Position numbers and translations under genes: made by a program
The notes under the pieces: generated by a model
What the model saw: only the letters and a program-made list of their open reading frames with translations
What the model was told of the DNA's origin: nothing
Database searches by the model: none
Source of the DNA: a virus
Virus record (IMG/VR): IMGVR_UViG_3300035086_000100
Span: 35,060 to 99,059 of that record
Length of the DNA stretch: 64,000 bases
Direction: 5' to 3' (one strand)
Shown: positions 1 to 64,000 of the stretch, piece after piece
Layout: each line of letters opens with the position of its first letter
Numbering within the stretch: position 1 is the stretch's first letter

Positions 1-907
1 AATCGCCTATGGCCCACGTGACCGCCTCGCGGTTGATGAGCCTGCGGGCGGCGAAGTCGTCGGCCTGCTCCATGTTGGCCTTGACCTGATCGGCTGACAA
101 GTCGTTGCCGATGTACCGACGCCCGGTCATTGCGGCCATGAGGCCACGCACGGAGCCGCCGGCGAACGGATCAATCACGGTACCCTCGCGCGGGCAGAAC
201 CAGCGGTAGGCGAGTTCGCATAGCACTGGATCGAAGATGCTTACCGTGCCGCCTTCGGTCGCATCTGTCTTCAGGCGGCTCGGCCCTCGATCGGCCGCCG
301 CGCTGAAGTCAATCAGGCTCCCGTCGCGGCCGACCTCAGACTTCAGCCCGAGATCAGCCCATGCCCTCTTGCGGTCTCGCCACCAGCCTTGCCGGGAGTC
401 GAGTACGTCGAAGGGCGGGATCAGGAAACGGTCGGCCAGGGACGGGCGATCCTCCGGGCCGTCACCATGACCCGAGCCCTCGCCGCCGCCGGATTCGTCC
501 CGGCCCAGCAGATCGGCAATGTCATCCAGATCATGGACCGAGTAGCCGGTGCCGTCTAGATCGCCGTCTAGCGCGGCAAGCAGTTCCGCGAGGGCCTGGG
601 TGTCATCCTCTGCCAAGTCCGCTAGGCGGTTGTCCGCTAGATTCACTCTTCGCGCTTCGTCATCGGTGCAGGTGATGACCTCGCACCGCACCGTCTCGTG
701 ACCTTCGGCCTGAAGCGCGTCAGCGGTGTGATTCCCGGCCAGGATCACCAGGCCCGAGCCGGTGTCGCGGACGACGATGGCGCGGTACTGGCCGAGGCGG
801 CGCACCGAGGAGCGGATCTCGCCGACGTTGCCGCGCCGGGCGTTGCCGGGGAACCGCGCCAGGTCCGCTACGGCTATGTCGCGTGTCCCCGCTGGAGTGA
901 CGGCCAC
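1..907 (-). CDS. ParB-domain DNA methyltransferase, cut off by the window edge
   Basis: The reading frame starts at a GTG at 907, with GGGGAGG a few bases upstream, and runs off the left edge after about 302 codons without a stop. The N-terminal ~90 residues form a ParB-like (Srx-fold) domain (IAVADLARFPGNARRG near the start, ILAGNH further on). After an acidic linker comes a phage-type methylase region with IPPFDVLDSRQGWW and the AdoMet-binding motif DPFAGGSVRG, followed by RRYIGNDLS. ParB-methylase fusions of this layout are common in actinophages and modify DNA in trans to any restriction enzyme. The catalytic DPP(Y/F/W) motif is not in the visible part and would lie to the left. The gene faces away from the promoter at 977-1005. 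Family assignment is firm; target base and sequence are unknown. Confidence 0.88.
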   Translation of the reverse strand, partial: MAVTPAGTRDIAVADLARFPGNARRGNVGEIRSSVRRLGQYRAIVVRDTGSGLVILAGNHTADALQAEGHETVRCEVITCTDDEARRVNLADNRLADLAEDDTQALAELLAALDGDLDGTGYSVHDLDDIADLLGRDESGGGEGSGHGDGPEDRPSLADRFLIPPFDVLDSRQGWWRDRKRAWADLGLKSEVGRDGSLIDFSAAADRGPSRLKTDATEGGTVSIFDPVLCELAYRWFCPREGTVIDPFAGGSVRGLMAAMTGRRYIGNDLSADQVKANMEQADDFAARRLINREAVTWAIGD

Positions 908-958
908 GCAGCCTCCCCGCTTGCCGGCCGGTGGGCGATGCTGACTTGCCGCAGGTCA

Positions 959-988
959 AAACGTTGAATGGATGACTTGACAACGTTT
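959..988. promoter_or_regulatory. 8-bp inverted repeat (possible operator)
   Basis: AAACGTTG (959-966) is matched by its exact complement CAACGTTT (981-988) with a 14-base gap. The right arm overlaps the -35 box of the promoter at 977-1005, and the pair lies between the divergent genes starting at 907 and 1046. A repressor bound here could control both; the binding protein is unknown. Confidence 0.45.
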
Positions 989-1005
989 AGCTAGAAGCGT
1001 AGATT
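977..1005 (+). promoter_or_regulatory. sigma-70-like promoter for the gene at 1046
   Basis: A perfect TTGACA (977-982) and TAGATT (1000-1005) are separated by 17 bases. The expected transcription start is near 1012, about 35 bases before the GTG at 1046. Confidence 0.65.
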
Positions 1006-1045
1006 CAACCTTGCAGGAACATCCCGACAACGAAAGTGGTCCCCG

Positions 1046-1351
1046 GTGAACATCACCCGCGAGCAGCTAGACGACATCCTCGACGCGGCCGAACTATACG
1101 AGGCCGACGACGACAGCTACGACAGCGACGGCCACGTCACCGTCACCAGTGACTATTCCGGTCGCGGCATGTACGGCGCGGCCTGCCTCGGTTTCACGGT
1201 TTCGCACCTTGCCGACGCATTCAAGATCGCCGTCGCGATGGGCGGCGTCCTCGGAGCCGACGAGGCCCGCGAGATCGCCGGCAAGGCCCGCAGCGACAGC
1301 ATGGGCCGCGACGTGATCGTCTACTTCCCCGGAGTCACCCTCGATGCCTGA
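1046..1351 (+). CDS. hypothetical acidic protein (101 aa)
   Basis: No family recognised. The product is strongly acidic in its first half (EADDDSYDSDGHV) and has a more hydrophobic middle. The GTG start at 1046 lies about 35 bases below the predicted transcription start. The ribosome-binding site is weak. It overlaps the HTH gene at 1344 by 8 bases, so the two probably form a small operon pointing away from the methyltransferase. Confidence 0.65.
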   Translation: MNITREQLDDILDAAELYEADDDSYDSDGHVTVTSDYSGRGMYGAACLGFTVSHLADAFKIAVAMGGVLGADEAREIAGKARSDSMGRDVIVYFPGVTLDA

Positions 1352-1574
1352 GCCGGTCATCTACCACGGCGCCGCAGAACTTGCGGCGCTGTTCGGCGTG
1401 AAGCCCGGAACAATCGACACGTGGCGGAAACGCTACCCGGACTTCCCCGAGCCGGACGCCTTCACCGGGCGCGTAGCCGGGTGGCTGCCGTCCCGTGAGG
1501 CCGAGATGCGGGCGTGGCGCGCATCCCGGCCGGGGCGGGGCGCGGGCGGGGGCAGACCGCGCAGGGTGAGCTAG
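1344..1574 (+). CDS. small helix-turn-helix protein (76 aa)
   Basis: Residues ~8-35 (GAAELAALFGVKPGTIDTWR) read as an excisionase/AlpA-type helix-turn-helix, followed by a WLPSREAEMRAW stretch typical of the wing and last helix of such proteins and a basic Gly/Arg-rich tail. The stop codon overlaps the stop of the convergent gene ending at 1571: the two share CTAG. Likely a local regulator or directionality-type protein; the target is unknown. Confidence 0.7.
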   Translation: MPEPVIYHGAAELAALFGVKPGTIDTWRKRYPDFPEPDAFTGRVAGWLPSREAEMRAWRASRPGRGAGGGRPRRVS

Positions 1575-2101
1575 TTCGAGACGCCCGCGTTGCCTACCTG
1601 GGCGGGCGGGGCCGGGGGCACGAGTCCCTGAACCGCAGCCACGCCCGCAGTGACCGATGCGGCAGCGGCGACCAGGCCCGGCGTGGTCCCGTCCGGGGAG
1701 CCGTTCACCAGCGCGTCCAGGCCGGACAGGTCCAGGGTCGGGTTCTGCGCCTGAAGCGCCGCGATCTCCGCCGCTACCTGCTCCACCGCCGACGTGTTGG
1801 CTACCTCAGCGGCCTGGATGTCAGCGAGTGCCCCGCCGAGTGCCTGCACGTCAGCGTCAAGGTTTTCCTGCGTCATGATGATCTTCTCCAGTTTGGCGTC
1901 TATCGCTACGAGGGCGGCGAGGATTCCGGCCGCCGGGGACGGTACGGGCGGGGGGTCGGGGGCGCAGCGGGACAGGTGCTCGTCGAACGCCGACGCGGTG
2001 CGCAGCACGATCTCGGCGCCGTAGTCGCAGCCCGCGTACAGCTCGACGGCCAGCCGCAGCCCTTCCCGGGTCGGGGGGACGTGCCTGTCGGAATCGGTCA
2101 C
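1571..2101 (-). CDS. hypothetical coiled-coil protein
   Basis: A GTG at 2101 overlaps the TGA of the upstream small membrane gene (GTGA), so I prefer it over the ATG at 2119. The first ~60 residues contain LRLAVELYAGCDYGAEI, then a Pro-rich hinge. Residues ~70-130 look like an amphipathic coiled coil (KLEKIIMTQENLDADVQAL and AAEIAALQAQ), followed by a Gly/Ala/Pro-rich tail. It is the last gene of the leftward transfer-like operon. No function can be assigned. Confidence 0.65.
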   Translation of the reverse strand: MTDSDRHVPPTREGLRLAVELYAGCDYGAEIVLRTASAFDEHLSRCAPDPPPVPSPAAGILAALVAIDAKLEKIIMTQENLDADVQALGGALADIQAAEVANTSAVEQVAAEIAALQAQNPTLDLSGLDALVNGSPDGTTPGLVAAAASVTAGVAAVQGLVPPAPPAQVGNAGVSN

Positions 2102-2274
2102 GGGCGGGGCCGGCGCCACGGGTACCAGCCGGCGGCCTGGGACAAGGCCAGCAGGATCAGGCCCGCGAGCGTGAAGTCTGCGGTGAGGTCCGCGGTTCCG
2201 TGCCCGGCGACCTTGAGGATCAGGGCGATGGCGAAGGCCAGGGCTGCCGCTACGGCGACGGTGATGGCGAGCAC
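2098..2274 (-). CDS. 58-aa membrane protein
   Basis: This short gene starts at GTG 2274, with TAGGAGG upstream overlapping the stop of the previous gene, and ends in a GTGA overlap with the next. The product has two hydrophobic segments: residues ~1-21, rich in Ala/Val/Ile/Leu, and ~36-48 (LAGLILLALSQAA). A short basic tail (WRRPRP) follows. The strong ribosome-binding site and coupling on both sides support it. Small membrane proteins of this kind are usual in actinobacterial transfer clusters, but no role can be shown. Confidence 0.6.
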   Translation of the reverse strand: MLAITVAVAAALAFAIALILKVAGHGTADLTADFTLAGLILLALSQAAGWYPWRRPRP

Positions 2275-2283
2275 GGGAGCCTC

Positions 2284-2490
2284 CTACGCGGCGCGGGTCC
2301 GGCGCATCCGGGCGGCGACCTTCGCTATCTCGTTGTAGTCATAGGCCGGCCACCTGCCGAGCTGCCCGAGCGGCTCGATGCCGTTGCGGTCGATCCAGGT
2401 CCGCACCGTCGACGGGGGCACGCCCAGGATCCGGGCGGCGCGGGTGGGCGTGACCAGGTCATCGGGGTGCAGGGTGGCGCGGGGGGGCAT
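2284..2490 (-). CDS. excisionase-like HTH protein (68 aa)
   Basis: Start chosen at ATG 2490, where GGGGGTG lies just upstream; the frame is open to 2601 but that extension reads as non-coding. LVTPTRAARILGVPPSTVRT is a typical MerR/excisionase (HTH_17) recognition region, followed by a wing with RWPAYDYNEIAKVA. This is either a transcription regulator of the cluster or an accessory DNA-bending factor. Confidence 0.68.
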   Translation of the reverse strand: MPPRATLHPDDLVTPTRAARILGVPPSTVRTWIDRNGIEPLGQLGRWPAYDYNEIAKVAARMRRTRAA

Positions 2491-2610
2491 AGGCACCCCC
2501 AACGCCGCGAAGGCCCGCAGGCAAGCGCGGCGGCGGCATGCATGCGGGCACAACTGTGTTACGGGCGCTAGCGTCTCACTCTCTGTAGCGCAAGTCAACA
2601 CGGTCCGTGA

Positions 2611-3468
2611 TCAGGCGGCTTGGCGCTGCCTTCGGTGCTCGGCCTCCAGTGCCGCCATCTGAGCCTGGTACACACGCGCCATCAGGAGGGTGAACTGCTG
2701 GCCGGCGTAAGCCTGCGGGCACGCCGTGCACCTCACTATTTCCTCCCATCCGCCCTCCCGTGCCTCGTACTGCACCAGCGTCAGCGCATCGCAGCCGTAC
2801 CCGTCGCACGCCACTTCGGTGATGCGGCGGCGCTGCCGGTTCAGGCCCAGCATGCCCCGTGCTCTCCCGGCGATGGCCAGGAACTCAAGCCCCGCGTCGG
2901 TGCCGCCCATCTCGCGGAACTCCCACGCGTCCCCCGCCGAGTCGAAGAACAGCACCAGGCCCGGGTTCGTCTCCGCCAGTTCGGCCAGCCGCGACGGGGA
3001 GGCGTAGCGGGATTTCGGTTCCGGTTCCAGGGACAGCAGCGTGTCCAGGTGCCCGTCCGGCCCCAGGGTCCGGCACGCGTCCGATAGCGCTTTCCCGTCC
3101 CGGCGCTGGCCGGCAGGGTAGTCCGACAGCCGGGCGACCGCCCTGCTTTGCTCTTCCCACCCGACCGCGACCAGCACCATCTCCCGCATGAACGCCTCCA
3201 CGTCCGCCGCCACGGGGATGGGTGCCTCGCGTGACCCGGATACCCGTTCCCCTGCCTGGCCGGTCCTGGGCAGCATCAGGGCCAGGTTCGCGTACGCTTC
3301 GGGGAGCCAGCCGATCGTGCGGCCGATCCAGTCGCGGCAGGTCAGGCAGAACGCCCGGGGGCAGAGCGCGGCGTTGCCCTGGTAGTCGGCTTCCGCGCAT
3401 CTCCGTCCGTTCGCGCAGGGGGTTCCGGAGTCGTTTTCCCCGTCGATGTCCGGGCCGTACCGTGCCAT
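2611..3468 (-). CDS. zinc-binding protein of unknown function (285 aa)
   Basis: Two cysteine clusters are visible. The N-terminal one has CANGRRC, CPRAFCLTC and a nearby Trp. The C-terminal one has CDGYGCD and CTACP, forming a probable zinc ribbon. The central part is helical (EAFMREMVLVAVGWEEQ). Proteins with this layout occur near replication and transfer genes in actinobacterial plasmids and phages, but no activity is established. A GGGAG sits about 9 bases before the ATG. The start overlaps the 3' part of the gene at 3342-3632 by 127 bases. Confidence 0.72.
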   Translation of the reverse strand: MARYGPDIDGENDSGTPCANGRRCAEADYQGNAALCPRAFCLTCRDWIGRTIGWLPEAYANLALMLPRTGQAGERVSGSREAPIPVAADVEAFMREMVLVAVGWEEQSRAVARLSDYPAGQRRDGKALSDACRTLGPDGHLDTLLSLEPEPKSRYASPSRLAELAETNPGLVLFFDSAGDAWEFREMGGTDAGLEFLAIAGRARGMLGLNRQRRRITEVACDGYGCDALTLVQYEAREGGWEEIVRCTACPQAYAGQQFTLLMARVYQAQMAALEAEHRRQRQAA

Positions 3469-3632
3469 GGGCGATCACTCCCGGTGCGCATTGGATGCAC
3501 AGAGAGTAACGCGCCGAGAGGGCGGGGATCAGCGGCGGCGTAGTTCACGTGCAGCAGCAGACCGAGCTTGCAGCGCTGCTCAGGCGTCAGCGGCGGAGCC
3601 TTGTCGACCAGTGCGCGGATGTAGTCGTCCAT
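3342..3632 (-). CDS. small helical protein, 3' end uncertain
   Basis: The first ~28 residues (MDDYIRALVDKAPPLTPEQR, then CKLGLLLH) look like a short protein often found in actinobacterial plasmids and phages next to regulatory genes. From about residue 60 the composition becomes Arg/Thr/Pro-rich and overlaps the next gene by 127 bases in another frame, which suggests that the last third is not natural coding. The true stop was probably earlier and lost, or a frameshift is present. The N-terminal half is real with fair confidence. Confidence 0.5.
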   Translation of the reverse strand: MDDYIRALVDKAPPLTPEQRCKLGLLLHVNYAAADPRPLGALLSVHPMRTGSDRPWHGTARTSTGKTTPEPPARTDGDARKPTTRATPRSAPGRSA

Positions 3633-3648
3633 CGGCCAGCGGTGACAG

Positions 3649-4134
3649 TCAGACTTCCATGATCCTCGGCGCGTCCGGCGACTCGTCAGCCAGCATCGAG
3701 GCGAACTGGTCCAGCATCGCGGTCTCGGACGGCTTCAGCTCTCCCCGGCCCACCCGGGCTATCGCGTCCTTCCACCGCTCGGACATGTTCACCGGCTCTA
3801 CCGCCGTCGCCGCCAGCGCGTTCACGATCCGGGGATCGGTACCCTCAGGCACGCGGAACCGGAACGTGCAGTAGGTCGGGTCGAAGTCGTCGTCAGCATC
3901 GCAGATGCAGTCCGGGTGCGCCGCGAGCGCGTCATTGACGGCCTTGTAGTCCGCGCGGTTCGGCCCGCCGGTCCTGGTGTACACCGCGATCACCGGGCCG
4001 TCCTCGCCTCGCTCGGCCCACGCGTCCCGGAACCGGGCTACCTCCGGGTTGCCGAGCAGGCCCAGCAGCAGCGCTCCCCGCTCGGCCTGCTTCCCGTCAC
4101 CCAGCACCACGTCGTAGAGGCCCATGGGCGCCAT
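3649..4134 (-). CDS. hypothetical phage/plasmid protein (161 aa)
   Basis: No known domain. The protein begins MAPMGLYDVVLGDGKQ; the second ATG at 4125 is an equally possible start, since neither has a good ribosome-binding site. It is acidic overall, with DADDDFDPTYC in the middle and a helical C-terminal half. It follows WhiB in the leftward operon after a 181-base gap with no gene. Confidence 0.68.
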   Translation of the reverse strand: MAPMGLYDVVLGDGKQAERGALLLGLLGNPEVARFRDAWAERGEDGPVIAVYTRTGGPNRADYKAVNDALAAHPDCICDADDDFDPTYCTFRFRVPEGTDPRIVNALAATAVEPVNMSERWKDAIARVGRGELKPSETAMLDQFASMLADESPDAPRIMEV

Positions 4135-4315
4135 GATGCCGCAGGCGGGGAGCGGTTTTCAGCCGGCCGGCCTTACGTCCGGCACTCGCACGGAACAGCC
4201 CGGAGTAGCCCCTAGCGGTGCGTGGCGTACCTGACGGCGCACACAAGGAAGCGGCGGGGGGTGCCCATGACCTCGAGGCTCCCACCGCCGCCGGATTCGC
4301 GGAGTACGTCACGCA

Positions 4316-4609
4316 CTATGCGGCCCTTGCCCGCCGTTTCAGTCCCTTACGCTGATTCGGGCTCAACCCCCCGTAGACACCCCAGCGCTCGTCATGCTCC
4401 AGCGCGAACTCAAGGCAGGGTGTTCTCACGGGACAAGCCCGGCATACCTGCTTGGCTGCCCTGGTCCCGCCGCCCTTTTCCGGATAGAAAATTTCGGGAT
4501 CAGTCTCGGCGCACAGCGCGAGGTCTTGCCACGCCGGTCCCTGTGCGTTCACGTCCGGTCCGATGCCGGGATCGCCGGGCATGATCCTGATGATTTCGTC
4601 CATCGTCAT
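4316..4609 (-). CDS. WhiB-family iron-sulfur transcription factor
   Basis: The four cluster-binding cysteines are present (LCAETD, then VCRACPVRTPC). They are followed by the WhiB signature GVYGG and the basic tail KGLKRRARA that contacts DNA. Length (97 aa) is normal for the family. WhiB proteins are actinobacterial [4Fe-4S] proteins that act with the principal sigma factor, and plasmid and phage copies usually reprogram host or element transcription. It sits near the end of the transfer-like operon. The start at ATG 4609 has an AAGGA-type site upstream. Confidence 0.93.
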   Translation of the reverse strand: MTMDEIIRIMPGDPGIGPDVNAQGPAWQDLALCAETDPEIFYPEKGGGTRAAKQVCRACPVRTPCLEFALEHDERWGVYGGLSPNQRKGLKRRARAA

Positions 4610-4621
4610 TCCTTAACTTGC

Positions 4622-5287
4622 CTAGCGGACCGCGCTGTACCCGAGGAACGCCAGCAGGATCACCAGCGCGGGCGTGACGACCAGCACCTCAGGGCGAGTT
4701 GCCGTAGTGAAAGCAAACGGCTCGGGCAGCAGCCTGAACCGGTACCGGGAGAACGGCAGCAGCAGCGGGCAGCCTGAGTCCGTGCACATGTCCCCGGTGA
4801 TGTGGGTGGCGCATCCCAGCCCCACCGCGAGCGCTACGAGGGACAGGCCGGTACCGGTGGCTGTCATCGCGACCGCCCCGCCGATAGCGAGAGCATCGGA
4901 CCAGTGGCCGCCGAGCCGCAGCGCGATCAGCGCCCCGGCCAGGATGAGCGTCAGCAGCACGCCGAGCCCGATGCGTCCGGCAGTGTCGTGCCGGTACTGC
5001 ACCGCCAGCCACGCCAGGACCGTGAACACCGCGACGCCGATGAGCGTGTGGGTGCCGTGCCGGTGCCCGCCGGAGACCTTGCCTACCAGCCAGGCGAACG
5101 AGTGCGTCGCGAAGCCGAACGAGCGGGCCAGGGTGGAGTTCGGGTGATCGATGTCCGGGAGTACCGCCGCGCCGGCAGTCAGGCCGGCCATGAGCGCGGC
5201 CTGCGGGAGCGGCAGGTGCAGGACGTAGATGCTCGCTGCCGAGCCCGTCACCGCGCCGGAGAGCGCATGGGTATGCCCGAGGCACAT
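4622..5287 (-). CDS. YdjM-like (DUF457) predicted membrane metal-dependent hydrolase
   Basis: The N-terminus reads MCLGHTHALSGAVTG, followed by LPDIDHPNS and GGHRHGTHTL. These conserved His/Asp groups are typical of the DUF457/YdjM family of inner-membrane proteins annotated as metal-dependent hydrolases. Several hydrophobic segments follow, and a second conserved patch (THITGDMCTDSGC) lies near residue 170. Homologues are common in actinobacterial mobile elements, where their substrate is not known. The gene is tightly packed between its neighbours. Confidence 0.85.
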   Translation of the reverse strand: MCLGHTHALSGAVTGSAASIYVLHLPLPQAALMAGLTAGAAVLPDIDHPNSTLARSFGFATHSFAWLVGKVSGGHRHGTHTLIGVAVFTVLAWLAVQYRHDTAGRIGLGVLLTLILAGALIALRLGGHWSDALAIGGAVAMTATGTGLSLVALAVGLGCATHITGDMCTDSGCPLLLPFSRYRFRLLPEPFAFTTATRPEVLVVTPALVILLAFLGYSAVR

Positions 5288-5289
5288 GG

Positions 5290-5580
5290 CTAGCCGGCCG
5301 CGATAACGATTATGTCGGTCGGGTGGGCTGGCCAGCAGCCATCAGGGTCATCGTCGGCCACGATGTACACGGTCCGCTCGCCGTTCTCGCCGTGCTCCTG
5401 GTAGTCCGCTTCCGTGATCACCGGCCAGCGGCCTGACCTGTCGGGCATGACTCCCATCCGGTGGCCGCCGACCAGGATCATCCCGGGCTTGGCCTCCCCT
5501 GCCGTGATCCGCTTCACCGGGAAACCGGGCTTCCCTGTCATTCCGGCCGCCGTCCGCAGCCTGTTCGCGAGCCTGCTCAT
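5290..5580 (-). CDS. hypothetical protein (96 aa)
   Basis: Start chosen at ATG 5580, preceded by a GGGGAG; the open frame extends to 5631 but into the translocase gene. No domain is recognised. The middle reads GEAKPGMILVGGHRMGVMPD, a small beta-rich pattern. It lies between the translocase and the YdjM-like gene in the transfer operon. Confidence 0.65.
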   Translation of the reverse strand: MSRLANRLRTAAGMTGKPGFPVKRITAGEAKPGMILVGGHRMGVMPDRSGRWPVITEADYQEHGENGERTVYIVADDDPDGCWPAHPTDIIVIAAG

Positions 5581-5593
5581 CGGTTTCTCCCCT

Positions 5594-7720
5594 TCAGTTC
5601 TCTGCGTTGACGAGCGACCGGTACCGGCCACCGCCGAGGTCTTCGGCCACGCCGACCGCTACCAGGTTGCGGAGCGCCTGATCAGCGGAGAACGCGTCCG
5701 TGTCGGCCATCTGCGACACGTCATACAGATCCATCACGCCCCTGCTGGCCAGCCATGCGGCCAGCAGAGGGACGGTGACGGGCTTCGACTCCGGCGGCTG
5801 CGGCAGGTCACCCGAGTCGTGTCGACGGGGCGCGGGCGCATCCTGGGCGGGCGGCGACCAGCGCGGCCCGGCACCCGGTCCGCTGACGACACGGCGAAGC
5901 TCGGCGGTCACCGCGAACGGCAACTGGGAGTCCTTGACGCCATCCGGCAGCGCGGCTATCGCCTCGATCAACTGCGAGCCGTCCAGCACCGACAGCCGGC
6001 CGCCCCACCCGAGCGGCCTGATGACCGCCTCGATCTCGGGGCCGAGTTCCACCACGTCGAGGGAGATCTTCTCGGCCAGTTCCCGCACGTCCGGGCCGTC
6101 CTCGCCCGGCTTGACGTACTCGGGCAGGTGCTTGGTCCGCATCGTCGTAGACGGCCGGTTGTCCGTGCCGTGCAGAAAGCCAAGCCCGTGCACGCCGGGG
6201 GCCAGCGCCGACGTGTCGCCCTGCACGCCCAGCATGTGCTTGCTTAGCCCGTCCGTGCGGTGAGACAGGACATTGAACGCCTTCAGCAATTCGCGGATCG
6301 CCCGCAGGCCCAGTTCGGTGAGGTCCGGCATCTGGACGACCACCTTGACTTTCACGCCGACCTTGCGGCCCTCCATGATGATCGCGGCGACCAGCGGAAT
6401 CGCGATCTTCGACAGCACCGGGTCGCGGACGATCTTCGGCCACTCGTCGATCGTCACGTCGATGATCGGGTTCTCCGGGGTCGGGTCGAACGAGCCCTTG
6501 CCGGTGTTGACCCTGCCCAGGTGGTCGGTCCAGGTCTGGTCGCCGAACCGGGCGGCGCGGTCGCACATGAGAGCGTGCGCCATGATGATCATCTGCACGC
6601 ACGCCTCAAGGCCCCATGCCATCTGGTCGGCGAAGCCCTTCCAGACCGCGAGGGGCTGGCGCTGCGGGTCACCCATCCACAGGGCAATGATCCGCTTGCC
6701 GTCGACCTTCGCCTGGCCTTCCTCGCAGGCGATGACCAGCAGGGAGCCCGTCTTGCCGGATCCCTGCTGGCCGGCCAGGATCCCGGCGGCGACTCCCGAC
6801 CCGGGTATGTGCAGCAGCCAGTGAGCGTCCTCGCCGTCCGCGTACCGCCCGATCCTGACCTTCCCTGTCGCCGGGTCATACGTCGACTTGCCGTCCCACT
6901 TGTCAGCCCGGTTCCACGCGTTCTTGCGGGTCAGAACCGTCACGATCGCCCGCCGCTCCGACCGGTCCGCCGTGTACTCCACGGTGACCTGGTCCCTGCT
7001 CACGTCGAACTGGGCGGCGACCTTCGGGATCAGCGCGAACAAGTCGCCTGTCGTGGTTTCCGACCCGGCGGGCAGCTCGATTTCCAGCGCGAACCCGTCT
7101 TTCACGTCCCGCAGAGAATGGAACCGGGCGCCCTTGCACGGGCCTGACTGCCCGAACCTGGCACTGAACGCCGTCAGCCTCGGGTCAGGAGGAGGGGGAG
7201 CAGCCGGCGCGGGCGCGGGCGGCTCAGGCGGGGGCTCGGGCCGCTTGCGCGCCCGGTACAGGCCGGGAGCGGCGACGGCCAGGCCGCCGCCGAGCATCAC
7301 GAGCTGGCCCCAGCCGTTCAGGACACCCGCAGCGGTCCCTGCCGCCATGGCGGTGCAGCACGCCGCGCACGACGCCCAGGCGGCCTGCCTGCGCGCCCGT
7401 GCCCGGCCCAGCCTGCGCGCCGACGCGCCGTCAGCGGCGAGCCGGGCGGAGATCCTCGCGTGTCGCACCGCCACCCTGACCGCAGCGACCGTGCACGGGG
7501 CAGCGACCAGGGCGTAACCCCACGGCCAGCCGATCGCGTGGCCGCCGGCAACGAGGCCGTCCGCGCCGGCTACCGCGGACAGCGAGGCCAGCGCCCGGTG
7601 CTGGCGCAGGTAGGCGGCCGGGGCGCTGCCCGGCGGGGTGAACTCGGGCGGGTCCGGGTCCGGGCACGGCTTCGACACGGCGCTCTTGCCGCCGGCGGGC
7701 TTCTTCGCGGTCGGTGCCAT
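5594..7720 (-). CDS. FtsK/SpoIIIE-type DNA translocase (TraB-like transfer protein)
   Basis: A 708-residue ATPase. Residues ~40-155 contain two to four hydrophobic segments (membrane anchor), and a Pro/Ala linker lies at ~160-180. The motor domain carries the Walker A motif GQQGSGKT at ~317-324 and a Walker B motif in PIIDVTIDEWPKIV near 420. The C-terminal ~65 residues form a winged-helix-like region (VPLLAAWLASRGVMDLYDV). In Streptomyces plasmids and AICEs, TraB proteins of this class pump double-stranded DNA between hyphae without a relaxase. ATG 7720 has GGAG about 10 bases upstream and is preferred to the earlier in-frame starts. Its place with a DUF2637 protein in one operon supports a transfer role; the substrate sequence (clt) is not identified. 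Confidence 0.88.
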   Translation of the reverse strand: MAPTAKKPAGGKSAVSKPCPDPDPPEFTPPGSAPAAYLRQHRALASLSAVAGADGLVAGGHAIGWPWGYALVAAPCTVAAVRVAVRHARISARLAADGASARRLGRARARRQAAWASCAACCTAMAAGTAAGVLNGWGQLVMLGGGLAVAAPGLYRARKRPEPPPEPPAPAPAAPPPPDPRLTAFSARFGQSGPCKGARFHSLRDVKDGFALEIELPAGSETTTGDLFALIPKVAAQFDVSRDQVTVEYTADRSERRAIVTVLTRKNAWNRADKWDGKSTYDPATGKVRIGRYADGEDAHWLLHIPGSGVAAGILAGQQGSGKTGSLLVIACEEGQAKVDGKRIIALWMGDPQRQPLAVWKGFADQMAWGLEACVQMIIMAHALMCDRAARFGDQTWTDHLGRVNTGKGSFDPTPENPIIDVTIDEWPKIVRDPVLSKIAIPLVAAIIMEGRKVGVKVKVVVQMPDLTELGLRAIRELLKAFNVLSHRTDGLSKHMLGVQGDTSALAPGVHGLGFLHGTDNRPSTTMRTKHLPEYVKPGEDGPDVRELAEKISLDVVELGPEIEAVIRPLGWGGRLSVLDGSQLIEAIAALPDGVKDSQLPFAVTAELRRVVSGPGAGPRWSPPAQDAPAPRRHDSGDLPQPPESKPVTVPLLAAWLASRGVMDLYDVSQMADTDAFSADQALRNLVAVGVAEDLGGGRYRSLVNAEN

Positions 7721-7815
7721 GGTTCCGGGTCTCCTGCCGTCCTCTTGCGGTTCGGGCCTGATGGCTTCCGCGTCCCCCGCCCGGCTTCGATCCTGCCGGG
7801 CGGGGGACGCGCACG

Positions 7816-8139
7816 TCACCGGCCAGTGCGGGCCTCGTCGGCGTACTGCTTGTGCGGGGTGTTCTCCGGCCCTCCGGCCGCGGCGACAGCCTCGCCGACC
7901 GGGACCTGGGTGTCGTTGACGGTGTCGGTCATCCGGATCCCGGACGCGACAAGGTCGGTGATCTCGGCCTGGAACACGCGGATCGCGGCGGCCTGCGACA
8001 GGTCGCCGTTGTCGGCCTCCACCTGGGCGGCCATCGTGTCGAGCAGGTCACGCAACTGCTGAAGCCGGGTAATGCAGGCGCCGGCCCAGGCAAGCCAGGC
8101 GGCATGAGTGTTCGTCTCGCCGATCAGCGGGGCAGTCAT
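7816..8139 (-). CDS. hypothetical helical protein (107 aa)
   Basis: No domain recognised. The protein is mostly helical (CITRLQQLRDLLDTMAAQVE), probably a short coiled coil, with a flexible tail. It has a good GGGAG site and lies between the zinc-ribbon membrane gene and the translocase, so it is probably an accessory transfer protein. Confidence 0.68.
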   Translation of the reverse strand: MTAPLIGETNTHAAWLAWAGACITRLQQLRDLLDTMAAQVEADNGDLSQAAAIRVFQAEITDLVASGIRMTDTVNDTQVPVGEAVAAAGGPENTPHKQYADEARTGR

Positions 8140-8164
8140 TGGTTCTCCCTCAGGTAGTGGTCGT

Positions 8165-9595
8165 CTACATCTCGGCGTAGTAATCCGGGTCGGCCACCTC
8201 GTCGGAGCCGCCGGCGCCCTGGACCGCGTCCACGTACGGGTCCTGGTGCTGGTTGACTTCCTCGACCAGGTTCCGGCCGTGGGACATCACGGCGGTGACC
8301 TGGTCAAGCCAGGCGGTCACCGCCGCCATGTGCTCCCGGCCGGCGCTCTTCGCGCTCAGGCACTTCAGCGTGTTCTCCGCCGACTGGGCGATGCCTTCGA
8401 GCGCGGCGTCGATCGCGCTGGTCAGCCCTTCCCAGTCGGCCTGGGTGTGCAGTTCACCGTCAGGCGCGCACGTCATCGGGTCTCCTTGCGGTTGCGGCGG
8501 TGCAGCCTGACCGGGCTGCGTCGGCCCTGCCGGGGCATCCGGCGGGGAATTCTGGGCGGCAGCCTCCTGCGCGATCCGGCCGGCTTCGGCGGCCAGGAAC
8601 TCGGCGTCGCCAGCGGTCAGCGGCATCTCGTTGCCGTCCGCGTCCACGGGGGTTCCCGCGGCGGCCAGTTCGGCTGGCTGGCGTTCCCTGACTGCCCCGT
8701 CCGGGTAGCGGGCCGGGATGCGGGTGATGACGCCGTCCTTGCTGCTCGTGCCGCCGTACCCGCAGTACAGGCAGATGTCGGCGTTGGTGGCATTCACCAC
8801 GTACCAGGTGCTTCTGGGCATGAGCTGGCGGTTGCAGCCCGGCTCGGAGCAGATCCTGACCGGCAGTTTCCATCGGGCCGGGTCTGCGCCCTCGCGGCTG
8901 ACTGGCAGGCCCTGGTAGTCCGGGCACAGCAGGCAGCCCGGATTCACGCACGCGAAGCCGGCCAGCGGCTTGCCGCAGCGGACGCAGCGCGGCGCCGGGA
9001 CTGCCCCGGGTTCCGGGTCGCCCACGATCTCCGCGTCGGGAATCTCGTCGTCGGGGGGCAAGTCGCCGTCCCGCATGGCGGGCGGGGCTTCCTCCGCATG
9101 CTCTGCGACGGCCGGACGGCTGGCACCCGGACGGCATGAGCCGCACAGCCCGTCTTTCAGGGCCGTGACAGCGGCGATGCCGCCGCACTGGCCGCACACC
9201 CCGATCCGCAGCAGCCGGGGGCGCTCGCCGTCCCGCAGGCGCTTCCTGGCCTCGCCGTAGGCGTACTTCCCGCCCCGCCATGCCGCTCCGGCGATCCGGC
9301 GCACGATCCCGGCGCCGTTGCGGAACAGCCTGCGGCGGCGCATCGCCGCGCGAACGGCCCTGGCGGTCCTCATCGCCGCCCACGCCCAGAACGCCGGGTA
9401 GAAGGCGCCGCGCTTGCGGTCCTCTTCAAGCCGTTTCGCGAGCGCCGCGCCCGCCTTGGTTCCCTTGTCCTTCAGGGCCTGGAGTACCGCCGCGCGGACC
9501 GTGCGGCCCTCGGCCACGGCCTGCCAGATCCCGGCCTTGCCGGCGGCGTGCACGACCAGCCACGCCACCAGCATCGGCATGAGGACGACCATCAT
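8165..9595 (-). CDS. membrane-anchored zinc-ribbon protein (476 aa)
   Basis: ATG 9595 is chosen because GGGAG lies 8 bases upstream and it gives an N-terminal hydrophobic anchor (MMVVLMPMLVAWLVVHAAG). A basic helical region follows (residues ~50-125), then pairs of cysteines: VCGQCGG with LCGSC, CVRCGKP, CLLC, CSEPGC and CLYCGYGG, which suggest two or three zinc ribbons. The C-terminal ~110 residues are acidic and helical. Its place in front of the translocase suggests a transfer accessory at the membrane. No homologous activity is known to me. Confidence 0.72.
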   Translation of the reverse strand: MMVVLMPMLVAWLVVHAAGKAGIWQAVAEGRTVRAAVLQALKDKGTKAGAALAKRLEEDRKRGAFYPAFWAWAAMRTARAVRAAMRRRRLFRNGAGIVRRIAGAAWRGGKYAYGEARKRLRDGERPRLLRIGVCGQCGGIAAVTALKDGLCGSCRPGASRPAVAEHAEEAPPAMRDGDLPPDDEIPDAEIVGDPEPGAVPAPRCVRCGKPLAGFACVNPGCLLCPDYQGLPVSREGADPARWKLPVRICSEPGCNRQLMPRSTWYVVNATNADICLYCGYGGTSSKDGVITRIPARYPDGAVRERQPAELAAAGTPVDADGNEMPLTAGDAEFLAAEAGRIAQEAAAQNSPPDAPAGPTQPGQAAPPQPQGDPMTCAPDGELHTQADWEGLTSAIDAALEGIAQSAENTLKCLSAKSAGREHMAAVTAWLDQVTAVMSHGRNLVEEVNQHQDPYVDAVQGAGGSDEVADPDYYAEM

Positions 9596-9608
9596 CTGAA
9601 AGGCTCCC

Positions 9609-10046
9609 TTACTGGCCGGTGATACGGGACACGACCGCACCGGCAATGTGGTCGAAGAAGCCGAGCACCCCGGCGGCCTTGTGCCCGAGCGTCAGCAGCA
9701 GCAGCGCCGGGAGGAGCAGCCCGAACGTGGGCTGCAGGATCCGGTTCGGGGTTCCGCCGAACTTCTTCACGCCGTCGTGGATGAACTCGACGGTGATCAG
9801 GCCGGTGATGCCGATCTCGATCCAGTGCGCCACGCCGGTCAGGCCCGCGATGTAGCCGCCGAGCAGGCCGGCCAGGGGGATGCCCACGGCGAAGGCGAGC
9901 CAGCCGATGATCCGCGCCGACTTCTTCTTGCGGTGCATTCCGAGGGCGATGCCGCCGAGCAGGGCGGCCCCTCCGATTGACAGGCCGGCGATCTGGCCGC
10001 CGGTCAGGCCGGCCGGGGTGACCCCGGCGGCCAGGATGATGTTCAT
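9609..10046 (-). CDS. multi-pass membrane protein (145 aa)
   Basis: Four hydrophobic segments can be seen (around residues 17-36, 46-70, 77-90 and 108-122), separated by a basic loop HRKKKSARI. The ATG at 10046 has AAAGGA upstream. Small multi-pass proteins next to Spd-type genes are typical of Streptomyces plasmid spread loci, and that is the likely role here. Confidence 0.72.
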   Translation of the reverse strand: MNIILAAGVTPAGLTGGQIAGLSIGGAALLGGIALGMHRKKKSARIIGWLAFAVGIPLAGLLGGYIAGLTGVAHWIEIGITGLITVEFIHDGVKKFGGTPNRILQPTFGLLLPALLLLTLGHKAAGVLGFFDHIAGAVVSRITGQ

Positions 10047-10073
10047 TGCGATGGTTCCTTTCGGGGGGGATCG

Positions 10074-10643
10074 TTACCTGAGGTGGAAGGCCAGCCAGGC
10101 AATGCCGATGAAGGCCGCCGCCCCGCCGAGCCGGATCGGGCGGGCGAACAGCCACGCCAGCAGGTAGCCGGCGGTCACGCCGAGCCGTCCGACCGTCAGG
10201 TGGTAGCAGTTGCCGGCCGGGCCGGAGTACTTGCCGTGATGGGTGCACGCCCGGGCTGCGTTTCGGCACGGCTCGCAGCACGGCACCCAGGCCCGGGATT
10301 TGCGGTAGGCGTCATGGACGGCCAGTGACTCGGGCGAGGCGTGCCACGGGCCGCGCGGGTTGGTGACGGTCTTCCGCGCCGTCTGCCAGCACATGGCCGC
10401 CAGGTGCAGGGCGACCGTGCCGCCGCCGATCTTCAGGACCACGCCGTCAGGCACGTCAGCGTCAGGCAGCGCCAGTGCGGCGCCAGGGTCACCGTCAGGC
10501 GCACCGTCAGGCGGAGTGTCATGCCAGCCGTCAGGCGGAGCGTCATGCCGGCGGTGGTGCCCTGGCCCGCCGCAGGACCCGTCAGCCTCGCCCGGGTCAC
10601 GAAGGTCGAACTCGAAGTCAAGGTCGGGCAGCGAACTGGTCAT
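10074..10643 (-). CDS. hypothetical membrane protein with Pro/Asp-rich N-terminus (189 aa)
   Basis: The first ~65 residues are acidic and carry a short repeat (HDAPPDG, then HDTPPDG) encoded by tandem DNA repeats at 10492-10549. The centre has CCEPCRNAARACTHH, a possible metal site, and the C-terminal ~40 residues are hydrophobic (GYLLAWLFARPI, AAFIGIAWLAF). ATG 10643 overlaps the stop of the upstream gene (ATGA). Confidence 0.65.
   Translation of the reverse strand: MTSSLPDLDFEFDLRDPGEADGSCGGPGHHRRHDAPPDGWHDTPPDGAPDGDPGAALALPDADVPDGVVLKIGGGTVALHLAAMCWQTARKTVTNPRGPWHASPESLAVHDAYRKSRAWVPCCEPCRNAARACTHHGKYSGPAGNCYHLTVGRLGVTAGYLLAWLFARPIRLGGAAAFIGIAWLAFHLR
10492..10549. repeat. 24-bp-period tandem repeat in a coding region
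   Basis: CCGTCAGGCGGAG(T/C)GTCATGCC occurs at 10504-10525 and 10528-10549 with one mismatch, and a partial copy precedes at 10492. It encodes the HD(A/T)PPDG repeats of the overlapping gene, so length variation between strains is likely. Confidence 0.7.
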
Positions 10644-10852
10644 GACACCCTCGCGAGTTTCTCGGCAAGCTGGGCTAGCTGGTCGGTGAGCTGGCGGACA
10701 AGGCCCGGTCCCCGGCGGGGGATCTTCATCGCGTCGGCGGCCACGGCGCGAGCCAGCGCGGTCGCCTCCGCCAGCGCCTTCATCTCCTCGCCGGCGGACT
10801 GCGCGGCGGTCATGCGCTCCCTGTACCGGGCGCGCGCGGCAGCGGTAGTCAC
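10640..10852 (-). CDS. small helical protein (70 aa)
   Basis: GTG 10852 overlaps the TGA of a 33-codon frame (GTGA), and the stop overlaps the next ATG (ATGA). An ATG at 10891 is the alternative start. The product is a mainly helical, Ala-rich chain (EEMKALAEATALARAVAADA) ending in a short amphipathic helix. Function unknown; part of the transfer operon. Confidence 0.55.
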   Translation of the reverse strand: MTTAAARARYRERMTAAQSAGEEMKALAEATALARAVAADAMKIPRRGPGLVRQLTDQLAQLAEKLARVS

Positions 10853-10950
10853 CGGGTACCGCCTCGCGCGCGCGGGCACGCGCAGGTGCATGCCTGCATG
10901 TGCATCCCCGCGTTGGGGGTTCCGGCAGGGCTCAGTTCCGGGCTGGTCAC
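10849..10950 (-). CDS. 33-aa cysteine-containing micro-ORF
   Basis: GTG 10950 overlaps the stop of the DUF2637 gene (GTGA), and its own stop overlaps the next GTG (GTGA). This double coupling is the only evidence for translation. The peptide contains HMQACTCACPRA. It may only serve to carry ribosomes from one gene to the next. Confidence 0.35.
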   Translation of the reverse strand: MTSPELSPAGTPNAGMHMQACTCACPRARGGTR

Positions 10951-11840
10951 CTGTCCGCTCCTTCCGTCTCGCGTGCCGTCTCATCCAGTTCGGGCAGCCA
11001 CTTGGACCGCATCTGCCGGCCCAGGCTGCTGGACGCCGAGAGCCCGGCCGCGCGGACCAGGTCGGCACCGGACGGCGCGGGCCTGCCCGCCTGGATCTCG
11101 GTGTCCCAGTAGGTGCGCATCACCTGGGCGGCGCCGTTGTTGCTCCCGGGCGGACCCGGGGGGATGCACTGCCCGGCGGTGATCGCCAGCTCCCGCGCGT
11201 GGCCGCCGGCGACCGGCAGGCGGCTGACGGGGCTGACGGACTGGCTGGCGGCCCTGACGATTTCCGCCTGACGCTCCGCGATGGCGGCGCGACGCCCGGC
11301 CGCCTGACGCTGACGCTCTTCTTCCGCCTGACGGTCTTCTTCCGCCTGACGGTCGGCGGCCTGACGCTGACGCTCAAGCTCCGCCTGACGCTCGGCCTCC
11401 GCCGCTATCGCCTGACGCTCGGCCAGGCCCTTGCGGGCCGCCTCGGCTGCCCGCCGCTCCATGAGGGAGATCGCCAGCATGAGGAACAAGCCGGGGATCG
11501 CGGCCGTGATGTACCCCCACGCCGACGACTGCGCCCCGGCGAGGTTCCCGGCCAGGGTCAGGCCGATCCCGAAGATCATCACGATGGTGGGCCACGACAT
11601 CCAGCCGCGGCGCTTGCGCCCGGTCCTGATGTCGCGCTGCCGCTCGCGGGCAGCCATCAGCACCCCGAGGTCCACGCACACGGCGATCAGCGGCGCCAGG
11701 ACGCCGGGCTGGCCGTGGCCCGATGCCAGCCGCGTCCAGTGGTCGAACGAGCCGCCGAACGCGATCAGCGCGAGGGCGAGCGGGATGCCGTTGTCGGCGA
11801 CCGCCCGCCCGAAGCCGTTCCCGTCCCCGGCGGCGCTCAC
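10947..11840 (-). CDS. DUF2637 (Spd-type) membrane protein with coiled coil
   Basis: Start GTG 11840 overlaps the upstream stop (GTGA); about 297 residues. The N-terminal half has four hydrophobic segments in the DUF2637 pattern: SFDHWTRLA, then LAPLIAVCVDLGVLMAARE, IVMIFGIGLTLAGNLAGA and the segment ending LMLAISLMERR. Residues ~130-195 form a Gln/Glu/Arg-rich coiled coil with repeats of RQAEE. The C-terminal ~70 residues contain a probable winged-helix/HTH (GADLVRAAGLSASSSLGRQ). DUF2637 proteins in Streptomyces plasmids are linked to intramycelial plasmid spread. With the FtsK-like gene this is the best evidence for conjugative transfer. Confidence 0.8.
   Translation of the reverse strand: MSAAGDGNGFGRAVADNGIPLALALIAFGGSFDHWTRLASGHGQPGVLAPLIAVCVDLGVLMAARERQRDIRTGRKRRGWMSWPTIVMIFGIGLTLAGNLAGAQSSAWGYITAAIPGLFLMLAISLMERRAAEAARKGLAERQAIAAEAERQAELERQRQAADRQAEEDRQAEEERQRQAAGRRAAIAERQAEIVRAASQSVSPVSRLPVAGGHARELAITAGQCIPPGPPGSNNGAAQVMRTYWDTEIQAGRPAPSGADLVRAAGLSASSSLGRQMRSKWLPELDETARETEGADR
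11264..11400. repeat. low-complexity repeat encoding a coiled coil
   Basis: The motif CCGCCTGACG(C/G)(T/G) recurs at 9- to 18-base steps, including two consecutive copies of an 18-base unit TCTTCTTCCGCCTGACGG. It lies inside the DUF2637 gene and encodes (RQAEE)n-like heptads. Confidence 0.65.
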
Positions 11841-12640
11841 GACGGCACCGCCCCGGGTGACCGGTCGCCTATGCGCCAGTTCTCGTCCCATGCCTTATCC
11901 ATCGCGGACGGGTCGTACGTCGTCCCGGCCGCGATCGAGTGCATCGCCGCAGAGGGCGCACGGCGCTGGTAGTACTCGTCGTCAAAGTCGTGGAAGTGCG
12001 ACCCGTGAATGATCCGGCCGTCGTCGGCGACGCCCAGCAGGTCATATTCGGCCTGCGGACCGCCGCACGCATCGCAGGCGGGCTCAAGTTCGGCGAGGCT
12101 GTCAGCCTCGGCAACTGCGGCAGCGAGCGCAGCCCGGCACTGGCGGCACAACGTCCCGGCACTGGCGGGCTCGCCGCACCAGCAGCAGTAGCGCCAGCGG
12201 TTCCGGATACGGGCGATGACGCTGAAGTCGCTGCGCCAGCGGCACTTCGGGCAGGCCAGCAGATCCAGGGGGTCAGGGTCGCCCGGCTCGGCGATCAGCG
12301 AGGCGCCGCACAGCGCGCGGGGGACCTTGATCCGCAGCCGGTCGAGCAGGCCCTGCCAGAAGCCGGCGACGTGGAGGAACGCGCTGTCCGGCGACTGCGC
12401 GAGCGGCTCGGTGGCTTCTACCTGCCAGCCCTGGTCGCAGATCCAGAAACGTGCATCATCCGGATCCGGGTAGGCATCGCCGAGCGGGGACAGTGTGGCC
12501 ATGCGCCAGGACGCCTGCACCCCGGACGGGGGCACGTGACGGGGGTCGGCGGCGATGATCCGCATCGTGCCGTCGCCCAGGATGCCCCAGATCACCGCGC
12601 CGGGCTCCATGTCCCGGGTGAGCATGTAGTAGCTGGTCAT
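11837..12640 (-). CDS. hypothetical protein with zinc-ribbon pairs (267 aa)
   Basis: ATG 12640 (RBS GGGAGG, ATGA overlap upstream) gives a protein beginning MTSYYMLTRDMEPGAVIW. The N-terminal 110 residues look globular. CPKCRW, CCWCGEP, CRQC and CDACGG form two probable zinc ribbons at ~150-210. The C-terminus is acidic and aromatic. It precedes the DUF2637 gene. No function known. Confidence 0.7.
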   Translation of the reverse strand: MTSYYMLTRDMEPGAVIWGILGDGTMRIIAADPRHVPPSGVQASWRMATLSPLGDAYPDPDDARFWICDQGWQVEATEPLAQSPDSAFLHVAGFWQGLLDRLRIKVPRALCGASLIAEPGDPDPLDLLACPKCRWRSDFSVIARIRNRWRYCCWCGEPASAGTLCRQCRAALAAAVAEADSLAELEPACDACGGPQAEYDLLGVADDGRIIHGSHFHDFDDEYYQRRAPSAAMHSIAAGTTYDPSAMDKAWDENWRIGDRSPGAVPS

Positions 12641-12798
12641 GACGCCTCCCGGTTTTCGTCGCGCTTGGCGACCGCAGTGCCGGAGCAGGCGGGGCAGGCG
12701 GACAGGGTCAGTCCCCGCACGCCGGTCCACTCGCAGTCACCGCAGTTCCAGCGGGCAAGCGGCCTGCGCTTGGCGTTGCCGTAGGTCCGGGCGATCAT
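12637..12798 (-). CDS. zinc-ribbon protein (53 aa)
   Basis: ATG 12798 lies in an ATGA overlap, with GGGAGG just upstream. The product is one zinc ribbon: CGDCEWTG followed by CPACSG, 16 residues apart. Tiny zinc ribbons like this are frequent in actinobacterial mobile elements. Coupled to both neighbours. Confidence 0.68.
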   Translation of the reverse strand: MIARTYGNAKRRPLARWNCGDCEWTGVRGLTLSACPACSGTAVAKRDENREAS

Positions 12799-12998
12799 GA
12801 CGCCTCCCGGCTGTCGCGCTGAGCGAGATGCGCGTCCCATGCGCGGTCCGTCTCGCGCATCCACTCAGCGGCCGAACCGTTCCTCGCGTGCCAGCCCTCC
12901 CAGTACTGGGAGCCGCCGTCCGCGTGGTCGGCGTGGCGCTGCTCCTCGTCGGCCAGGGCCTGCTCTATCTCGGCCTCGGTCGGCTCACGGGCGCTCAT
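12795..12998 (-). CDS. hypothetical acidic protein (67 aa)
   Basis: ATGA overlaps on both sides. The sequence is charged and helical (PTEAEIEQALADEEQRHADH) with WEGWHARNGS in the middle. No family recognised. Confidence 0.62.
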   Translation of the reverse strand: MSAREPTEAEIEQALADEEQRHADHADGGSQYWEGWHARNGSAAEWMRETDRAWDAHLAQRDSREAS

Positions 12999-13180
12999 CG
13001 GGAGCCTCCGTGGTCAGGGCAGTTGCCGTGCCAGTCGCACGACTCGTGGTCGGTCTTGACCTCGCCGAACGAGCCGGTCGTGCCTGCCCCTCCGTCGCGT
13101 GAGCCAAGCCGGTGGTTACCCTCCGACCAGCGCTCGCCTTCGCTGCTTTCCAGCCAGGCGATGACCTCGGGGTCGTTCAT
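12995..13180 (-). CDS. hypothetical protein (61 aa)
   Basis: ATGA overlaps at both ends. It begins MNDPEVIAWLESSEGERW and has a His/Cys-containing tail (CDWHGNCPDHGG) that could bind metal. No family recognised. Confidence 0.6.
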   Translation of the reverse strand: MNDPEVIAWLESSEGERWSEGNHRLGSRDGGAGTTGSFGEVKTDHESCDWHGNCPDHGGSR

Positions 13181-13401
13181 GACGCCACCCGCCCGTCATA
13201 GGCGGTCTCGCAGGCGGCTGCGTAAGCGGCGGCTGCGGCGCCGATGCCGTTCGGGCACTGGTCGTCGGTCGTGACGACCCTGACTTCGCCTAGGTAGCGC
13301 TCCACCAGTGCGAAGCGTGCGGCAGGCCGGTCAAGGCGCATCGCCTCGGTAGCCGGCTCGACCGTCAGGACCGGGACGGCGGGGAAGGCCCGGATGTTCA
13401 C
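13177..13401 (-). CDS. hypothetical protein (74 aa)
   Basis: GTG 13401 overlaps the stop of the gene at 13398-13583 (GTGA). The frame is open further upstream, but codon usage there favours another frame, so the GTG is the likely start. The product has a beta-rich first half (VPVLTVEPATEAM) and an Ala-rich helix near the end. No family recognised. Confidence 0.6.
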   Translation of the reverse strand: MNIRAFPAVPVLTVEPATEAMRLDRPAARFALVERYLGEVRVVTTDDQCPNGIGAAAAAYAAACETAYDGRVAS

Positions 13402-13583
13402 CGGACTAGCGACAGGATGCACTGCGAGCCGCTGGCGACCCGGTCCCGGTCCGCCAGCATCCTGCGTCCCATGATCCGGATGTCCCGCCGGAACGCCGCG
13501 ATCATCGCGTCCTGCTCGGAGATCACGGCCAGCAGTTGCGTCCTTGTCATCTTGGTGACGGGGACGGGGGGTACTATCTCCAC
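13398..13583 (-). CDS. hypothetical helical protein (61 aa)
   Basis: GTG 13583 has AGGA 9 bases upstream. The third codon positions are almost all G or C, unlike the overlapping long frame, so this is the real coding frame here. MTRTQLLAVISEQDAMIAAF is an amphipathic helix, perhaps a short coiled coil. Coupled to the next gene by GTGA. Confidence 0.62.
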   Translation of the reverse strand: MEIVPPVPVTKMTRTQLLAVISEQDAMIAAFRRDIRIMGRRMLADRDRVASGSQCILSLVR

Positions 13584-13595
13584 TTGAGTCAGTCC

Positions 13596-13809
13596 TTACT
13601 AGGGGATGCGGACTCGGATCAGCAGGGTCACCGTTTGCGGCGGTGGCCCTGCTTGCGTTCAGGGGGAAGTTCGCGGTCCCGCAGGAGTGGCCGTCAGCGG
13701 ACCAGTAGACGGTCCCGCAGTTGCCGCAGACCGAAGTCATGCTCAAGCCGGCCGACCGGGGGGCGCAGGAGCGGCAGAGCGGCGGGATGGCTATCGGGGA
13801 GAAGTTCAT
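13596..13809 (-). CDS. zinc-ribbon protein with disturbed 3' end
   Basis: ATG 13809 overlaps the stop of the HTH gene (ATGA). The first ~55 residues contain CRSC and CGNCGTVYWSADGHSC, a clear zinc ribbon with high GC at third positions. As sequenced the frame has no stop until 13177, but the coding signal fades within a 13-bp hairpin (13621-13653). A +1 shift there leads to a short frame ending in tandem stops TAG-TAA at 13601-13596, just before the next ribosome-binding site. The end given assumes that shift; sequencing error, mutation or programmed frameshift are all possible. Confidence 0.45.
13621..13653 (-). other. strong hairpin between two genes of the leftward operon
   Basis: AGCAGGGTCACCG (13621-13633) pairs with CGGTGGCCCTGCT (13641-13653): 13 bp with one G-U pair, and a 7-base loop. 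There is no T tract, so it may be an actinobacterial terminator/attenuator, an RNA-processing site or a frameshift-stimulating structure. Confidence 0.6.
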
Positions 13810-14036
13810 GACTGGCCGCCCTGAGGCCATGCCGTCATGGAAGTGACGAAAGCGCCCGGCACCCGCCACTGAACGCCGACCCGCTTGGCGGGCCACGCGT
13901 CCTTGTCGGCTAGGTGCAGGCGCTTGTAAGTGGCGACGGAGATCTTGAGCCGGTCACAGGCGATCTTGATCGGCAGCAACTCGCCATCGGTGCCCGTCAA
14001 CTTCCGGACATCCGCAGAGGTGCCGTTGGTGCTCAA
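13806..14036 (-). CDS. excisionase-like HTH regulator, TTG start (76 aa)
   Basis: The open frame extends to an ATG at 14114, but that lies inside the -35 box of the promoter at 14086-14114, so it cannot be the start of this transcript. TTG 14036 has GGGAG 5 bases upstream and is about 40 bases from the expected transcription start. LPIKIACDRLKISVATYKRL is a helix-turn-helix of the excisionase/AlpA type, and WRVPGAFVTSM forms the wing. As first gene of the transfer operon it may act as its own regulator. Confidence 0.7.
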   Translation of the reverse strand: MSTNGTSADVRKLTGTDGELLPIKIACDRLKISVATYKRLHLADKDAWPAKRVGVQWRVPGAFVTSMTAWPQGGQS

Positions 14037-14073
14037 CGCTGCTCCCTGTTGGCTGCAAGTACCATTCGGTTTC

Positions 14074-14096
14074 CTACCTAGGCCAATAGTAGGTAG
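14074..14096. promoter_or_regulatory. inverted-repeat operator over the -10 box
   Basis: CTACCTA (14074-14080) and its complement TAGGTAG (14090-14096) are separated by 9 bases and cover the -10 box of the leftward promoter. The likely ligands are the HTH protein at 13806-14036 or one of the GntR proteins encoded to the right. Confidence 0.55.
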
Positions 14097-14114
14097 TGCT
14101 AGCCAAGTCGTCAA
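14086..14114 (-). promoter_or_regulatory. promoter of the leftward transfer operon
   Basis: On the minus strand TTGACG (14114-14109) and TACTAT (14091-14086) are spaced by 17 bases, giving a start near 14079. It drives the long overlapping gene series to its left and is overlapped by an inverted repeat. Confidence 0.7.
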
Positions 14115-14199
14115 GGCTTGTTCATCAGTGAAAACCGGTGAACTCGGGCGTAGCGGGTGGGGTTATGCCGCAGGAACGGAATCGGCCTAGGCAGATACC

Positions 14200-15096
14200 A
14201 TGATTCGCATGCAACCGATAGACCCCGACGACAAGCGGCATCCGCACGTCCAGATCGCGGCCTCGATCCGCGCGGCGATCCTCACGGGAGAACTTGAGCC
14301 AGGCTCGCAACTTGACACCGGACAGGAACTGGCGGCCTTCTTCGGCGTGTCCCGCATGACCGTGGCTTCGGCGATCCGCACGCTCCGCGACGAGGGCTTC
14401 GTCCGCTCCCGCATGGGCAGCGGCGTGTTCGTCCGCGACCTGGCCAGCCTCCCCGCACCCGAAGGCGAGGAGCATCCGCTGGCCGGGACCGCGATGTTCC
14501 TGTTCGAGATAGGCCAGCTCAAGCACCAGCCCCGGTCGGGCTGGCTGCTGCTGGGCATCCCGCACCCGGAGAGCGTCGCCGAGCACTCATTCCGGGTCGG
14601 CGTCATCGGCCTGATCCTCGCGGCGATGGACGGTGCCGACGTCGGGCGCACTGCCGCCCTGGGCCTGATGCACGACGCGCACGAAACCCGGATCGGCGAC
14701 GTTCCCTCAGTCGGCCGCGCCTACGTCACCACGGCGGACCCCGAAGCCATCACGGCCCACCAGGTCGCGAAGATGCCCGACGAGGCATCGAAGGCCGTGC
14801 AGGAACTCACCGCCGAGTACGAGGCGAACGTGACCCGCGAGGCGCGGCTGGCCCACGACGCGGACAAGATCGAGACGCTGCTGCAGGCCACCGAGTACCA
14901 GGCGCAGGGACATGACACCGAGACGTGGCGGGAGAACTCGGTAGCGGCACTGCGCACCGAACCAGGCCAGCGGCTGGCCCAGGCCATAGGCGCAGGCGAC
15001 TCGCGGTGGTGGGCGCCATTCAATGCGTCCTACCTCGAATTGCATGCCAGTGCGCGCAACCGCACTCAGGCAAGCCGGCCCGACGAGGAGGGATGA
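14200..15096 (+). CDS. GntR-type HTH fused to an HD phosphohydrolase
   Basis: Residues ~15-80 form a GntR winged helix (ASIRAAILTGELEPGSQLDT, RMTVASAIRTLRDEGFVRS, GSGVFV). From ~95 on there is an HD domain of the YfbR/HDDC2 nucleotidase type with the metal-binding set AEHSF, LMHDAHETRIGD and HDADKIE. Members of that family remove phosphate from 5'-deoxynucleotides. The fusion suggests a regulator that senses or hydrolyses a nucleotide. ATG 14209 is an alternative start. The gene is divergent from the transfer operon and overlaps the phosphatase gene at its stop. Whether the HD part is active cannot be told, though its metal ligands appear intact. Confidence 0.85.
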   Translation: MIRMQPIDPDDKRHPHVQIAASIRAAILTGELEPGSQLDTGQELAAFFGVSRMTVASAIRTLRDEGFVRSRMGSGVFVRDLASLPAPEGEEHPLAGTAMFLFEIGQLKHQPRSGWLLLGIPHPESVAEHSFRVGVIGLILAAMDGADVGRTAALGLMHDAHETRIGDVPSVGRAYVTTADPEAITAHQVAKMPDEASKAVQELTAEYEANVTREARLAHDADKIETLLQATEYQAQGHDTETWRENSVAALRTEPGQRLAQAIGAGDSRWWAPFNASYLELHASARNRTQASRPDEEG

Positions 15097-15866
15097 TGCG
15101 CGCCGCGATGGCCACCGAGCCCGGCGACGCGGACGTCCCCAACGAGGACTGGTTCGGCATTGCCCCGGAAGCCGTCGTCGTGCTCGACGGCGTGACGGTA
15201 CGGGCAGGCATCGAGTCAGGCTGCGGCCACGGAACGCCCTGGTACGTCCGGCGGCTCGGCGGCATGCTCATGGACGGCATCATCGCGGGCGGGCTTCCGC
15301 TCGCCGATGCGCTCGCGGGCGGCATCAGCGCCGTAGCCGCGCAGCATGCCGGGACCTGTGACCTGGGGACAGTCGGCGCACCTTCAGCCGCCGTGGGCAT
15401 TGTGAGGCTCACGGGCGGCCGGGCCGACTGGCTGGTCCTTGCCGATATCAGCGTCGTTCTCGGCGAGCCCGGCGGGGTACGGGTGATCTCCGACAAGCGG
15501 GTAGACGACTCGGTGGCGGGGATCAGCGTCACCGGCCCGGCTGTTGGCCAGCGGATCGGCGAGGCCCGCACCGCGCACCGCAACCGGCCCGGCGGCTACT
15601 GGGTGGCCGCAGCCGATCCCGAGGCGGCGGCGCACGCGGTAACCGGGTCGGCGCCGCTGGGGGACCTGCACCGGCTCGCGGTGATGACGGACGGCGCCTC
15701 GCGGCTGGCCGACATGTTCGGGATGCCGTGGCCTGACGTGCTGGCAATAGACCCCGGCGACCTGATCGCGATGGTCCGCAAGCACGAGGCGGACGACGCC
15801 GGACGGGTGCGCTACCCGCGCTTCAAGGTCAGCGACGACGCGACCGCCGTAGCGGTTTCGCCCTGA
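15096..15866 (+). CDS. PP2C-like protein phosphatase (256 aa)
   Basis: ATG 15096 has GAGGAGG five bases upstream; another ATG at 15093 overlaps the previous stop. PP2C signatures are recognisable: DWFGIAPEAVVVLDG at the start, VLADISVVL in the middle, LAVMTDGASRL near 195 and DDATAVAV at the end, the aspartates that hold the two metal ions. It would dephosphorylate serine/threonine residues or a related phosphoester. It sits between two GntR-type regulators, which suggests a signalling switch, but no substrate is visible. Confidence 0.8.
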   Translation: MRAAMATEPGDADVPNEDWFGIAPEAVVVLDGVTVRAGIESGCGHGTPWYVRRLGGMLMDGIIAGGLPLADALAGGISAVAAQHAGTCDLGTVGAPSAAVGIVRLTGGRADWLVLADISVVLGEPGGVRVISDKRVDDSVAGISVTGPAVGQRIGEARTAHRNRPGGYWVAAADPEAAAHAVTGSAPLGDLHRLAVMTDGASRLADMFGMPWPDVLAIDPGDLIAMVRKHEADDAGRVRYPRFKVSDDATAVAVSP

Positions 15867-15883
15867 GGGAATTGGGAGTCCGG

Positions 15884-16303
15884 ATGCCCAGAGCTGACCG
15901 TCCCGCCCCGCCGTACGTCCAGATCGCCGGCTACTACCGCGACGAGATCGCCAGCGGGCAGCGCCGGGCGGGCGAACGCCTTCCGTCTATCGCCGCGATA
16001 GCCGAAGGCTGGGCAGTGGCGGCGGCCACTGCGGCGAAGGCAATCGGCCTGCTCTGCGACGAGGGGCTGATCTCCACGTCGCCACAGGGAAGCTTCGTCC
16101 TGCCGCACGGCACGGAAGGCAAGATCGACGCCGCGATCACGGCGGCTGACGCGGCGCTGAGCGCTATCCGCCTCCTGGCAGACCCCCGGGAGAAAGCCGA
16201 AGCCGCCGGGCGGCTCGTGAGCGGACTGCGCGCCCGTTCAGATGAGGCCGACCGTATCCGGCATGCCGGCCGCGATGACGAGACCGGTGAAAACCCGGCC
16301 TGA
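15884..16303 (+). CDS. GntR-family regulator (139 aa)
   Basis: ATG 15884 has GGGAG 5 bases upstream. Residues ~10-75 form the winged helix: PPYVQIAGYYRDEIASGQR, then RLPSIAAIAEGWAVAAATAA and LICDEGLISTS-like sequence with the wing GSFVLP. The C-terminal ~65 residues are a helical dimerisation segment without a ligand domain, as in plasmid KorSA-type repressors. Third gene of the GntR-HD/PP2C cassette. Confidence 0.85.
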   Translation: MPRADRPAPPYVQIAGYYRDEIASGQRRAGERLPSIAAIAEGWAVAAATAAKAIGLLCDEGLISTSPQGSFVLPHGTEGKIDAAITAADAALSAIRLLADPREKAEAAGRLVSGLRARSDEADRIRHAGRDDETGENPA

Positions 16304-16404
16304 CCGCTAGGCTGCCCTTCAGAACTGAAAATGCCCCGGCTCTGCCTCTGACAACAGAGCACGGGGCGCGTCAACACCGAACCCCTGAAAGAACACGGTG
16401 CGAC

Positions 16405-16473
16405 ATGCACACGGTACATCCCGGCACTGACATTCCGCGCACCCCGCTCGCGACAAGCCGCGCCGGCCGGTGA
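16405..16473 (+). CDS. 22-codon leader ORF coupled to the replication gene
   Basis: ATG 16405 opens a 22-codon frame whose TGA overlaps the GTG of the next gene (GTGA). No good ribosome-binding site is seen. It may serve only for translational coupling. Confidence 0.3.
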   Translation: MHTVHPGTDIPRTPLATSRAGR

Positions 16474-17168
16474 TCGAGTCCTGGCTGAAAGCCATCCGCG
16501 ACCATCCTGACCGGCCGCCAGCCACAGAGCAGGTCGTGCTCGAACGCCTCGCGCTGCGGCTGGACTGGGTGACCGGCAAAGGGTTCTGCAGCGTCCAGCA
16601 GCTCATGGAGGACACCCCGGCGGGCAAGCGGACGGTACTCCGTGCCCTCGCGTGGGCGCAGTCCGAGCCCGTGGCGATCCTCGAACAGACCCGCCGCGGC
16701 GGGCGGCGGGGCGCCGGCTACACGCTGGCGTCGGAGTGGGCGCTGGCCGTGCCCGAAAGCCAAGGTGCCGCTGACGGCACCTTGAGGCTCGTTCCCAAGG
16801 TGCCAGATGAGGCACCCCAAGGTGCCAGCTCAGCACCACCATCAAGACCTGTACTACATCAAGACCTAAAAGAAGGTGATGACTCACTGGTCCCGCGACG
16901 CGCCCGACCTTCGGTCAGGCGAATTGACGCGATCAGATTCGTTCGCCTCGCTGCTGCCGAGGTTTACGGCCAGGACGAAGCCGACTACCTCACGGACAGC
17001 CAGTGCGCCGCGCTCTGGTACCACCTGATCGGCCGCAAGCGGCCGGGCAACCCGGTGAAGTACCTCAGCAAGCCGTTCCGCGACGCGCCGTACCTCGACA
17101 CCCACGTGGCCAACGCCGGCGACGAAGAAGACTGGGAGGCCGAGATGACAGGAGTGCTGGCCGCATGA
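16470..17168 (+). CDS. winged-helix replication-initiator-like protein (232 aa)
   Basis: The N-terminal ~95 residues form a winged helix (FCSVQQLMEDTPAGKRTVLR, then EQTRRGGRRGAGYTLASEW). A ~55-residue linker, rich in Pro/Gly/Ser, is encoded by the repeat cluster at 16761-16867. The C-terminal ~85 residues (RFVRLAAAEVYGQDEADYLT, GNPVKYLSKPF) form a second globular part. This layout, DNA-binding domain, repeat-encoding linker and second domain, is that of lambda-O-like initiators that bind an origin inside their own gene. The next gene also codes for a winged helix. The assignment rests on architecture, not on a firm family match. Confidence 0.6.
   Translation: MIESWLKAIRDHPDRPPATEQVVLERLALRLDWVTGKGFCSVQQLMEDTPAGKRTVLRALAWAQSEPVAILEQTRRGGRRGAGYTLASEWALAVPESQGAADGTLRLVPKVPDEAPQGASSAPPSRPVLHQDLKEGDDSLVPRRARPSVRRIDAIRFVRLAAAEVYGQDEADYLTDSQCAALWYHLIGRKRPGNPVKYLSKPFRDAPYLDTHVANAGDEEDWEAEMTGVLAA
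16761..16867. repeat. iteron-like repeat cluster (possible replication origin)
   Basis: CAAGGTGCC occurs in direct orientation at 16761-16769, 16796-16804 and 16818-16826. It occurs inverted at 16776-16784 (GGCACCTTG) and partly at 16811-16816 (GGCACC). The first and second copies form a perfect 9-bp inverted repeat with a 6-base loop. Directly after come two 11-base direct repeats CATCAAGACCT at 16840-16850 and 16857-16867, in a relatively AT-rich stretch. Confidence 0.55.
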
Positions 17169-17479
17169 CGCCCGCCCATGAAGGTCCCCGGCTTGCGCGG
17201 CTGTGCGCGGTCAGGGACAACCGCACATTGTCAACGTCCGCCAAGCTCGCCTACGCCACGCTGGCGCTTTACGAGCCCGGCGAGCATCCGAGCGTCACGG
17301 ACATTGCCGCAGCCATGAGCGTGAGCCGCACCACGGCGCTGAAGGCACTCCGCGATCTGGAGGCAGCCCGCGCCATCAGGGTGACAGGGAGGCGCAAGGG
17401 GCGCGGCAGCCGTGAGGTGAACACCTACGAGCTTCTGTCGCTCGCTCATCTGGCGTCGGCGTCAGGCGAGGATTCGTGA
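17165..17479 (+). CDS. winged-helix protein (104 aa)
   Basis: ATG 17165 lies in an ATGA overlap with the previous stop. Residues ~22-90 form a clear winged helix (LSTSAKLAYATLALYEPGE, VSRTTALKALRDLEAARAIR, basic wing TGRRKGRGSR) of the kind seen in phage and plasmid replication or MarR-like proteins. Being coupled to the initiator-like gene, it may act in replication or its control. Confidence 0.72.
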   Translation: MTPAHEGPRLARLCAVRDNRTLSTSAKLAYATLALYEPGEHPSVTDIAAAMSVSRTTALKALRDLEAARAIRVTGRRKGRGSREVNTYELLSLAHLASASGEDS

Positions 17480-17895
17480 GTCCCGCATGTCCGCTCGGCG
17501 CGTTTTATCCCGGCACCGTGCCCGCTGGGACGCTGCGGGTTACCCTTGCTCCCATGACCGCCGAGCCGCTCCCCGAACCGGATCTCGACACGCTGGCCCG
17601 CCATGTCCTGCCCGGCAAGATCGACGCCGTGGCCTACGGGCTGAGCGTCCTGCATGCCGACGTGCGGGCGATCCGGCTGACGCAGGGAGAGCACGGCCTG
17701 ATGCTCTCCGATCACGGCGAGATGCTGGCACGGCACGGCCTGCGGCTGGACTCGATCGATGCCACGCTCAGGCAGCACTCCGAGGCGCTGGGCGCGGCCG
17801 GGGAACGACTGGGAGCAATCGAGGCGAAGCTTGACGGGCACGGCGAGCTGCTGGCGGAGATCCTGCGGCGGCTCCCGGAGAAGCCTGAGGCGTGA
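17476..17895 (+). CDS. coiled-coil protein (139 aa; shorter start possible)
   Basis: GTG 17476 overlaps the previous stop (GTGA); an ATG at 17554 would give 113 residues and starts where the sequence becomes protein-like. From ~residue 50 the chain has regular heptads with repeated HGE/HGL and LDSIDATLR-type segments, ending LLAEILRRLPEKPEA. This is probably a trimeric or dimeric coiled coil. Function unknown. Confidence 0.62.
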   Translation: MSPACPLGAFYPGTVPAGTLRVTLAPMTAEPLPEPDLDTLARHVLPGKIDAVAYGLSVLHADVRAIRLTQGEHGLMLSDHGEMLARHGLRLDSIDATLRQHSEALGAAGERLGAIEAKLDGHGELLAEILRRLPEKPEA

Positions 17896-17934
17896 GGTAG
17901 AGCGCCGATGACGGTTTGATTCTGTCATTCCCTC

Positions 17935-17972
17935 AGCCCCGGTCCCCGGACGAGCCGGGAGTAGCCGGGGCT
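17935..17972 (+). terminator. hairpin terminator
   Basis: AGCCCCGG (17935-17942) pairs with CCGGGGCT (17965-17972), and an inner CCCGG/CCGGG stem lies between. It closes the gene group ending at 17895, ahead of the promoter at 17998. Confidence 0.65.
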
Positions 17973-17997
17973 GGCGCATCTCCGATGATCTCCCCTG

Positions 17998-18027
17998 TTG
18001 ACAGGTGCTAACCACCTATGCCAATAT
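17998..18027 (+). promoter_or_regulatory. promoter of the 18058-19555 operon
   Basis: TTGACA (17998-18003) and CAATAT (18022-18027) are 18 bases apart, with the start expected near 18034. The next gene begins at 18058. Confidence 0.65.
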
Positions 18028-18040
18028 GGTGGTAAGCACC
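18004..18040. promoter_or_regulatory. 13-bp inverted-repeat operator around the -10 box
   Basis: GGTGCTAACCACC (18004-18016) and GGTGGTAAGCACC (18028-18040) are inverted copies that differ only at the central base, with an 11-base gap holding the -10 box. The placement between -35, -10 and start site is that of a repressor operator. The GntR proteins at 14200 and 15884 are candidate ligands. Confidence 0.7.
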
Positions 18041-18057
18041 CAGGACAGGAGCAAGAG

Positions 18058-18360
18058 ATGCCAGCCATGTCAACACCAGTTATCGCGGCCAGCGAACTCA
18101 TCGACGAACTCGCCCGCCGCAGCTACGAGCCGCAGGAGGACGCGCCCGAGTTCATCCGCGCCGACCTGACATTCACCGTCCTGGATTCCGTGCTCGGCAC
18201 TGTCCGCGTGATCGTCGATGACGGGGTCGCGGTGATCGGTTTCGACCGGAACGGCGTCACGATGTGGTCGGCCCGCTTCGACAATGCCGCGCCGCTCGCT
18301 GCCATCGCCGGCGCGATCGACGCAGCCGAGGCCGATGCGAGAGTCGCGTTCGGTGCCTAA
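18058..18360 (+). CDS. hypothetical protein (100 aa)
   Basis: ATG 18058 is preceded by AGGAG at the right distance. The sequence alternates acidic loops with beta-like stretches (LTFTVLDSVLGTVRVIVDDG) and ends in an Ala-rich helix. No family recognised. First gene behind the operator-controlled promoter. Confidence 0.66.
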   Translation: MPAMSTPVIAASELIDELARRSYEPQEDAPEFIRADLTFTVLDSVLGTVRVIVDDGVAVIGFDRNGVTMWSARFDNAAPLAAIAGAIDAAEADARVAFGA

Positions 18361-18541
18361 CCAGCACAAGAACCCGATGCTCGCCTTCCACCCCGACGAC
18401 CCGAGCATCGGTGACTGGGCAAGGGCGGAAGCAGAACGGCGCGGAGTGGCGCTCAAGGTGGTCCTTGAGGAAGCCGTGACCGAGTACCGGGCATCACATG
18501 GCAACTCACCAGAGGGAACCCAGCAAGGAGAGCAGAAATGA
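18353..18541 (+). CDS. ribbon-helix-helix-like small protein (62 aa)
   Basis: GTG 18353 overlaps the previous gene by 8 bases. MLAFHPDDPSIGDWARAEAE and GVALKVVLEEAVTEYR have the spacing of a strand followed by two helices, as in ribbon-helix-helix DNA-binding proteins. The match is approximate. No toxin-like partner is obvious next to it. Confidence 0.55.
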   Translation: MPNQHKNPMLAFHPDDPSIGDWARAEAERRGVALKVVLEEAVTEYRASHGNSPEGTQQGEQK

Positions 18542-18957
18542 CCGAGACGACCACCCGGACCGGACGCTTCCAGATCGGCACCGTGGAAATCACCCGGACG
18601 CGGATCTACCCGCTAGACCCGTGGCTGCCGGACCACGTCAAGGAGACCGCCGCTCAGGTGGTCGTCCAGCCCGGCACCTACCCGGTCTACCGGGACGGTC
18701 TGAGTTACTACTGGCGGATGACCGGGTTCCTGAACCACCGGCACTACCGCATGGGCGACGGCATGTTCGCCATCAACGCCGCCGACGTGCCCAGCGACGA
18801 TGACGTGGTGTTCTACTCGATGCGCTACGGCCCCGACGAGTGGGCCGAACTCCTCAACGGCTACGACACCGACCCGGACCCGAGGCTCATCTTCACGCTC
18901 AACCTGGGCGAGATGTGGCCGGTTCAGGGCGGCACCGAAGGAGAGCAGGAGCGATGA
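18538..18957 (+). CDS. hypothetical protein (139 aa)
   Basis: ATGA overlap with both neighbours and GGAGAG upstream. The sequence is rich in aromatic residues (YPVYRDGLSYYWRMTGFLN, HRHYRMGDGMF), probably a small beta-sheet protein, with an acidic C-terminal third. No family recognised. Confidence 0.65.
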   Translation: MTETTTRTGRFQIGTVEITRTRIYPLDPWLPDHVKETAAQVVVQPGTYPVYRDGLSYYWRMTGFLNHRHYRMGDGMFAINAADVPSDDDVVFYSMRYGPDEWAELLNGYDTDPDPRLIFTLNLGEMWPVQGGTEGEQER

Positions 18958-19301
18958 CCGGGACGACTATTCAACTGCCGAGGCCGGCTAGCGGCGAGCA
19001 CCTGAACCGGATAGCGCGGGCGGCACCCGGCGCAAAAGACTCGGTCCTCGGCATGGCGATGGATGACGAATGGACTCCGGTCGCCGCCTACCCGGCACTG
19101 GAAGACGGCGCGGACGCGGCCGGCGCGGTCGTCTCGGTCATCCGCATGCCGGCGATGTTCTACCGGATCGCCAGCGAGGAAGCGGGCATCGACCTGACCA
19201 CCGGGACGGACATGCATGATCTCGCCCACGACATAGCCGAGGCGATCTGCGGCGGCATGCTCGGGGTGTCCGGGGATGACACAGGAGGCGAGCGGCCATG
19301 A
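18954..19301 (+). CDS. hypothetical protein (115 aa)
   Basis: ATG 18954 lies in an ATGA overlap. VLGMAMDDEWTPVAAYPALE and a C-terminal helical part (DMHDLAHDIAEAICGGML) are visible. No family recognised. Confidence 0.63.
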   Translation: MTGTTIQLPRPASGEHLNRIARAAPGAKDSVLGMAMDDEWTPVAAYPALEDGADAAGAVVSVIRMPAMFYRIASEEAGIDLTTGTDMHDLAHDIAEAICGGMLGVSGDDTGGERP

Positions 19302-19555
19302 ATGCCTACGTGGACCGGGAGAGCTACTACGACCGGGAACTTGACGAACTGCACGCCCATGAGGCTAAGGAGGCTGCGATGGCAGGCCAGCCGAACACCA
19401 ACTACGACATTGCCGCAGACGCCCTGGACGGCCGGCTTGAGTATGACGCGGCACCCTGCGAGCGGGACCGGGAAGTCGCCGAAGCTCAGGCTTACGCGAC
19501 CCTGGCCCTGTGCGACGAAGTCCGGCGGCTGGCGGACGCGCTCGCCAGTCAGTAG
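19298..19555 (+). CDS. hypothetical acidic helical protein (85 aa)
   Basis: ATGA overlap upstream. It is charged and helical (SYYDRELDELHAHEAKEAA; REVAEAQAYATLALCDEVRR). Last gene of the operon, followed by a large hairpin. No family recognised. Confidence 0.62.
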   Translation: MNAYVDRESYYDRELDELHAHEAKEAAMAGQPNTNYDIAADALDGRLEYDAAPCERDREVAEAQAYATLALCDEVRRLADALASQ

Positions 19556-19581
19556 CGGGCGAAGCTGCCTAGCACGCGAAA

Positions 19582-19650
19582 AAGCACCCCCGGCCCCTCT
19601 GCGCCGTGCCCGCTGTTACCAGGCGCGGAACGAGGGAACCGGGGGTGCTT
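19582..19650 (+). terminator. large hairpin terminator
   Basis: AAGCACCCCCGG (19582-19593) and CCGGGGGTGCTT (19639-19650) are perfect 12-bp complements enclosing a smaller GCGCC/GCGC stem. It lies 27 bases after the last gene of the operon and has an A-tract upstream, so it could work in both directions. Confidence 0.68.
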
Positions 19651-19799
19651 CCGGTAGTGGTGCGGCGGTGGCAAATCGTCGCGCCAGCCAGCGTAGCAAG
19701 ACGGCGGATGACGGGAAGGGTGATCCGGTAGCCGCCCGGGACGCGGCTGGCGGGCGGGCGGCGCTCTTGCTACCGTGACCCTGCAGCGCAGCGAGAAAA

Positions 19800-19848
19800 G
19801 GATCAGCCCGCTACCGCGAACTCCCCGATCGCGGCGGCGGGCTGATCC
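19800..19848. terminator. second large hairpin
   Basis: GGATCAGCCCGC (19800-19811) pairs perfectly with GCGGGCTGATCC (19837-19848), with an inner CCGCGA/TCGCGG stem on the same axis. It is a terminator or structural insulator ahead of the integrase. Confidence 0.6.
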
Positions 19849-20051
19849 GCTTCGCCGCCCCGGTGCAGGCCCGGAACCGGGGGATAAGGGGTTCCTGCCC
19901 CGCGGAGGGACGGCTTCCGCCCGGAGGACCGGAGCACGGGGGTGACTCCGCCTGGCCGGGCTGGATCCACTATCGCACGGCGTTGGCGGGCACGCAGCGA
20001 TTGGCGGGCGAAACGGCGTGGCTGGCGCCAGAATGTCCCGCGCTCAGGTAC

Positions 20052-20097
20052 CTGTGCAAGGGCATCTGCCGACGTATCGGCAGAGATGCCTGCACAG
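20052..20097. other. 46-bp hyphenated palindrome, putative attachment site
   Basis: CTGTGCA (20052-20058)/TGCACAG (20091-20097) and TGCCGA (20067-20072)/TCGGCA (20077-20082) share one symmetry axis between bases 20074 and 20075. The central dinucleotide is GT. It ends 13 bases before the serine integrase start. Size, imperfect symmetry and position fit the attP of large serine integrases; an operator for the integrase gene is the alternative. Confidence 0.5.
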
Positions 20098-20110
20098 ATA
20101 CGATGCCGCG

Positions 20111-21499
20111 ATGAGTGAGGCACTGAGCGCCGCCGTGTACTGCCGCATGTCACTGGCCGTCATGGGCGACACGACGAAGGTCGAGGACCAGGAGCGGATC
20201 TGCCGGGAACTGTGCGAGCGGCTTGGCTGGCGGGTGCATGACGTGTACGCCGACAACAACAAGTCGGCGTGGCAGAAGAACCGCAAGCGCCCGGCCTGGG
20301 ACCGGATGCTCGCCGACGTCGACGCGGGCCTGATCGGCGCGATCGTGGTCTACCACGGCGACCGGCTGGTGCGGCGGCCTCAGGATCTCGCCAAACTCAT
20401 CGAGCTGGCCGACAGCAAGGGCCTGCGGCTGGCCTCGCCGACCGGCACGCGCAACCTCGACAACGGCGACGACCGGTTCATCGTGTGGATCGAGGCCGCC
20501 GCGCAGGAGCGCTCCTCCTATGACACGTCGCGGCGCAAGATCACCCAGTACGAGCGGATGCGGCGTGAAGGCAAGGTGCGCCCTGGCGGCAGGGGCGGCC
20601 GGTCCTACGGCTTCCGGGGCGACAACCTGACGATGATCGAGTCGGAGGCCGCGAACCTGCGGGAGGCCGCCGCCCGGATCCTGGGCGGGGAGGGCGCCGG
20701 GGCGGTCGCCGCCGACTTCACCGCGCGGGGCATCGTGACCCAGACCGGGATCCCGTTCACCTACGCCACCTTGCCGCAGCTCCTCAAGCGCCCGCGGTAC
20801 GCGGGCCTGATGCCGGACGGGGTACAGCAGGCGGCATGGGAGCCGGTGCTGGAGCGGTCGCAGTGGGAGGCGCTGCGCGCGGTGCTCGGAAACCGGTCGG
20901 CCGGGTACGGGTACGCGGTGAACTCGCGCCGCTACCTGCTGTCCGGGATCGCCGAGTGCGGGTTCGGGGACTGCGGGGCGCCGCTGCAGATCCGGCACAC
21001 CCGGGTCCGCGGCGACGGGCCGCCGAACGTCGGCTACGCCTGCATCAGGCCGGGCTGCCGCAAGACCTACCGGTCGCGGGTGATGCTCGACGCCTACGTG
21101 AGCCAGCGGGTGGTCTCGCTGCTGAACCAGGAAGGCAACCCGGAGCCGGCGGCGCCGCGGACGCCGGGGCTGGCCGAGCGGTACGCGGCGGCGGACGCGC
21201 AGCGCCGCGAGATCGAGGAGGTTCTCGCCGACCCGTCGCGGGGGTCGGTCCCGGCGCTGCTGAAGCGGCTGGACCGGGTGAACGCGACGCTGGCGGAACT
21301 GAGGGACCTGTCGGCGGGCGACGCCCGGTCCCGGCTCAGGACCCGGTACGCGGGCCTGACCCTGGAGGAGTTCAGGGGCCTGCCGCTGGCGGTGCGCCGC
21401 TCGCTGGTGGCCGCCTACTTCCGGGTCGTCGTCCTGCCGTCGTCGAAGAAAGGGCCGGGGTTCCGCACCGAGGACGTCCGGATGATCCCGCGCGGCTGA
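20111..21499 (+). CDS. large serine recombinase (integrase)
   Basis: ATG 20111 is the start; the upstream extension is non-coding and holds the palindrome. The 462-residue protein has the resolvase domain with catalytic VYCRMS (Ser ~14), DRLVRRPQDL and the ERSSYDTSRR region. A recombinase domain follows (GRSYGFRG, LKRPRYAGL). A zinc ribbon (CGFGDCGAPL with CIRPGCRKTY) and a C-terminal coiled coil (ERYAAADAQRREIEEVLADP) complete it. This is the full architecture of phiC31-type integrases, which recombine attP and attB without host factors and need a directionality factor to excise. A candidate for that factor is the gp3-like gene at 27525. Confidence 0.93.
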   Translation: MSEALSAAVYCRMSLAVMGDTTKVEDQERICRELCERLGWRVHDVYADNNKSAWQKNRKRPAWDRMLADVDAGLIGAIVVYHGDRLVRRPQDLAKLIELADSKGLRLASPTGTRNLDNGDDRFIVWIEAAAQERSSYDTSRRKITQYERMRREGKVRPGGRGGRSYGFRGDNLTMIESEAANLREAAARILGGEGAGAVAADFTARGIVTQTGIPFTYATLPQLLKRPRYAGLMPDGVQQAAWEPVLERSQWEALRAVLGNRSAGYGYAVNSRRYLLSGIAECGFGDCGAPLQIRHTRVRGDGPPNVGYACIRPGCRKTYRSRVMLDAYVSQRVVSLLNQEGNPEPAAPRTPGLAERYAAADAQRREIEEVLADPSRGSVPALLKRLDRVNATLAELRDLSAGDARSRLRTRYAGLTLEEFRGLPLAVRRSLVAAYFRVVVLPSSKKGPGFRTEDVRMIPRG

Positions 21500-21551
21500 C
21501 CTGCCGTTTCCGGAATGGGCGGGTAATCGGTCCGGTGCTGCAAAGTAAGCC

Positions 21552-21581
21552 TTGCACATTGCGTGACGACCTGATTACATA
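21552..21581 (+). promoter_or_regulatory. possible promoter after the integrase gene
   Basis: TTGCAC (21552-21557) and TACATA (21576-21581) are 18 bases apart in a locally AT-richer stretch. The next gene starts at 21672. Confidence 0.4.
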
Positions 21582-21671
21582 TCGTGAGCTTGCCTGAAGG
21601 GCGACTCCGGACCCCGGCCGCCCTGCTTGCAAACGGCGGGCACGTGCCGACCGGGGGAGGACACGCGCAAC

Positions 21672-21956
21672 ATGGGTTACAGGCTCGAAACGGGGATGAG
21701 AACGGCGCTCGGATGGGCGTCGGCCGCATTGTGGGTTGCCGCGGCGGGGGAGACCCTGGCCGGCGTGCGGGCGAACCTGGTGATCGCGACCGGGCTGATC
21801 GCGCTCGCGGCGAGGGAAAGGCCCGGGAGGCGGCTGCAGGACACGGGGCCGACCGAGCAGGACTACCGCAAGGTCATCCGTGCCTACGATGCCGCGACCC
21901 GCCCGGATCCGTCGCGTGCGGCCGGTCCTCAGGCTCAGCTTCGTTCCGTTCGATGA
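21672..21956 (+). CDS. small membrane protein (94 aa)
   Basis: ATG 21672 has GGGGGAGGA about 11 bases upstream. Two hydrophobic stretches (ALGWASAALWVAAAGETL; LVIATGLIALAA) suggest one or two membrane helices, followed by a hydrophilic tail. Its 3' end overlaps the convergent XRE gene by 83 bases. Confidence 0.55.
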   Translation: MGYRLETGMRTALGWASAALWVAAAGETLAGVRANLVIATGLIALAARERPGRRLQDTGPTEQDYRKVIRAYDAATRPDPSRAAGPQAQLRSVR

Positions 21957-22233
21957 ACGCGATGGCCTGCGCCCCGCGTTCCGGCCCCAGCTCGTCCAGC
22001 AGGATCGCGCGGCCGGCGGGGCTCAGGCCCGCATCCCGCCTGTCGTCATCCAGGCTGATGCCGAGAACTTCCTCAAGCGCGCCGATGGAGGACTTCGGCT
22101 GAGAGCGCCCGTTCTCCCAGTCGTTCACCGTCCGCACCCCGACGCTCAGCTCGGCGGCTAGCCGCTGCTGGGTCCACCTTTTCCGCTCGCGGGCACGGCG
22201 GATTCGCTTGCCCAGCGTGGGCTCTGGTCGCAT
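21874..22233 (-). CDS. XRE-family HTH regulator
   Basis: The protein begins with a classical Cro/C1-type HTH: LGKRIRRARERKRWTQQRLA, then VRTVNDWENGRSQPKSSIGALEE. The remaining ~55 residues are acidic and helical. ATG 22233 is preferred; 22245 is also possible. It is divergent from the excisionase-like gene, so it may be the lysogeny-type repressor of the rightward region. Its tail overlaps the convergent small gene. Confidence 0.87.
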   Translation of the reverse strand: MRPEPTLGKRIRRARERKRWTQQRLAAELSVGVRTVNDWENGRSQPKSSIGALEEVLGISLDDDRRDAGLSPAGRAILLDELGPERGAQAIAFIERNEAEPEDRPHATDPGGSRHRRHG

Positions 22234-22338
22234 GCGCCTAATCATGGTGGCGCGTGTCTGGGCAGGTCAAGGCACTTGGCCGCACTTCACGGCGACATTT
22301 CCCGCTACGCGAACCTGCCGCGACCTGCCGGTTCCCGC

Positions 22339-22367
22339 TTGACTCTGTGCCCCAACATGCCTAGTCT
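22339..22367 (+). promoter_or_regulatory. promoter of the rightward early region
   Basis: TTGACT (22339-22344) and TAGTCT (22362-22367), 17 bases apart, give a start near 22374, 35 bases before the TTG at 22409. It is placed divergently from the XRE gene, as in phage early control regions. Confidence 0.65.
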
Positions 22368-22408
22368 CGCTCATGACAAGGCAGGAACCGGCAGCTACAG
22401 GAGCAGCG

Positions 22409-22603
22409 TTGGACACCTATCTGACCAGAGCGGAAGTCTGCGAGCGGCTCCAGATCTCCCGCGAGACATTCCGCAAGCTCGTCCTCAGGGGCGCCTTCCC
22501 CGTGACCCGGCTCGGTGCCTTCCCGCAAGGCCACCTCCGGGTCAGCGAGCGCGCACTGACGGACTACATGAGCGGCGGCAAGGCGCAGGTAAAGGCGTCA
22601 TGA
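22409..22603 (+). CDS. excisionase-like HTH protein, TTG start (64 aa)
   Basis: AGGAG lies 5 bases before TTG 22409. The in-frame ATG at 22373 coincides with the predicted transcription start and has no binding site, so the TTG is preferred. YLTRAEVCERLQISRETFRK is a typical HTH_17/excisionase helix-turn-helix with the wing RLGAFPQGHLRVS. It opens the rightward region and is likely an early regulator or excision factor. Confidence 0.76.
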   Translation: MDTYLTRAEVCERLQISRETFRKLVLRGAFPVTRLGAFPQGHLRVSERALTDYMSGGKAQVKAS

Positions 22604-23127
22604 CTCACCCCCTCACCGAATTCGCCCACTCGCGGCGGCGCGCACCGTACGTAAGCAGCGGGGTTCTGGTTTCCCCTGTGACGCTCAAGGCCGGGCTGGC
22701 CGTGGCGAGAGTTGGGGCGCTCGTCCATCACGTCGGCGCGGCGGCTTCCGTTCTCAACGGCGACCGCATCCAGTACGGCGCTCAGTGGCTGTGCAACTCG
22801 GGCGCGAACGACGTGATCTTGCTCGCGGACGTCAGCGCCCACAGCGGCCAAGCGTGCGTCCGGTGTGCCGACAAGGCCGCCGGGAGCTTCATCTACCGCT
22901 GCTTCGGCGAGGCTGACCTGCTGCTCTACATCGGCAGCACTGCCGGATATGCCGCACGGATGAAGCGGCACGCAGCGAAATCGGCTTGGTGGCCCGACGT
23001 CGCGCGCATCACGAAGGAGGGGTACGGGTCGATCTCGGAGGCTCGTGCCGCCGAACGGCGTGCCATCCGAGCCGAGGTACCGCAGCACAACAGCCATCGG
23101 TACGCGGCCGAGGCGGTGGCGTCATGA
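22600..23127 (+). CDS. GIY-YIG-like nuclease domain protein (175 aa)
   Basis: ATGA overlap upstream. The N-terminal ~85 residues contain a cysteine pair (ACVRCADKAAG). The C-terminal half matches the GIY-YIG pattern: FIYRCFGEADLLLYIGST, a basic helix ARMKRHAA, the conserved Glu in SEARAAERRAI and a closing PQHN. GIY-YIG enzymes cut one or both DNA strands; phage versions are homing or repair nucleases. Target unknown. Confidence 0.75.
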   Translation: MTHPLTEFAHSRRRAPYVSSGVLVSPVTLKAGLAVARVGALVHHVGAAASVLNGDRIQYGAQWLCNSGANDVILLADVSAHSGQACVRCADKAAGSFIYRCFGEADLLLYIGSTAGYAARMKRHAAKSAWWPDVARITKEGYGSISEARAAERRAIRAEVPQHNSHRYAAEAVAS

Positions 23128-23300
23128 CCACCTGTAGGACCGTCGCAGAAGTCACCGAGGCCGCCAGGGAAGACGCGGCGAGGGAAGACCAGCCGCTCAC
23201 TCAGCCCCAGGCCGACTTCTGGGCCGCACTCACCGCCCCGCATCGCAAGCCGCCCGAGAGCGCTGACCAGCCGGGCGAAGCCGCCCCCGAGGCCGCCTAG
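23124..23300 (+). CDS. hypothetical acidic protein (58 aa)
   Basis: ATGA overlap upstream, terminator hairpin downstream. Short, acidic and helical (TVAEVTEAAREDAAREDQPL). No family recognised. Confidence 0.58.
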   Translation: MTTCRTVAEVTEAAREDAAREDQPLTQPQADFWAALTAPHRKPPESADQPGEAAPEAA

Positions 23301-23313
23301 GGCACGAAAAAAA

Positions 23314-23347
23314 CCGGCCCGCCCTGCGGCAAACAGGACGGGACCGG
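23314..23347. terminator. hairpin terminator with A-tract
   Basis: CCGGCCCGCCCTG (23314-23326) pairs with CAGGACGGGACCGG (23334-23347) with one bulge, and AAAAAAA precedes it. It lies between the gene ending at 23300 and the one starting at 23400. Confidence 0.62.
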
Positions 23348-23399
23348 GAGGGCTTCAGAGGCCCCAGGCAAGACAAACGGTAGCAGAGAGGACCAGGCA

Positions 23400-23921
23400 A
23401 TGCACGCACGATCGGCAGCGACGGTAGCTGCGCTAGAGGCCGAGGTCGGCCGTCAGCTGACCGGGCCCGAGGTCGGGGCCATGTTCCGGGTCGACCCCAA
23501 GACCGTGACCCGCTGGGCACGCCAGGGCAAGCTCACGGCGGGCAGGACCCCGGGCGGGCGGCGGCTGTACAGCGAGCGGGAGGTCGCGGATCTCCTGCGC
23601 AGGCAGACCTGCCATCCGGCGCCCGGTCAGCCCGTCCGGCCCGTCCTGCCCGTGAAGGCAGGCCCGACAGCCGAGACGCTGGCCGAGGTAGCGGCGCTGA
23701 ACGCCGACTACCCGGGCTGGCACGTGTGGCTGTCCGACGCCGGGATGGTGTACGCCACGTGCAACCGGCCCTCCGCCGTGGACCCGGGGCAGGCCGGGCT
23801 GACCGAGCACGCGGACGCGCCGTGGCGGATGCGGGCGGTCCTGGCCGGGTTCGAGACCGCTGACCGGGAGAAGGCGCGGCGGTCAAGCGCTGACGCGATG
23901 CTCGCCGCGTGGAGTGCCTGA
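23400..23921 (+). CDS. BldC-like HTH protein (173 aa)
   Basis: ATG 23400 has GAGAGGA upstream. Residues ~20-65 match the BldC/MerR-like DNA-binding domain (LTGPEVGAMFRVDPKTVTRW, RTPGGRRLYSEREVADLLRR). BldC itself is ~68 residues; here ~100 more follow with PGWHVWLSDAGMVYAT and a helical end. BldC-like proteins control development and often occur in actinophages. The C-terminal domain is unknown. Confidence 0.82.
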   Translation: MHARSAATVAALEAEVGRQLTGPEVGAMFRVDPKTVTRWARQGKLTAGRTPGGRRLYSEREVADLLRRQTCHPAPGQPVRPVLPVKAGPTAETLAEVAALNADYPGWHVWLSDAGMVYATCNRPSAVDPGQAGLTEHADAPWRMRAVLAGFETADREKARRSSADAMLAAWSA

Positions 23922-23953
23922 TGCCCGCCATCCACGTCGCCAGCGCCGCCGAG
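23915..23953 (+). repeat. 39-bp direct repeat, copy 1
   Basis: Covers the stop of the BldC-like gene and the first codons (MPAIHVASAAE) of the PP-loop gene. A copy with a single mismatch lies at 24847-24885, at the start of the next gene. Confidence 0.85.
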
Positions 23954-24853
23954 CCAGCAATCCGTGTTCTGAGCCTCGGTGCCGGAGTGCAGTCGACCAC
24001 GCTGCTGCTGATGTCGCTTGAGGGCATCCTGCCGAAGCTGGACTACGCGATCTTCGCCGACACCGACTGGGAGCCGAAGCGGGTCTACGACCACCTTGAC
24101 CTTGTAACCGAAGCGGCAGCAAGTGCGGGGCTTCCCGTGCTGCGCGTCAGTAGCGGCAACCTCCGGGCCGACACGATCGACCCAGTCCACCGATACGCGT
24201 CGATCCCGTACTTCATCAAGAACGCCGACGGCAGCCTCGGCATGGGGCGCCGGCAGTGCACCAGCGAATACAAGCTGGCCCCGATCCGCCGCAAGGTCCG
24301 CGAACTGCTCGGCGCTAACGCACCCGACTTCAGGCGAGTTCCGAGAGGCCGGGTAGCAGAGCAGTGGGTCGGCTTCAGCGCTGACGAGATCGGGCGCGTT
24401 AACGACAGCTACAGCGTCCTGTACCAGCGGGCCGCGTACCCGCTGCTTGACCTTGGCATGGACCGCAAGGCATGCGAGCGGTGGCTGCGGTCGCGCGGCT
24501 GGACCTCGGTAGCCAAGAGCGCATGCATCGGGTGCCCGTTCCACGGCAACAAGCAATGGCGCGACCTCCGCGACAACAATCCCGCCGAATGGGCGGACGC
24601 GGTGGAGTTTGACCGCGCCATCCGGAAAGGCGGCGGCAAGGGCATCCCGCTGAACGGCGAGGCATTCCTGCATTCGTCGCGCGTGCCGCTCGATATCGCG
24701 CCCATCGACCGGGTCACCTCGGCTGAGTGGAAATCCCGCCAGGGTGACCTCCTCGACATCATCGCCGATGAGGAGATGGCCGAGCAGGGCAACCCTGACG
24801 GCTGCTCGCCTTACGGCTGCCGCTCCGGTGCACGGCTGGGTGGTGCTGCCTGA
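23921..24853 (+). CDS. PP-loop (PAPS-reductase-like) enzyme
   Basis: ATG 23921 shares one base with the previous stop (TGATG); 310 residues. The N-terminal VLSLGAGVQSTTLLLM is a P-loop for the N-type ATP pyrophosphatase fold, and FADTDWEPKRVYDHL and the MGRRQCTSEYKL region follow. A conserved CIGCPFH and a late CSPYGC could bind metal or a cluster. Phage genes of this type are annotated as phosphoadenosine phosphosulfate reductases, though many probably adenylate or thiolate nucleic acid or other substrates, like DndC. No sulfate-assimilation gene is nearby, so a role in DNA or RNA modification is the more attractive guess. Confidence 0.82.
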   Translation: MPAIHVASAAEPAIRVLSLGAGVQSTTLLLMSLEGILPKLDYAIFADTDWEPKRVYDHLDLVTEAAASAGLPVLRVSSGNLRADTIDPVHRYASIPYFIKNADGSLGMGRRQCTSEYKLAPIRRKVRELLGANAPDFRRVPRGRVAEQWVGFSADEIGRVNDSYSVLYQRAAYPLLDLGMDRKACERWLRSRGWTSVAKSACIGCPFHGNKQWRDLRDNNPAEWADAVEFDRAIRKGGGKGIPLNGEAFLHSSRVPLDIAPIDRVTSAEWKSRQGDLLDIIADEEMAEQGNPDGCSPYGCRSGARLGGAA

Positions 24854-24885
24854 TGCCCGCCATCCACATCGCCAGCGCCGCCGAG
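24847..24885 (+). repeat. 39-bp direct repeat, copy 2
   Basis: Second copy of the repeat at 23915-23953, with one difference (A instead of G). It covers the stop of the PP-loop gene and the first codons (MPAIHIASAAE) of the following gene, so two neighbouring proteins share their N-terminus. Confidence 0.85.
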
Positions 24886-25101
24886 AGGCCGGATACCCGC
24901 CATGAGTGCCCGTGCTGCCGCAGGAACCTGCCCGCCCCGCTGTTCATGTGCTCGGGCTGCGAGCGGGCGGTTCCGAAGCGGACCAGGGACGCGATGGCCG
25001 CAGCCGTGGAGCGGGACGACCGCGAGGCGTGGACGGTCCTGCGATCTCAGGCCGTCACCGAAGTCACCGCCAAGCTCGCAGCAAGGAAGGCAGCAGCATG
25101 A
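24853..25101 (+). CDS. small zinc-ribbon protein (82 aa)
   Basis: ATG 24853 shares one base with the previous stop. The first 11 residues repeat those of the PP-loop protein. Then a zinc ribbon follows (CPCCRRNLPAPLFMCSGC), and a helical C-terminal part. Function unknown. Confidence 0.7.
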   Translation: MPAIHIASAAERPDTRHECPCCRRNLPAPLFMCSGCERAVPKRTRDAMAAAVERDDREAWTVLRSQAVTEVTAKLAARKAAA

Positions 25102-25535
25102 CCACCACGACGCAGGTGTCCGATACCCCGGTCGCCGAGGAGACCCTGAAAGCGCTGGGCCTGACGGTCCTGTACGGGCCGCTGCCGGGGGAGCCGGGAG
25201 GCCCGCCGCTGCCGGAAGGGCGCCGTGTCCGGGGGGTGTGGGAGGCCATCGCGGTCTACGCGGCACGGCACGGCGGGCCGGTGATGCGCCCGGAAGTCAA
25301 GCCGGCGATCGTCGCGGAGCCCGAGACAGGCCCCTTGCCGCCCTCATGGCAGAGGCAACTGGGGGCGTACCGGCGGATGGCCGGTTCCGTGCCCGTAACG
25401 CCAGCCGATCCGGTGCTGCCCGGTGACGACCCGGAGCCAGCCCAGCCCGTGATGCCCGCCGGGCAAGAGGACGGCTGGGACTGCTCGATGACTGCCGTGC
25501 TGCCGCGCGTAACGGAGCAAGGGGGGACGCCGTGA
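25098..25535 (+). CDS. hypothetical protein (145 aa)
   Basis: ATGA overlap upstream, GTGA overlap downstream. Mostly Pro/Gly/Glu-rich and probably flexible, with one ordered patch (GVWEAIAVYAARHGGPVM). No family recognised. Confidence 0.6.
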   Translation: MTTTTQVSDTPVAEETLKALGLTVLYGPLPGEPGGPPLPEGRRVRGVWEAIAVYAARHGGPVMRPEVKPAIVAEPETGPLPPSWQRQLGAYRRMAGSVPVTPADPVLPGDDPEPAQPVMPAGQEDGWDCSMTAVLPRVTEQGGTP

Positions 25536-25750
25536 GCGCCGGGATGTTCCAGGGACCGAAGTTCGCCGGCCTCGGCGGGCTCAGGCACTTCGGGCAGCCC
25601 GACCCCGTGCCCGACCCGGTGTCATGGCGGGGATTCTCCCCGGTCCAGCGGAACGCCGCCTGGGACCGCCTCGCTGACGCGACCGCCAACGGCACTCCCG
25701 CCGAGATGGCCAGCGCCCGCGAGTACCTGATCAACGGGCCGGCGTCATGA
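25532..25750 (+). CDS. hypothetical protein (72 aa)
   Basis: GTG start in a GTGA overlap. WRGFSPVQRNAAWDRLADAT is the most structured part. No family recognised. Confidence 0.6.
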   Translation: MSAGMFQGPKFAGLGGLRHFGQPDPVPDPVSWRGFSPVQRNAAWDRLADATANGTPAEMASAREYLINGPAS

Positions 25751-26061
25751 GCGCGGTCACCGTCCCGGCGATGCTCCGGGGCTTCGCGCGGGCCAACGAC
25801 GAGCGCTCCCGGTCGGCTGGGGAACGCGACCGGAACACCGCCCGCATCATCCTCGACGACGAGCGGCTGTGCGACGTGCCGGAGTCCTGGGTGGTCATCG
25901 CCCATGCGCGGGCGGAGCATCCCGAGACCGATTCGTGGGCTGAGATCGGCGAGGCCCTCGGATGGACCAAGGACCGCGCCCTCGCGTGCTGGCGGCGGCT
26001 CATCGTCTCGCTGGGCTACGCCGAACCGAAGCCGGCTTACCACGTTAAGGACCGCTCATGA
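25747..26061 (+). CDS. WhiA-like HTH protein (104 aa)
   Basis: ATGA overlaps on both sides. Residues ~40-95 (DVPESWVVIAHARAEHPETD, SWAEIGEALGWTKDRALACW) resemble the C-terminal helix-turn-helix of WhiA, which is also found as a single domain in actinophages. Probably a DNA-binding regulator. Confidence 0.62.
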   Translation: MSAVTVPAMLRGFARANDERSRSAGERDRNTARIILDDERLCDVPESWVVIAHARAEHPETDSWAEIGEALGWTKDRALACWRRLIVSLGYAEPKPAYHVKDRS

Positions 26062-26309
26062 GCACCGCCACGGCCAGCACCAGCGAAGAGACCCAGGCGG
26101 CCTGGGACCACCTCGCGGAATGCCTGCGCACGCTTAACGCTCTCGGTACCGGGGCCATGCACTGGTCGGAACGGTTCGCCGAGGAAGACCTCCCTCTGGG
26201 GTTGCCGCTTCAGGAAGCCGCCATCGAGGTAGCGGCGGGCGAGGCGGACGAGGCCCGCAGGGCGCTGCTGGCCAGGGGCGTGGACGTGCCGGATGAGGTC
26301 GGATCGTGA
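26058..26309 (+). CDS. hypothetical acidic protein (83 aa)
   Basis: Coupled on both sides. Acidic and helical (LQEAAIEVAAGEADEARRAL). No family recognised; possibly an accessory to the nuclease that follows. Confidence 0.6.
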   Translation: MSTATASTSEETQAAWDHLAECLRTLNALGTGAMHWSERFAEEDLPLGLPLQEAAIEVAAGEADEARRALLARGVDVPDEVGS

Positions 26310-27523
26310 TGGCGATCGCAGAGCCGGCCAGCCTCGCGCCGGTCACTGACAAGAACTCCGGGGAGCGTTTTTATCCCTACCCCCGCAACGGGAAGCAGCT
26401 CGACTCGGTTACCTACCTGATCGGCGCCACGCAATCCAAGGCGTACCTGCGGGACTGGTACGCCGCGTCGGCCCTGGGCTGGGCAGCGGACAACCTTGAA
26501 CTGTTCCTGAAGACGCTCCGGGAGAAGGGCCGCAAGGACGCGATAGCGCTGGGGGCGGACGCCGCCGAGCAGGTCCGGCTGATCAAGGCGGACTGCGGCA
26601 CCTACGTTCACGACGTGGTCGAGGCGCTGACCTTGTGGGCCGCGTCGCCGCCCGGAACCGGTGCATCCGTCCCGCTCCCGCTGCTGCCCGATCACCTTGA
26701 GAACGCGCTCTACGACGGCGAGCCGCTGGCCGATATCGCGGCGTTCATGGTCGAGGGGTTCATCAACTTCATCGGCGCGTTCGGCTCCCCGAAGATCCTC
26801 GCGGCGGAGATGCAGGTCTACCACGAGCCGCTGGGGCTGGCCGGAACCCTGGACCTGATCATCGAGCTGGACGGGTACGCGATCAGCTTCGGGACCGGGC
26901 CGGACGGTGCCGACGAGATCGTGGCGTGCCCCGGCAACGTCCTGACGATCTGCATAGACGTCAAGACGGGCCGCGATCCGGACGCCACGTGGAAAGAGCA
27001 ACTGGCCGCTTACCGGCGGATGCTCGAATGCCTGGTCGGGCTGGGCGAGCTCCGGCCGATGCCGAAGACGGACTGCGGCGCGGTGCTGCACCTGAGGCCC
27101 GAGTACCCGGAGGGCTACCTGCTTCAGCTCGTGTCCGCGCGCGATGACGAGCCGGCGTGGCAGAGGTTCCTGGCGATGGCGAACGGGTGCAAGGAACGCC
27201 AGGCAGCCAAGGGCAAGCCGGGACCGTCGATCAGGGCACTGCGTCCCGATGGCACGATGCCCGGTCCCCGGATCTGCGACATGGCCGGGGAGGGCTACGG
27301 GCGGGCTCTGGCGCCGCTGGCTAGGGCGCTGGGCGCTGACGCCGAACTGGCCACCGTGGCGGGATTCACGGCTGAGGAACTGCTGGCCGTCAAGGGCATC
27401 GGGCTGGTGCTGCTCGGCCAGATCCGGACCATGCTCGCCGCACGGCGGATGTACCTCAAGGGCGAGGAACTGCTGCCCGTCCTCCATGCGGTTCGCGAAT
27501 CCATTCAGCGGGAGGTGGCCTGA
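26306..27523 (+). CDS. RecB/Cas4-like PD-(D/E)XK nuclease (405 aa)
   Basis: The nuclease core lies around residues 165-260: AEMQVYHEPLGLAGTLDLII carries the first acidic residues, ICIDVKTGRDP the (D/E)XK pair, and WKEQLAAYRRM the QxxxY helix of the RecB/Cas4 group. The C-terminal ~60 residues contain VKGIGLVLLGQI, which looks like a helix-hairpin-helix. Phage enzymes of this class are exonucleases in recombination and repair. GTG 26306 overlaps the previous stop; ATG 26309 is an alternative. Confidence 0.8.
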   Translation: MMAIAEPASLAPVTDKNSGERFYPYPRNGKQLDSVTYLIGATQSKAYLRDWYAASALGWAADNLELFLKTLREKGRKDAIALGADAAEQVRLIKADCGTYVHDVVEALTLWAASPPGTGASVPLPLLPDHLENALYDGEPLADIAAFMVEGFINFIGAFGSPKILAAEMQVYHEPLGLAGTLDLIIELDGYAISFGTGPDGADEIVACPGNVLTICIDVKTGRDPDATWKEQLAAYRRMLECLVGLGELRPMPKTDCGAVLHLRPEYPEGYLLQLVSARDDEPAWQRFLAMANGCKERQAAKGKPGPSIRALRPDGTMPGPRICDMAGEGYGRALAPLARALGADAELATVAGFTAEELLAVKGIGLVLLGQIRTMLAARRMYLKGEELLPVLHAVRESIQREVA

Positions 27524-27524
27524 C

Positions 27525-28628
27525 ATGCCCGTACTCGACTTGCAAAGACGCGCCTACCAGTCCGGCCGGATCAGGCTCGGCCAGGCGGTGAAGACCGGCA
27601 AGCAGGACAAGGCCGGCAGGGACATCACCCGGCCGGTGAAGCTCGACACACTCCGTTTCACCTCGCCGTCCCGCTTCCAGGTGGAAGCGGCGGCACTGGC
27701 CTACGAAGGCGAGGTGTGCCCGTGGGACAACCGGGGCCGCAAGGAGTGGGAAGTGATCACGGCGGTCAGCGAGATCATGGTCGCCATCCCGCCCGCCGCT
27801 GACGCGATCTCCCAGTGGTACGAGATGTGGACCGGGGGCGGGTGCCAGAGACGTTGCGACTCCCAGCACGAGCAGAAGTCCGGCGGATCCTGCCTGTGCC
27901 CGCATGCGCAAGACCCGGATGACGAAGACGAAGTAGACCGGATGGCGCGGGAGCGCGCCCGGCTGTCCAAGCTGATGCCGCCTCAGGCGTGCGGGCTGAA
28001 GACCCGGGTTTCCCTTGTCCTGCCCGACCTGCCCGACGTCGGGGTGTGGCGGCTGGACACGGGCGGCTTCTACGCGGCCGGGGAGCTGATCGGCAAGGCC
28101 GAGCTGATGGCGCTGTGCCGTGACAGAAACTTGTTCCTTCCGGCCCGGCTGTGGATTGACCACCGGGTAGACGTCGTTAACGGCCAGACCAGGAAATACC
28201 CGGTCCCGGCGCTGGAGATCCTGAAGACGTTCCGCCAGGTAGCCACGGGAGAGCTTGAGGAAGCCGGGTGGGCCGCTCAGCTTCCGCCCGCGCCGGGCCA
28301 GCCGCTCGCAATCGCGGCTCCATCGCCAGGCGTGCCCCGGCCCGGTCCTGCATCGGCCGGCACGACAGGAGCAACCGGGCCGGGGTACCCCGAACCACCG
28401 GAACTAGCTGAGGACGAGCGGAAATACCAGCTAGCCCAGGCCATCGCCGACGAGTGCGCGGGCGAGATCGCGGGAGACCGGTTCAACTTCCTGTGCGCCG
28501 AGGCCCGGGGCAAGCACCTTGAAGGCGAGTACGTGTTCATCACCGCCGACCACGTGTCCGGCCCGGTCCTGCCGCTGAGCGAGCGCCTGACGGACCTGTG
28601 GGCACAGAAGGTCAAGGGGGCGGCATGA
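27525..28628 (+). CDS. phiC31 gp3-like recombination directionality factor family protein
   Basis: The 367-residue protein starts MPVLDLQRRAYQSGRIRLG and continues with LTFRFTSPS-like and SQWYEMWTGGGCQRRCDS signatures, then CGLKTRVSLVLPDLPDVGVW and RLDTGGFYAAGEL. I recognise these as the family that includes phiC31 gp3, which reverses the direction of serine-integrase recombination. The C-terminal third is Pro-rich, then helical (YQLAQAIADECAGEIAGDRF). A serine integrase is encoded 6 kb to the left, so a functional pair is likely. In many elements the same family has been annotated only as hypothetical, so direct evidence is needed. Confidence 0.75.
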   Translation: MPVLDLQRRAYQSGRIRLGQAVKTGKQDKAGRDITRPVKLDTLRFTSPSRFQVEAAALAYEGEVCPWDNRGRKEWEVITAVSEIMVAIPPAADAISQWYEMWTGGGCQRRCDSQHEQKSGGSCLCPHAQDPDDEDEVDRMARERARLSKLMPPQACGLKTRVSLVLPDLPDVGVWRLDTGGFYAAGELIGKAELMALCRDRNLFLPARLWIDHRVDVVNGQTRKYPVPALEILKTFRQVATGELEEAGWAAQLPPAPGQPLAIAAPSPGVPRPGPASAGTTGATGPGYPEPPELAEDERKYQLAQAIADECAGEIAGDRFNFLCAEARGKHLEGEYVFITADHVSGPVLPLSERLTDLWAQKVKGAA

Positions 28629-28831
28629 CGCTCGCCGAATGCGCCGATGCGCTTGCCGCCGGGTTCAGGGTCATCTACAGCCCGTTTAACCCCGACGACC
28701 CGGAAGAGGCCGGCGTCATCACCTCGGTAGGGGAGACGTTCGCCCATGTCCGGTACGGGGCCGATCTCGGCTCCCGGGCCACTAACCCGGAACGGCTGAG
28801 CCTGGCCGGCTATCCGGCGGTGACCGGATGA
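28625..28831 (+). CDS. hypothetical small beta-type protein (68 aa)
   Basis: ATGA overlaps on both sides. VIYSPFNPDDPEEAGVITSV and FAHVRYGADLGSRAT look like a small SH3-like fold common in phages. No defined function. Confidence 0.62.
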   Translation: MTLAECADALAAGFRVIYSPFNPDDPEEAGVITSVGETFAHVRYGADLGSRATNPERLSLAGYPAVTG

Positions 28832-29391
28832 ACCGTAACGGCAGGCTGAATCCCGGCTGCGGCCAGAGGAGATTCAGTAGCCAGCTAGCGGCAGAGAAGG
28901 CGCTGGCCAAGGCCCTGCTGCTGCCCGGCAACGCTGACGACGACCGCAGCGTGAAGCCGTGCAAGACGCGGGGCTGCGGAGGCTGGCACCTGTCCGAGTC
29001 CGACCACGAGACCGGGTTCAGCGCGACTGTGAGGCTTGCCGTACGCAAGCGAGCCGGTGGCGGGGACGTGAACGACGCCCGGTGCGAGTCCTGCAACATC
29101 TGGCTAGGCCGCTACGGCGGTCAGGTACAGCACATCGTGGCCCGGATGATCGGCGGCTCCCGCAAGCGGAACGGCATCACGAACGGCTGCCTGCTCTGCG
29201 GCAACTCGCTGACCGGCTGTCATGGCCTGTGCGAGGCCAGGAGCGAGCACATGCGCGCAAGAGGGTTCTGGCGCAAGTCGTCGGACCCGGTGATCCCGCT
29301 GATGCTCCACGGCGAGCAGTCAGGCGTCCTCGTTCACCTGACGCCAGAGGGCGGCTACGAGGTCGCGCGGCCAGGAGAGGAGGCAGCGTGA
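28828..29391 (+). CDS. HNH-type endonuclease (187 aa)
   Basis: The N-terminal half carries a CKTRGCGGWHLS patch. The C-terminal half shows an HNH core: CESCNIWLG, VQHIVARMIGG with its His, NGCLLCGN, then GCHGLCE. This fits a beta-beta-alpha metal nuclease with structural zinc. Phage HNH enzymes act in packaging, homing or host-DNA degradation; the role here is open. Confidence 0.75.
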   Translation: MNRNGRLNPGCGQRRFSSQLAAEKALAKALLLPGNADDDRSVKPCKTRGCGGWHLSESDHETGFSATVRLAVRKRAGGGDVNDARCESCNIWLGRYGGQVQHIVARMIGGSRKRNGITNGCLLCGNSLTGCHGLCEARSEHMRARGFWRKSSDPVIPLMLHGEQSGVLVHLTPEGGYEVARPGEEAA

Positions 29392-29600
29392 CCTGGCTCC
29401 TGATCTACGTCGCGGCCATGCTCACGGCCCTCGTCGTCGTCAGCGCGGCATGCCGGCGCCTCGGTGACCTGCCCCGTGATGTCCCGCTGCACGGGGAACC
29501 GCTGACCGAAGCCGAACGCGCGGTCATCGCCGCCTGCGAGGCCGAATTCGCTGCGGATGCCGGTGACCGCGAGCCGGAAGACGAGCGGGGGCAGCGATGA
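29388..29600 (+). CDS. single-span membrane protein (70 aa)
   Basis: GTG 29388 in a GTGA overlap. WLLIYVAAMLTALVVVSAAC is a membrane helix, followed by a charged cytoplasmic tail with TEAERAVIAACEAEF. Function unknown. Confidence 0.62.
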   Translation: MTWLLIYVAAMLTALVVVSAACRRLGDLPRDVPLHGEPLTEAERAVIAACEAEFAADAGDREPEDERGQR

Positions 29601-30355
29601 CTCCTGTCCCGTACTGGTCAGCACCTGACGTTGACCTGTTCCTCGGTGACTGCCGGGAAATCCTGCCCGCGCTCGGCGTGACCGCCGACTGCATTGTCGC
29701 CGATCCGCCCTATGGCGAAACATCGCTGCCGTGGGACCGGTGGCCTTCCGGCTGGCTCGATGCCGCCTCGCTCGTCACCAAGTCACTGTGGTGCTTCGGG
29801 TCGCTGCGGATGTTCCTTGACCAGCGCGATGAGTTCGCGCGATGGAAACTCAGCCAGGATCTCATCTGGGAGAAGCAGAACGGCTCGGGTTTCGATACCG
29901 ACCGCTTCAAGCGCGTTCACGAGGTAATTGCCCACTGGTACCGCGATGGCTGGGCGGCCATCCATCACGACGTACCTCGCGAGCAGGGTGCACCGCGTTC
30001 GGCGTCGATGTACAGGAGCAGGGCCGGCGGCGACCATCGCGGGCAGATCCACGCGTCAGAGGTGCAGCGGGATTCACTGCGACTCGCGCTCTCTGTTATC
30101 AGGATCAGGAACTTGCAGGGCCGGGCATTGCACCCCACCGAGAAGCCGGTCGGCATCCTTGACCCGCTCATCGCCTACGCCTGCCCGCCCGGCGGGCTGG
30201 TCATCGATCCGTTCGCCGGATCAGGCAGCACTCTTGACGCGGCCCGCTGTAGCGGCAGGCGCGCAATCGGCATCGAGGCGAACGAGAAATACATCGAACT
30301 AGCCGCCCGCCGCCTCTCGCAAGGGGACCTGTTCGGCGGACTGGAGGCGTCGTGA
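29597..30355 (+). CDS. DNA methyltransferase, DPPY type (252 aa)
   Basis: VADPPYGE (motif IV, ~residue 36) comes before VIDPFAGSGSTLDAA (motif I, ~206), the order of beta-class N6-adenine/N4-cytosine enzymes; HPTEKPV lies just before motif I. A short variable region for target recognition is between. No restriction endonuclease is adjacent, so it is an orphan, as usual in phages. A second member of the same kind lies at 31668. Confidence 0.88.
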   Translation: MTPVPYWSAPDVDLFLGDCREILPALGVTADCIVADPPYGETSLPWDRWPSGWLDAASLVTKSLWCFGSLRMFLDQRDEFARWKLSQDLIWEKQNGSGFDTDRFKRVHEVIAHWYRDGWAAIHHDVPREQGAPRSASMYRSRAGGDHRGQIHASEVQRDSLRLALSVIRIRNLQGRALHPTEKPVGILDPLIAYACPPGGLVIDPFAGSGSTLDAARCSGRRAIGIEANEKYIELAARRLSQGDLFGGLEAS

Positions 30356-30516
30356 TCGCCGCTATCGCTGTCCTGCTGGCCGCGCGAATCCTGCACGGCC
30401 TCATCTCCCGTAAGGACCGGACCCGTCCCCGGTACCCGCTCGGTGAGCTGCTTGACCTTTCCCGTACCGACCTAGACCACCCGTGCTGTGGAGTTCATCA
30501 GGAGAGAGCGCAATGA
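30352..30516 (+). CDS. small membrane-anchored protein (54 aa)
   Basis: GTG 30352 overlaps the methylase stop (GTGA) and its TGA overlaps the next ATG (ATGA). IAAIAVLLAARILHGLIS is a probable membrane helix, followed by a basic stretch and HPCCGVH. The end of the frame contains the ribosome-binding site (GGAGAG) of the next gene. Confidence 0.55.
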   Translation: MIAAIAVLLAARILHGLISRKDRTRPRYPLGELLDLSRTDLDHPCCGVHQERAQ

Positions 30517-31112
30517 GCAGGACCGTTTTCACGGATTGCGAAACCACTTCGCTGCGGCCGGATCGGCGCGCGTGGGAGATAGCCGCCATCGTCCGCGAGC
30601 CGGGGCAGCCGGACGCCGAGCATCACTGGTTCATCGACGCCGACGACCTGGACCTGGGCAACGCGGACCTGATCGCGCTGAACATCGGCCGGTTCTTCGA
30701 GCGGCACCCGCAGGCCCGGCTGGACCGCGAGCCCGAGGTCACCGAGTACTGCGACGAGAGCGATGCGATGCGCGAACTCGAAGCCATCACCCGGGGGGCG
30801 CACCTCATCGGGGCGGTGCCGAACTTCGACGCCGACGTCTACGCGGCCAGGATGCGGGCGCACGGCATCTGCCCGTCCTGGCATTACCACCTTTGCGACG
30901 CGGAAAACCTGATCGTCGGTTACCTCGCCGGTAAGGGGACGGTCCTGCTTCCGCCGTGGAAGTCCGATGACCTGGCCGCCGCGCTGGGACTGAAGGTGAG
31001 CGAGGACCAGCGGCATACCGCGATGGGTGACGCCCGGTTCGTGCGAGACATCTGGGACGCCATCATGGGCGGTCCCCACGCGGTCGCTGAGGCCCTGGCG
31101 GCAACAGCGTGA
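30513..31112 (+). CDS. DEDDh 3'-5' exonuclease (RNase H fold, 199 aa)
   Basis: TDCETTSL at the N-terminus supplies the first Asp and Glu (exo I). IGAVPNFDADVY supplies the next Asp (exo II), and RHTAMGDARF the closing His and Asp (exo III). This is the DnaQ/RNase T family, used for proofreading or end trimming. It lies between two methylase genes in the early region. Confidence 0.82.
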   Translation: MSRTVFTDCETTSLRPDRRAWEIAAIVREPGQPDAEHHWFIDADDLDLGNADLIALNIGRFFERHPQARLDREPEVTEYCDESDAMRELEAITRGAHLIGAVPNFDADVYAARMRAHGICPSWHYHLCDAENLIVGYLAGKGTVLLPPWKSDDLAAALGLKVSEDQRHTAMGDARFVRDIWDAIMGGPHAVAEALAATA

Positions 31113-31294
31113 AATCCCTCACCAACTCCCGTGAACTGGCCCGCGAGCGCCGAGCCGAGTACATCCGGCTGAGGCTCGCAGGGACCGGGAAGTACGAGGC
31201 GGCTACCGCCGTGGGCGTTGACGATCAGGTGACCCGCAGCCGCTATGAGCGGTGGTTCGAGGCCGAGCGCCCCGACCGGGCGGTGAGCGGCTGA
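31109..31294 (+). CDS. small HTH-like basic protein (61 aa)
   Basis: GTG 31109 in a GTGA overlap. Basic and helical; RLRLAGTGKYEAATAVGVDD resembles a helix-turn-helix. Probably DNA-binding. Confidence 0.6.
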   Translation: MKSLTNSRELARERRAEYIRLRLAGTGKYEAATAVGVDDQVTRSRYERWFEAERPDRAVSG

Positions 31295-31671
31295 TGGGCG
31301 GCACCCTGACCGAGACCGCCCTGTGCGAGTCGTGTGGCTCGGATGCCCGCTGCAAGGGCCTCAGCGCGTGCGTGCGCTGCCTTCCCGCCGTCTGCGGGTT
31401 CACCCACCGGCAGCTCTACTGGTGGGTGACACGCGGCTACGTGCGCCCCCGCAACCCCCTGCCCGGTTCGGGTCGCAGCCTGGAGTGGCCCGGGAGCGAG
31501 CTTGAGATAGCCCGCAGGATGGCCGTCCTCGTCAAGGCCGGGATCGCTGTCTCCGTCGCCGCGAAGTTCGCCCGTGACGGCTGGCCTTCCGGGGAGATAG
31601 CACCCGGCATACGGATACAGGCGGGCGAACTGTTGCCGGATGCAATGGCCGGCAGGGGGGCGGGAGAGTGA
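31294..31671 (+). CDS. MerR-like protein with zinc-binding N-terminus (125 aa)
   Basis: ATG 31294 shares one base with the previous stop. CESCGSDARC and CVRC open the protein; then FTHRQLYWWVTRGYVRP and EIARRMAVLVKAGIAVSVAA form a MerR-type winged helix with its recognition pattern. Likely a regulator of the early region. Confidence 0.68.
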   Translation: MGGTLTETALCESCGSDARCKGLSACVRCLPAVCGFTHRQLYWWVTRGYVRPRNPLPGSGRSLEWPGSELEIARRMAVLVKAGIAVSVAAKFARDGWPSGEIAPGIRIQAGELLPDAMAGRGAGE

Positions 31672-32444
31672 GCCCGGCCCCGTACTGGAGCGACGAGCGG
31701 TGCTCGCTGTATCTCGGTGACTGCCTCGAAGTGATGGCGACGCTCGCAAGCGAGTCCGTGGCAGCCGTCCTGACCGACCCCCCTTATAACTCTGGCGGCC
31801 GGCGGGAGAACGCCCGGAGCCTCCGCAAGTCCATGACGCGGTCGCAGCGCGACGACGAGTGGATTCACGGCGACGCGATGAGCACCCAGGGGTTCATCTG
31901 GCTCATGCGCCAGTGCGGCCTTCAGTGGCGCAGGCTCCTCGCGCCGGGCGGTCACGCGCTGACGTTCATCGACTGGCGGATGGCACCCAACCTGAGCGCC
32001 GCGCTGGAGTCAGCCGACCTGCGCCAGCACCCGATCGTGGTCTGGGACAAGGCGAAACTCGGCATGGGAACGATCTTCCGCAACCAGCACGAGTTCATCG
32101 TTCACATGACGGCCGGCAACCCGTCTGACCCGCAGCGGCGCGACGTCGGCAACGTGCTTCGGTTCGCCGCCGTGCGTGACGGCGTGCACCCGACCGAGAA
32201 GCCGCTGCCCCTGCTGCACGTGCTCCTGTCTGTCGTTGCCCCGCCGGGCGGGCTCGTGCTGGACCCGTTCGCAGGATCAGGATCGGTCCTGCTCGCGGCG
32301 CGCGACCTCGGCATGAGGGCTATCGGCATTGACTCCGATGAGCGGTGGTGCGAGCAGGCAGCGCGACGGCTCAGCCAGCCCCTGATGATCGCCCCCGCTG
32401 AACCTCCGGATACCGGATCGCAACTAGCGCTGGAGGCGTCATGA
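31668..32444 (+). CDS. second DPPY-type DNA methyltransferase (258 aa)
   Basis: LTDPPYNSGG (motif IV) is followed by VLDPFAGSGSVLLAA (motif I) near residue 200 and HPTEKPLPLL before it. The middle (DEWIHGDAM and the RSQRDD stretch) differs from the enzyme at 29597, so a different target is likely. GTG start in a GTGA overlap. No cognate nuclease is visible. Confidence 0.88.
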   Translation: MSPAPYWSDERCSLYLGDCLEVMATLASESVAAVLTDPPYNSGGRRENARSLRKSMTRSQRDDEWIHGDAMSTQGFIWLMRQCGLQWRRLLAPGGHALTFIDWRMAPNLSAALESADLRQHPIVVWDKAKLGMGTIFRNQHEFIVHMTAGNPSDPQRRDVGNVLRFAAVRDGVHPTEKPLPLLHVLLSVVAPPGGLVLDPFAGSGSVLLAARDLGMRAIGIDSDERWCEQAARRLSQPLMIAPAEPPDTGSQLALEAS

Positions 32445-32453
32445 CCGGGGGCA

Positions 32454-32852
32454 GTGATGGCTAGCCGCGCCGCCGACGTGCTCGCTAAGGCGATGCCGGA
32501 GAACGGCGGCAAGGGCAGCCTTGACTACGCGCTGCGGATGATGCTGGCCGGTGACTTCACGGGCCGGCTCCTGTGGCAGCACAACTCCGATTCGCGGCGC
32601 GCTCACGGCGGGTGGCCGGACTGGGTGATCGCGAGAGCAGTCCGTCCCGGGATGCCCGGTGCGGCGATGTTCCGCGAGCTGAAGCGGGAAGGCGAGAAGC
32701 CGACGCGCGGGCAGCGGGAATGGCTCTGCGCGCTTGAGGCGGCCGGATTCGACGCAGGCGTCTGGTACCCGCACGACTACTACGACGGGACCATCGCGAG
32801 GGAACTGGCGGCGCTGGCGGGACTCAGGATCGCGGGCGGTGAGAGCCGGTGA
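32454..32852 (+). CDS. VRR-NUC domain nuclease (132 aa)
   Basis: GGWPDWVIARA and AAMFRELKREGEKPTRGQ, with AGVWYPHDY after it, match the VRR-NUC core (a PD-(D/E)XK fold of phage and FAN1-type nucleases). It may cut branched structures such as Holliday junctions, a common phage function. GTG 32454, or ATG 32457. Confidence 0.8.
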   Translation: MMASRAADVLAKAMPENGGKGSLDYALRMMLAGDFTGRLLWQHNSDSRRAHGGWPDWVIARAVRPGMPGAAMFRELKREGEKPTRGQREWLCALEAAGFDAGVWYPHDYYDGTIARELAALAGLRIAGGESR

Positions 32853-33089
32853 TCAGGTCAGCGTCTCGTCCGGGTGCTTCTCTGCCCACTGGCGGTAAGC
32901 GGCCTCGTACGCGCGGACCTGCTGCAGGCCGACGCCCATCTGCTGGGCGATCGTCGCCTGTGACTCGCCGCCGGACTCGCGGGCCTCGATCATCGACAGG
33001 CCGAGCAGTGCCCGTTCCCTGTCGACCATCTCCCGGGCCTGGGCGCGGGCGTTGTCGAACGCCTTCCTCTGCTCCAGAACTTTCGTCAT
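32853..33089 (-). CDS. helix-turn-helix protein on the opposite strand (78 aa)
   Basis: ATG 33089 or GTG 33101 may be the start. ESQATIAQQMGVGLQQVRAY is a helix-turn-helix of the sigma/Hin type, preceded by a long charged helix. Convergent with the VRR-NUC gene and divergent from the HNH gene, so probably a repressor acting on the region 33100-33277. Confidence 0.63.
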   Translation of the reverse strand: MTKVLEQRKAFDNARAQAREMVDRERALLGLSMIEARESGGESQATIAQQMGVGLQQVRAYEAAYRQWAEKHPDETLT

Positions 33090-33202
33090 GGCGTTGCTCA
33101 CGCCCTCCACTATCGCACGTCTGCACGTGTGCACGGCAGTACCTGGCACGCACCGCTATGCAGGACAGCGGCTTGGTTCCACTATAACACCGTAGGTGGT
33201 AT

Positions 33203-33212
33203 GGTCATGACC
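33203..33212. promoter_or_regulatory. 10-bp palindrome between divergent genes
   Basis: GGTCATGACC is a perfect palindrome, close to an AT-richer ACTATAACACC that could be part of a promoter. It lies between the HTH gene on the left and the HNH gene on the right. A possible operator; evidence is only positional. Confidence 0.35.
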
Positions 33213-33277
33213 TACACAGATGTACAGTAGCTAAGTGTCCACCCTCGTTTACCACGAAGCTCAGGAGGGACCGCGGA

Positions 33278-34375
33278 ATGGCCGTGAGCAAGAGGCTCCG
33301 CTACGAAGTACTGAGGCGGGACAACTTCGCCTGCCGGTACTGCGGCGCGACCGCTCCGGAAGCCAGGCTCGTGGTCGATGCCGTAGTACCTGACGCCCTT
33401 GGCGGGAGTCATAAGGACCCGGCCAATCTCGTTACCGCTTGCGAGCCTTGCAATAACGGCAAGAGTGCCACGCCGCCCGATGCGGCCACGATCGCCGACG
33501 TGGCGCAGGATGCGCTTCGCTGGTCCCGGGCGATGGCCGCCGCCGCCGAGATCACGCTTGCCCGCGACGAGGAAGTGACCGGCGCGCAGGAGCGTTTCGC
33601 CGAGGTCTGGGACGCCTGGACGTACGGCGACGGCAAGTTGCCTGTGCCCAGGGATCCGGGCTGGCGCGAGTCGGTCAGCTCGCTCATGGCCGCCGGGCTC
33701 CCGATGCCAGTCCTTGAGGAATGCATCGGTATTGCGATGCGCCGCAGGCGCGTGACGCCTGATAACACCTTCCGCTACATGTGCGGTGTCGCGTGGAAGA
33801 AAGTCGGCGAACTGCAGGCACTGGCGCGGGATCTTCCCCCGCTGGCCGAAGCATCGGCGGGCGCGGCGGACAGCACCAGCGGACAGGCACGGGATGCCCT
33901 GGACAAGTGGTGTGGCGACATGCTCGGTGGCCGGGACGAGCGCGATGTGGAGATAGCGAGGCGCGACTGCCGGGACCGGTCGGGAGAAGATTTCCCCGCC
34001 GGAATCCTCTGGTTCGTAATTAACAATCTTGAGCGCGACCGGGCATCACTCCGCGAAACGCTCCGGGACCTGATGCTGGCGCTCCCCCCCGAGATCGGGC
34101 TGCGTTTCATCCGCCAGCATGAAAGGTATTACCGCGAGCGTTTCGGCGATTCGCTGCGCCCCGACACGGCGCTAGTCAGCGCAGCGCAATTCGCGACCGG
34201 AGAGATAGCTTTCGCCAGCGCACGCCAGCAGATGGCCATGCTGCCGCGACGCGACTACGACGAATGGGTTCAGCGGGCTAGGGATGAGAACGCCGAGTTC
34301 GCCGAGCATCTGAGCGACGACTATTACGTGACCGAGGCCGCGAGGCTCATGCGCGAAGAGGGCGAGGCGGCCTGA
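33278..34375 (+). CDS. HNH endonuclease domain protein (365 aa)
   Basis: The first ~75 residues are a textbook HNH domain: RRDNFACRYCGATAPEA, DAVVPDALGGSHKDPANL and CEPCNNGKS. The remaining ~290 residues are helical without a known family (EERFAEVWDAW-like, YREAFGDSL-like patterns). AGGAGGG lies upstream of ATG 33278. It shares one base with the initiator gene that follows and so belongs to the replication block. The N-terminal domain is certain, the rest unknown. Confidence 0.82.
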   Translation: MAVSKRLRYEVLRRDNFACRYCGATAPEARLVVDAVVPDALGGSHKDPANLVTACEPCNNGKSATPPDAATIADVAQDALRWSRAMAAAAEITLARDEEVTGAQERFAEVWDAWTYGDGKLPVPRDPGWRESVSSLMAAGLPMPVLEECIGIAMRRRRVTPDNTFRYMCGVAWKKVGELQALARDLPPLAEASAGAADSTSGQARDALDKWCGDMLGGRDERDVEIARRDCRDRSGEDFPAGILWFVINNLERDRASLRETLRDLMLALPPEIGLRFIRQHERYYRERFGDSLRPDTALVSAAQFATGEIAFASARQQMAMLPRRDYDEWVQRARDENAEFAEHLSDDYYVTEAARLMREEGEAA

Positions 34376-35355
34376 TGCCCCGCACCGAAGCGCGCATCTT
34401 CACGACCATCTGGCGCGATGAGGACTTCCTGGCACTGCCGGCGGGTGCCCAGCGGCTCTACATGTTCCTGCTGAGCCAGGACGACCTGTCCTACTGCGGG
34501 GTGATGCCGCTGCGCGAGCGGCGCTGGGCGGGCAAGGCCGCGGGCCTGTCGCTGCATGACGTGGAAACGGACCTCAAGGCGCTGGAGACGGCCGGGCGCA
34601 TGTTCGTCGTCACCGACGAGGACACCGGGGAGCTGCTGGTCCGCGCGATGATCCGGCGTGACGGCGCGTGGAAGCAGCCCAACTTGCTCAAGCAGGCCCG
34701 CGAGTCCGCCGAGCAGATCGAGTCATCCAAGATACGTGCCCACCTGCTGACTGAGCTGCAGCGCCTGCCCGTCTGCGAGTCACCATCAGAGCAGGTCAAG
34801 ACCCTGGTCGCTGATTTCATAATAGATCTTGAACAGGGTAAGCCGAAGGGTAAGGCTTACCCTGAGCCGGACCCAAGCGACGACCCTCCGGCCGACCCTA
34901 CGGGCGAGGGTTCGGCCAACGGCAGGGCCGAGGGTGCGGCTAAGGACAATGCGTGCGCGCGGGAGCTTGGAGTACGTAACGGTAGTAACCAACGTCTTCT
35001 CCAAGCTCCTACCTCCGAAGCTCCAAGTTCTTTGCCGGCGCGGGATCGAAAACTCGGCACGTACCTGCCTGAGCCCTTCGTCGTTACCGACGAAATGAAG
35101 ACCTGGTTCCGCCAGCACTGCGCCCACGTCAATGCCCGGTTCGAGCACGACAAGTTCCTCGACCACTGGCGCGGCAAGCCCGGCAAGGACGGCCGCAAGG
35201 TCGACTGGGTTGCCACCTGGCGGAACTGGATGCGCAACGCCGAGCAGCGTTCCGCCCCCCGCCACCGCGGCGGCAGCCAGCGCCAGGAAGCAACCGACGA
35301 ATGGACCGAGCGCGCGCTGAGCCGTGCTCAGGCACGGCAAGGAGAACCCGCATGA
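34375..35355 (+). CDS. lambda-O-like replication initiator (326 aa)
   Basis: The N-terminal ~100 residues are a winged helix (RTEARIFTTIWRDEDFLALP, AQRLYMFLLSQDDLSYCGVM, then an ETDLKALETAGRMFVV-type wing). A disordered, charged linker (~150-240) is encoded by the repeat cluster at 34835-35026. The C-terminal ~80 residues (FVVTDEMKTWFRQHCAHVNA, WRNWMRNAEQ) match the end domain of phage replication proteins. Together with the following gene this is the initiator plus loader pair of many Gram-positive phages. The family match of the N-terminal domain is good; the origin is inferred. Confidence 0.75.
   Translation: MPRTEARIFTTIWRDEDFLALPAGAQRLYMFLLSQDDLSYCGVMPLRERRWAGKAAGLSLHDVETDLKALETAGRMFVVTDEDTGELLVRAMIRRDGAWKQPNLLKQARESAEQIESSKIRAHLLTELQRLPVCESPSEQVKTLVADFIIDLEQGKPKGKAYPEPDPSDDPPADPTGEGSANGRAEGAAKDNACARELGVRNGSNQRLLQAPTSEAPSSLPARDRKLGTYLPEPFVVTDEMKTWFRQHCAHVNARFEHDKFLDHWRGKPGKDGRKVDWVATWRNWMRNAEQRSAPRHRGGSQRQEATDEWTERALSRAQARQGEPA
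34835..35026. repeat. AGGGT repeat cluster inside the initiator gene (possible origin)
   Basis: AGGGTAAG lies at 34835-34842 and 34847-34854 with inverted CTTACCCT at 34856-34863. Further AGGGT/ACCCT cores follow near 34882, 34895, 34907 and 34931, seven in all. A 10-bp inverted repeat GGAGCTTGGA/TCCAAGCTCC (34962-34971, 35000-35009) lies to the right. Confidence 0.5.
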
Positions 35356-35825
35356 CACCCACCGAAACGGTCCTGCTGGTGCGCTACGTCAGGGCGTGCT
35401 GCCCGCATCAGGCGATGGACGAGTACACCCCCGACGCATGGCATGACCTGCTCGGCGACCTGCCGCTGGCGGACTGCAAGCTAGCCGTCCAGGTGGTGGC
35501 GAAGCGGCAGCCGTTCATTGCCCCGGCCGAGATCCGCGCCGAGGTGCGCCGGGTCCGCAACGAGCGGATCGCGCACTCGGTGATCCCGGCGCCCGACCCG
35601 GAACTTGACCCGCCTGCCCACAGGGCCGCGCTCGCCGAGTCGGTACGCCGCGCCGCTGACGGCGAACTCCCGGCCGGCCCGGAGCCGCTGGCGATCACGG
35701 GCGGACCGAAGCGGGAGCGGCGGCACGGGCAGCCGGCGGCGCTGGCGGAACTGCTGACCGAGACGCGGGCCTCGCTGGCCGCGGGCAGGCGGCACGTCGA
35801 CGGCGAGACGGGGGACCGGTCATGA
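35352..35825 (+). CDS. probable helicase-loader-type replication protein (157 aa)
   Basis: ATGA overlap with the initiator gene. VRACCPHQAMDEYTPDAWHD and RQPFIAPAEIRAEVRRVRNE are typical of a conserved actinophage protein placed after the initiator. In other phages that place is held by the helicase loader, which is the inference here. The C-terminal third is Pro/Arg-rich. No ATPase motif, so it is not a DnaC/DnaI-type AAA protein. Confidence 0.55.
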   Translation: MTPTETVLLVRYVRACCPHQAMDEYTPDAWHDLLGDLPLADCKLAVQVVAKRQPFIAPAEIRAEVRRVRNERIAHSVIPAPDPELDPPAHRAALAESVRRAADGELPAGPEPLAITGGPKRERRHGQPAALAELLTETRASLAAGRRHVDGETGDRS

Positions 35826-36142
35826 CCGAGATCCGCACCGCCACCCCGGAGCTAATCGACCTGGCCGCAGGGATGCGGCCCGACTGGGACCAACGGGACC
35901 TGACGGGGGCTCTCGCAGCCGCGGCGGGCAACGGCTGGCCGTTCCCGAGAACCTGCCTCGCCGCGGTCCGGTACATGTGCGACCCGAAGGCCACCCCGCG
36001 TGACCTGAGGGCCGAGGTGACGAAGCCGACCGCCCGCAAGCCGGAATCTCCCGCCGACCCGAAGGCCAGCCCGGAGGCGGCGGCGATGCTCGCGGACGCT
36101 CATGCGCGGATCGCGGAACGCAAGTCAGGCGTCCCGCAGTGA
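35822..36142 (+). CDS. hypothetical protein (106 aa)
   Basis: ATGA overlap upstream. It begins with RTATPELIDLAAGMRPDWD and has RDLTGALAAAAGNGWPFPRT, a pattern seen in phage replication blocks; the rest is flexible. No defined function. Confidence 0.62.
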   Translation: MTEIRTATPELIDLAAGMRPDWDQRDLTGALAAAAGNGWPFPRTCLAAVRYMCDPKATPRDLRAEVTKPTARKPESPADPKASPEAAAMLADAHARIAERKSGVPQ

Positions 36143-36423
36143 ACCGCCCGCAGCTTGAGGCAGCCGTCCGCCGGGCACTTTCCGCGGTCGCGCCCGCAGC
36201 CGCCACCGCGCACCTGAACGACGCGACCGACGTGATCCTGGCCGCAGCCGATGCCTACCGGCGCCCCCCGTCACGGCGGCCCAGCGTGACGGCACTGGCC
36301 GAGATGGAACGCCGCCGGGCCTGCTGGCTGAGCAGCGACACCGACGAGACGCGCGCAGTCCGGCGGGACGTGCTTTACGCCGAGGTCGGCGAGTTCGAGC
36401 GCGCGGCGAGAGTGGCTGCGTGA
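36139..36423 (+). CDS. hypothetical helical protein (94 aa)
   Basis: GTG start in a GTGA overlap. Helical and Ala/Arg-rich (EAAVRRALSAVAPAAATAHL). No family recognised. Confidence 0.58.
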   Translation: MNRPQLEAAVRRALSAVAPAAATAHLNDATDVILAAADAYRRPPSRRPSVTALAEMERRRACWLSSDTDETRAVRRDVLYAEVGEFERAARVAA

Positions 36424-36563
36424 TGCTCCCCGAACTGATGCCCTCAGCCTCCGGCTTTCTATGTCCCGATCACGGGGACACCCTGGCGTGGCGGCAGTGC
36501 GGGGACTGGACTGCCCGGGCCGTGTGCGCGGTGCCTGGCTGCGGATACGAGGCGGCGGCATGA
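36423..36563 (+). CDS. 46-aa zinc-ribbon-like protein
   Basis: ATG 36423 shares one base with the previous stop, and the TGA overlaps the next ATG (ATGA). FLCPDHGDTLAWRQCG and VCAVPGCGYE give C-x2-H and C-x4-C pairs that could bind zinc. The coupling and the metal pattern support it. Confidence 0.58.
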   Translation: MLPELMPSASGFLCPDHGDTLAWRQCGDWTARAVCAVPGCGYEAAA

Positions 36564-36841
36564 CCAGTCACAGGGCGCTGCCGCTGGAGCCTGCCATCGC
36601 CGCCGCGAGGGGCCTGACCCCGGCTGAGCGCGCCAGGGCGGTGGAGCGGGCCAAGGGCGTCGCGTTCCAGTTCGTCACCGCCGTCCGCAACGGCAGCGCG
36701 GCGGGGGTGCAGCGGGTCGCGAACGGCCTGGACTGGCACGAGATGGCGGCTCTTGCCGTGGTCCTGGCCGAGGCGGCGGACCCGGTGAAGCTCAAGGTCG
36801 TCAAGGAAGCGCGGGATCCGGCCCGGGAGCCGGCGGCATGA
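36560..36841 (+). CDS. hypothetical helical protein (93 aa)
   Basis: ATGA overlaps on both sides. LTPAERARAVERAKGVAFQF and GLDWHEMAALAVVLAEAAD are helices; it may be a small helical bundle with DNA-binding character. No family recognised. Confidence 0.62.
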   Translation: MTSHRALPLEPAIAAARGLTPAERARAVERAKGVAFQFVTAVRNGSAAGVQRVANGLDWHEMAALAVVLAEAADPVKLKVVKEARDPAREPAA

Positions 36842-37014
36842 CCGCGCTGACTGACAGGGAAGCCCGGCTGGCCCGGGTCCTGGCCGAGATGGACCAGGCA
36901 CGCGCCGAGCGGCTGGCGGCCGAACTGAGGTACCAGCGGCTGACGGCAGAACTGATCGAGATCGGCGCCGAAAAGCGGGCCGAGATGACGCGAGACACGG
37001 AGGATGCACGATGA
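36838..37014 (+). CDS. 58-aa coiled-coil protein
   Basis: ATG 36838 overlaps the previous stop and the TGA overlaps the next ATG. The whole chain is one charged helix (ARLARVLAEMDQARAERLAA). Too short for a family assignment. Confidence 0.6.
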   Translation: MTALTDREARLARVLAEMDQARAERLAAELRYQRLTAELIEIGAEKRAEMTRDTEDAR

Positions 37015-37613
37015 CAGAAGCGATCTCAGTCCCGGCCCACGAGCTGCGGCGGGCGCTGACAGCGGTCCTGCCGCACTGCGGGGAAGATGACACGCTACCC
37101 GCGCTGACGTGCGTGAACCTGGAAGCGAGCGGCGGCTGGCTGTACCTGGTCGCCACCGACCGGTACTCGATGGGCGTGGCCAGGGTGTTCGTGATGGGCG
37201 GCTGCGGCGACCAGGACGCGATGCTCCCGGCGAAGCACGCGAAGGCGCTGCGGCGGTTGCTCAGGGACGCCGGCAACGGCACGGCCGAGCTGAGGCTGGC
37301 GGACGGGAAGCTCACGGCAGCGGTCAGGGACCGGTCGGCGACGTGGCCCACAAGTGCCGCGAAGCACTCCGGCAGCTACCCCGGATGGCGGGGCATGCTC
37401 GGCAAGATGCTGGCCGCCGATCCGGTTCACCTCCCCGACGACTGCGGGGTGAACGGTGAACTGCTCGCGCCGGCCGGTGCTGTCACGGCTCCTCCCGCCG
37501 GGGCGGCGGCGACTGGGCCGTCGATCACCGAACTGGCCGCCAGGGCGCATGATGTCTGGGATTCCACATTGGGCGGTCCGGCTCACCCCGCTGAGGCGGT
37601 GAGCGCCAAGTGA
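37011..37613 (+). CDS. sliding-clamp-like protein, single domain (200 aa)
   Basis: PAHELRRALTAVLPHCGEDD, LPALTCVNLEASGGWLYLVA and TDRYSMGVARV are close to the first domain of bacterial DnaN. LPAKHAKALRRLL and LRLADGKLTAAVRD continue the same fold. DnaN is ~370-400 residues with three such domains; here only about one to one and a half are present, followed by an Ala/Pro-rich tail. It may be a phage clamp that assembles as a higher oligomer, or a decoy for the host clamp. Confidence 0.68.
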   Translation: MTEAISVPAHELRRALTAVLPHCGEDDTLPALTCVNLEASGGWLYLVATDRYSMGVARVFVMGGCGDQDAMLPAKHAKALRRLLRDAGNGTAELRLADGKLTAAVRDRSATWPTSAAKHSGSYPGWRGMLGKMLAADPVHLPDDCGVNGELLAPAGAVTAPPAGAAATGPSITELAARAHDVWDSTLGGPAHPAEAVSAK

Positions 37614-37867
37614 CCGCCACGATCACCCGCGAGCCCTTCACTGACCCGGTAAGCAAGCGGCGCTGCCTCCTGGTCATCCCTCCCGCCGGAAAGATCTTCC
37701 CCGCTGAAGGGGAGCCGAAGACCGGCGTAGCACATCCGGGATGCACTGAACTGGCGGACCTGAGCCTTGACCTGGACGCGTTCTTCTGCCCGGAGTGCAA
37801 GCTGAGCGGGCGGATCTCGGGTGCGTGGGCGCTGGACCGCATCAAGGCGGTGCGGGGCAATGGCTGA
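37610..37867 (+). CDS. hypothetical protein with zinc-binding end (85 aa)
   Basis: GTG start in a GTGA overlap. FFCPECKLSGRISG with an earlier HPGC could form a zinc ribbon. No known function. Confidence 0.6.
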   Translation: MTATITREPFTDPVSKRRCLLVIPPAGKIFPAEGEPKTGVAHPGCTELADLSLDLDAFFCPECKLSGRISGAWALDRIKAVRGNG

Positions 37868-38615
37868 GCGCATCGCGTGGCCCGAATGGCTCGCCGGCCT
37901 GAACCCGGAGCAGATGCCCCGCCGCATCCTGAACGCGGTAGCGGCCTGCTATGGCGGAGACGACCACGACCAGCCGGCCACCCAGCACTGCACGGTCAGC
38001 GTGGCGGAGATGTTCCTGCTGAGGCTGCTGGACGAGGCACGCGCCGGATCCGCGCCGGAACTCGCCCGGCTGGCTGAACTTGAGAACGCGCTCAACTGGG
38101 GCACCACGTGCACGTCCTGCGCTGCGGTCCTCGATTCGGCCATCAGGGAGACGAACCGGGCCGAGACAGCCGAAGTCCAGCTGGCCCAGGCCGTGGCGGC
38201 ACTGACCCGGCTGGCACTCGATGAGCGGATGACCGAACCGGGCGTCGCGGACCTGCACGACGAGATCGCGGCGATGCGGGAACATGCGGCAGGAGCGCTG
38301 GACACGGTCCGGCAACTCGGCGGGATGGCCCCTGCGCAGCCCCCAGGACGCCCAGGAGCCGCGAACGCCCCCGGTCCCGTACTGGATGACCCGGCAAACG
38401 CACACGGTGGCTCTCAGGCCCGTCTGGACGTACCCGGGTTCCTTGCCGGAGACCAGCGCCGCAAGTTCCAGTCCGTCGTCGCCGCGAATGAGCGGGCATC
38501 GATCATCTGCCTGCTGCGGGACAAGGCCGCCGGGCTGAGCGGGTCCGACCCGGCGCAGTCCGTCGCCTACTCCGATGCGGCCGACCTGATCGAAGGCGAA
38601 GGCGACCTGCGGTGA
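37860..38615 (+). CDS. hypothetical helical protein (251 aa)
   Basis: ATG 37860 overlaps the previous gene by 8 bases. Residues 20-150 are helical with CTSCAAVLDSAIRETNRAE, then a Pro/Gly-rich hinge and a final helical part (SIICLLRDKAAGLSGSD). Typical of long, poorly characterised actinophage early proteins. Confidence 0.62.
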   Translation: MAERIAWPEWLAGLNPEQMPRRILNAVAACYGGDDHDQPATQHCTVSVAEMFLLRLLDEARAGSAPELARLAELENALNWGTTCTSCAAVLDSAIRETNRAETAEVQLAQAVAALTRLALDERMTEPGVADLHDEIAAMREHAAGALDTVRQLGGMAPAQPPGRPGAANAPGPVLDDPANAHGGSQARLDVPGFLAGDQRRKFQSVVAANERASIICLLRDKAAGLSGSDPAQSVAYSDAADLIEGEGDLR

Positions 38616-38659
38616 CCGCCCTGACAGACAAGAACTCACCGAAGGAGGCAAGGACATGA
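38612..38659 (+). CDS. 15-codon coupling ORF
   Basis: GTG 38612 overlaps the previous stop (GTGA) and the TGA overlaps the next ATG (ATGA). The reading frame covers the GGAGG of the next gene. Its first six residues (TALTD) match those of the gene at 36838. Probably only a coupling device. Confidence 0.25.
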   Translation: MTALTDKNSPKEART

Positions 38660-39312
38660 CAGCCAGCGCCGATCTGATGCCCGGCCGGATAGCGGCACTG
38701 CCGGTGAACAAGGCCGGCTATCCGGTGCCATGGTTCGTGGCGACCATCGGCGGAAAGCCCGATTTCCGGGTGATCGGCCATGACGCCATCAACTGCGCGA
38801 TGCAGCAGAAACGCTGCTGGGTCTGCGGAATGCCGTTCGATCGCGGCGAGGACCGGGCGTTCGTGATCGGGCCGATGTGTGCCGTGAACCGCGTCACGGC
38901 TGAGCCGCCGGCACACCGCGACTGCGCCGAGTACAGCGCAACGCACTGCCCCTTCCTGATCACGCCGAACATGACCCGCCGCGATAAGCACCAGCCTGAC
39001 GGCGTGGTCGTCCCGGCCGGGATCTCCATCTCGCGCAATCCCGGCGTGGCGCTGGTCTGGGTCGCGCCCGACCGGTCATGGACCGTGGAGCGCCAGCCAC
39101 GGGAGTCCGGCGGGGGAGTGCTGTTCAGGCTGGGTGAGCCGGCTGAGTGCCTGTGGTACGCCCGGGGCCGGACAGCGACCCGCGCCGAAGTGCTGGAGTC
39201 GATCGACTCGGGCCTGCCGGTCCTGCGGCAGATGGCGGAGGAAGACGGCGCGCTTGACGAGCTTGAGGCCATGCACGCGAAGGCGCTTGCCTACGTTCCG
39301 GCCGCGCCATGA
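38656..39312 (+). CDS. cysteine-rich phage protein (218 aa)
   Basis: GGAGG lies before ATG 38656. CWVCGMPF, then MCAVNRVTAEPPAHRDCAEY and HCPFL supply a likely metal site; the C-terminal part is beta-rich and then helical. This layout recurs in actinophages without a known function. Confidence 0.68.
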   Translation: MTASADLMPGRIAALPVNKAGYPVPWFVATIGGKPDFRVIGHDAINCAMQQKRCWVCGMPFDRGEDRAFVIGPMCAVNRVTAEPPAHRDCAEYSATHCPFLITPNMTRRDKHQPDGVVVPAGISISRNPGVALVWVAPDRSWTVERQPRESGGGVLFRLGEPAECLWYARGRTATRAEVLESIDSGLPVLRQMAEEDGALDELEAMHAKALAYVPAAP

Positions 39313-39599
39313 CCGCCATCCTCGGCACAGCCGCCGAAATCCTTGCCCTGGCCAGCGCTGTCCTCTGGGTCACCCGGATCTTCCGGCCCCGGGTCCCGGA
39401 GACCGCCGCGGCCGGAACGGGGCTTGCCGCGTCGTCATGCTGGCTGGCTGCGAGCATCCTGATGGGCGACGTGCCGCTCGTTGCCGCCGAGGCGGTGTTC
39501 ACCGGGTTCTGCGCGTGGACGCTGCACCAGGCGGTCCTTGACGCCCATAAGCGCCGTGCCCGCGAAACGGCGCGGCAGGGCACGGGAGGCACCCGGTGA
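39309..39599 (+). CDS. membrane protein (96 aa)
   Basis: Three hydrophobic segments (ILALASAVLWVTRIF, GTGLAASSCWLAASILMG and AEAVFTGFCAWTLHQAV) with a basic tail. Coupled on both sides. A holin-like role is possible but there is no lysis gene nearby. Confidence 0.63.
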   Translation: MTAILGTAAEILALASAVLWVTRIFRPRVPETAAAGTGLAASSCWLAASILMGDVPLVAAEAVFTGFCAWTLHQAVLDAHKRRARETARQGTGGTR

Positions 39600-40153
39600 C
39601 ATCCGGCCAGGAAGCGCTCATCGGCGACGCGGATTGCATGGCGCTGCAACTCGCGGAAGTGCCGGGCGACGAGGTACCCCGCGCAACTGAGCGGACGATG
39701 CTGGACGCCCTGCACTTCCGTTACCGGGCGGTACTCGGCAACGGCCGGCGCTACGTCGCCGCCGAGCATGTCCGGTCCCATGCCAGTTTCGACGCCCGCC
39801 GCACTGCCGATTTCATCGCGGTCGACACGTGGAAGTCGGGCCGGTTCGACCTGCACGGCCACGAGGTCAAGGTGTCCCGGTCGGACTGGCTGCGCGAACT
39901 GAAAGACCCGGAGAAGGCCGCCGAGTTCACGCCGTACATGAACCGCTGGTGGGTTGTCGTGCCTGACTCATCGATCGTGAAGCCGGGGGAACTTCCTGCC
40001 GCATGGGGGCTTCTGGTGCTGGCCGGCGGGTTGCTCGAAGTCGCCCGGCATGCGCCTCGCCAGGACGCCGAGCCGATTCCGCAGACGAGGCTCGTGGCGC
40101 TGATGCGCGCCGTGCAGTCAACCGCCGCAAGCAGAGCGGGAGCGGACCGGTGA
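39596..40153 (+). CDS. PD-(D/E)XK nuclease-like protein (185 aa)
   Basis: RRTADFIAVDTWKSGRFDLH, then GHEVKVSRSDWLRELKD, gives the D...E-x-K pattern of the MmcB-like endonuclease group, followed by YMNRWWVVVPDSSIV. Probably a small DNA nuclease of the phage recombination or defence-evasion set. Confidence 0.7.
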   Translation: MTSGQEALIGDADCMALQLAEVPGDEVPRATERTMLDALHFRYRAVLGNGRRYVAAEHVRSHASFDARRTADFIAVDTWKSGRFDLHGHEVKVSRSDWLRELKDPEKAAEFTPYMNRWWVVVPDSSIVKPGELPAAWGLLVLAGGLLEVARHAPRQDAEPIPQTRLVALMRAVQSTAASRAGADR

Positions 40154-40326
40154 CCAGCGCCGAACTCCGGGCCGCGATCAGGGCGCTCTGCCCGTCCGCA
40201 ACCCGGTCCCAGGTGCTTGCCCTTGAGGGCCTGATCGCACGGAGCGCAGAAGCGATCGCCCACCCTCCGTACCGGGTTCCCTGGGGGATGGGGCCGTATG
40301 CGAAGCGGGAGAAGTCAGGTGAGTGA
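40150..40326 (+). CDS. hypothetical protein (58 aa)
   Basis: GTG 40150 in a GTGA overlap. Helical (LRAAIRALCPSATRSQVLAL). Overlaps the methyltransferase start by 8 bases. No family recognised. Confidence 0.58.
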   Translation: MTSAELRAAIRALCPSATRSQVLALEGLIARSAEAIAHPPYRVPWGMGPYAKREKSGE

Positions 40327-41893
40327 CGGCGTCGTGCTGGAGTTGTTCGGCGGTCCGGGCGGGCTCTCCGAGGGCATGCGCATGCTCGGAATCCGTAACC
40401 ACGTCGGGCTGGAACTCGACAAGTGGGCTTGCGCTACCAGGGCCGCAGCCGGCCACCGGACGGTCAGGTGCGACGTGGCCCAGTTCGGCCTGAGCCGCAT
40501 CGGCTGCAAGGTCTGCGCCGTGGTCGGCTCGCCGGTCTGCATTTCGTTCAGCGCCGCGGGCAAGCGCGGGGGCGTCGCGCTGCTGGGCGTCCTTGAGGTC
40601 TTGATCCGCGAGTTGCTGGCCGGCCGGGCCACGCGGGCGGTGCGCCGCCGCGAGATGGCCCGGCTGCTGCGCGCGTCGTCATGGGCGGCCGACGCACCGC
40701 CCCGGCTGGACGCCTACGCCTGGCAGCGTGACTATCAGTCCGCGTTCAAGCGCAGGCTGCTCGCACGGAAAGGCAGCCCGAGGGCACTGGAGCGCGGCAT
40801 CACCGCGACCGCGACGCCTGGCAGGCTCACCCGCGCTGAGCGGTCCGCGGCCATCTGGCAGACAGTCCGGTCAGCGTCCCTGGTAGCCGAGCCAGCCCGG
40901 TACATCGCCGCGTGCCGTCCCGAGTGGGTAGCGCTGGAGCAGGTGCCCGCGGTGCTGCCGCTGTGGCAGGTGTACGCCGAGGAACTGCGGAAGATGGGCT
41001 ACAGCGCGTGGTGCGGGCTGCTGAATTCCGCGGACTATGGCGTCCCGCAAACGCGCATCCGGGCCATCCTGATCGCTTCCCGCGTCCGCCAGGTCTCCCG
41101 CCCGGTCCCGACCCACTACGACCCCCGCAAAGGGATGCAGTTGTTCGGCTCGCCGTGGGTCTCGATGGCCGAGGCGCTGGGATGGGGAGCGGACGGCAGG
41201 CCGAGCCCGGCAGTGACCGCGGGCGGTACGAGCACCGGGGGAGCCGAGCCGTTCGGTCACCGTGACCGCCAGGCGCTCGAGTCGGAGCGCGACTCGGGCC
41301 GGTGGGCGCTGAGGATCGACGCGCAGGCGAACGCCAGCGTCCGTGACGTGACAGCGCCAGCGCCAGCGCTGAAGTTTGGCCACTCGGCGGCGAATATGCA
41401 ATGGGTTCTGCACACCAACCGCGGCCAGGATAAGGCCGGCAACCGGCAGACCGCGGACCCGCAGACCGCGCCCGCGCCCGCGCCCGCGCTAACAGCTAAA
41501 TCCGGTAACCAGTGGATCTTGCGTAACAACAACAACAACAACGCATGCTCCCGGAGCCTTGACGAGCCGGCTGGAACCCTGTTCTTCGGTGGCCGGTCCA
41601 ACTGGGCGGCATGGGTTCACGAGCGCCCTGCTACCTCAGTCATGGGCGACCCGCGGCTAGGCTGGCCAGGGCACAAGGGGCGGGGGAGTGGCGGCGAGTC
41701 CCATTTCGCGGTCGACTCGGTGCGGATCACGCCCGAGGAGGCCGCAGCGTTGCAGTCCTTCCCGCCCGGCTATCCGTTTAAAGGTACGAAAACAGCCATT
41801 TTCACCCAGATTGGCAACGCGGTTCCCCCCTTGCTGGCCGCTCACGTCCTGGCCATGGCTACCGGCATCTCAGCAGAGTCGATAGCCGCATGA
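40319..41893 (+). CDS. 5-cytosine DNA methyltransferase (524 aa)
   Basis: GTG 40319 fits the frame. Motif I is VLELFGGPGGLSEG, motif IV GSPVCISFSAAGKRGG with the catalytic Cys (the usual PPC is PVC here), motif VI EQVP instead of ENV, motif VIII QTRIRAILIAS and motif X IGNAVPPLLA near the end. A long insert between motifs VIII and X (residues ~260-470), with APAPAPA and Asn runs, should include target recognition. It is long for the family (Dcm ~470). No restriction partner. Protective methylation is the likely role. Confidence 0.9.
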   Translation: MSDGVVLELFGGPGGLSEGMRMLGIRNHVGLELDKWACATRAAAGHRTVRCDVAQFGLSRIGCKVCAVVGSPVCISFSAAGKRGGVALLGVLEVLIRELLAGRATRAVRRREMARLLRASSWAADAPPRLDAYAWQRDYQSAFKRRLLARKGSPRALERGITATATPGRLTRAERSAAIWQTVRSASLVAEPARYIAACRPEWVALEQVPAVLPLWQVYAEELRKMGYSAWCGLLNSADYGVPQTRIRAILIASRVRQVSRPVPTHYDPRKGMQLFGSPWVSMAEALGWGADGRPSPAVTAGGTSTGGAEPFGHRDRQALESERDSGRWALRIDAQANASVRDVTAPAPALKFGHSAANMQWVLHTNRGQDKAGNRQTADPQTAPAPAPALTAKSGNQWILRNNNNNNACSRSLDEPAGTLFFGGRSNWAAWVHERPATSVMGDPRLGWPGHKGRGSGGESHFAVDSVRITPEEAAALQSFPPGYPFKGTKTAIFTQIGNAVPPLLAAHVLAMATGISAESIAA

Positions 41894-41971
41894 CCCCCTC
41901 TCCTGTCCCGCTGCCGGTACTGCCGGAGGGTTGAGGGCGGTTCAGGTATCCGGCGATGTGCCGTGAACGGG

Positions 41972-42220
41972 TTAACCGCTTTTGCGCGGCCTGCCGCCCT
42001 TGTTGGCCCTGTTGGCGGCCATCTCGGCTTCGCCCCGCGCAAGGTCGGCCTTGTCCTGGTCGTCGCCGTGCCGCCGGATGGTGCGCCTCATGTGGCCGAG
42101 CACATCCTCGGTGCGGTTGCGCCCGAGCCGCTTGCACACCCGGTCGTAGGCGTCCCAGATGCCGTCCGGTACCCGGAGCACGCGGTTAGTCGTATGAGTC
42201 TCCTGGGCGCGGCTCGGCAT
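41972..42220 (-). CDS. ribbon-helix-helix-like DNA-binding protein (82 aa)
   Basis: ATG 42220 is chosen because it lies beyond the operator/promoter region. THTTNRVLRVPDGIWDAYDR and RNRTEDVLGHMRRTIRRHG show the strand-helix-helix pattern. The tail is basic (RANKGGRPRKSG). Two identical palindromes in front of it are natural binding sites, as for autoregulated RHH repressors. Confidence 0.68.
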   Translation of the reverse strand: MPSRAQETHTTNRVLRVPDGIWDAYDRVCKRLGRNRTEDVLGHMRRTIRRHGDDQDKADLARGEAEMAANRANKGGRPRKSG

Positions 42221-42238
42221 GCCGCCAACGGTATCGGA

Positions 42239-42248
42239 TGCATATGCA
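42239..42248. promoter_or_regulatory. palindromic operator TGCATATGCA, site 1
   Basis: Perfect 10-bp palindrome just upstream of the RHH gene start; an identical one lies 57 bases away at 42296-42305. The shared flank is 13 bases (ATGCATATGCACG) in the same orientation. Confidence 0.68.
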
Positions 42249-42266
42249 CGAGGTCTATCGGAGGGG

Positions 42267-42294
42267 TTGCGGTTCATGGTCCCAAGGGTATAGC
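42267..42294 (+). promoter_or_regulatory. promoter for the 42331 gene group
   Basis: TTGCGG (42267-42272) and TATAGC (42289-42294) are 16 bases apart. The operator copy at 42296-42305 covers the expected start site. Confidence 0.5.
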
Positions 42295-42295
42295 A

Positions 42296-42305
42296 TGCAT
42301 ATGCA
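42296..42305. promoter_or_regulatory. palindromic operator TGCATATGCA, site 2
   Basis: Second copy of the palindrome, directly downstream of the TATAGC box of the rightward promoter. Together with site 1 it brackets the divergent promoter region. Confidence 0.68.
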
Positions 42306-42330
42306 CGGTTCAAGTACCGGGAGGCACTGA

Positions 42331-42525
42331 ATGGCCAGAATTGTCCGCAGCAAGAAGGTCACCCCCACCAGGGCTGACCGCGTGATCCTGGCCATCGCCG
42401 CCCTGATCGAGTGCGACGACTTCCAGGCGGTAGCCAGCGCGGCTGGTCTGGGCTCCACGGCACTGCGGGACCTCGACCGCGCCGCTGACGCTGCCCGCGC
42501 GATGCGAGAGCAGGCCGGGCGATGA
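42331..42525 (+). CDS. small basic HTH-like protein (64 aa)
   Basis: It begins MARIVRSKKVTPTRADRVIL; the rest (FQAVASAAGLGSTALRDLDR) looks like a helix-turn-helix. GGGAGG upstream. First gene of the group controlled by the twin palindromes. Confidence 0.6.
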   Translation: MARIVRSKKVTPTRADRVILAIAALIECDDFQAVASAAGLGSTALRDLDRAADAARAMREQAGR

Positions 42526-42881
42526 AGTGCGGCAGATGCCACCGCTCCCTGCGATCAGCCGCCAGCATCGCCGCCGGAATGGGCTGGCGCTGCCAGAGAC
42601 TCGACCGCGCCGACCGGAAGCGGGAAGCCCTTGAGTCCGCGCTGCGCATCGCCGCCGCGCCCTACTCGGGCAAGCAGGTCGATGACGCCAACGCCCTCAT
42701 CGCGGCGGGCAAGCAGGAGCGCGCCAGCCGCCCGGGCCTGTGGGCAACGGAGAGCAGCGACGGGACGACCGTCTACACGACGACCGCACTGAACTGCACA
42801 TGCCGCGCAAACGGACCTTGCAAACATATGTGCGCTGTTGCCCAGCGCGAGATCTACGAGACATTCCAGGAGGTGGCGTGA
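42522..42881 (+). CDS. SWIM zinc-finger protein (119 aa)
   Basis: The N-terminus has a zinc pair (MKCGRCHRSLRS, then GMGWRCQRL). The C-terminus has CTCRANGPCKHMCAV, the SWIM pattern C-x-C-x(n)-C-x-H. SWIM fingers bind DNA or proteins. A common small phage protein. Confidence 0.7.
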   Translation: MKCGRCHRSLRSAASIAAGMGWRCQRLDRADRKREALESALRIAAAPYSGKQVDDANALIAAGKQERASRPGLWATESSDGTTVYTTTALNCTCRANGPCKHMCAVAQREIYETFQEVA

Positions 42882-43201
42882 TGGATCACCGGATGATGCC
42901 GGCCGAGGTCAAGCGGATGGTCAACTACAAGCTACTCGGGCTGCCGTTCCACTCGCAGGCCCATGCCCGCGTCACGCCGAAGGACCAGCGCGGCCGGAAA
43001 TGCGCCGCGTGGTGCGCGAGCTACTACGAGGTTTTCGCCTTCCCGATCAGCATGAGCGCGGACCTTGAGCCCATCGCCGGCGTGCTGCGCAAACTGCCCG
43101 GGGCGAGTGATATCAGGTTCAGGACAGCCGCCGAGGCCACGGGCCTGCTCAGGCCGGGCGTGTTCTGCCGCCTGCCGGTCACCGGTCAGGAGGTGGCCTG
43201 A
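42878..43201 (+). CDS. hypothetical protein (107 aa)
   Basis: GTG 42878 or ATG 42881. FAFPISMSADLEPIAGVLRK and CAAWCASYYEV are visible; compact alpha/beta pattern. No family recognised. Confidence 0.6.
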   Translation: MMDHRMMPAEVKRMVNYKLLGLPFHSQAHARVTPKDQRGRKCAAWCASYYEVFAFPISMSADLEPIAGVLRKLPGASDIRFRTAAEATGLLRPGVFCRLPVTGQEVA

Positions 43202-43202
43202 G

Positions 43203-43457
43203 ATGGCCGACAAGTTCCAGGAGCGCGCGATCAAGAACGTCCGCAAGCGCCACGAGAGTCAGATCCGGGAGAACGCGGAGCGCATCCGGGATCACGTCGG
43301 CTACGTGCTCGCGCGGCTGGACGCCGGCCGCAGCGACTCCGTTGGCCTCTATGCGGACGACATCAGTGCCAGTGCCCGGCGAATCGCGTCCTGCGTCACT
43401 GCGCTTGAGGCGGTCGCAGAGGTCACGGCCATCTACGAGACCACGGACGCCGAGTGA
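43203..43457 (+). CDS. hypothetical basic helical protein (84 aa)
   Basis: ATG 43203 follows the previous stop with AGGAGG overlapping it. Basic N-terminal helix (FQERAIKNVRKRHESQIREN), then acidic. May be DNA-binding. Confidence 0.6.
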   Translation: MADKFQERAIKNVRKRHESQIRENAERIRDHVGYVLARLDAGRSDSVGLYADDISASARRIASCVTALEAVAEVTAIYETTDAE

Positions 43458-43717
43458 TGACTACCTCCCCCCTCGAAGACCTCCGCATCGACCCCGAGCG
43501 CTCCTGCCGTTCATGCGCTCACCCGAAGTGGATGGAATGCGGCTGTTTCTGCTGCGCCGCCGATGAGGAAGCCGAGTTCGCTGAGGTCCTCGAAGCACTG
43601 GCTCTCGCCGCTCTGGCTGACGACGACAAGGCCGCCGCAGGGTGGTTCTGGACTGCCTCAGGCGAACACGGCAAGTACCGCGCCGAACTGCTGGAACTAA
43701 CGGAAGGGGCTGAGTAA
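43454..43717 (+). CDS. cysteine-rich acidic protein (87 aa)
   Basis: ATGA overlap upstream. CRSCAHPKWMECGCFCC is a compact cysteine-rich motif likely to bind zinc, followed by an acidic helical region. A recurrent small actinophage type with no known role. Confidence 0.62.
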   Translation: MMTTSPLEDLRIDPERSCRSCAHPKWMECGCFCCAADEEAEFAEVLEALALAALADDDKAAAGWFWTASGEHGKYRAELLELTEGAE

Positions 43718-43947
43718 TGGCTAAGTACACCGTCTACCTGACGGCAACTGCGAGCACGTCGGTTGAGGTCGATGCGGAAGACCGCGACGACGCGATCGAG
43801 AAGGCGCTCAGTGCGAACATGCCCACGATCTGCGCCCAGTGCTCTGGCTGGGGTCGTGAGTACAGCCTTGAGATCGCCGACAACTGGGACTTCAGCGAAG
43901 TCGAGGACCAGAACGGAAACATCGTCGGTCCCGAGGACGAAGGCTGA
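43717..43947 (+). CDS. hypothetical beta/alpha protein (76 aa)
   Basis: ATG shares one base with the previous stop. KYTVYLTATASTSVEVDAED with a short helix and CAQCSGWG is a common small phage fold (beta-alpha-beta). Confidence 0.62.
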   Translation: MAKYTVYLTATASTSVEVDAEDRDDAIEKALSANMPTICAQCSGWGREYSLEIADNWDFSEVEDQNGNIVGPEDEG

Positions 43948-43950
43948 CCC

Positions 43951-44169
43951 ATGCAACTCACCACCACCACCTACCTGGACCAGGTCAGCGCTGTCTCCTG
44001 GCAGTCACCTGACGGGGCATTCAAGGTCCGCAAGATCACCGCCGGGCATGGCGGGACGGCTTACGAGGTCACCCCGGAGTCCGGCCGGGCATTCCTTGTC
44101 TCGTCTCTGGGTGAGGCGCTGGAAGCCGTTGAGAAGGCCGCTCAGTCGCTCCAGGACGGTGCCCTGTGA
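43951..44169 (+). CDS. hypothetical protein (72 aa)
   Basis: Three bases after the previous stop. Beta-rich (AVSWQSPDGAFKVRKITAGH) with a final helix (SSLGEALEAVEKAAQSL). No family recognised. Confidence 0.6.
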   Translation: MQLTTTTYLDQVSAVSWQSPDGAFKVRKITAGHGGTAYEVTPESGRAFLVSSLGEALEAVEKAAQSLQDGAL

Positions 44170-44516
44170 CCGACCTGATCCGCTGGGAGGACAACAGCTT
44201 CGAGGGGCTCGGCGGCTACGTTCTCGGCACGAGTACCCCGTTCTTCGCGATCGTGGACCGGGGCAACGGCACTCCGCTGATGCTCCTGTCGTCATTGCCG
44301 GGACCGCGCGAGCGCCTCTCCAGTGACGAGCACGACCCCGTGCCGCTGAAGGCTGAGGCCGAGAGGCTGCTGCGCGAGTTCGCGGTTTCGGTCCTGGCCG
44401 CTGACGGCCCTCCCTGCGCCGCGTGTGCCGCGCTCCGGATCTGGCTCGGCTCGCTGCATTTCGCATGGACCCGCGACGTGCTGGCCAAGATGACGGAACT
44501 GGAGGCCGGGCCGTGA
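44166..44516 (+). CDS. hypothetical protein (116 aa)
   Basis: GTG start in a GTGA overlap. Beta-rich N-terminal part, then a helical end with CAACAALRIWLG. No family recognised. Confidence 0.6.
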   Translation: MTDLIRWEDNSFEGLGGYVLGTSTPFFAIVDRGNGTPLMLLSSLPGPRERLSSDEHDPVPLKAEAERLLREFAVSVLAADGPPCAACAALRIWLGSLHFAWTRDVLAKMTELEAGP

Positions 44517-45367
44517 GCGCCGGCACGGCAGCCGGGCACGGAACGCGGGGTTGCTACCTGCGGGACTGCGACCGCCCCGAATGCGCCGAAGCGCATCACG
44601 ACTACCTCGCTGGCCGGAAGCGGCAGATCGCCTACGGACGGTGGGACCCGTACGCGGACGCCGAGCCGGTGCGGCTGCACCTGAAGGAGCTGGAGGCAGC
44701 CGCCGGGGTCACGGCGTCGCAGGCCGCCGCCGTAGCCGGCGTCAGTCACACGCGGGTCATCGAGCTGATGCAGGGGAAAGTGAAGCGCATCCGCCACGAC
44801 AAGGCCGAGAAACTCCTCGCCATGACCGTCGAGTCGGCCCGGCAGCGTGACTGCCTGCTTGCCGACGCCACGGGAACGGTCCGCAGGCTCCAGTCGCTGA
44901 TGGCGTACGGGTGGACAAGGCCGATGCTGGCGGCGGCGCTGGGCATCTCCAAGCAGTGCCTCGCCGAACTGCTGACCCGCAGGCGGGTGCAGGAGAAGAC
45001 CCGCCGGGCGGTACGCGAACTGTACGACCGCGACATCCGCCCTCCCGTCGTCACGGCACGGGACCGGACCGAATCGGAGCGGACGAGACGGGACGCGCTT
45101 GCCGCCGGCTGGGCACCGCCGCTTGCCTGGGACGACGAGGAGATCGACGATCCGGCGGCACAGTCGCACGGCGTGATCATCCCGGGCCGCCGCAAGGGCA
45201 GCGTCGTGCTGGCCCAGGTAGCGGACCTCGCCGTGATCGGGGTCACTGACCGCGCCGAGGTAGCGGACCGGCTGAGCATCAGCAAGGACGCCCTGGACAA
45301 GGCACTGAGCCGGGCAGCACGGCGAGCGGCAGGGCAGTGCGAGGCTGCGGAGAGGCTGGCGTCATGA
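44513..45367 (+). CDS. phage DNA-binding protein with several HTH-like segments (284 aa)
   Basis: GTG 44513 in a GTGA overlap. The N-terminus RGCYLRDCDRPECAEAHHDY is a cysteine/histidine motif often seen in actinophage and actinobacterial proteins. Three HTH-like patches follow: GVTASQAAAVAGVSHTRVIE, MLAAALGISKQCLAELL and AEVADRLSISKDALDKALSR. This is consistent with a regulator or DNA-organising protein. Targets unknown. Confidence 0.68.
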   Translation: MSAGTAAGHGTRGCYLRDCDRPECAEAHHDYLAGRKRQIAYGRWDPYADAEPVRLHLKELEAAAGVTASQAAAVAGVSHTRVIELMQGKVKRIRHDKAEKLLAMTVESARQRDCLLADATGTVRRLQSLMAYGWTRPMLAAALGISKQCLAELLTRRRVQEKTRRAVRELYDRDIRPPVVTARDRTESERTRRDALAAGWAPPLAWDDEEIDDPAAQSHGVIIPGRRKGSVVLAQVADLAVIGVTDRAEVADRLSISKDALDKALSRAARRAAGQCEAAERLAS

Positions 45368-45867
45368 AGTGCCTGAGCATCCGCCAGCCGTGGCTGTGGG
45401 CCATTGAGCGGATGGACTGGAAGCGAGTAGAGAACCGCACCTGGGCCTGCCCGCCCGATGTGATCGGCACCGTGATCGCGCTGCATGCCTCGAAGCGCTT
45501 CGACCGGGACGCTGAGTTCCCGCCCGATTTCGACTGGCACGGAGAGCCGCCCCTGACCGAGCCGGAGTTCCACCTCGGCGCGATCGGCTCGGTAGCGCGG
45601 ATCACTGGCTGCCATCACGTCAGCGGCTGCCGCCACATCTGCCCGGAACCCGAGGACTGGGACGGGGTTGACCTGCCGTGCACCGAATACGACGGAGCAT
45701 GCGTCAACCTCTGCTCGCCGTGGTCGGCGCATGACCAGTACCACTGGCTGCTGACCGAGGTTCAGGTCCTGCCCGAGCCGGTTCCGCACAAGGGAACGCT
45801 CGGCTTGCGGCCCCTCCCCGATGACGTTGAGAGCGCCGTTAGAGCCCAGCTAGCTAGGAGAGCCTGA
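45364..45867 (+). CDS. ASCH-domain protein (167 aa)
   Basis: MKCLSIRQPWLWAI and KRVENRTW are the opening of the ASCH fold (RNA-binding, related to PUA), followed by GTVIALHASKRFD and IGSVARITGC. ASCH proteins bind or process RNA, and some cut it. A middle insertion with Cys/His (CHHVSGCRHICPE) might bind zinc. Confidence 0.83.
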   Translation: MKCLSIRQPWLWAIERMDWKRVENRTWACPPDVIGTVIALHASKRFDRDAEFPPDFDWHGEPPLTEPEFHLGAIGSVARITGCHHVSGCRHICPEPEDWDGVDLPCTEYDGACVNLCSPWSAHDQYHWLLTEVQVLPEPVPHKGTLGLRPLPDDVESAVRAQLARRA

Positions 45868-46133
45868 TGCCTGACACCGAAACCACCGAGCCGGCCGAAT
45901 CCGCGCAGCCGCTAACTGGAGCCGAGCATCTGGCGTGGTGCAAGGAACGCGCCCTTGAGTACGCCGACCAGCGGGACACGGCCAGTGCCATCTCCTCGCT
46001 GGTGCAGGATCTCGGCTTGCACCCCGAAACCGCCGGCTCGGTTGACGTGGTGATTCACCTGATGACCCCGCTGGCCATGACGGGCGAGTTTGAGCGGCCG
46101 GGCGAACTTCGCAAGTTCATCGAGGGGTTCTGA
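45867..46133 (+). CDS. hypothetical phage protein (88 aa)
   Basis: TGATG overlap upstream. LAWCKERALEYADQRDTASA and ISSLVQDLGLHPETA recur in actinophages as a small conserved protein of unknown role. Helical. Confidence 0.65.
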   Translation: MPDTETTEPAESAQPLTGAEHLAWCKERALEYADQRDTASAISSLVQDLGLHPETAGSVDVVIHLMTPLAMTGEFERPGELRKFIEGF

Positions 46134-46134
46134 C

Positions 46135-46632
46135 ATGCCAGCTAGCGAAGCTCCCTCATCCGTACTCCGCCGCGCCGCTGAGCGAATGCGGGCCGAAGCG
46201 ACCGCCGCTAAGGAACTGACCGGCGACGGCAACGGCAAGTGGTTCCCCTGGGGAGTCGTCCAGCAGACGGAATGGCGCGAGTTCCCCGAGCCGCGTCCCG
46301 TCCCGGTGCCGTTCGCCTTCGACGACAGCACCGAGATGGCGACCGGGCAGCACGAGCCGACCGGGCAGGCGTTCGTCGCCCATTCCGTCTATGTCCACGA
46401 CCAGCACGAGGACTGGCACGAGGCCGAGTTCATCGGCAGCGCGATACCTGAGCCTCTGGCCAGGTACATGGCGTCAATGGGACCGCACGTCGGGCTGATG
46501 CTCGCTGACTGGCTTGACGCCCTGGCCGAGCAGGCAGAGCAGTCCGGAGTCTGGGCCCTGCACGCACTTAGCCCCGGCCCGCTGACGCTTGCCCGCGCCT
46601 ACCTGAACGAGGAGAACCCCGATGACCACTGA
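46135..46632 (+). CDS. hypothetical phage protein (165 aa)
   Basis: ATG 46135. SSVLRRAAERMRAEATAAKE is a typical opening of a group of actinobacterial phage proteins; VYVHDQHEDWHEAEFIGSAI follows and a helical C-terminus. No known function. A further gene starts inside its last 11 bases. Confidence 0.65.
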   Translation: MPASEAPSSVLRRAAERMRAEATAAKELTGDGNGKWFPWGVVQQTEWREFPEPRPVPVPFAFDDSTEMATGQHEPTGQAFVAHSVYVHDQHEDWHEAEFIGSAIPEPLARYMASMGPHVGLMLADWLDALAEQAEQSGVWALHALSPGPLTLARAYLNEENPDDH

Positions 46633-46705
46633 CACCCCGGCTGAGCCCGCTAGCGGCTGCAATCGCGGCTGCCCTGCCGGCGAGTGCTACTGCGGCGAGG
46701 AGTGA
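46622..46705 (+). CDS. 27-aa cysteine-rich micropeptide
   Basis: ATG 46622 has GAGGAGA upstream and overlaps the previous stop by 11 bases; the next gene starts 3 bases after the TGA. It contains GCNRGCPAGECYCGEE, four cysteines in 12 residues, suited to zinc or disulfide binding. Confidence 0.5.
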   Translation: MTTDTPAEPASGCNRGCPAGECYCGEE

Positions 46706-46708
46706 ACG

Positions 46709-47125
46709 ATGCCTGACAACAACCTGACAGCCAGCCAGATAGCTGACCCCGTAGTCACCTATCTGGCAGAGGCAGAGCAGCGCTGGGACGCGGCGGGGAA
46801 CTTCAGGAACTCCAGCTACCCGACAGCGCTGGAACATCTCGGCAAGGCTCTCAGGTCACTGGCCGACATACCCCTCCTGCTCAGGGCAGTACGGGCAGGG
46901 CTGGCGCACCACCAGGACGACAGCTACGGCCGGTGCATTACCTGCCGCGAGTTCTGTACCTGCGTGGAAGATGCCTACGGCGCGCTCCCGAGCCCGGTGC
47001 CGCAGGCGACCGGTTACGCGGTCATGGCCCGCGCCTGGGAGAACTGCCCCCACGACTTCGAGCCCTTCCCCTGCAAGGAACGGCGGGACATCACGGCCGC
47101 GCTGACCGGAGAGAACGATGCCTGA
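46709..47125 (+). CDS. hypothetical protein with Cys cluster (138 aa)
   Basis: The helical N-terminal half includes PTALEHLGKALRSLADIPL; CITCREFCTC and CPHDFEPFPC follow. No family recognised. Overlaps the next gene by 8 bases. Confidence 0.62.
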   Translation: MPDNNLTASQIADPVVTYLAEAEQRWDAAGNFRNSSYPTALEHLGKALRSLADIPLLLRAVRAGLAHHQDDSYGRCITCREFCTCVEDAYGALPSPVPQATGYAVMARAWENCPHDFEPFPCKERRDITAALTGENDA

Positions 47126-47525
47126 GACCAAGGTGACCGACCTGTCCGCCGAACTGGGCACCATCCGCGAGATGGCTGCCCAGATCACCGACGACCACAC
47201 TGAGGCCGACTGCGCAGCCGACCTGGGTGTCCGGTGCACGGGCCACGACGCAGAGCGGATGGCGGACGCGCTGGACGCGGTACTGGAACGCCACCGTCCG
47301 GGCCGCTACGTCGTCCTGGGCGGCACCTGCCTGGTACACGAGAACCACCGGCACTTCTCGATCACCGCCATTGAGGCTGCGAGCGTTGACAACTGCCAGG
47401 ACTGCGAGGCCACTACCTACCTGTCCTGCGCTGTCTGCGGTGATCACGTCCCGCTGGTGCGGTGCCCTGACCGGGCAGCCATCACTGAGGCACTAACTGC
47501 GAAGGAGAACCCCGATGGCACCTGA
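47118..47525 (+). CDS. hypothetical protein with Cys pairs (135 aa)
   Basis: It begins with a helix (TDLSAELGTIREMAAQITDD); the C-terminal half has CQDCEAT and CAVCGDH, a likely zinc ribbon. No family recognised. Confidence 0.62.
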   Translation: MPETKVTDLSAELGTIREMAAQITDDHTEADCAADLGVRCTGHDAERMADALDAVLERHRPGRYVVLGGTCLVHENHRHFSITAIEAASVDNCQDCEATTYLSCAVCGDHVPLVRCPDRAAITEALTAKENPDGT

Positions 47526-47910
47526 ATTCAGCAACGACGGACCCCACAGCCCGGACCTGACCAGGGCGGCAGCCGACCAGATAGCCGAGCTGATCCGGTT
47601 TTTGAACTATGCCACGCTCGGTGACGCGCCCGGCCTTAAGTATCCGGCCGACGTAGATTCCGTCGCCGCCGCGCTCTATTCCGGAACGGGCCGGATGCCG
47701 CAGCTATTCGACCAGCTCGTCATGTTCCTCGCCGGCCAGAACGAGGCCGGCATCCTGAGTGACGCTCAGGGCCGGGACGTTGACGAGCAGGTCGCGATGG
47801 CCTGTTACCACCTTGGCGACGCCCGCGGGTACGCCATGCAACTGACCTCAGCGCTGCAAGCCGTCCAGAACGCCATATCAGGGCTGCACGTGCGGGGGGA
47901 GCGACGGTGA
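47515..47910 (+). CDS. hypothetical helical protein (131 aa)
   Basis: Overlaps the previous gene by 11 bases. DQIAELIRFLNYATLGDAPG and ALYSGTGRMPQLFDQLVMFL are helical. A type also found in actinobacterial genomes outside phages. No known function. Confidence 0.62.
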   Translation: MAPEFSNDGPHSPDLTRAAADQIAELIRFLNYATLGDAPGLKYPADVDSVAAALYSGTGRMPQLFDQLVMFLAGQNEAGILSDAQGRDVDEQVAMACYHLGDARGYAMQLTSALQAVQNAISGLHVRGERR

Positions 47911-48374
47911 CTGACTCCCTGCCCGTACCGCCAGAGATCACCGACGAGATGATCCTGGCCGCCCAGAACTACGACCTCGCGCACCGAGGCGAGACCATCT
48001 CCTGCCTGTGGACCGCCGTGCCTGACAAGCAGGTCGCGAGGCTCATAGCGGGAGTGATGCCGGCTATCCGGGCAGACGAGCGCAAGCGCTGGCTAGCCGC
48101 GATCAAGTGCCCGTCGCCGTGCGACGACGACTGCGAGCTTCGCCCGGACGGCTGCCACGAAGAGCACGACGTGCCATCGCACTGGGCGCATAACCCGTTC
48201 CAATGCTCAGAGATCCGGCTGGCCATAGCGGCAGCCGTCGTGGCCGAGCGGGCATCCATCGTCAAGATGATGCGAGAGGCGTCCACCGGCCTTAACCAGG
48301 TCGGCACTGACGATGCCCTGGAGATAGCGGGAACGCTCGGCGACTTCGCGGACATGCTGGCAGGTGACTCATGA
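47907..48374 (+). CDS. hypothetical protein (155 aa)
   Basis: GTG start in a GTGA overlap. PEITDEMILAAQNYDLAHR, then a Cys-rich middle (CPSPCDDDCELRPDGCHEEH) and a helical end. No family recognised. Confidence 0.62.
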   Translation: MTDSLPVPPEITDEMILAAQNYDLAHRGETISCLWTAVPDKQVARLIAGVMPAIRADERKRWLAAIKCPSPCDDDCELRPDGCHEEHDVPSHWAHNPFQCSEIRLAIAAAVVAERASIVKMMREASTGLNQVGTDDALEIAGTLGDFADMLAGDS

Positions 48375-48730
48375 CGCTGGCCGGGGAGATCGCCGCCATG
48401 CTGGTCCAGATCGAGCGCAACTACGACCGCGAAGGGTCAGGACCGGGGAGCCGCTTCGAGGGCAGGACGCGGGAAGCGGTGCAGGCTGAGGCAGTGCTGC
48501 GGCGCTTCGCCGAGCGGCTGAAAGACGAAGTCGCCGACGAGATGACCGCCATCACCGCCGAGACGGTCCTTGAGGCAGTCGCCATGTCAACGGCCCGGAT
48601 AGCCGAGCTTGAGCAGCTAGCAGGGGACATGCTCGGCCGCTTCCGCACCCACGACGGATTCGCCGTCTCGTTCTGCCCGTCGCTAGCGCAGTTTGACCGC
48701 TGGCAGGCAACCCTGAAGGGCACGCCGTGA
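48371..48730 (+). CDS. hypothetical helical protein (119 aa)
   Basis: ATGA overlap upstream. Entirely helical (EAVQAEAVLRRFAERLKDEV; MSTARIAELEQLAGDML). Probably a coiled coil. No family recognised. Confidence 0.6.
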   Translation: MTLAGEIAAMLVQIERNYDREGSGPGSRFEGRTREAVQAEAVLRRFAERLKDEVADEMTAITAETVLEAVAMSTARIAELEQLAGDMLGRFRTHDGFAVSFCPSLAQFDRWQATLKGTP

Positions 48731-49077
48731 CTGATCCCTCACCGCAATCCCTTACGCCGGTAGGTGACTACCTCAGAAGGCGCTACCCGGCTGATGACGG
48801 AACTACGCACTGGACCGGCATCGGCGATGATCCCGGATGCTGCGCGGGGCCGCACGCGACCTGCACCTACGGCGCGGCGTTCCGCGAGGGCGCGGCGACT
48901 GAGCGAGGCCGCATCTGGTCCCTCCCGGTAACCCAGCGCCTTGAGTTGTCCCCGGACAACGCCGTCTGGCACTGCGCGGGATGCCTCGCCGAGCTGAGCG
49001 AGAGCACGATCACGCACCTTCCCCGGTGCGGCGAGATGGGACTGGCCAGCCTGACCGGGAACGGCTCGGGCTCATGA
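48727..49077 (+). CDS. hypothetical zinc-binding protein (116 aa)
   Basis: GTG start in a GTGA overlap. CCAGPHATC and CAGCLAELSESTITHLPRC give possible metal-binding sets. No family recognised. Confidence 0.6.
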   Translation: MTDPSPQSLTPVGDYLRRRYPADDGTTHWTGIGDDPGCCAGPHATCTYGAAFREGAATERGRIWSLPVTQRLELSPDNAVWHCAGCLAELSESTITHLPRCGEMGLASLTGNGSGS

Positions 49078-49562
49078 GCACCCAGCAGTTGCGGCCGAGC
49101 TACCTGGCTGGTGATCCCGGCTGGTACTGCGATGGCTGCGGCGCGACCCTGACCGGCGGAGCGCTGCGGCACGGCCCTAAGTGCGGCGCGCTCGCGACCC
49201 TCGCCGATGCAGCCGCCCAGGCGCGCATCAAGGACCTGCGGCGGATCGTCACCCAGCTTGAGTACGACCTGGCCCGCAAGAACCGGGAGCTTGACACCAT
49301 GCACTACGTCTGGTGCGACGGAGGGTGCAGCGGCGGCGTGCACCGATGGTCAGACGCGCTGGTCACGCGCGAACTGGTCGAGTCGGCCGAGCGGAACGCG
49401 AGACGGCTTCGCCGCTGGTACCGGGCCGTGCAGTTCAGGCTGAGTATGCCCGGAGCGTCGGCGTGGCAGCGGGAGCGGCAAGAGCGGCTGGCGGCGAAGA
49501 CGGACCTTCAGGTAACCGCCCCGGAACCTGAACCAGAGCAAGGAAGGCCCAAGGATGGCTGA
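49074..49562 (+). CDS. hypothetical protein with zinc ribbon and coiled coil (162 aa)
   Basis: ATGA overlap upstream. CDGCGATLTGGALRHGPKC is a zinc ribbon like that of the previous gene, so the two may be related. A coiled coil (DLRRIVTQLEYDLARKNREL) and a CDGGCSGGVHRW motif follow. No known function. Confidence 0.63.
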   Translation: MSTQQLRPSYLAGDPGWYCDGCGATLTGGALRHGPKCGALATLADAAAQARIKDLRRIVTQLEYDLARKNRELDTMHYVWCDGGCSGGVHRWSDALVTRELVESAERNARRLRRWYRAVQFRLSMPGASAWQRERQERLAAKTDLQVTAPEPEPEQGRPKDG

Positions 49563-49989
49563 ACTGACCGGCCTGCTGAAGTCCATCCCCCGAGGCGCGC
49601 TTCCCCTCGCCGCCGACGCGGTCAGCTTCGAGCTGATGTCCGGCCGCGACGTATCAACCTGGCTGGACTCAGACGAAGCGCTGGCCCGGGCCGCACTGAA
49701 GGCGGCACTGCCGGTGATCGAGAAGGCCGCGCTGAGGGCAGCGGCGCGGCACATCCTGCTCCTTGATGATTTCGAGAGCAACCGCCTTTGCCCGGCCTGC
49801 TGGGGTCCCACGACGCGGCGTCCAGCGAATCACCTGGACCCGGACCCGTTCTACCGGTGCGGCGACGGCCACGAGTGGAAGGCGCACCCGGTGCAAGGCC
49901 CGTACACCGACACGCGGACCGTGCTGCGCAAGCTGTCCAGGGGAGAGCCACTGCCAGACCTGCCGGCGAAAGAGAACGACGATGCCTGA
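49555..49989 (+). CDS. hypothetical protein (144 aa)
   Basis: Overlaps the previous gene by 8 bases. The N-terminal half is helical; the C-terminal half has CPACWGP and CGDGHEWKAH, a small zinc-ribbon-like part. No family recognised. Confidence 0.6.
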   Translation: MAELTGLLKSIPRGALPLAADAVSFELMSGRDVSTWLDSDEALARAALKAALPVIEKAALRAAARHILLLDDFESNRLCPACWGPTTRRPANHLDPDPFYRCGDGHEWKAHPVQGPYTDTRTVLRKLSRGEPLPDLPAKENDDA

Positions 49990-50176
49990 CCGCTGCCACC
50001 AGGAACTATGCCCCAACCGGCCCGGTGAGGGATGCCTGCGGGGCGTAGCGGACTGCCCGGACGAAGCTGACGACGACACGCGGGCGTACGTCTCGCGGCA
50101 GTGGGCCGACGCCTGGGACAGCCCGGAAGACGCGGCCTACGACGAACCAGAGCAAGGGAGGCTTGAGGATGCCTGA
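49982..50176 (+). CDS. hypothetical cysteine-containing protein (64 aa)
   Basis: Overlaps the previous gene by 8 bases. CHQELCPNRPGEGCLRGVAD is followed by an acidic helix. No family recognised. Confidence 0.58.
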   Translation: MPDRCHQELCPNRPGEGCLRGVADCPDEADDDTRAYVSRQWADAWDSPEDAAYDEPEQGRLEDA

Positions 50177-50262
50177 CCGCACGCTGGGGGGCCGGCGCGG
50201 AGATCGACCAGGACGAGGTCGCGGCGTTCGCCCGGTGGCAGCGAGGAGGCGAACTGCGGTGA
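50169..50262 (+). pseudogene. short gene with a frameshift in a G6 run
   Basis: ATG 50169 starts MPDRTLGG, then the frame turns Arg-rich at six consecutive G bases (50186-50191). With one G fewer, the frame continues with EIDQDEVAAFARWQRGGELR and stops at a TGA (50260-50262) that overlaps the GTG of the next gene (GTGA), exactly as its neighbours do. So this is a ~30-aa gene with an indel, either a sequencing error or a real mutation. Confidence 0.5.
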
Positions 50263-50384
50263 CCGAACCCTGCTTCGGCGGCAGCGATCTTCCTCTTCTT
50301 GAGCCTCAGATGAGGTGCCATAAGAGGAAGATCGCTCGGCTATGGGTGATCAGGGAACTGGAGGAGACCGCCGATGCCGGTTAG
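50259..50384 (+). CDS. hypothetical basic protein (41 aa) over a large palindrome
   Basis: GTG 50259 in a GTGA overlap. The sequence VTEPCFGGSDLP and CHKRKIARLWVIRELEE reads as a short basic/helical protein, but the DNA is occupied by a 54-bp palindrome (50283-50336), so the coding assignment is uncertain. Overlaps the next gene by 11 bases. Confidence 0.42.
   Translation: MTEPCFGGSDLPLLEPQMRCHKRKIARLWVIRELEETADAG
50283..50336. repeat. 54-bp hyphenated palindrome
   Basis: AGCGATCTTCCTCTT (50283-50297) is exactly complementary to AAGAGGAAGATCGCT (50322-50336), and CCTCA/TGAGG (50304-50308, 50311-50315) sit on the same axis. It is markedly less GC-rich than its surroundings. Could be an RNA hairpin (terminator or processing site), a protein-binding or recombination site, or an inserted palindromic element. 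Confidence 0.7.
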
Positions 50385-50868
50385 GCAGCTCACCGAGAAG
50401 TGCTGGCTGGCAAGCTGGGCCGGCGATACCCGCACCGACAAGGAGGCCGGCTACAGCGGCCACTGGGGCAAGCCTGACTGCGAGTCGCTGACCGGCCGGG
50501 GCTGGTTCCACCTGGGCTGCGACGGCCTGGTCACGGAGGGCTTCTGCCTCTCCTGCGAGACGGCGCACCTGGGCGTCTTCGACAAGCCGCGCACGATCGT
50601 GCTCCGGTCCATCGTCCCCCGCCCGCTCCTGGGCTGCTGGGAGGTCACCTGCGACACGTGCGCGACAGAGCTTGAGGACGATGACACCGGGTGCGTGCAC
50701 GTCAGTTCATTTGACGCTGCGGCTCAGGCTGCGGTTGCCTACGGCTGGTCGGTCTACGCCGATGGCCGGGCGTACTGCGACGCCGACGCGCCGCCGCCAG
50801 GATCAGGACAGCCGGTCATTCTGCCGGACGCTGACCAGCCGGCCCTGTTCGGAGGCGAACTGCAGTGA
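50374..50868 (+). CDS. hypothetical protein with zinc-ribbon pairs (164 aa)
   Basis: CDGLVTEGFCLSCE and CDTCATELED supply metal pairs. The C-terminal third includes AAAQAAVAYGWSVYADGRAY, common in actinophage zinc-ribbon proteins. No known function. Confidence 0.62.
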   Translation: MPVRQLTEKCWLASWAGDTRTDKEAGYSGHWGKPDCESLTGRGWFHLGCDGLVTEGFCLSCETAHLGVFDKPRTIVLRSIVPRPLLGCWEVTCDTCATELEDDDTGCVHVSSFDAAAQAAVAYGWSVYADGRAYCDADAPPPGSGQPVILPDADQPALFGGELQ

Positions 50869-51092
50869 CCATCTACGACCGGATCTTCGACCTAGAGGGC
50901 AAGCTGGACAAGCCTGACCTTGACTTCCTGAGCCGCCGCCTGACGCTGCGGAGAATGCTGGAAGAGGTCCGCGCCGAAGGGTTCAGCGAAGGTCACCGCG
51001 AGGGGATGAGGGACGCGCGGGACGCCGAATCCGCTGAGCGCGAGAAGGCCGAAGCGGCGGCTGTCGTTCCCCTTGAGGACGGCCAGGGATGA
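50865..51092 (+). CDS. hypothetical helical protein (75 aa)
   Basis: GTG start in a GTGA overlap. Charged helix throughout (IFDLEGKLDKPDLDFLSRRL). No family recognised. Confidence 0.6.
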   Translation: MTIYDRIFDLEGKLDKPDLDFLSRRLTLRRMLEEVRAEGFSEGHREGMRDARDAESAEREKAEAAAVVPLEDGQG

Positions 51093-51355
51093 GTGAGACC
51101 GTCAGGATCGCCGGACCTATCACCGGGCCGCACCAGATCAGCCTGTGCTACGCCTCGCCGCTCCACTGCCACATGCACGAGGTAGACGAACCCTGCATCC
51201 CGGGTTACCGCTGGTGCATGGAGTGCGGCCATGCCTTCGCGACGGCGGCGGAGCTGCTGGCCGGCCACAACGGGCACCTGGCCGTGTACGGCATCGAGCC
51301 CGAGACCGACCCGGGCAAGGTGTTCTGCTGTCCGCTCTGCACCCATTCATGGTGA
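51089..51355 (+). CDS. zinc-finger-like protein (88 aa)
   Basis: ATGA overlap upstream. RWCMECGHAFATAAELLAGH has the spacing of a C2H2-type unit, and CCPLCTHSW ends the protein. Last gene of the rightward region, convergent with the integrase. Confidence 0.63.
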   Translation: MSETVRIAGPITGPHQISLCYASPLHCHMHEVDEPCIPGYRWCMECGHAFATAAELLAGHNGHLAVYGIEPETDPGKVFCCPLCTHSW

Positions 51356-51424
51356 TGCCAATGACCGAACGCGCATTCGCCTTTGGTCGGTAGGCGCGGT
51401 AATCCTCGCCGGGCATCCGGCTGA

Positions 51425-52417
51425 TCACGTTTGCTCCCTCGCTAGCCGGCGCCGCTCGGAAAGGACGGTCCCGGATCGCTTGTTGCGGCGGAACCTGGCC
51501 CGGTCATACCGCTGCGTTGTTCGGCCGTCCTTGTGCCCTGCCGTGTCCTGAACGATCTCCATCGCCACGCCGGCATCGCGGGCGTGCGTGATGTGGGAGT
51601 GCCTCAGTGAGTGCGGGTTCAACTTCGGCCACGACCTGATCCCGGCCTGCCGCGCTAGCCGACGCACGAGCCGCCACACGTCCTGCTCTATCAGAGCGAC
51701 CCCGGTGCGAGTCGTGAACAGCGGCTCATGCGGACCCGGTTCGCCGCGAGTCGCCAGGTAGGCGCCAAGCGCGTCGCTGGCCTCAGTCTCGATGACGTAC
51801 CGCCGTTCGGTGCCGCCCTTGAGTATGAGCCGCAGGCTGCGCTCACCCTGATCCCAGCCGAGATCGCCGATCGTGGCACCGAGGACCGACCCGACCCGGA
51901 ACGCTCCGAAGTACAGGACCGAGATCAGCGCGAGCGCCCGCGGGCTGTCGGCTCCGGCCTGGTCGAGCAGCGCGTCTATCTCGTCGACGCTGAGGCCGGT
52001 AGCCGGGGACACATCGCGGTCTATGTTCGGCCGCCCGGTGGCCTTGGCCGGGTTCCGCTCGGTAACTTCCTCGCCGATGAGGTAGTCGTACCAGCTGCTG
52101 ATCGCAGAGAGTTTCCGCGCCCTGGTGCCAGGGGAGTGGCCGTCCGCTTCGAGCAACTTGGCGTAGACGGCTACATGCCGCTTGCGCGCGGTGAGCGGGT
52201 CGAGACTGTTACTGGCGCACCACGGCAGCCACGCGGGAGTCTGCATCTTCGCGGGCTTGCCGTTCGTGCCGACCCCGATCAGGTCGCGCCGGTACGCGTT
52301 CAGGGTGTGGACGCTCTTGAGCCCGGCCAGCCAGCCGAAGGTAGCGCCCGCGAAGTCTTCCGCCGGGTTTTCGAGGACGGCAGGCAGCGCGTTGCCGGCG
52401 AGGGCGATCTCGGTCAT
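51425..52417 (-). CDS. tyrosine recombinase (phage-type integrase, 330 aa)
   Basis: The N-terminal core-binding domain (SVHTLNAYRRDLIG; KLSAISSWYDYLI) precedes the catalytic domain with the first Arg in LYFGAFRVGSVLG, Lys in LILKGGTERR, HSLRHSH, the second His in DTAGHKDG and the nucleophile in TTQRYDRARF. All catalytic residues are present. Such enzymes recombine attP with attB, often in a tRNA, but no tRNA or att repeat is visible here. It is the second integrase of the window. ATGA overlap with the small upstream gene. Confidence 0.93.
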   Translation of the reverse strand: MTEIALAGNALPAVLENPAEDFAGATFGWLAGLKSVHTLNAYRRDLIGVGTNGKPAKMQTPAWLPWCASNSLDPLTARKRHVAVYAKLLEADGHSPGTRARKLSAISSWYDYLIGEEVTERNPAKATGRPNIDRDVSPATGLSVDEIDALLDQAGADSPRALALISVLYFGAFRVGSVLGATIGDLGWDQGERSLRLILKGGTERRYVIETEASDALGAYLATRGEPGPHEPLFTTRTGVALIEQDVWRLVRRLARQAGIRSWPKLNPHSLRHSHITHARDAGVAMEIVQDTAGHKDGRTTQRYDRARFRRNKRSGTVLSERRRLAREQT

Positions 52418-52626
52418 GCCGCGCCGCCCTGCATGAGCCGGGGCGTCCAGCCGTATTGCGGCTCGGGCGCATCGAGCAACCGCCCCGCCTCCGCATGGTC
52501 GCAGTCGGCGCTTCCGGCGATCAGGTCAATGGCGTCTTCGCGTGACAGCCAGCCGATGCCGTAGCCGTCGCGTACGCCTTCGAGTACCTCGGGGAGGTCT
52601 GCGTCCATAGATCCCATGAGGCTCAT
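52414..52626 (-). CDS. small integrase-partner gene (70 aa)
   Basis: Its stop overlaps the integrase ATG (ATGA). The -10-like TATACA of the leftward promoter lies just before ATG 52626, so the second ATG at 52617 is perhaps the real start. GYGIGWLSREDAIDLIAGSA is helical. Position suggests an excisionase-like or regulatory partner, but there is no clear HTH. Confidence 0.58.
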   Translation of the reverse strand: MSLMGSMDADLPEVLEGVRDGYGIGWLSREDAIDLIAGSADCDHAEAGRLLDAPEPQYGWTPRLMQGGAA

Positions 52627-52632
52627 TGTATA

Positions 52633-52648
52633 GATAATCTGAATTATC
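52633..52648. promoter_or_regulatory. inverted-repeat operator at the divergent integrase/XRE promoter
   Basis: GATAAT (52633-52638), CTGA, ATTATC (52643-52648) form a perfect inverted repeat in a very AT-rich spot of an otherwise GC-rich window. It overlaps the probable -10 region of the leftward integrase operon. The XRE protein encoded next door is the natural ligand. Confidence 0.6.
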
Positions 52649-52710
52649 CCCGCGCCTGAATTGCCCTGCCTGACGATTAATTGACGCTGAACTGACGGGC
52701 CGCTGACCGC

Positions 52711-52716
52711 TAAGAT
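52711..52716 (+). promoter_or_regulatory. -10 box of a probably leaderless transcript
   Basis: TAAGAT at 52711-52716 predicts a start at about 52723, which is the GTG of the XRE gene. No convincing -35 element. Leaderless mRNAs are common in actinobacteria. Confidence 0.45.
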
Positions 52717-52722
52717 GATCTT

Positions 52723-52950
52723 GTGCGCCCAGCCGACTACGCCCTAGCCGCACTCATCCGCGCGGATCTGAAGTCAGGCCGGGCACGGGAGGCAAGGAAA
52801 GCAGCGGGCCTGTCCGGTGCCGAGGCAGCGAGGGCTCTGGGAGTTTCAAGGCAGTCAGTGTCGGACTGGGAGACCGGAGGGGGAGTGACAGCAGAACATG
52901 CGCTGGCTTACGGGAGGCTGCTGGCGAAGCTGGCGAGGGGGGCGGCGTAA
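52723..52950 (+). CDS. XRE-family HTH regulator (75 aa)
   Basis: ARKAAGLSGAEAARALGVSR followed by QSVSDWETGGGVTAEHALAY is a standard Cro/C1 helix-turn-helix, in a protein not much longer than the domain. Divergent from the integrase operon with an operator in between, so probably its repressor or activator. GTG start, probably leaderless. Confidence 0.84.
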   Translation: MRPADYALAALIRADLKSGRAREARKAAGLSGAEAARALGVSRQSVSDWETGGGVTAEHALAYGRLLAKLARGAA

Positions 52951-53085
52951 ATGACGGAAGCGACCCCGGCGCCGTCGATCACCTGCCCGGTCTGCGGCAT
53001 GACGAGCTTCAACCCGAATGACATCGCAGAGGGGTACTGCGGCAACTGCCATGACTGGACAGCCGAACCGCCCCGCCACCCCTGA
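52951..53085 (+). CDS. zinc-ribbon protein (44 aa)
   Basis: ATG 52951 follows the XRE stop directly. ITCPVCGMTSFNPNDIAEGY and CGNCHDW form one zinc ribbon, a small type widespread in actinobacterial mobile DNA. Its end lies inside the terminator hairpin. Confidence 0.65.
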   Translation: MTEATPAPSITCPVCGMTSFNPNDIAEGYCGNCHDWTAEPPRHP

Positions 53086-53101
53086 GGGCGACGGGGCGGT
53101 T
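53066..53101. terminator. bidirectional hairpin terminator
   Basis: AACCGCCCCG (53066-53075) and CGGGGCGGTT (53092-53101) are perfect complements, with the stop codon of the zinc-ribbon gene in the loop. It separates the XRE pair from the leftward GntR gene. Confidence 0.72.
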
Positions 53102-53237
53102 CTATCGGTGTCGGGAGAACAAGAGACCACTTTCAGGCTGTAGCCGCCCGCCGGTCACATGCCCCGCCGTAGCGAGGGGGTACCGGACATCCCGCCCTTG
53201 AGCGTTCTCCCTGCGGGAATCCTGGAGTTGATCTTAC

Positions 53238-53489
53238 CTAGCCGGCCTGCTCGCGCACCGCGACGTAGCTTCCCCGCCCCGGGACCGTGACCACGATCCC
53301 TTCATCGCGCAGCAGGCGGACGGCCCGGCGTACTGTCGTGGCGGCGCAGTCTGTTGCCTTCATGAGTTCGGTCTCGGTCGGCATCTGCTGGCCGGGCGCG
53401 AACCCGCCTGACTCGATTTCTTTCCGCAGCCACGCGGCTATCTGGCGGCACGGGGAGTTGAGTACTTCGCGGGTGACAGGGATGTCCAC
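53238..53489 (-). CDS. small GntR-family regulator (83 aa), copy 1
   Basis: One winged-helix domain only: CRQIAAWLRKEIESGGFAPG, CAATTVRRAVRLLRDEGIVV and VPGRGSYVAV. It is divergent from the gene at 53566, with a 12-bp palindrome between. A paralogue with the same layout is at 54496-54741. Such stand-alone GntR domains are typical plasmid/ICE repressors. Confidence 0.82.
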   Translation of the reverse strand: MDIPVTREVLNSPCRQIAAWLRKEIESGGFAPGQQMPTETELMKATDCAATTVRRAVRLLRDEGIVVTVPGRGSYVAVREQAG

Positions 53490-53531
53490 GGGCGTCTCCC
53501 TTGATGTGCGGAGGCATCCCCCGAATGGTAT

Positions 53532-53543
53532 CGCTCGCGAGCG
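53532..53543. promoter_or_regulatory. 12-bp palindrome between GntR copy 1 and 53566
   Basis: CGCTCGCGAGCG is a perfect palindrome, in the short divergent region. A GTACCGT motif follows before the GTG, as also found ahead of the gene next to GntR copy 2. Likely operator. Confidence 0.5.
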
Positions 53544-53565
53544 CTCGGTGTCGTACCGTAGTCAT

Positions 53566-53841
53566 GTGGACACGGACAGGGAATCGCTCTCGGAGACGCA
53601 GAACGACCGCTCACCGGACACGCGGGCCGTCTACGCGTGGCTGGGCCGGGACAAGGTCGGCATCGAGGGGTTCATCGCGATGCCGACCGCCTACGGGATC
53701 ATGCCGCTGCTGGCGGCCGACGAGCAGCGCGCGCGGGGCATGGAACCGGACGCGCTGCTGGCGGCGAGGCTGAGGGACTGCGGCCCGGCCCGGCTGGTGA
53801 AGTTCACCCGGTGCGAGACGCTGGCGGAGACCGGGCCTTGA
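53566..53841 (+). CDS. hypothetical protein (91 aa)
   Basis: GTG 53566. RAVYAWLGRDKVGIEGFIAM and MPLLAADEQRARGMEPDALL look like a compact alpha/beta domain. First gene of a three-gene unit divergent from GntR copy 1. No family recognised. Confidence 0.62.
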   Translation: MDTDRESLSETQNDRSPDTRAVYAWLGRDKVGIEGFIAMPTAYGIMPLLAADEQRARGMEPDALLAARLRDCGPARLVKFTRCETLAETGP

Positions 53842-54128
53842 ACGGCGGCGCGCTCCTGCTGGTGCCGTGCGACGGCGGCTACCGCATCAAGGAGACGGCA
53901 ACCCACTACGTCGACGTGATCCGCATGATCTACAACTGGCGGATAGCCCGGGTGCCGAAGGCGTGCCCGATGACGTATGACCGGGGCTGGTGCTATGCCG
54001 GCAAAGGACCGGACTCGTTCGCGCGGGCCGTACTCGCTGCCGCCGCATGGGATGGTGCCGACGATACCGAACCGGGAGGCTGGAACAAGAACACCCAGAC
54101 TGGGGAATGGCGGGAGCCGGACGCGTGA
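53838..54128 (+). CDS. conserved hypothetical protein (96 aa), TTG start
   Basis: TTG 53838 overlaps the previous stop (TTGA). VDVIRMIYNWRIARVPKACP and YDRGWCYAGKGPDSFARAVL are a pattern I recognise from actinobacterial mobile genes, always without known function. Aromatic, cysteine-containing. Confidence 0.65.
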   Translation: MNGGALLLVPCDGGYRIKETATHYVDVIRMIYNWRIARVPKACPMTYDRGWCYAGKGPDSFARAVLAAAAWDGADDTEPGGWNKNTQTGEWREPDA

Positions 54129-54535
54129 TGTATCCGCACTGGGGCGACCCGCTGTGGTTCGACCGCAAGGGCAAGCCGATCGACGCCGCGACGTATGACC
54201 GCCTGAAGCACGACGACGCCTACAAGGTGGTCGCCCAGGACTGGGTGGAGGACTGGTGGATCTCCACGGTCTGGCTCGGTGACAATTACGACTTCGATTC
54301 CGGTTCCGGGCCCCTGATCTTCGAGACGATGATTTTCCTGCCGGGCGAAGGCGGCGATCTGCTGCTCGGCGGCAGGTACCCCACCGAGGAAGTGGCAAGA
54401 GCGGGCCACAGTCAGGCGCTGGATGCCTTGCAGGACGAGCGGGTGCGCAACATCCTGGCCGCGCATCTCGCCGCCATCAATGACGACTTCCGGGATCAGC
54501 CGGCCGACGGTGACTGCGCGACGAAGGATCCGTGA
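54128..54535 (+). CDS. hypothetical protein (135 aa)
   Basis: ATG shares one base with the previous stop (TGATG). YPHWGDPLWFDRKGKPIDAA and a beta-rich centre ending FETMIFLPGEGGDLLLGGRY are conserved-looking. Its last 40 bases overlap the convergent GntR copy 2. Confidence 0.63.
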   Translation: MYPHWGDPLWFDRKGKPIDAATYDRLKHDDAYKVVAQDWVEDWWISTVWLGDNYDFDSGSGPLIFETMIFLPGEGGDLLLGGRYPTEEVARAGHSQALDALQDERVRNILAAHLAAINDDFRDQPADGDCATKDP

Positions 54536-54741
54536 CCGGGCACCGTGGTCACCCGGCCCTCGTCGCGCAGCAGTTTCACCGCCCGCCGGATCGTGGTCCG
54601 CGCCGACCCTGTTTCCGCCTGGAGCGCGGCCTCGGACGGGAGCCGGCGTCCCGGCGTCAGGGTTCCGTCCTCGATGCGTCCCCTGATCCACCCGGCTATC
54701 TGCTGGCTGGGACGTTCCGGCGAGTCATAGTCGATGTCCAT
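54496..54741 (-). CDS. small GntR-family regulator (81 aa), copy 2
   Basis: PSQQIAGWIRGRIEDGTLTP, SARTTIRRAVKLLRDEGRVT and VPGHGSFVA mirror copy 1 at 53238. Divergent from the gene at 54829; the interval carries two copies of GGTAGCGC about 32 bases apart, possible half-sites. Confidence 0.82.
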   Translation of the reverse strand: MDIDYDSPERPSQQIAGWIRGRIEDGTLTPGRRLPSEAALQAETGSARTTIRRAVKLLRDEGRVTTVPGHGSFVAQSPSAG

Positions 54742-54828
54742 GCCTCACAGTAACTCCGGTAGCGCTCCGTGCGCGACCCGGTACGGACGGGTAGCGCCGG
54801 AGCGGCCCGGAGCGGTACCGTGGACGGC

Positions 54829-55014
54829 ATGACCAGTGATGCGCCGGCGTCCCCGGCATTAGGCCCCGCGGCCCCGGGCGGCTTCTCGTGGTCCTGCGCG
54901 GACTGCGGGACCGTGACGACGGCGTCCGGCCCCCGGATGACCGCCATCGCTGCCCGGCAGGCCCGGGAGTGCGCCGACGCCGGCCACCTGGTCACCGTTC
55001 CGGCGGGGGGATGA
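54829..55014 (+). CDS. hypothetical protein with CxxC (61 aa)
   Basis: ATG 54829 follows a GTACCGT box. WSCADCGTVTTASGPRMTAI includes one Cys pair; a His near the end could complete a metal site. No family recognised. Confidence 0.58.
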   Translation: MTSDAPASPALGPAAPGGFSWSCADCGTVTTASGPRMTAIAARQARECADAGHLVTVPAGG

Positions 55015-55298
55015 CTGTGGCTGCTGATACTGCCATCACCGCGTTCGTCGCGGCCCGGATCGCCGAGCCGCCCGGGGAGGGCCTGGACTGGGCTGATTCG
55101 CGGCGCCACGCGGCGGAGATGGCGCTGCTGGGACGGATCATGGCCGCGGCGACGGGTATTCCCGACGCCTCGATGCTGGGGTGGCTGACCGCCGGGGAGT
55201 GGCGGCGGCTGTGCGCGGCCCGCTGGGACGATCACCCGGATTACGATCAGGGCTGGGCGTTCGGCCCGGCGGTGACAGGCCCGGAGGCGGTCCGGTGA
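55011..55298 (+). CDS. DUF6221-like protein (95 aa)
   Basis: ATGA overlap upstream. ITAFVAARIAEPPGEGLDWA and the closing DDHPDYDQGWAF resemble the DUF6221 proteins common in Streptomyces phages and genomes. Role unknown. Confidence 0.6.
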   Translation: MTVAADTAITAFVAARIAEPPGEGLDWADSRRHAAEMALLGRIMAAATGIPDASMLGWLTAGEWRRLCAARWDDHPDYDQGWAFGPAVTGPEAVR

Positions 55299-55606
55299 GC
55301 GACGGCAGCAGGGTCATGGTCAGGTACCGGGGCGCCGTAGCGGAGGTGACCGCCGTGGCGGAACGGCCCGGCGAGCCTGACCTGTGCGCGCTGCGGCTGG
55401 CGGACGGCACGGAGACGCGGGCCGGGGCCGATGAGCTGACGGCGGTGACGAGCGCCGGGATACCGTACGGCGCCGGGATACCGTTCGTCTACGCCAGCGC
55501 GGACCCGCCGCCGCCCCGGCCCGGGACCGGGAGGCCGTTAGTGGACGTGACGGTGGCCGTGCTGGTGCTGGCCGCGCTGCGGCCTGTCCCCGGCGGTGCC
55601 CGGTGA
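55295..55606 (+). CDS. hypothetical protein (103 aa)
   Basis: GTG start in a GTGA overlap. The N-terminal ~55 residues look like an SH3-like barrel (MVRYRGAVAEVTAVAERPGE); the C-terminal part is hydrophobic (PLVDVTVAVLVLAAL), perhaps a membrane helix. A hairpin follows directly. Confidence 0.58.
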   Translation: MSDGSRVMVRYRGAVAEVTAVAERPGEPDLCALRLADGTETRAGADELTAVTSAGIPYGAGIPFVYASADPPPPRPGTGRPLVDVTVAVLVLAALRPVPGGAR

Positions 55607-55630
55607 CGCCCGGCGAGGAAGCGCCGGGCG
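55607..55630 (+). terminator. hairpin terminator
   Basis: CGCCCGGCG (55607-55615) and CGCCGGGCG (55622-55630) form a perfect 9-bp stem with a 6-base loop, starting one base after the stop codon at 55606. Confidence 0.7.
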
Positions 55631-55657
55631 GTCGAGGCCAGGTGCCCCGGCTGGGTG

Positions 55658-55996
55658 GTGACGTACGGGTGGTACACGCGCCGTTTCTGGGCGTTCGGGG
55701 CAGCGGACGGGCAGCCGGTGGCAGCACAGACGGCCGGGGAACTGCTCGGGCTCCTCCGGGCACCGCCGGTTCGTCATGACGAGCGCGAGCCTCCTCCGGT
55801 GCCGGGATGGCCTCCCCCGGTTCCGGGGGCTTTAGCCGCAGGACCCGCGCGGCCCCCGGGACGCCTCCCCCTCCGGGCGTGTCCCGGGGCCGGGCCTCCC
55901 GCCGTTTCCGGCAGGCGGCAGGGAGGGGTCCTGCCCCGGAGGCGGGACCGGCCCGGGAATTGGCAGCGGCCCCGGTGCCGGTTCCGCCTCGCCTGA
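55658..55996 (+). CDS. possible gene, only the N-terminal part convincing
   Basis: GTG 55658 (or 55655) gives VTYGWYTRRFWAFGAADGQP followed by AELLGLLR-like sequence, which resembles small actinobacterial mobile-element proteins. After ~55 residues the sequence is Pro/Gly/Arg-rich and may be a degraded or frame-shifted end. No other gene was found in this 420-base stretch. Confidence 0.4.
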   Translation: MTYGWYTRRFWAFGAADGQPVAAQTAGELLGLLRAPPVRHDEREPPPVPGWPPPVPGALAAGPARPPGRLPLRACPGAGPPAVSGRRQGGVLPRRRDRPGNWQRPRCRFRLA

Positions 55997-56026
55997 ACGG
56001 AACGTCCCCCGCGAAAGGAACCCCCC

Positions 56027-56260
56027 GTGTCCCCGAGACCAGCACGACGGACCGCGCCGGCCCGGCCCGTGTTCGACCCTGACGCCCCTTACAGCCGTGA
56101 CCTGGCGGAGGGGATCAGGAACGCCGGGATTCCGGCGCGGGACCGTTTCTGCCTCCACGACAACGGCACCGGCCGCTTGTGCTGCCGGCCATCATCTCCC
56201 GCCGACCCGAACGGCGGGTGCGCGGATCACCCGACCCGGTTGATGCCGAACCCTGCGTGA
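56027..56260 (+). CDS. hypothetical protein with Cys/His (77 aa)
   Basis: GTG 56027 has AAAGGA 8 bases upstream. FCLHDNGTGRLCCRP and CADHP may bind zinc. No family recognised. Convergent with the lysis cluster. Confidence 0.58.
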   Translation: MSPRPARRTAPARPVFDPDAPYSRDLAEGIRNAGIPARDRFCLHDNGTGRLCCRPSSPADPNGGCADHPTRLMPNPA

Positions 56261-56278
56261 ACGACGATGGAACGCCCC

Positions 56279-56317
56279 CGTCCCCCCGGCCGCTAAGGGC
56301 TCAGGGGAACGGGGACG
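56279..56317. terminator. bidirectional terminator between convergent genes
   Basis: CGTCCCC (56279-56285) pairs with GGGGACG (56311-56317), between the stops of the rightward gene at 56260 and the leftward endolysin gene at 56344. Confidence 0.5.
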
Positions 56318-56343
56318 CAGTCTTCAGGCGGCGAAGGGCGGGT

Positions 56344-57591
56344 TCAGGTGGCAGGTTCCGGCGGCCGTGCGGGCGATACGTGCATCCGCGCCAGAAGGGC
56401 CACCAGCAAGGCCGCTGCCGGGATTTCCATCCCCAGAATCTCAGGTGACAGGTGCACCCCGAACGTGGCCGCGGCGGTCGCCAGGGTGCCCAGGACCGTC
56501 GTGATTGCCCCTACCGTGACCCGGCGGGTTCCTGTCGTCCTTGTCGTGACCGTGGCCACGACCCCGCTGATGCCGACGATGGCGGTCAGGGTGGCGTGCA
56601 GTTCGGTGGCGGTCAGGTGCAGCCCGAACCGGTTCCGGGCGAACGCCGCCGCGGCGGCGAGGACTGCGGCAGTCCCGGCTGAGGTGAGCAGCGGCTCGGC
56701 GGCGACCGCCCGGGATACTGAGCGGGTCACTGCCGACGTCCTGCCCGCGGCGACGTGGCTGCGGGGCGGCGGAACGTAGCCGGCGGGGAGCATCAGCGAG
56801 ATCCCGGCGGGCATCGGCGCGGACAGGTCCCCGGCGTTGATATAGGCCGTCAGGTCCCCGGCGTAGGTGCCTTCCCTGACCGCTGTCTTGCGCAGGATCG
56901 TGGACGGCAGCGTCCCGGCCGAGCGGGCTATCGCCATCAGGGACTGGCCGCCGGGGGTCTTGTGCATCACCCAGCCGGCGGCGTGCTTCCCCATGGCGCT
57001 GGTCATCGCGCCCATGTCCGGGTAGTTCGCGGCGTTCCGGTCAACGGGCCCGCTGGTGGAGTACTGGTGGACGGACCACAGCGACCACGGCGGGGGGACG
57101 CGCGGGTGCCCTTCGCGGCTCGACGGGTCGGAGATCCACAGCGGGTAGGCGCCCAGGCCCGCGCAGTTGCCGTCCTGCGCGAACGACAGGTAGGTGTACA
57201 GGAACGGCCGGCGGTCCAGCTGCTTCTCAAGTTCCGCCATGACCCCGGCGGCCCAGGCGGCGACGTGAGCGGGCGCCAGGCCGTCAGCCTGCTCCAGGTC
57301 CAGCATGATGCCGTCCGCGTCCCGCAGCCCCAGTTTCCGCAGTTCGGTGACGAACAGCGAGACCGTGACGCTGACGCTGACGGACGGATGGCCGAACAGG
57401 TAGGCGATCCGGGCTTTCCTGTTCGCGGCAAGATACGCCCAGTCGGCGGCTGCGTCCGGGTTCACGTACAGGGAACCGCCGGGGCCGGCTTCGGTGAGCT
57501 TGACCGCAGCCCACGCGATGTTCCCCGCCGCGCCGCGCCACTGGCCCGGGGTGCCCTGGAATGAGGCCACGTCTACGCCGTAGATGAGCAT
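56344..57591 (-). CDS. GH25-type endolysin with LysM-like part and C-terminal membrane helices
   Basis: ATG 57591 has GGAAGG upstream. Residues ~1-195 look like a GH25 (DUF1906-like) muramidase: IYGVDVASFQG, KLTEAGPG, IMLDLEQADG with the acidic pair, YTYLSFAQ and WSLWSVHQYS. Residues ~225-290 (GQSLMAIARSAG ... ISLMLPAGYV) resemble a LysM repeat for wall binding. The last ~100 residues contain three hydrophobic stretches (AAVLAAAAAFARNRF, ITTVLGTLATAAATFGV, AALLVALLARMH) that look like a holin-type membrane region. Lysins of actinophages normally lack this, so the protein may unite lysin and holin functions. It is the last gene of the leftward late cluster. Confidence 0.78.
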   Translation of the reverse strand: MLIYGVDVASFQGTPGQWRGAAGNIAWAAVKLTEAGPGGSLYVNPDAAADWAYLAANRKARIAYLFGHPSVSVSVTVSLFVTELRKLGLRDADGIMLDLEQADGLAPAHVAAWAAGVMAELEKQLDRRPFLYTYLSFAQDGNCAGLGAYPLWISDPSSREGHPRVPPPWSLWSVHQYSTSGPVDRNAANYPDMGAMTSAMGKHAAGWVMHKTPGGQSLMAIARSAGTLPSTILRKTAVREGTYAGDLTAYINAGDLSAPMPAGISLMLPAGYVPPPRSHVAAGRTSAVTRSVSRAVAAEPLLTSAGTAAVLAAAAAFARNRFGLHLTATELHATLTAIVGISGVVATVTTRTTGTRRVTVGAITTVLGTLATAAATFGVHLSPEILGMEIPAAALLVALLARMHVSPARPPEPAT

Positions 57592-57659
57592 CCCGCGGCC
57601 TTCCCTTCCTAGCGGCTGGCCGGCGGGTTCAGGTGCCCGGCCGCCCCGGTGCATCCCGG

Positions 57660-57818
57660 TCACTGGCCGTCTTCCGGGCCGAGCCGGGAGTGAATCTCGG
57701 CGAACCGCCGGTCGTCCTCGAGGCGGTGCCGCCATTGCAGGACCCCGTTCACCGATGCGATGAGAGCGGCTGCGGCAGCTAGGATCGCCGCGACTGCGCT
57801 CACCCCGTTCGCTGTCAC
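57660..57818 (-). CDS. small membrane protein, holin-like (52 aa)
   Basis: GTG 57818 with GGAAGG upstream. One Ala-rich membrane helix (AVAAILAAAAALIASVNGVL) followed by a charged tail (RHRLEDDRRFAEIHSRLG). Size, topology and place beside the endolysin suggest a holin or its antagonist. Confidence 0.58.
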   Translation of the reverse strand: MTANGVSAVAAILAAAAALIASVNGVLQWRHRLEDDRRFAEIHSRLGPEDGQ

Positions 57819-57843
57819 CGCCCCGCCTTCCCCCGCGTCCCGG

Positions 57844-58263
57844 TCACTTCCGGTAGAGCCTCGCGCAGTCAACCGGCCTGAACACGCCGTGCACGTACAC
57901 CCGGAACGCGCGCACGGTCGCCAGCCGTCTCGCCCGTTCCGCCGGGGTCTCGCGCGGCGGCGGCACTGACACGCTGATGACGTGGTCCCACAGCCGGACC
58001 TGGGCGGTGCGGTAGCCGTTGCCGAGCGCGCAGCCGTTGACCTGGGTCCTGCGGATGGAGTCGGACACGCTGATCTGGCCGGCCGCGAGGAAGATCGTCA
58101 CGATCGACAGGGTGACGTCCAGGGCGACGGACACGGCGAGCCAGCGGGTTACCTTCTTGCTCCTGGCCTGCTGCTTCACGATCGCGGCCTGCGTTGCGGC
58201 AGCTTTCCCGGCGATGCTGATGGCCCGCTCGGCGAGTTCGGCTACCGGGTCCGGGCTAGGCAC
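57844..58263 (-). CDS. membrane protein (139 aa)
   Basis: GTG 58263 overlaps the PAS gene by 8 bases. A helical N-terminus (ELAERAISIAGKAAATQAAI), one membrane helix (WLAVSVALDVTLSIVTIFLA) and a basic C-terminal part with two cysteines (QVNGCALG, DCARLYRK). Function unknown; lysis cluster. Confidence 0.62.
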   Translation of the reverse strand: MPSPDPVAELAERAISIAGKAAATQAAIVKQQARSKKVTRWLAVSVALDVTLSIVTIFLAAGQISVSDSIRRTQVNGCALGNGYRTAQVRLWDHVISVSVPPPRETPAERARRLATVRAFRVYVHGVFRPVDCARLYRK

Positions 58264-58765
58264 TGGCGACCTTGCGGCGGATCGATGCCCCGGTGAACAT
58301 GCCGAGACTGGTGACGAACGGGGCAAGCCGGATGTCGACGGCTACCTCTTCCCCGGTGCGGCGCCGCATCCTCAGGTCCAGCGCGGCGCCCATGGCCCGG
58401 GTGCGGGGCTCGGACATGAACAGGGGCCGGTTCCGTTCCGCGTGCTGGTCGCGGAGCCGTTCGGGCAGGAGCACCTCGACGGGCTGGCCCCGCAGTACCG
58501 ACCGGGGGTAGCCGGTGAGCAGCTCGGCTTCGGAGTTGATCAGCGCGATCAGGCCGTCTTCCCCGACCACGACGACGGCATCGAGGGCATGGAACAAGGC
58601 GATGGCGATCTCGGAGATCAGCAGGTCCTCGGCGGACGGCCCCGAGCTTTCCCGCAGCGCCGCCGTCTCCCCGGACAGCCGGTCCATCGCTGCGGCGAGG
58701 AGCCGTGACGCGCCCGCGAGCTGCTCACCGGTCGCGGTCAGCGCCGCCACGTCCGGATCGGTCAC
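58256..58765 (-). CDS. PAS-domain protein (169 aa)
   Basis: Residues ~50-165 form a PAS domain: IALFHALDAVVVVGEDGLIA, NSEAELLTGYPRSVLRG, VEVLLPERLRDQH and a final strand set (GAALDLRMRRRTGEEVAVDI). The first ~50 residues are a helical signalling segment. No output domain is attached. PAS domains bind small ligands or mediate contacts. Finding one among phage late genes is unusual. It may sense host state or just act as a protein-protein adaptor. Confidence 0.78.
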   Translation of the reverse strand: MTDPDVAALTATGEQLAGASRLLAAAMDRLSGETAALRESSGPSAEDLLISEIAIALFHALDAVVVVGEDGLIALINSEAELLTGYPRSVLRGQPVEVLLPERLRDQHAERNRPLFMSEPRTRAMGAALDLRMRRRTGEEVAVDIRLAPFVTSLGMFTGASIRRKVASA

Positions 58766-58950
58766 GCAGGCTCCCCTTCCGCGCTGATCTGCTTCTGCCG
58801 TTCCACGTTCGCCTGCGCCGCCGCGAGTATCCGCCGCATGTCCGCCACCGTGGCATTCAGGTCGCTCACCAGGGCCTCGGCCTGCGCCACCAGGTCGTCG
58901 ATCCGCCGGTCTTTCGCGAGCAACTCGGCGGCGGGGTCAGTCCGGGCCAT
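58762..58950 (-). CDS. coiled-coil protein (62 aa)
   Basis: ATG 58950. Uninterrupted helix with heptads (LLAKDRRIDDLVAQAEALVS). Coupled to the PAS gene (ATGA-type overlap). Its start overlaps the previous gene by 14 bases. Confidence 0.6.
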   Translation of the reverse strand: MARTDPAAELLAKDRRIDDLVAQAEALVSDLNATVADMRRILAAAQANVERQKQISAEGEPA

Positions 58951-59245
58951 TGCCTGCCTCCAGCCGTCCGAGGCTCTCGGTGATCTGCCGCAGCGACGTC
59001 GAGATGGCGGACAGCGACGGCAGCACTTCCCCGACCTGGGATTCGATGAGCCGGTCCCGCTGCTCGATGGCCTTGTCCCGCGCGGCGACCAGTTCGGCGC
59101 GCATGGACTGAGCCTGGTCCCACAGCACCGACGCCTCAGAGGTGGACACCTTGCCGCTCGAGGCACGGCGCGTGGTCAGCCACGTCAGCAGGGCGCCGGC
59201 GATCAGGGCCGCAGCGGAGATGCCCGCGGTGATCAGGGCGCTCAC
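58937..59245 (-). CDS. membrane-anchored coiled-coil protein (102 aa)
   Basis: The N-terminal helix ITAGISAAALIAGALLTWLT is a membrane anchor; the rest is a coiled coil (VLWDQAQSMRAELVAARDKA). Such proteins in lysis regions can act as spanins or holin regulators, but actinophages lack an outer membrane spanin system of the classical type. Function open. Confidence 0.6.
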   Translation of the reverse strand: MSALITAGISAAALIAGALLTWLTTRRASSGKVSTSEASVLWDQAQSMRAELVAARDKAIEQRDRLIESQVGEVLPSLSAISTSLRQITESLGRLEAGNGPD

Positions 59246-59278
59246 CGGGCCCTCCCGCCTCTGCCGGGATCACGCCGG

Positions 59279-59854
59279 TCACTTCTTCGCCGCGTACGCC
59301 AGCAGCAGCCCGAGCACGGCGACCGCCAGCACGGCGATGCCGACGACCGCGCCCAGGTTCAGCCTGGTCTCGCCGCGCACCTCGCGGGTTTCGGTGACCT
59401 GTTCCTTGCCGCCCTGCCCGCGCGACTGCGCGTCCCGCAGGTCCCTGATGTCTTTCTGAATCGGCTCAAGGGCTGCGGAGAGGGAGGTGACTGCGGCCGA
59501 CGCGGCGGCGGCGACCTGGACGCGGGACGCCTCGGCGGTGGCGATGAGCTGGTTGGCCAGGGCGCTCGCCTGCGTGGCCGCGACTTCGGCGGCACGGTTC
59601 ACCGCGCCCACGTCAACGGCGCGGATGGCGTCGATCCGGGCCGTCTCGGCCTGCCGCAGCTCGGAGTCCTTCACATCGCGGAGCCTGGCCATCTCGGCGG
59701 CGTGCTCGCGGGCGAGGCGCGTTACCTCGGCTGCGTGCGAGGCAACCAGGTCGCGCATGTCGTCCTGGCGCTGCATCGCGGACTTGACCAGCGCGACCAC
59801 GTTTTCGGTCGGGTCGACGTAGGGGACGCCGCCCGGCGGCTGCGGCGCGGTCAC
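59279..59854 (-). CDS. coiled-coil protein with C-terminal membrane helix (191 aa)
   Basis: Residues ~20-150 form a long Ala/Arg/Glu-rich coiled coil (AAEVTRLAREHAAEMARLRD). LGAVVGIAVLAVAVLGLLLA near the end is a membrane helix. This type sits next to tail-fibre genes in actinophages. Function unknown. Confidence 0.65.
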   Translation of the reverse strand: MTAPQPPGGVPYVDPTENVVALVKSAMQRQDDMRDLVASHAAEVTRLAREHAAEMARLRDVKDSELRQAETARIDAIRAVDVGAVNRAAEVAATQASALANQLIATAEASRVQVAAAASAAVTSLSAALEPIQKDIRDLRDAQSRGQGGKEQVTETREVRGETRLNLGAVVGIAVLAVAVLGLLLAYAAKK

Positions 59855-59856
59855 GG

Positions 59857-60192
59857 TTAGTAGCTTTCGAGCACGTCAGCGGCCGGAACGGTGATGGTCT
59901 GCCCGCCCGTGACGACCCGGACGAACGGCTGATACTGCCCCGGCGCGAGCACCCCGGTTGCCCCTGACCCGATCTGGCACCGGACCCGGTACGTGCCGTC
60001 AGCGGCGATCAGCCAGTTCGCGGCGAGGAACACGGCAGCGTCGGGACTCTGGCCGACCGGGACGAACGCGACCGTCACCGGAAGCGCGAGCGTGACCGGG
60101 TTGAGCGGGTTCCCGGCGTCGTCTTCGAGTGCCTGCATGCTGATGAGCACGTTGCGCACCGGGTCGGTGGAGACGATGCGGGCAAGGCCCAT
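59857..60192 (-). CDS. hypothetical phage structural protein (111 aa)
   Basis: Beta-rich (VTLALPVTVAFVPVGQSPDA; GTYRVRCQIGSGATGVLAPG), a pattern of small tail or head-decoration proteins. Lies between the repeat protein and the coiled-coil gene. Confidence 0.6.
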   Translation of the reverse strand: MGLARIVSTDPVRNVLISMQALEDDAGNPLNPVTLALPVTVAFVPVGQSPDAAVFLAANWLIAADGTYRVRCQIGSGATGVLAPGQYQPFVRVVTGGQTITVPAADVLESY

Positions 60193-62418
60193 CTAGGTCA
60201 CCGCCCCTGCCGTAATCTCTCCGCGGACAGGACCGGCTCTGGCTTGCTGCACCACGTGACCGGCGGCGAACGCCGTCACGATGCCGCCGGCCCTGACCAG
60301 GGCGGTGAAGGTGAGGGTGAACGACCCGCTGGCGGCCGAGACGGTGACCGCGGCGCCGACGAGGAAGATGCCGGACAGGATGTCCGCGGCGGTCACGCTG
60401 ACCGTGACCGACGTGCCGGCGAGAGTGACCGCGACCGTCAGCGCGGCAGCGGTGCCCGAATGGCCCGAAGCGGTGCCGGCCAGGGCGGCGGTCCAGGCGA
60501 GAGCCCCGGCCGACCCGGAGACGGTGACGGCAGGCCCGGTCAGCGCGGCGATCTGCGCGAGCGCCCCCGACGCGATTCCCGCCGATGCCGCTGTTCCCGC
60601 CAGGGCTTCAAGCCCGGACAGGGCGGCAGTGCTGGAAGACGACGCCGATGCTGTTCCCGCGATGACGGCGGTCCAGGCGAGAGCGCCCGAAGCGGACGGG
60701 GACGAGGCAGCGGACCCGCTGATAGCGGCAGTCCATGCCAGCGAGCCCGAAGCCGCGGCGGCCGAAGCGCTCAAGCCAGCCAGGACGGCAAGCCATGCTA
60801 GCGACCCGGCCGAGGTGCTGGCCGTTGCACACGAACCCGCGAGGCTCAGCGCCTGCGTGAAGTCGCCGGCGGACGTGCCCGGGGTTGCGGCGGTCCCGGC
60901 CAGGACCATCGCCTGGGCGAGCGAGCCCGTTGCGGTTGCAGCGGTTGCGGCTGTACCGGCGAGCGATCCGGGTGTTCCGAAATCGCCTGCGGCACTGCTG
61001 GCGGTCGAGCCCGTTCCCGAGATGACGGTCAGCCATGCGAGGCTGCCCGCCGCGGCAGACGTGCACGGCGCGGTGCCGCTGAGGCTCATCTGCTGCGCGA
61101 GAGCCCCGGCCGACGACGACGCTGACGACGCCGTCCCGGCCAGGACCGCGGTCCAGGCGAAGGCGCCAGCCGACGACGAAACGGAGGCAGCCGACCCGGC
61201 GATGACCGCAGACCACGCGAGGCTGCCCGATGCGGAACCGGCGCTGGAAGCGGTGCCGGACAGCGCGGCGGCCCACGCGAGTGACCCGGCCGCGGACGAT
61301 GCCGAAGCCGACGCGCCGGCGATCGCGACCAGCGGGAGCGCCCCGGCCGCAGATGAAGCCGTTGAGGCGGTACCCGCTACGACTGCGGTCCAGGCAAGCG
61401 AGCCCGCGGCGGAAGACGACGGAGCCGCGGTGCCCGAGAGAGCGGCCTGCCACGCCAGCGCCCCCGACGCCGTGCTGACCGGTGACGCCGTGCCCGCGAG
61501 CGCCGCAGTCCACGCGAGGGCACCAGTGGCGGCAGGGGAGTTTGCCGCAGTACCCGAGATGACCGCAGACCAGGCCAGCGAACCGGACGACGACGAAGAT
61601 TGCGACGCGGTTCCGGCGAGGGCGGCCCGCCACGCCAGCGACCCCGCAGCCGAGCTGGAAGCCGGCGCCGTGCCGGCGAGGACGGCGGTCCAGGCCAGTG
61701 CCCCGGCGGACGTGCAGGTCGTCGTGCCGGTCCCGGCCAGCGTCCAGGCGGTCGCCCCGGACGCCAGCTGGAACGCGACGAGGATGGTTTCCCAGCCGTC
61801 GACCGCGGAGCCGGACAGGGACCACGACGCCGACTCGGCTGCGCTGGTGCTGTTCTTGTAGGAGCAGAACAGGGTCGCGGAGCCGTTGGCGTTGACGTTG
61901 GCGGCGTCCGCGGTGTACCCGGTGGCGTTGGTGACGGTGACGCCGTCGCCGGGGTCGCCGTAGACGCCGAGCAGGTACTCGTTCGCGGCGGCGGTGGTGT
62001 AGGCGCCGGAGGTGGCCGGGCTGGCGGTGCCGTGGTTCTTCCCGCCGGTCCCGTCGATCATCGCCGTGGTGTTGCCGGCCAGGAGCCCGGAGACTTCCTG
62101 GGCCAGCATGGTCACGCCGAAGTTCGTGCTGACCGTCGCGGTGATCGTCGGCTTGGTCCCGACGTCGCCGGAGGGGGTGTCCATCGCCCAGACTTCGACG
62201 AAAACGGCACCGGACAGGACTACCGAGACGAGCTTGGTCAGCGCGTTATTCGAGCCGTCCTTGACCGCGGTGACGGGCTCGACCCCGCCGGAGGAGTTGG
62301 ACACGCAGATCGCGCAGATGATCTTGCTGCCTGATGACAGGTTCGCTGCAGTGAAGGTGACGGTGCCGTTGCCGGAGGTGACGGTGTGGGAGGCGGACTG
62401 CAGGCGTGACCAGGCCAC
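60193..62418 (-). CDS. repeat-containing tail-fibre/adhesin-like protein (741 aa)
   Basis: The N-terminal ~220 residues are a beta-rich domain (HTVTSGNGTVTFTAANLSSG) such as found at the base of phage fibre proteins. From ~221 to ~698 there are about 23 copies of a 20-residue unit with consensus G-(A/S)-L-A-W-x-A-x-(L/I)-(A/S)-G-T-A and a Ser/Ala-rich end. The last ~45 residues are hydrophobic/basic. A regular 20-residue period points to a solenoid or elongated beta-fibre for surface binding. No family known to me has exactly this repeat. Third-position GC stays high through the array. Confidence 0.7.
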   Translation of the reverse strand: MAWSRLQSASHTVTSGNGTVTFTAANLSSGSKIICAICVSNSSGGVEPVTAVKDGSNNALTKLVSVVLSGAVFVEVWAMDTPSGDVGTKPTITATVSTNFGVTMLAQEVSGLLAGNTTAMIDGTGGKNHGTASPATSGAYTTAAANEYLLGVYGDPGDGVTVTNATGYTADAANVNANGSATLFCSYKNSTSAAESASWSLSGSAVDGWETILVAFQLASGATAWTLAGTGTTTCTSAGALAWTAVLAGTAPASSSAAGSLAWRAALAGTASQSSSSSGSLAWSAVISGTAANSPAATGALAWTAALAGTASPVSTASGALAWQAALSGTAAPSSSAAGSLAWTAVVAGTASTASSAAGALPLVAIAGASASASSAAGSLAWAAALSGTASSAGSASGSLAWSAVIAGSAASVSSSAGAFAWTAVLAGTASSASSSAGALAQQMSLSGTAPCTSAAAGSLAWLTVISGTGSTASSAAGDFGTPGSLAGTAATAATATGSLAQAMVLAGTAATPGTSAGDFTQALSLAGSCATASTSAGSLAWLAVLAGLSASAAAASGSLAWTAAISGSAASSPSASGALAWTAVIAGTASASSSSTAALSGLEALAGTAASAGIASGALAQIAALTGPAVTVSGSAGALAWTAALAGTASGHSGTAAALTVAVTLAGTSVTVSVTAADILSGIFLVGAAVTVSAASGSFTLTFTALVRAGGIVTAFAAGHVVQQARAGPVRGEITAGAVT
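60325..61758. repeat. 60-bp-period tandem repeat (about 23 units)
   Basis: Each unit encodes 20 residues of the fibre-like protein. Units differ in sequence at the DNA level, so the array is old or diversified; one unit is 19 residues long. The opposite strand is open for long stretches only because of this composition. Confidence 0.85.
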
Positions 62419-62442
62419 CCGGTTACCTCCCGGCGATTCCGG

Positions 62443-62745
62443 TCAGCGGGCGGCCCGGATCAGGCCGGGAACTTCGGGGAGCAGCACCAGCGCGACCGGG
62501 CAGCGGTGCGGGTGCGTCCGGTCCCCTGAGCAGTCCGCGCACGCGGCCATGAGGCTGCCTGCTGACTGCTCATGGGGGCGGCACAGGTACAGGTCCCGGG
62601 CGTGCCCGTGCAGGCAGATACGCCTGTACAGGAGCGCGGGGGTGGCGCCGCAGAGGGCCTGGAGATGGTCGGTGATCGCGCCGCACGGCCAGGCGCGGGG
62701 AATGTTCAGGCTGGGCGAGACCGGCTCGATCAGGTGGACGGCCAT
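62443..62745 (-). CDS. hypothetical Cys/His-rich protein (100 aa)
   Basis: ICLHGHARDLYLCRPHEQ and CADCSGDRTHPHRC form probable zinc sites. Not obviously structural. Lies between tail-fibre-like genes. Confidence 0.62.
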   Translation of the reverse strand: MAVHLIEPVSPSLNIPRAWPCGAITDHLQALCGATPALLYRRICLHGHARDLYLCRPHEQSAGSLMAACADCSGDRTHPHRCPVALVLLPEVPGLIRAAR

Positions 62746-62761
62746 AATGGCATAAACCGGC

Positions 62762-63190
62762 TCAAAGCGTGCAAGTGAAGGCGGCTGCGGCGGCGGTCAA
62801 ACTATCCCCAACGAGCGGGGTTCGGGCATTGGCCAGCAGGAACGCCGCCAGGATGAGGCTGGTCGTACCCGACACGGCGTCAGTCAGCACCGCCCACGTG
62901 GTCGTGCCCGGCCCGGCGGTGGTGATCGGCCCGTAGGTCAGGGTGCCCGCGTTGGAGATCACCGAGGGGGAAGCGGCCGACGCGGCGCCGGGGCCGAACA
63001 CCTGCCGGGCGTACCCGTCGGACGTGGAGAACTCGGTCAGCGCCGCCATCGTCAAGTCGGTGGCGTTCGGCGCGGCGGTGATCAGCGCCAGCCAGATCGA
63101 GCCCGCCGCGGCCGACTGGGTTTTGCGGAAGACGGCTTCGAGGGCTATCTGCTCGCCGTGCTCGACAAGCTGGCCTGCTGCGAGCGGCAT
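62762..63190 (-). CDS. tail-fibre-like protein (142 aa)
   Basis: LALITAAPNATDLTMAALTE, FSTSDGYARQVFGPGAAS and the Thr/Gly-rich TYGPITTAGPGTTTWAVLTD are typical of small actinophage tail-fibre proteins. Beta-rich, no enzyme motif. Confidence 0.68.
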   Translation of the reverse strand: MPLAAGQLVEHGEQIALEAVFRKTQSAAAGSIWLALITAAPNATDLTMAALTEFSTSDGYARQVFGPGAASAASPSVISNAGTLTYGPITTAGPGTTTWAVLTDAVSGTTSLILAAFLLANARTPLVGDSLTAAAAAFTCTL

Positions 63191-63445
63191 CTAGACCGCC
63201 TCCCCTTCGGTGAAGTGAGCGGCGAAGAACTCCGGCGACACCGCCGAGTTGCGGGGCGTGCCGGTCCGGTCGGTCCAGGCAAGGATCACCGCGCCCGTGT
63301 CCTCGTCGGTGGCGATGTGGTCCGCCTCCGTGCCGGGCGGAAGGTCGAGGTCCCGCATCTCGGCGGGCAGTTCCCTTCCGTGCTCGCCGGCGTGATGTTC
63401 CCCGAGCCCCTTGCCTTCGGGGTGGGCGTAGACGTGACTAGTCAC
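63191..63445 (-). CDS. hypothetical phage structural-region protein (84 aa)
   Basis: GTG 63445 has AAAGGA upstream. Acidic, His-containing (YAHPEGKGLGEHHAGEHG), with VILAWTDRTGTPRN in the second half. Recurs in tail regions of actinobacterial prophages. First gene of the visible leftward late cluster. Confidence 0.62.
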   Translation of the reverse strand: MTSHVYAHPEGKGLGEHHAGEHGRELPAEMRDLDLPPGTEADHIATDEDTGAVILAWTDRTGTPRNSAVSPEFFAAHFTEGEAV

Positions 63446-63551
63446 CAGATGTCCTTTGCGTCAGGGGAATTTCCGGCCAGCCGCACAATCCGGCTACGGG
63501 CAGTAAGCGAACGGTGCCTGTCCGCACTTAAGATGGCGGGGCAAAATAAGC

Positions 63552-63586
63552 GGCCCGGCCGCGTGTGTCAGCATCGCGACCGGGCC
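63552..63586. terminator. hairpin between the late cluster and the STAS gene
   Basis: GGCCCGG (63552-63558) pairs with CCGGGCC (63580-63586). It lies 25 bases before the STAS start, so it may be a terminator for transcription from either side. Confidence 0.5.
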
Positions 63587-63610
63587 TGACCGCAATCGAG
63601 GTGCGGGCTA

Positions 63611-63976
63611 ATGCCGATTTTGCCAGCAGATCCGGGTGTCCTGAAGATGACGGCCCGGACGGACGGCGAGGTGACCGTGATCGGGGTCGTCGGGGAACTG
63701 GACGCGTGGACAGCGCCCCTGTTCCGGGAGCGGGTCGGCACAGTTCTCGGGTCGGGGAACATCCGGATCGTGATCGACTTGTCGGGCTGCGAGTTCCTGG
63801 ATTCCACGGGCCTGGGCCTGATCGTCGGCGCGCTGAAACGGGCGGTCGCGGCAGGCGGCGGGCTGGCGGTCGCCTGCGACTGCGAGCGGCTCCTGAAAAC
63901 GTTCCGGATCACCGGCCTGGACAAGGTGCTCGCGATCCGCGGCACCGCCGCCGAGGCGGCCCTGGCGGTCGCCTAG
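63611..63976 (+). CDS. STAS-domain anti-sigma-factor antagonist
   Basis: ATG 63611 has GAGG upstream; ATG 63647 would give a more usual length. VTVIGVVGELDAWTAPLFRE, then IRIVIDLSGCEFLDSTGLGL with the phosphorylatable Ser, and IVGALKRAVAAGG match the SpoIIAA/BldG/RsbV family. Dephosphorylated, such proteins bind an anti-sigma factor and free its sigma factor. Actinobacterial chromosomes have many, so this may mark host DNA beyond the element. Confidence 0.9.
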   Translation: MPILPADPGVLKMTARTDGEVTVIGVVGELDAWTAPLFRERVGTVLGSGNIRIVIDLSGCEFLDSTGLGLIVGALKRAVAAGGGLAVACDCERLLKTFRITGLDKVLAIRGTAAEAALAVA

Positions 63977-64000
63977 CCGGTCCGCTCCGGCTAGGCGACC
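63967..64000 (+). terminator. perfect hairpin terminator
   Basis: GGTCGCCTAGCCGG (63967-63980) and CCGGCTAGGCGACC (63987-64000) are exact 14-bp complements around a 6-base loop, and the left arm contains the stop codon of the STAS gene. Confidence 0.8.

Follow-up and report, generated by a model that had tools for sequence, protein, structure and literature searches.

The stretch of DNA analysed here, referred to below as the window, comprises 64,000 nucleotides and runs from base 35060 to base 99059 of a virus record that is 99,059 bases long. Within its first 33 kb the record encodes capsid, portal, terminase, and tail-type proteins, and the window itself carries genes for recombination, replication, and an endolysin. 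On the plus strand at 20111-21499 lies a gene for a large serine integrase of 462 amino acids, which contains a Resolvase domain (PF00239) and a Recombinase domain (PF07508), the catalytic Ser14 within YCRMS, and the zinc-ribbon cysteines. The protein matched the phage integrase family phrog_95. Immediately upstream of this gene is an imperfect palindrome. The terminase, portal, and capsid genes lie to one side of it, and those for recombination, replication, and the endolysin to the other; this arrangement in the 99-kb record shows that the site is internal to the phage genome.

The nearest relatives found for the integrase were viral contigs with about 48-57% amino acid identity, the best segments of three of them (L107, L112, and L148) showing 49-58%. 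A near-identical integrase was sought in genomes so that attB could be read off a prophage; among full-length matches, which came from prophage-like loci of Streptosporangiales, the identity was only 39-46%, and in named phage records it reached about 31% at most. The same phage genome encodes a second, unrelated integrase of the tyrosine type (PF00589, 330 amino acids) at 51425-52417 on the minus strand. A match to it was observed in only 2 of the 18 relatives that have the serine integrase, and it could be the tyrosine enzyme, rather than the serine enzyme, that is used for lysogeny.

Several other genes were noticed in passing. A tail-type protein of 1267 amino acids (L036:2252-6055, minus strand; record 2252-6055) contains an apparent intein (Hint / Intein_splicing) before its NlpC/P60 domain. 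A Zeta-toxin-like kinase gene and a phosphoadenosine phosphosulfate reductase-like gene are present in the phage (L037:3516-4790, minus strand; window 23921-24853, plus strand). Eight degenerate 69-nt repeats occupy 60439-61704 within a 741-amino-acid gene (60193-62418, minus strand), for which no family match was obtained.

Sequence and symmetry of the palindrome

The palindrome at 20052-20097 reads CTGTGCA-AGGGCA-TCTGCCGA-CGTA-TCGGCAGA-GATGCC-TGCACAG, and the integrase ATG at 20111 follows after a gap of 13 bases (20098-20110). An earlier note had described it as two nested inverted repeats with one axis and GT at the centre, lying directly before the integrase. Indeed, the outer arms match at 7/7 positions and the inner arms at 8/8, and the matching of both pairs places their common axis between G20074 and T20075. 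The length of 46 bp given in that note held for this core, but the true symmetry runs wider: after one mismatch beyond the outer arms, three further pairs match (GTAcCTGTGCA / TGCACAGaTAC), so that 4 bp are added on each side and the palindrome extends over 54 bp at 20048-20101. The score of the 54-bp palindrome was 18 of 25 symmetric positions, and the ungapped count for the 46-bp form was 16 of 23.

The symmetry count alone is commonplace in 64 kb, since at least 16/23 was reached about four times per dinucleotide shuffle. The palindrome is nevertheless significant because it is placed in one short stretch before the integrase gene and because it folds far beyond shuffled sequences. When control stretches matched in width to that short stretch were scored, 18/25 was reached in just 0.8% of them; in folding, the palindrome had a z of -6.3 and none of 200 shuffles was as good. 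Furthermore, the pattern of matches is non-random, being concentrated in the outer and the inner blocks around a single axis. Two more strong inverted repeats, at 19582-19650 (29 nt, 72%) and 19795-19853 (25 nt, 84%), were observed in the non-coding stretch before the integrase gene; these may terminate transcription of the genes upstream.

The features of the site are those expected of an attP. Its length falls within the range of about 45-55 bp, and the central dinucleotide, GT, is non-palindromic. In the structure of an integrase of the A118 family bound to attP, the pseudo-palindromic site of A118 / Listeria innocua has 25-bp half-sites, of which about positions 1-13 are contacted by the recombinase domain and positions 16-24 by the zinc domain (PMC3783163). 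The symmetric blocks of the window lie at half-site positions 3-10 and 17-23, corresponding to these two regions. Accepting this likeness in layout between sites of unrelated sequence, we assigned the arms by position alone: the inner arms of P (TCTGCCGA, 20065-20072, plus strand; half-site positions 3-10) and P' (TCGGCAGA, 20077-20084, minus strand) are predicted recombinase-domain motifs, and the outer arms of P (GTAcCTGTGCA, 20048-20058, plus strand; half-site positions 17-27) and P' (TGCACAGaTAC, 20091-20101, minus strand) are predicted zinc-ribbon-domain motifs.

The corresponding position in relatives and the predicted integrase promoter

The region before the integrase gene was compared in 38 loci, including the window. 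Many of them carry a palindrome of approximately 54 bp, with differing sequences and differing central dinucleotides. Among the 32 loci with a predicted start (the window included), a palindrome scoring at least 14/25 was centred 30-37 bp before the integrase start in 17, whereas this was the case in only 1 of 160 control bands. The palindrome centre lay 31-39 bp upstream of the predicted start in 21 of the 32 loci and 24-28 bp upstream in seven others. About one third of the relatives showed no clear palindrome before the integrase gene; a prophage junction, or another start or layout, may account for some of these.

In the window, the centre is 36 bp before the ATG and a predicted -10 box, TACGAT (20099-20104, plus strand), lies at +24 from the centre, its first 3 bp being inside the palindrome. 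Identical geometry was observed in L107, L112, and L148. The direct relatives have other core dinucleotides and thus give GT no comparative support of its own. In a subgroup of seven loci (L123, L126, L136, L138, L140, L141, and L146), the distance between centre and start is 24-28 bp and the -10 box is found at +12 to +13. The box is closer to the centre by about 10 bp, or one helical turn, than it is in the other subgroup, where it is mostly at +22 to +26. A more distant group (L016, L018, L021, L023-L025, L029, L030, L033, and L034; approximately 35% identical) has a near-invariant GTGTATCTATGTGACCCATGCG right at the integrase start, which is probably the P' half-site of that group.

Leaderless promoters of actinobacteria have been reported to carry TANNNT about 7-12 bp before a transcript start that coincides with the start codon (PMC3898074). 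TANNNT was found 5-9 nt, nearly always 6-8 nt, before an in-frame ATG or GTG in 40 of 48 loci, compared with 4.0 expected from shuffles, and all 40 lack a Shine-Dalgarno sequence. The window likewise has no Shine-Dalgarno sequence, and its TACGAT-N6-ATG matches the leaderless form. From this pattern the integrase gene is predicted to be leaderless, with its start at 20111 and its -10 box placed at the outer end of the P' arm. A start at the upstream GTG at 20018 was also considered, in which case the palindrome would lie within the gene; it was rejected because both the leaderless pattern and the protein's typical N-terminus speak against it.

Calibration on prophages inserted in cpaF/tadA

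Six of the related integrases (L002 and L010-L014) directly follow a truncated cpaF/tadA gene, and in two genomes the remainder of this gene was found approximately 60-67 kb further on. The crossover in two such prophages, G044 and G059, was fixed by comparing attL with attR. In both, whose integrases are about 40% identical to that of the window, the crossover dinucleotide is GA and lies inside the cpaF/tadA gene, and joining attB again recovers the CpaF reading frame (..VVVGEVRGAEVVDLLAALNTGHEGG..). When attP was reconstructed from them, the best palindrome sat exactly on GA, with scores of 18/25 and 17/25, whereas the core score of the hybrid attL and attR sites was 5-8, against 18 in the window. 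These findings indicate that in this integrase branch the axis of the palindrome is the crossover and that high symmetry marks an undivided attP. The branch of L010-L014 and L002 inserts at one position of cpaF/tadA (..GEVRGxEVV|D..) in several Streptosporangiales genomes, the GA crossover having been determined in two.

The cpaF/tadA-targeting loci, which also include the viral contigs L124, L128, and L134, resemble the window in having an integrase about 40% identical to its own and a palindromic attP of approximately 54 bp, centred 34-36 bp before the start of a leaderless integrase gene. Unlike the window, they have a GA core, other arm sequences, and a known attB. The attB sites of the calibrated prophages hardly resemble their own attP outside the core, and the prediction of an attB from the attP arms of the window was for this reason abandoned. 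As neither an attB nor an integrated copy of the window integrase was found in the searched genomes, the crossover of the window was placed by analogy with these prophages, and we infer that it is GT at 20074-20075.

Identity and state of the site, and what it may mean

Taken together, the symmetry, the position, the fixed geometry in relatives, and the coincidence of crossover and axis in two related prophages lead us to regard the 54-bp palindrome at 20048-20101, with high confidence, as the attP of the serine integrase whose gene follows immediately. The proposal of the earlier note that the site is an attP with a GT core was thus borne out by these lines of evidence. The same note had left two states open, an element that is not integrated and a site that is one of attL/attR, and the results favour the former. 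An attL or attR would, as in the prophages, also be located directly before the integrase gene; however, hybrid sites lose their symmetry (5-8 at the core) and the window scores 18/25, phage genes lie on both sides, and neither a truncated host gene before the site nor a second half-site copy elsewhere in the 99-kb record was seen. We therefore consider a junction of an integrated element extremely unlikely. The undivided site and its phage flanks indicate instead that the record is a free or circularised phage rather than a prophage. A search of the 99-kb record for a second att site gave none, and a search of viral contigs with the half-site pattern yielded 48 matches, a number that by rough estimate is not above chance; a palindromic partner was lacking for every one of them. 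A phrog_733 'excisionase' match at 10947-11840 (minus strand) was considered as a directionality factor and dropped, as the protein is of the DUF2637 membrane type and matched nothing in the phage records; the PHROGs label on it looks unreliable.

The palindrome might instead act in RNA, as a hairpin in the 5' leader of the integrase mRNA serving as a terminator, an attenuator, or a block to translation. Its strong folding (-28.3 kcal/mol, with the z of -6.3 given above) agrees with this, but no T-run follows it as in a classical terminator, and TACGAT-N6-ATG, in the pattern shared by 40 of 48 loci, would make the transcript begin at the ATG itself and leave the hairpin upstream of it. A hairpin also leaves unexplained why the equivalent palindromes of relatives sit on the crossover point, and this reading is very unlikely. 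Alternatively, the palindrome could serve a repressor of the integrase gene as its operator, the true attP being elsewhere. The overlap with the predicted promoter and several small HTH/GntR-like genes upstream would suit a repressor; usual operators are shorter, however, and in two related prophages a palindrome at the same offset was split at its axis by integration. We regard a repressor operator as very unlikely, while a dual role, as attP and as an operator for the integrase itself, is conceivable.

Read as attP, the site would be bound by two integrase subunits at its two half-sites, each placing its recombinase domain on the inner arm and its zinc-ribbon domain on the outer one. The integrase would then cut around GT at 20074-20075, and the cut attP would recombine with a host attB having the same dinucleotide. 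As an attP, the site is of a well-known kind; here it belongs to an actinobacterial phage and overlaps the predicted integrase promoter. In the Streptomyces phage phiJoe, attP is an imperfect inverted repeat of up to approximately 50 bp that precedes a serine integrase gene by 18 bp and has GG, a non-palindromic dinucleotide, in the middle; the site was first recognised by sequence, and recombination later bore out the prediction (PMC5311408). The window shares this layout and differs in its integrase, its sequence, and its central GT, and its site is known from sequence, whereas that of phiJoe was confirmed by experiment. The attP of mycobacteriophage Bxb1 is also partly symmetric with a central 5'-GT, and its flanks at 18-24 are needed for efficient binding and recombination (PMC3642061); the integrases differ, and the common GT is probably a coincidence.

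If the integrase gene has a leaderless promoter with a -10 box that reaches into the outer end of the P' arm, integrase occupying attP (or attL) could prevent transcription of its own gene. The overlap of a recombination site with a recombinase promoter is not new in kind: in Tn4451/Tn4453, the circle junction is described as forming a promoter for the large resolvase TnpX (Lyras and Rood 2000, as cited in PMC13023037). As far as that citation describes it, TnpX resembles the window in this overlap and differs in that the -10 box of the window is in the arm that stays with the integrase gene, so that integration would not remove it. More tentatively, and with somewhat less than even confidence, we propose that throughout this branch attP doubles as the promoter-operator of the integrase gene, with a fixed -10 box in P', bound integrase silencing the gene, and the DNA upstream of the promoter changing at integration.

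Pairs of integrase and attP of such a kind serve as integration tools in actinomycetes. The present analysis provides a precisely placed, testable attP and crossover for an uncharacterised integrase to which the phage records searched contained no close relative. The rule that the axis is the crossover and that the centre lies about 34-38 bp before a leaderless start would make it possible to locate the attP of this branch in phage contigs even where no lysogen is available, and it prompts the question of whether these integrases repress themselves at attP.
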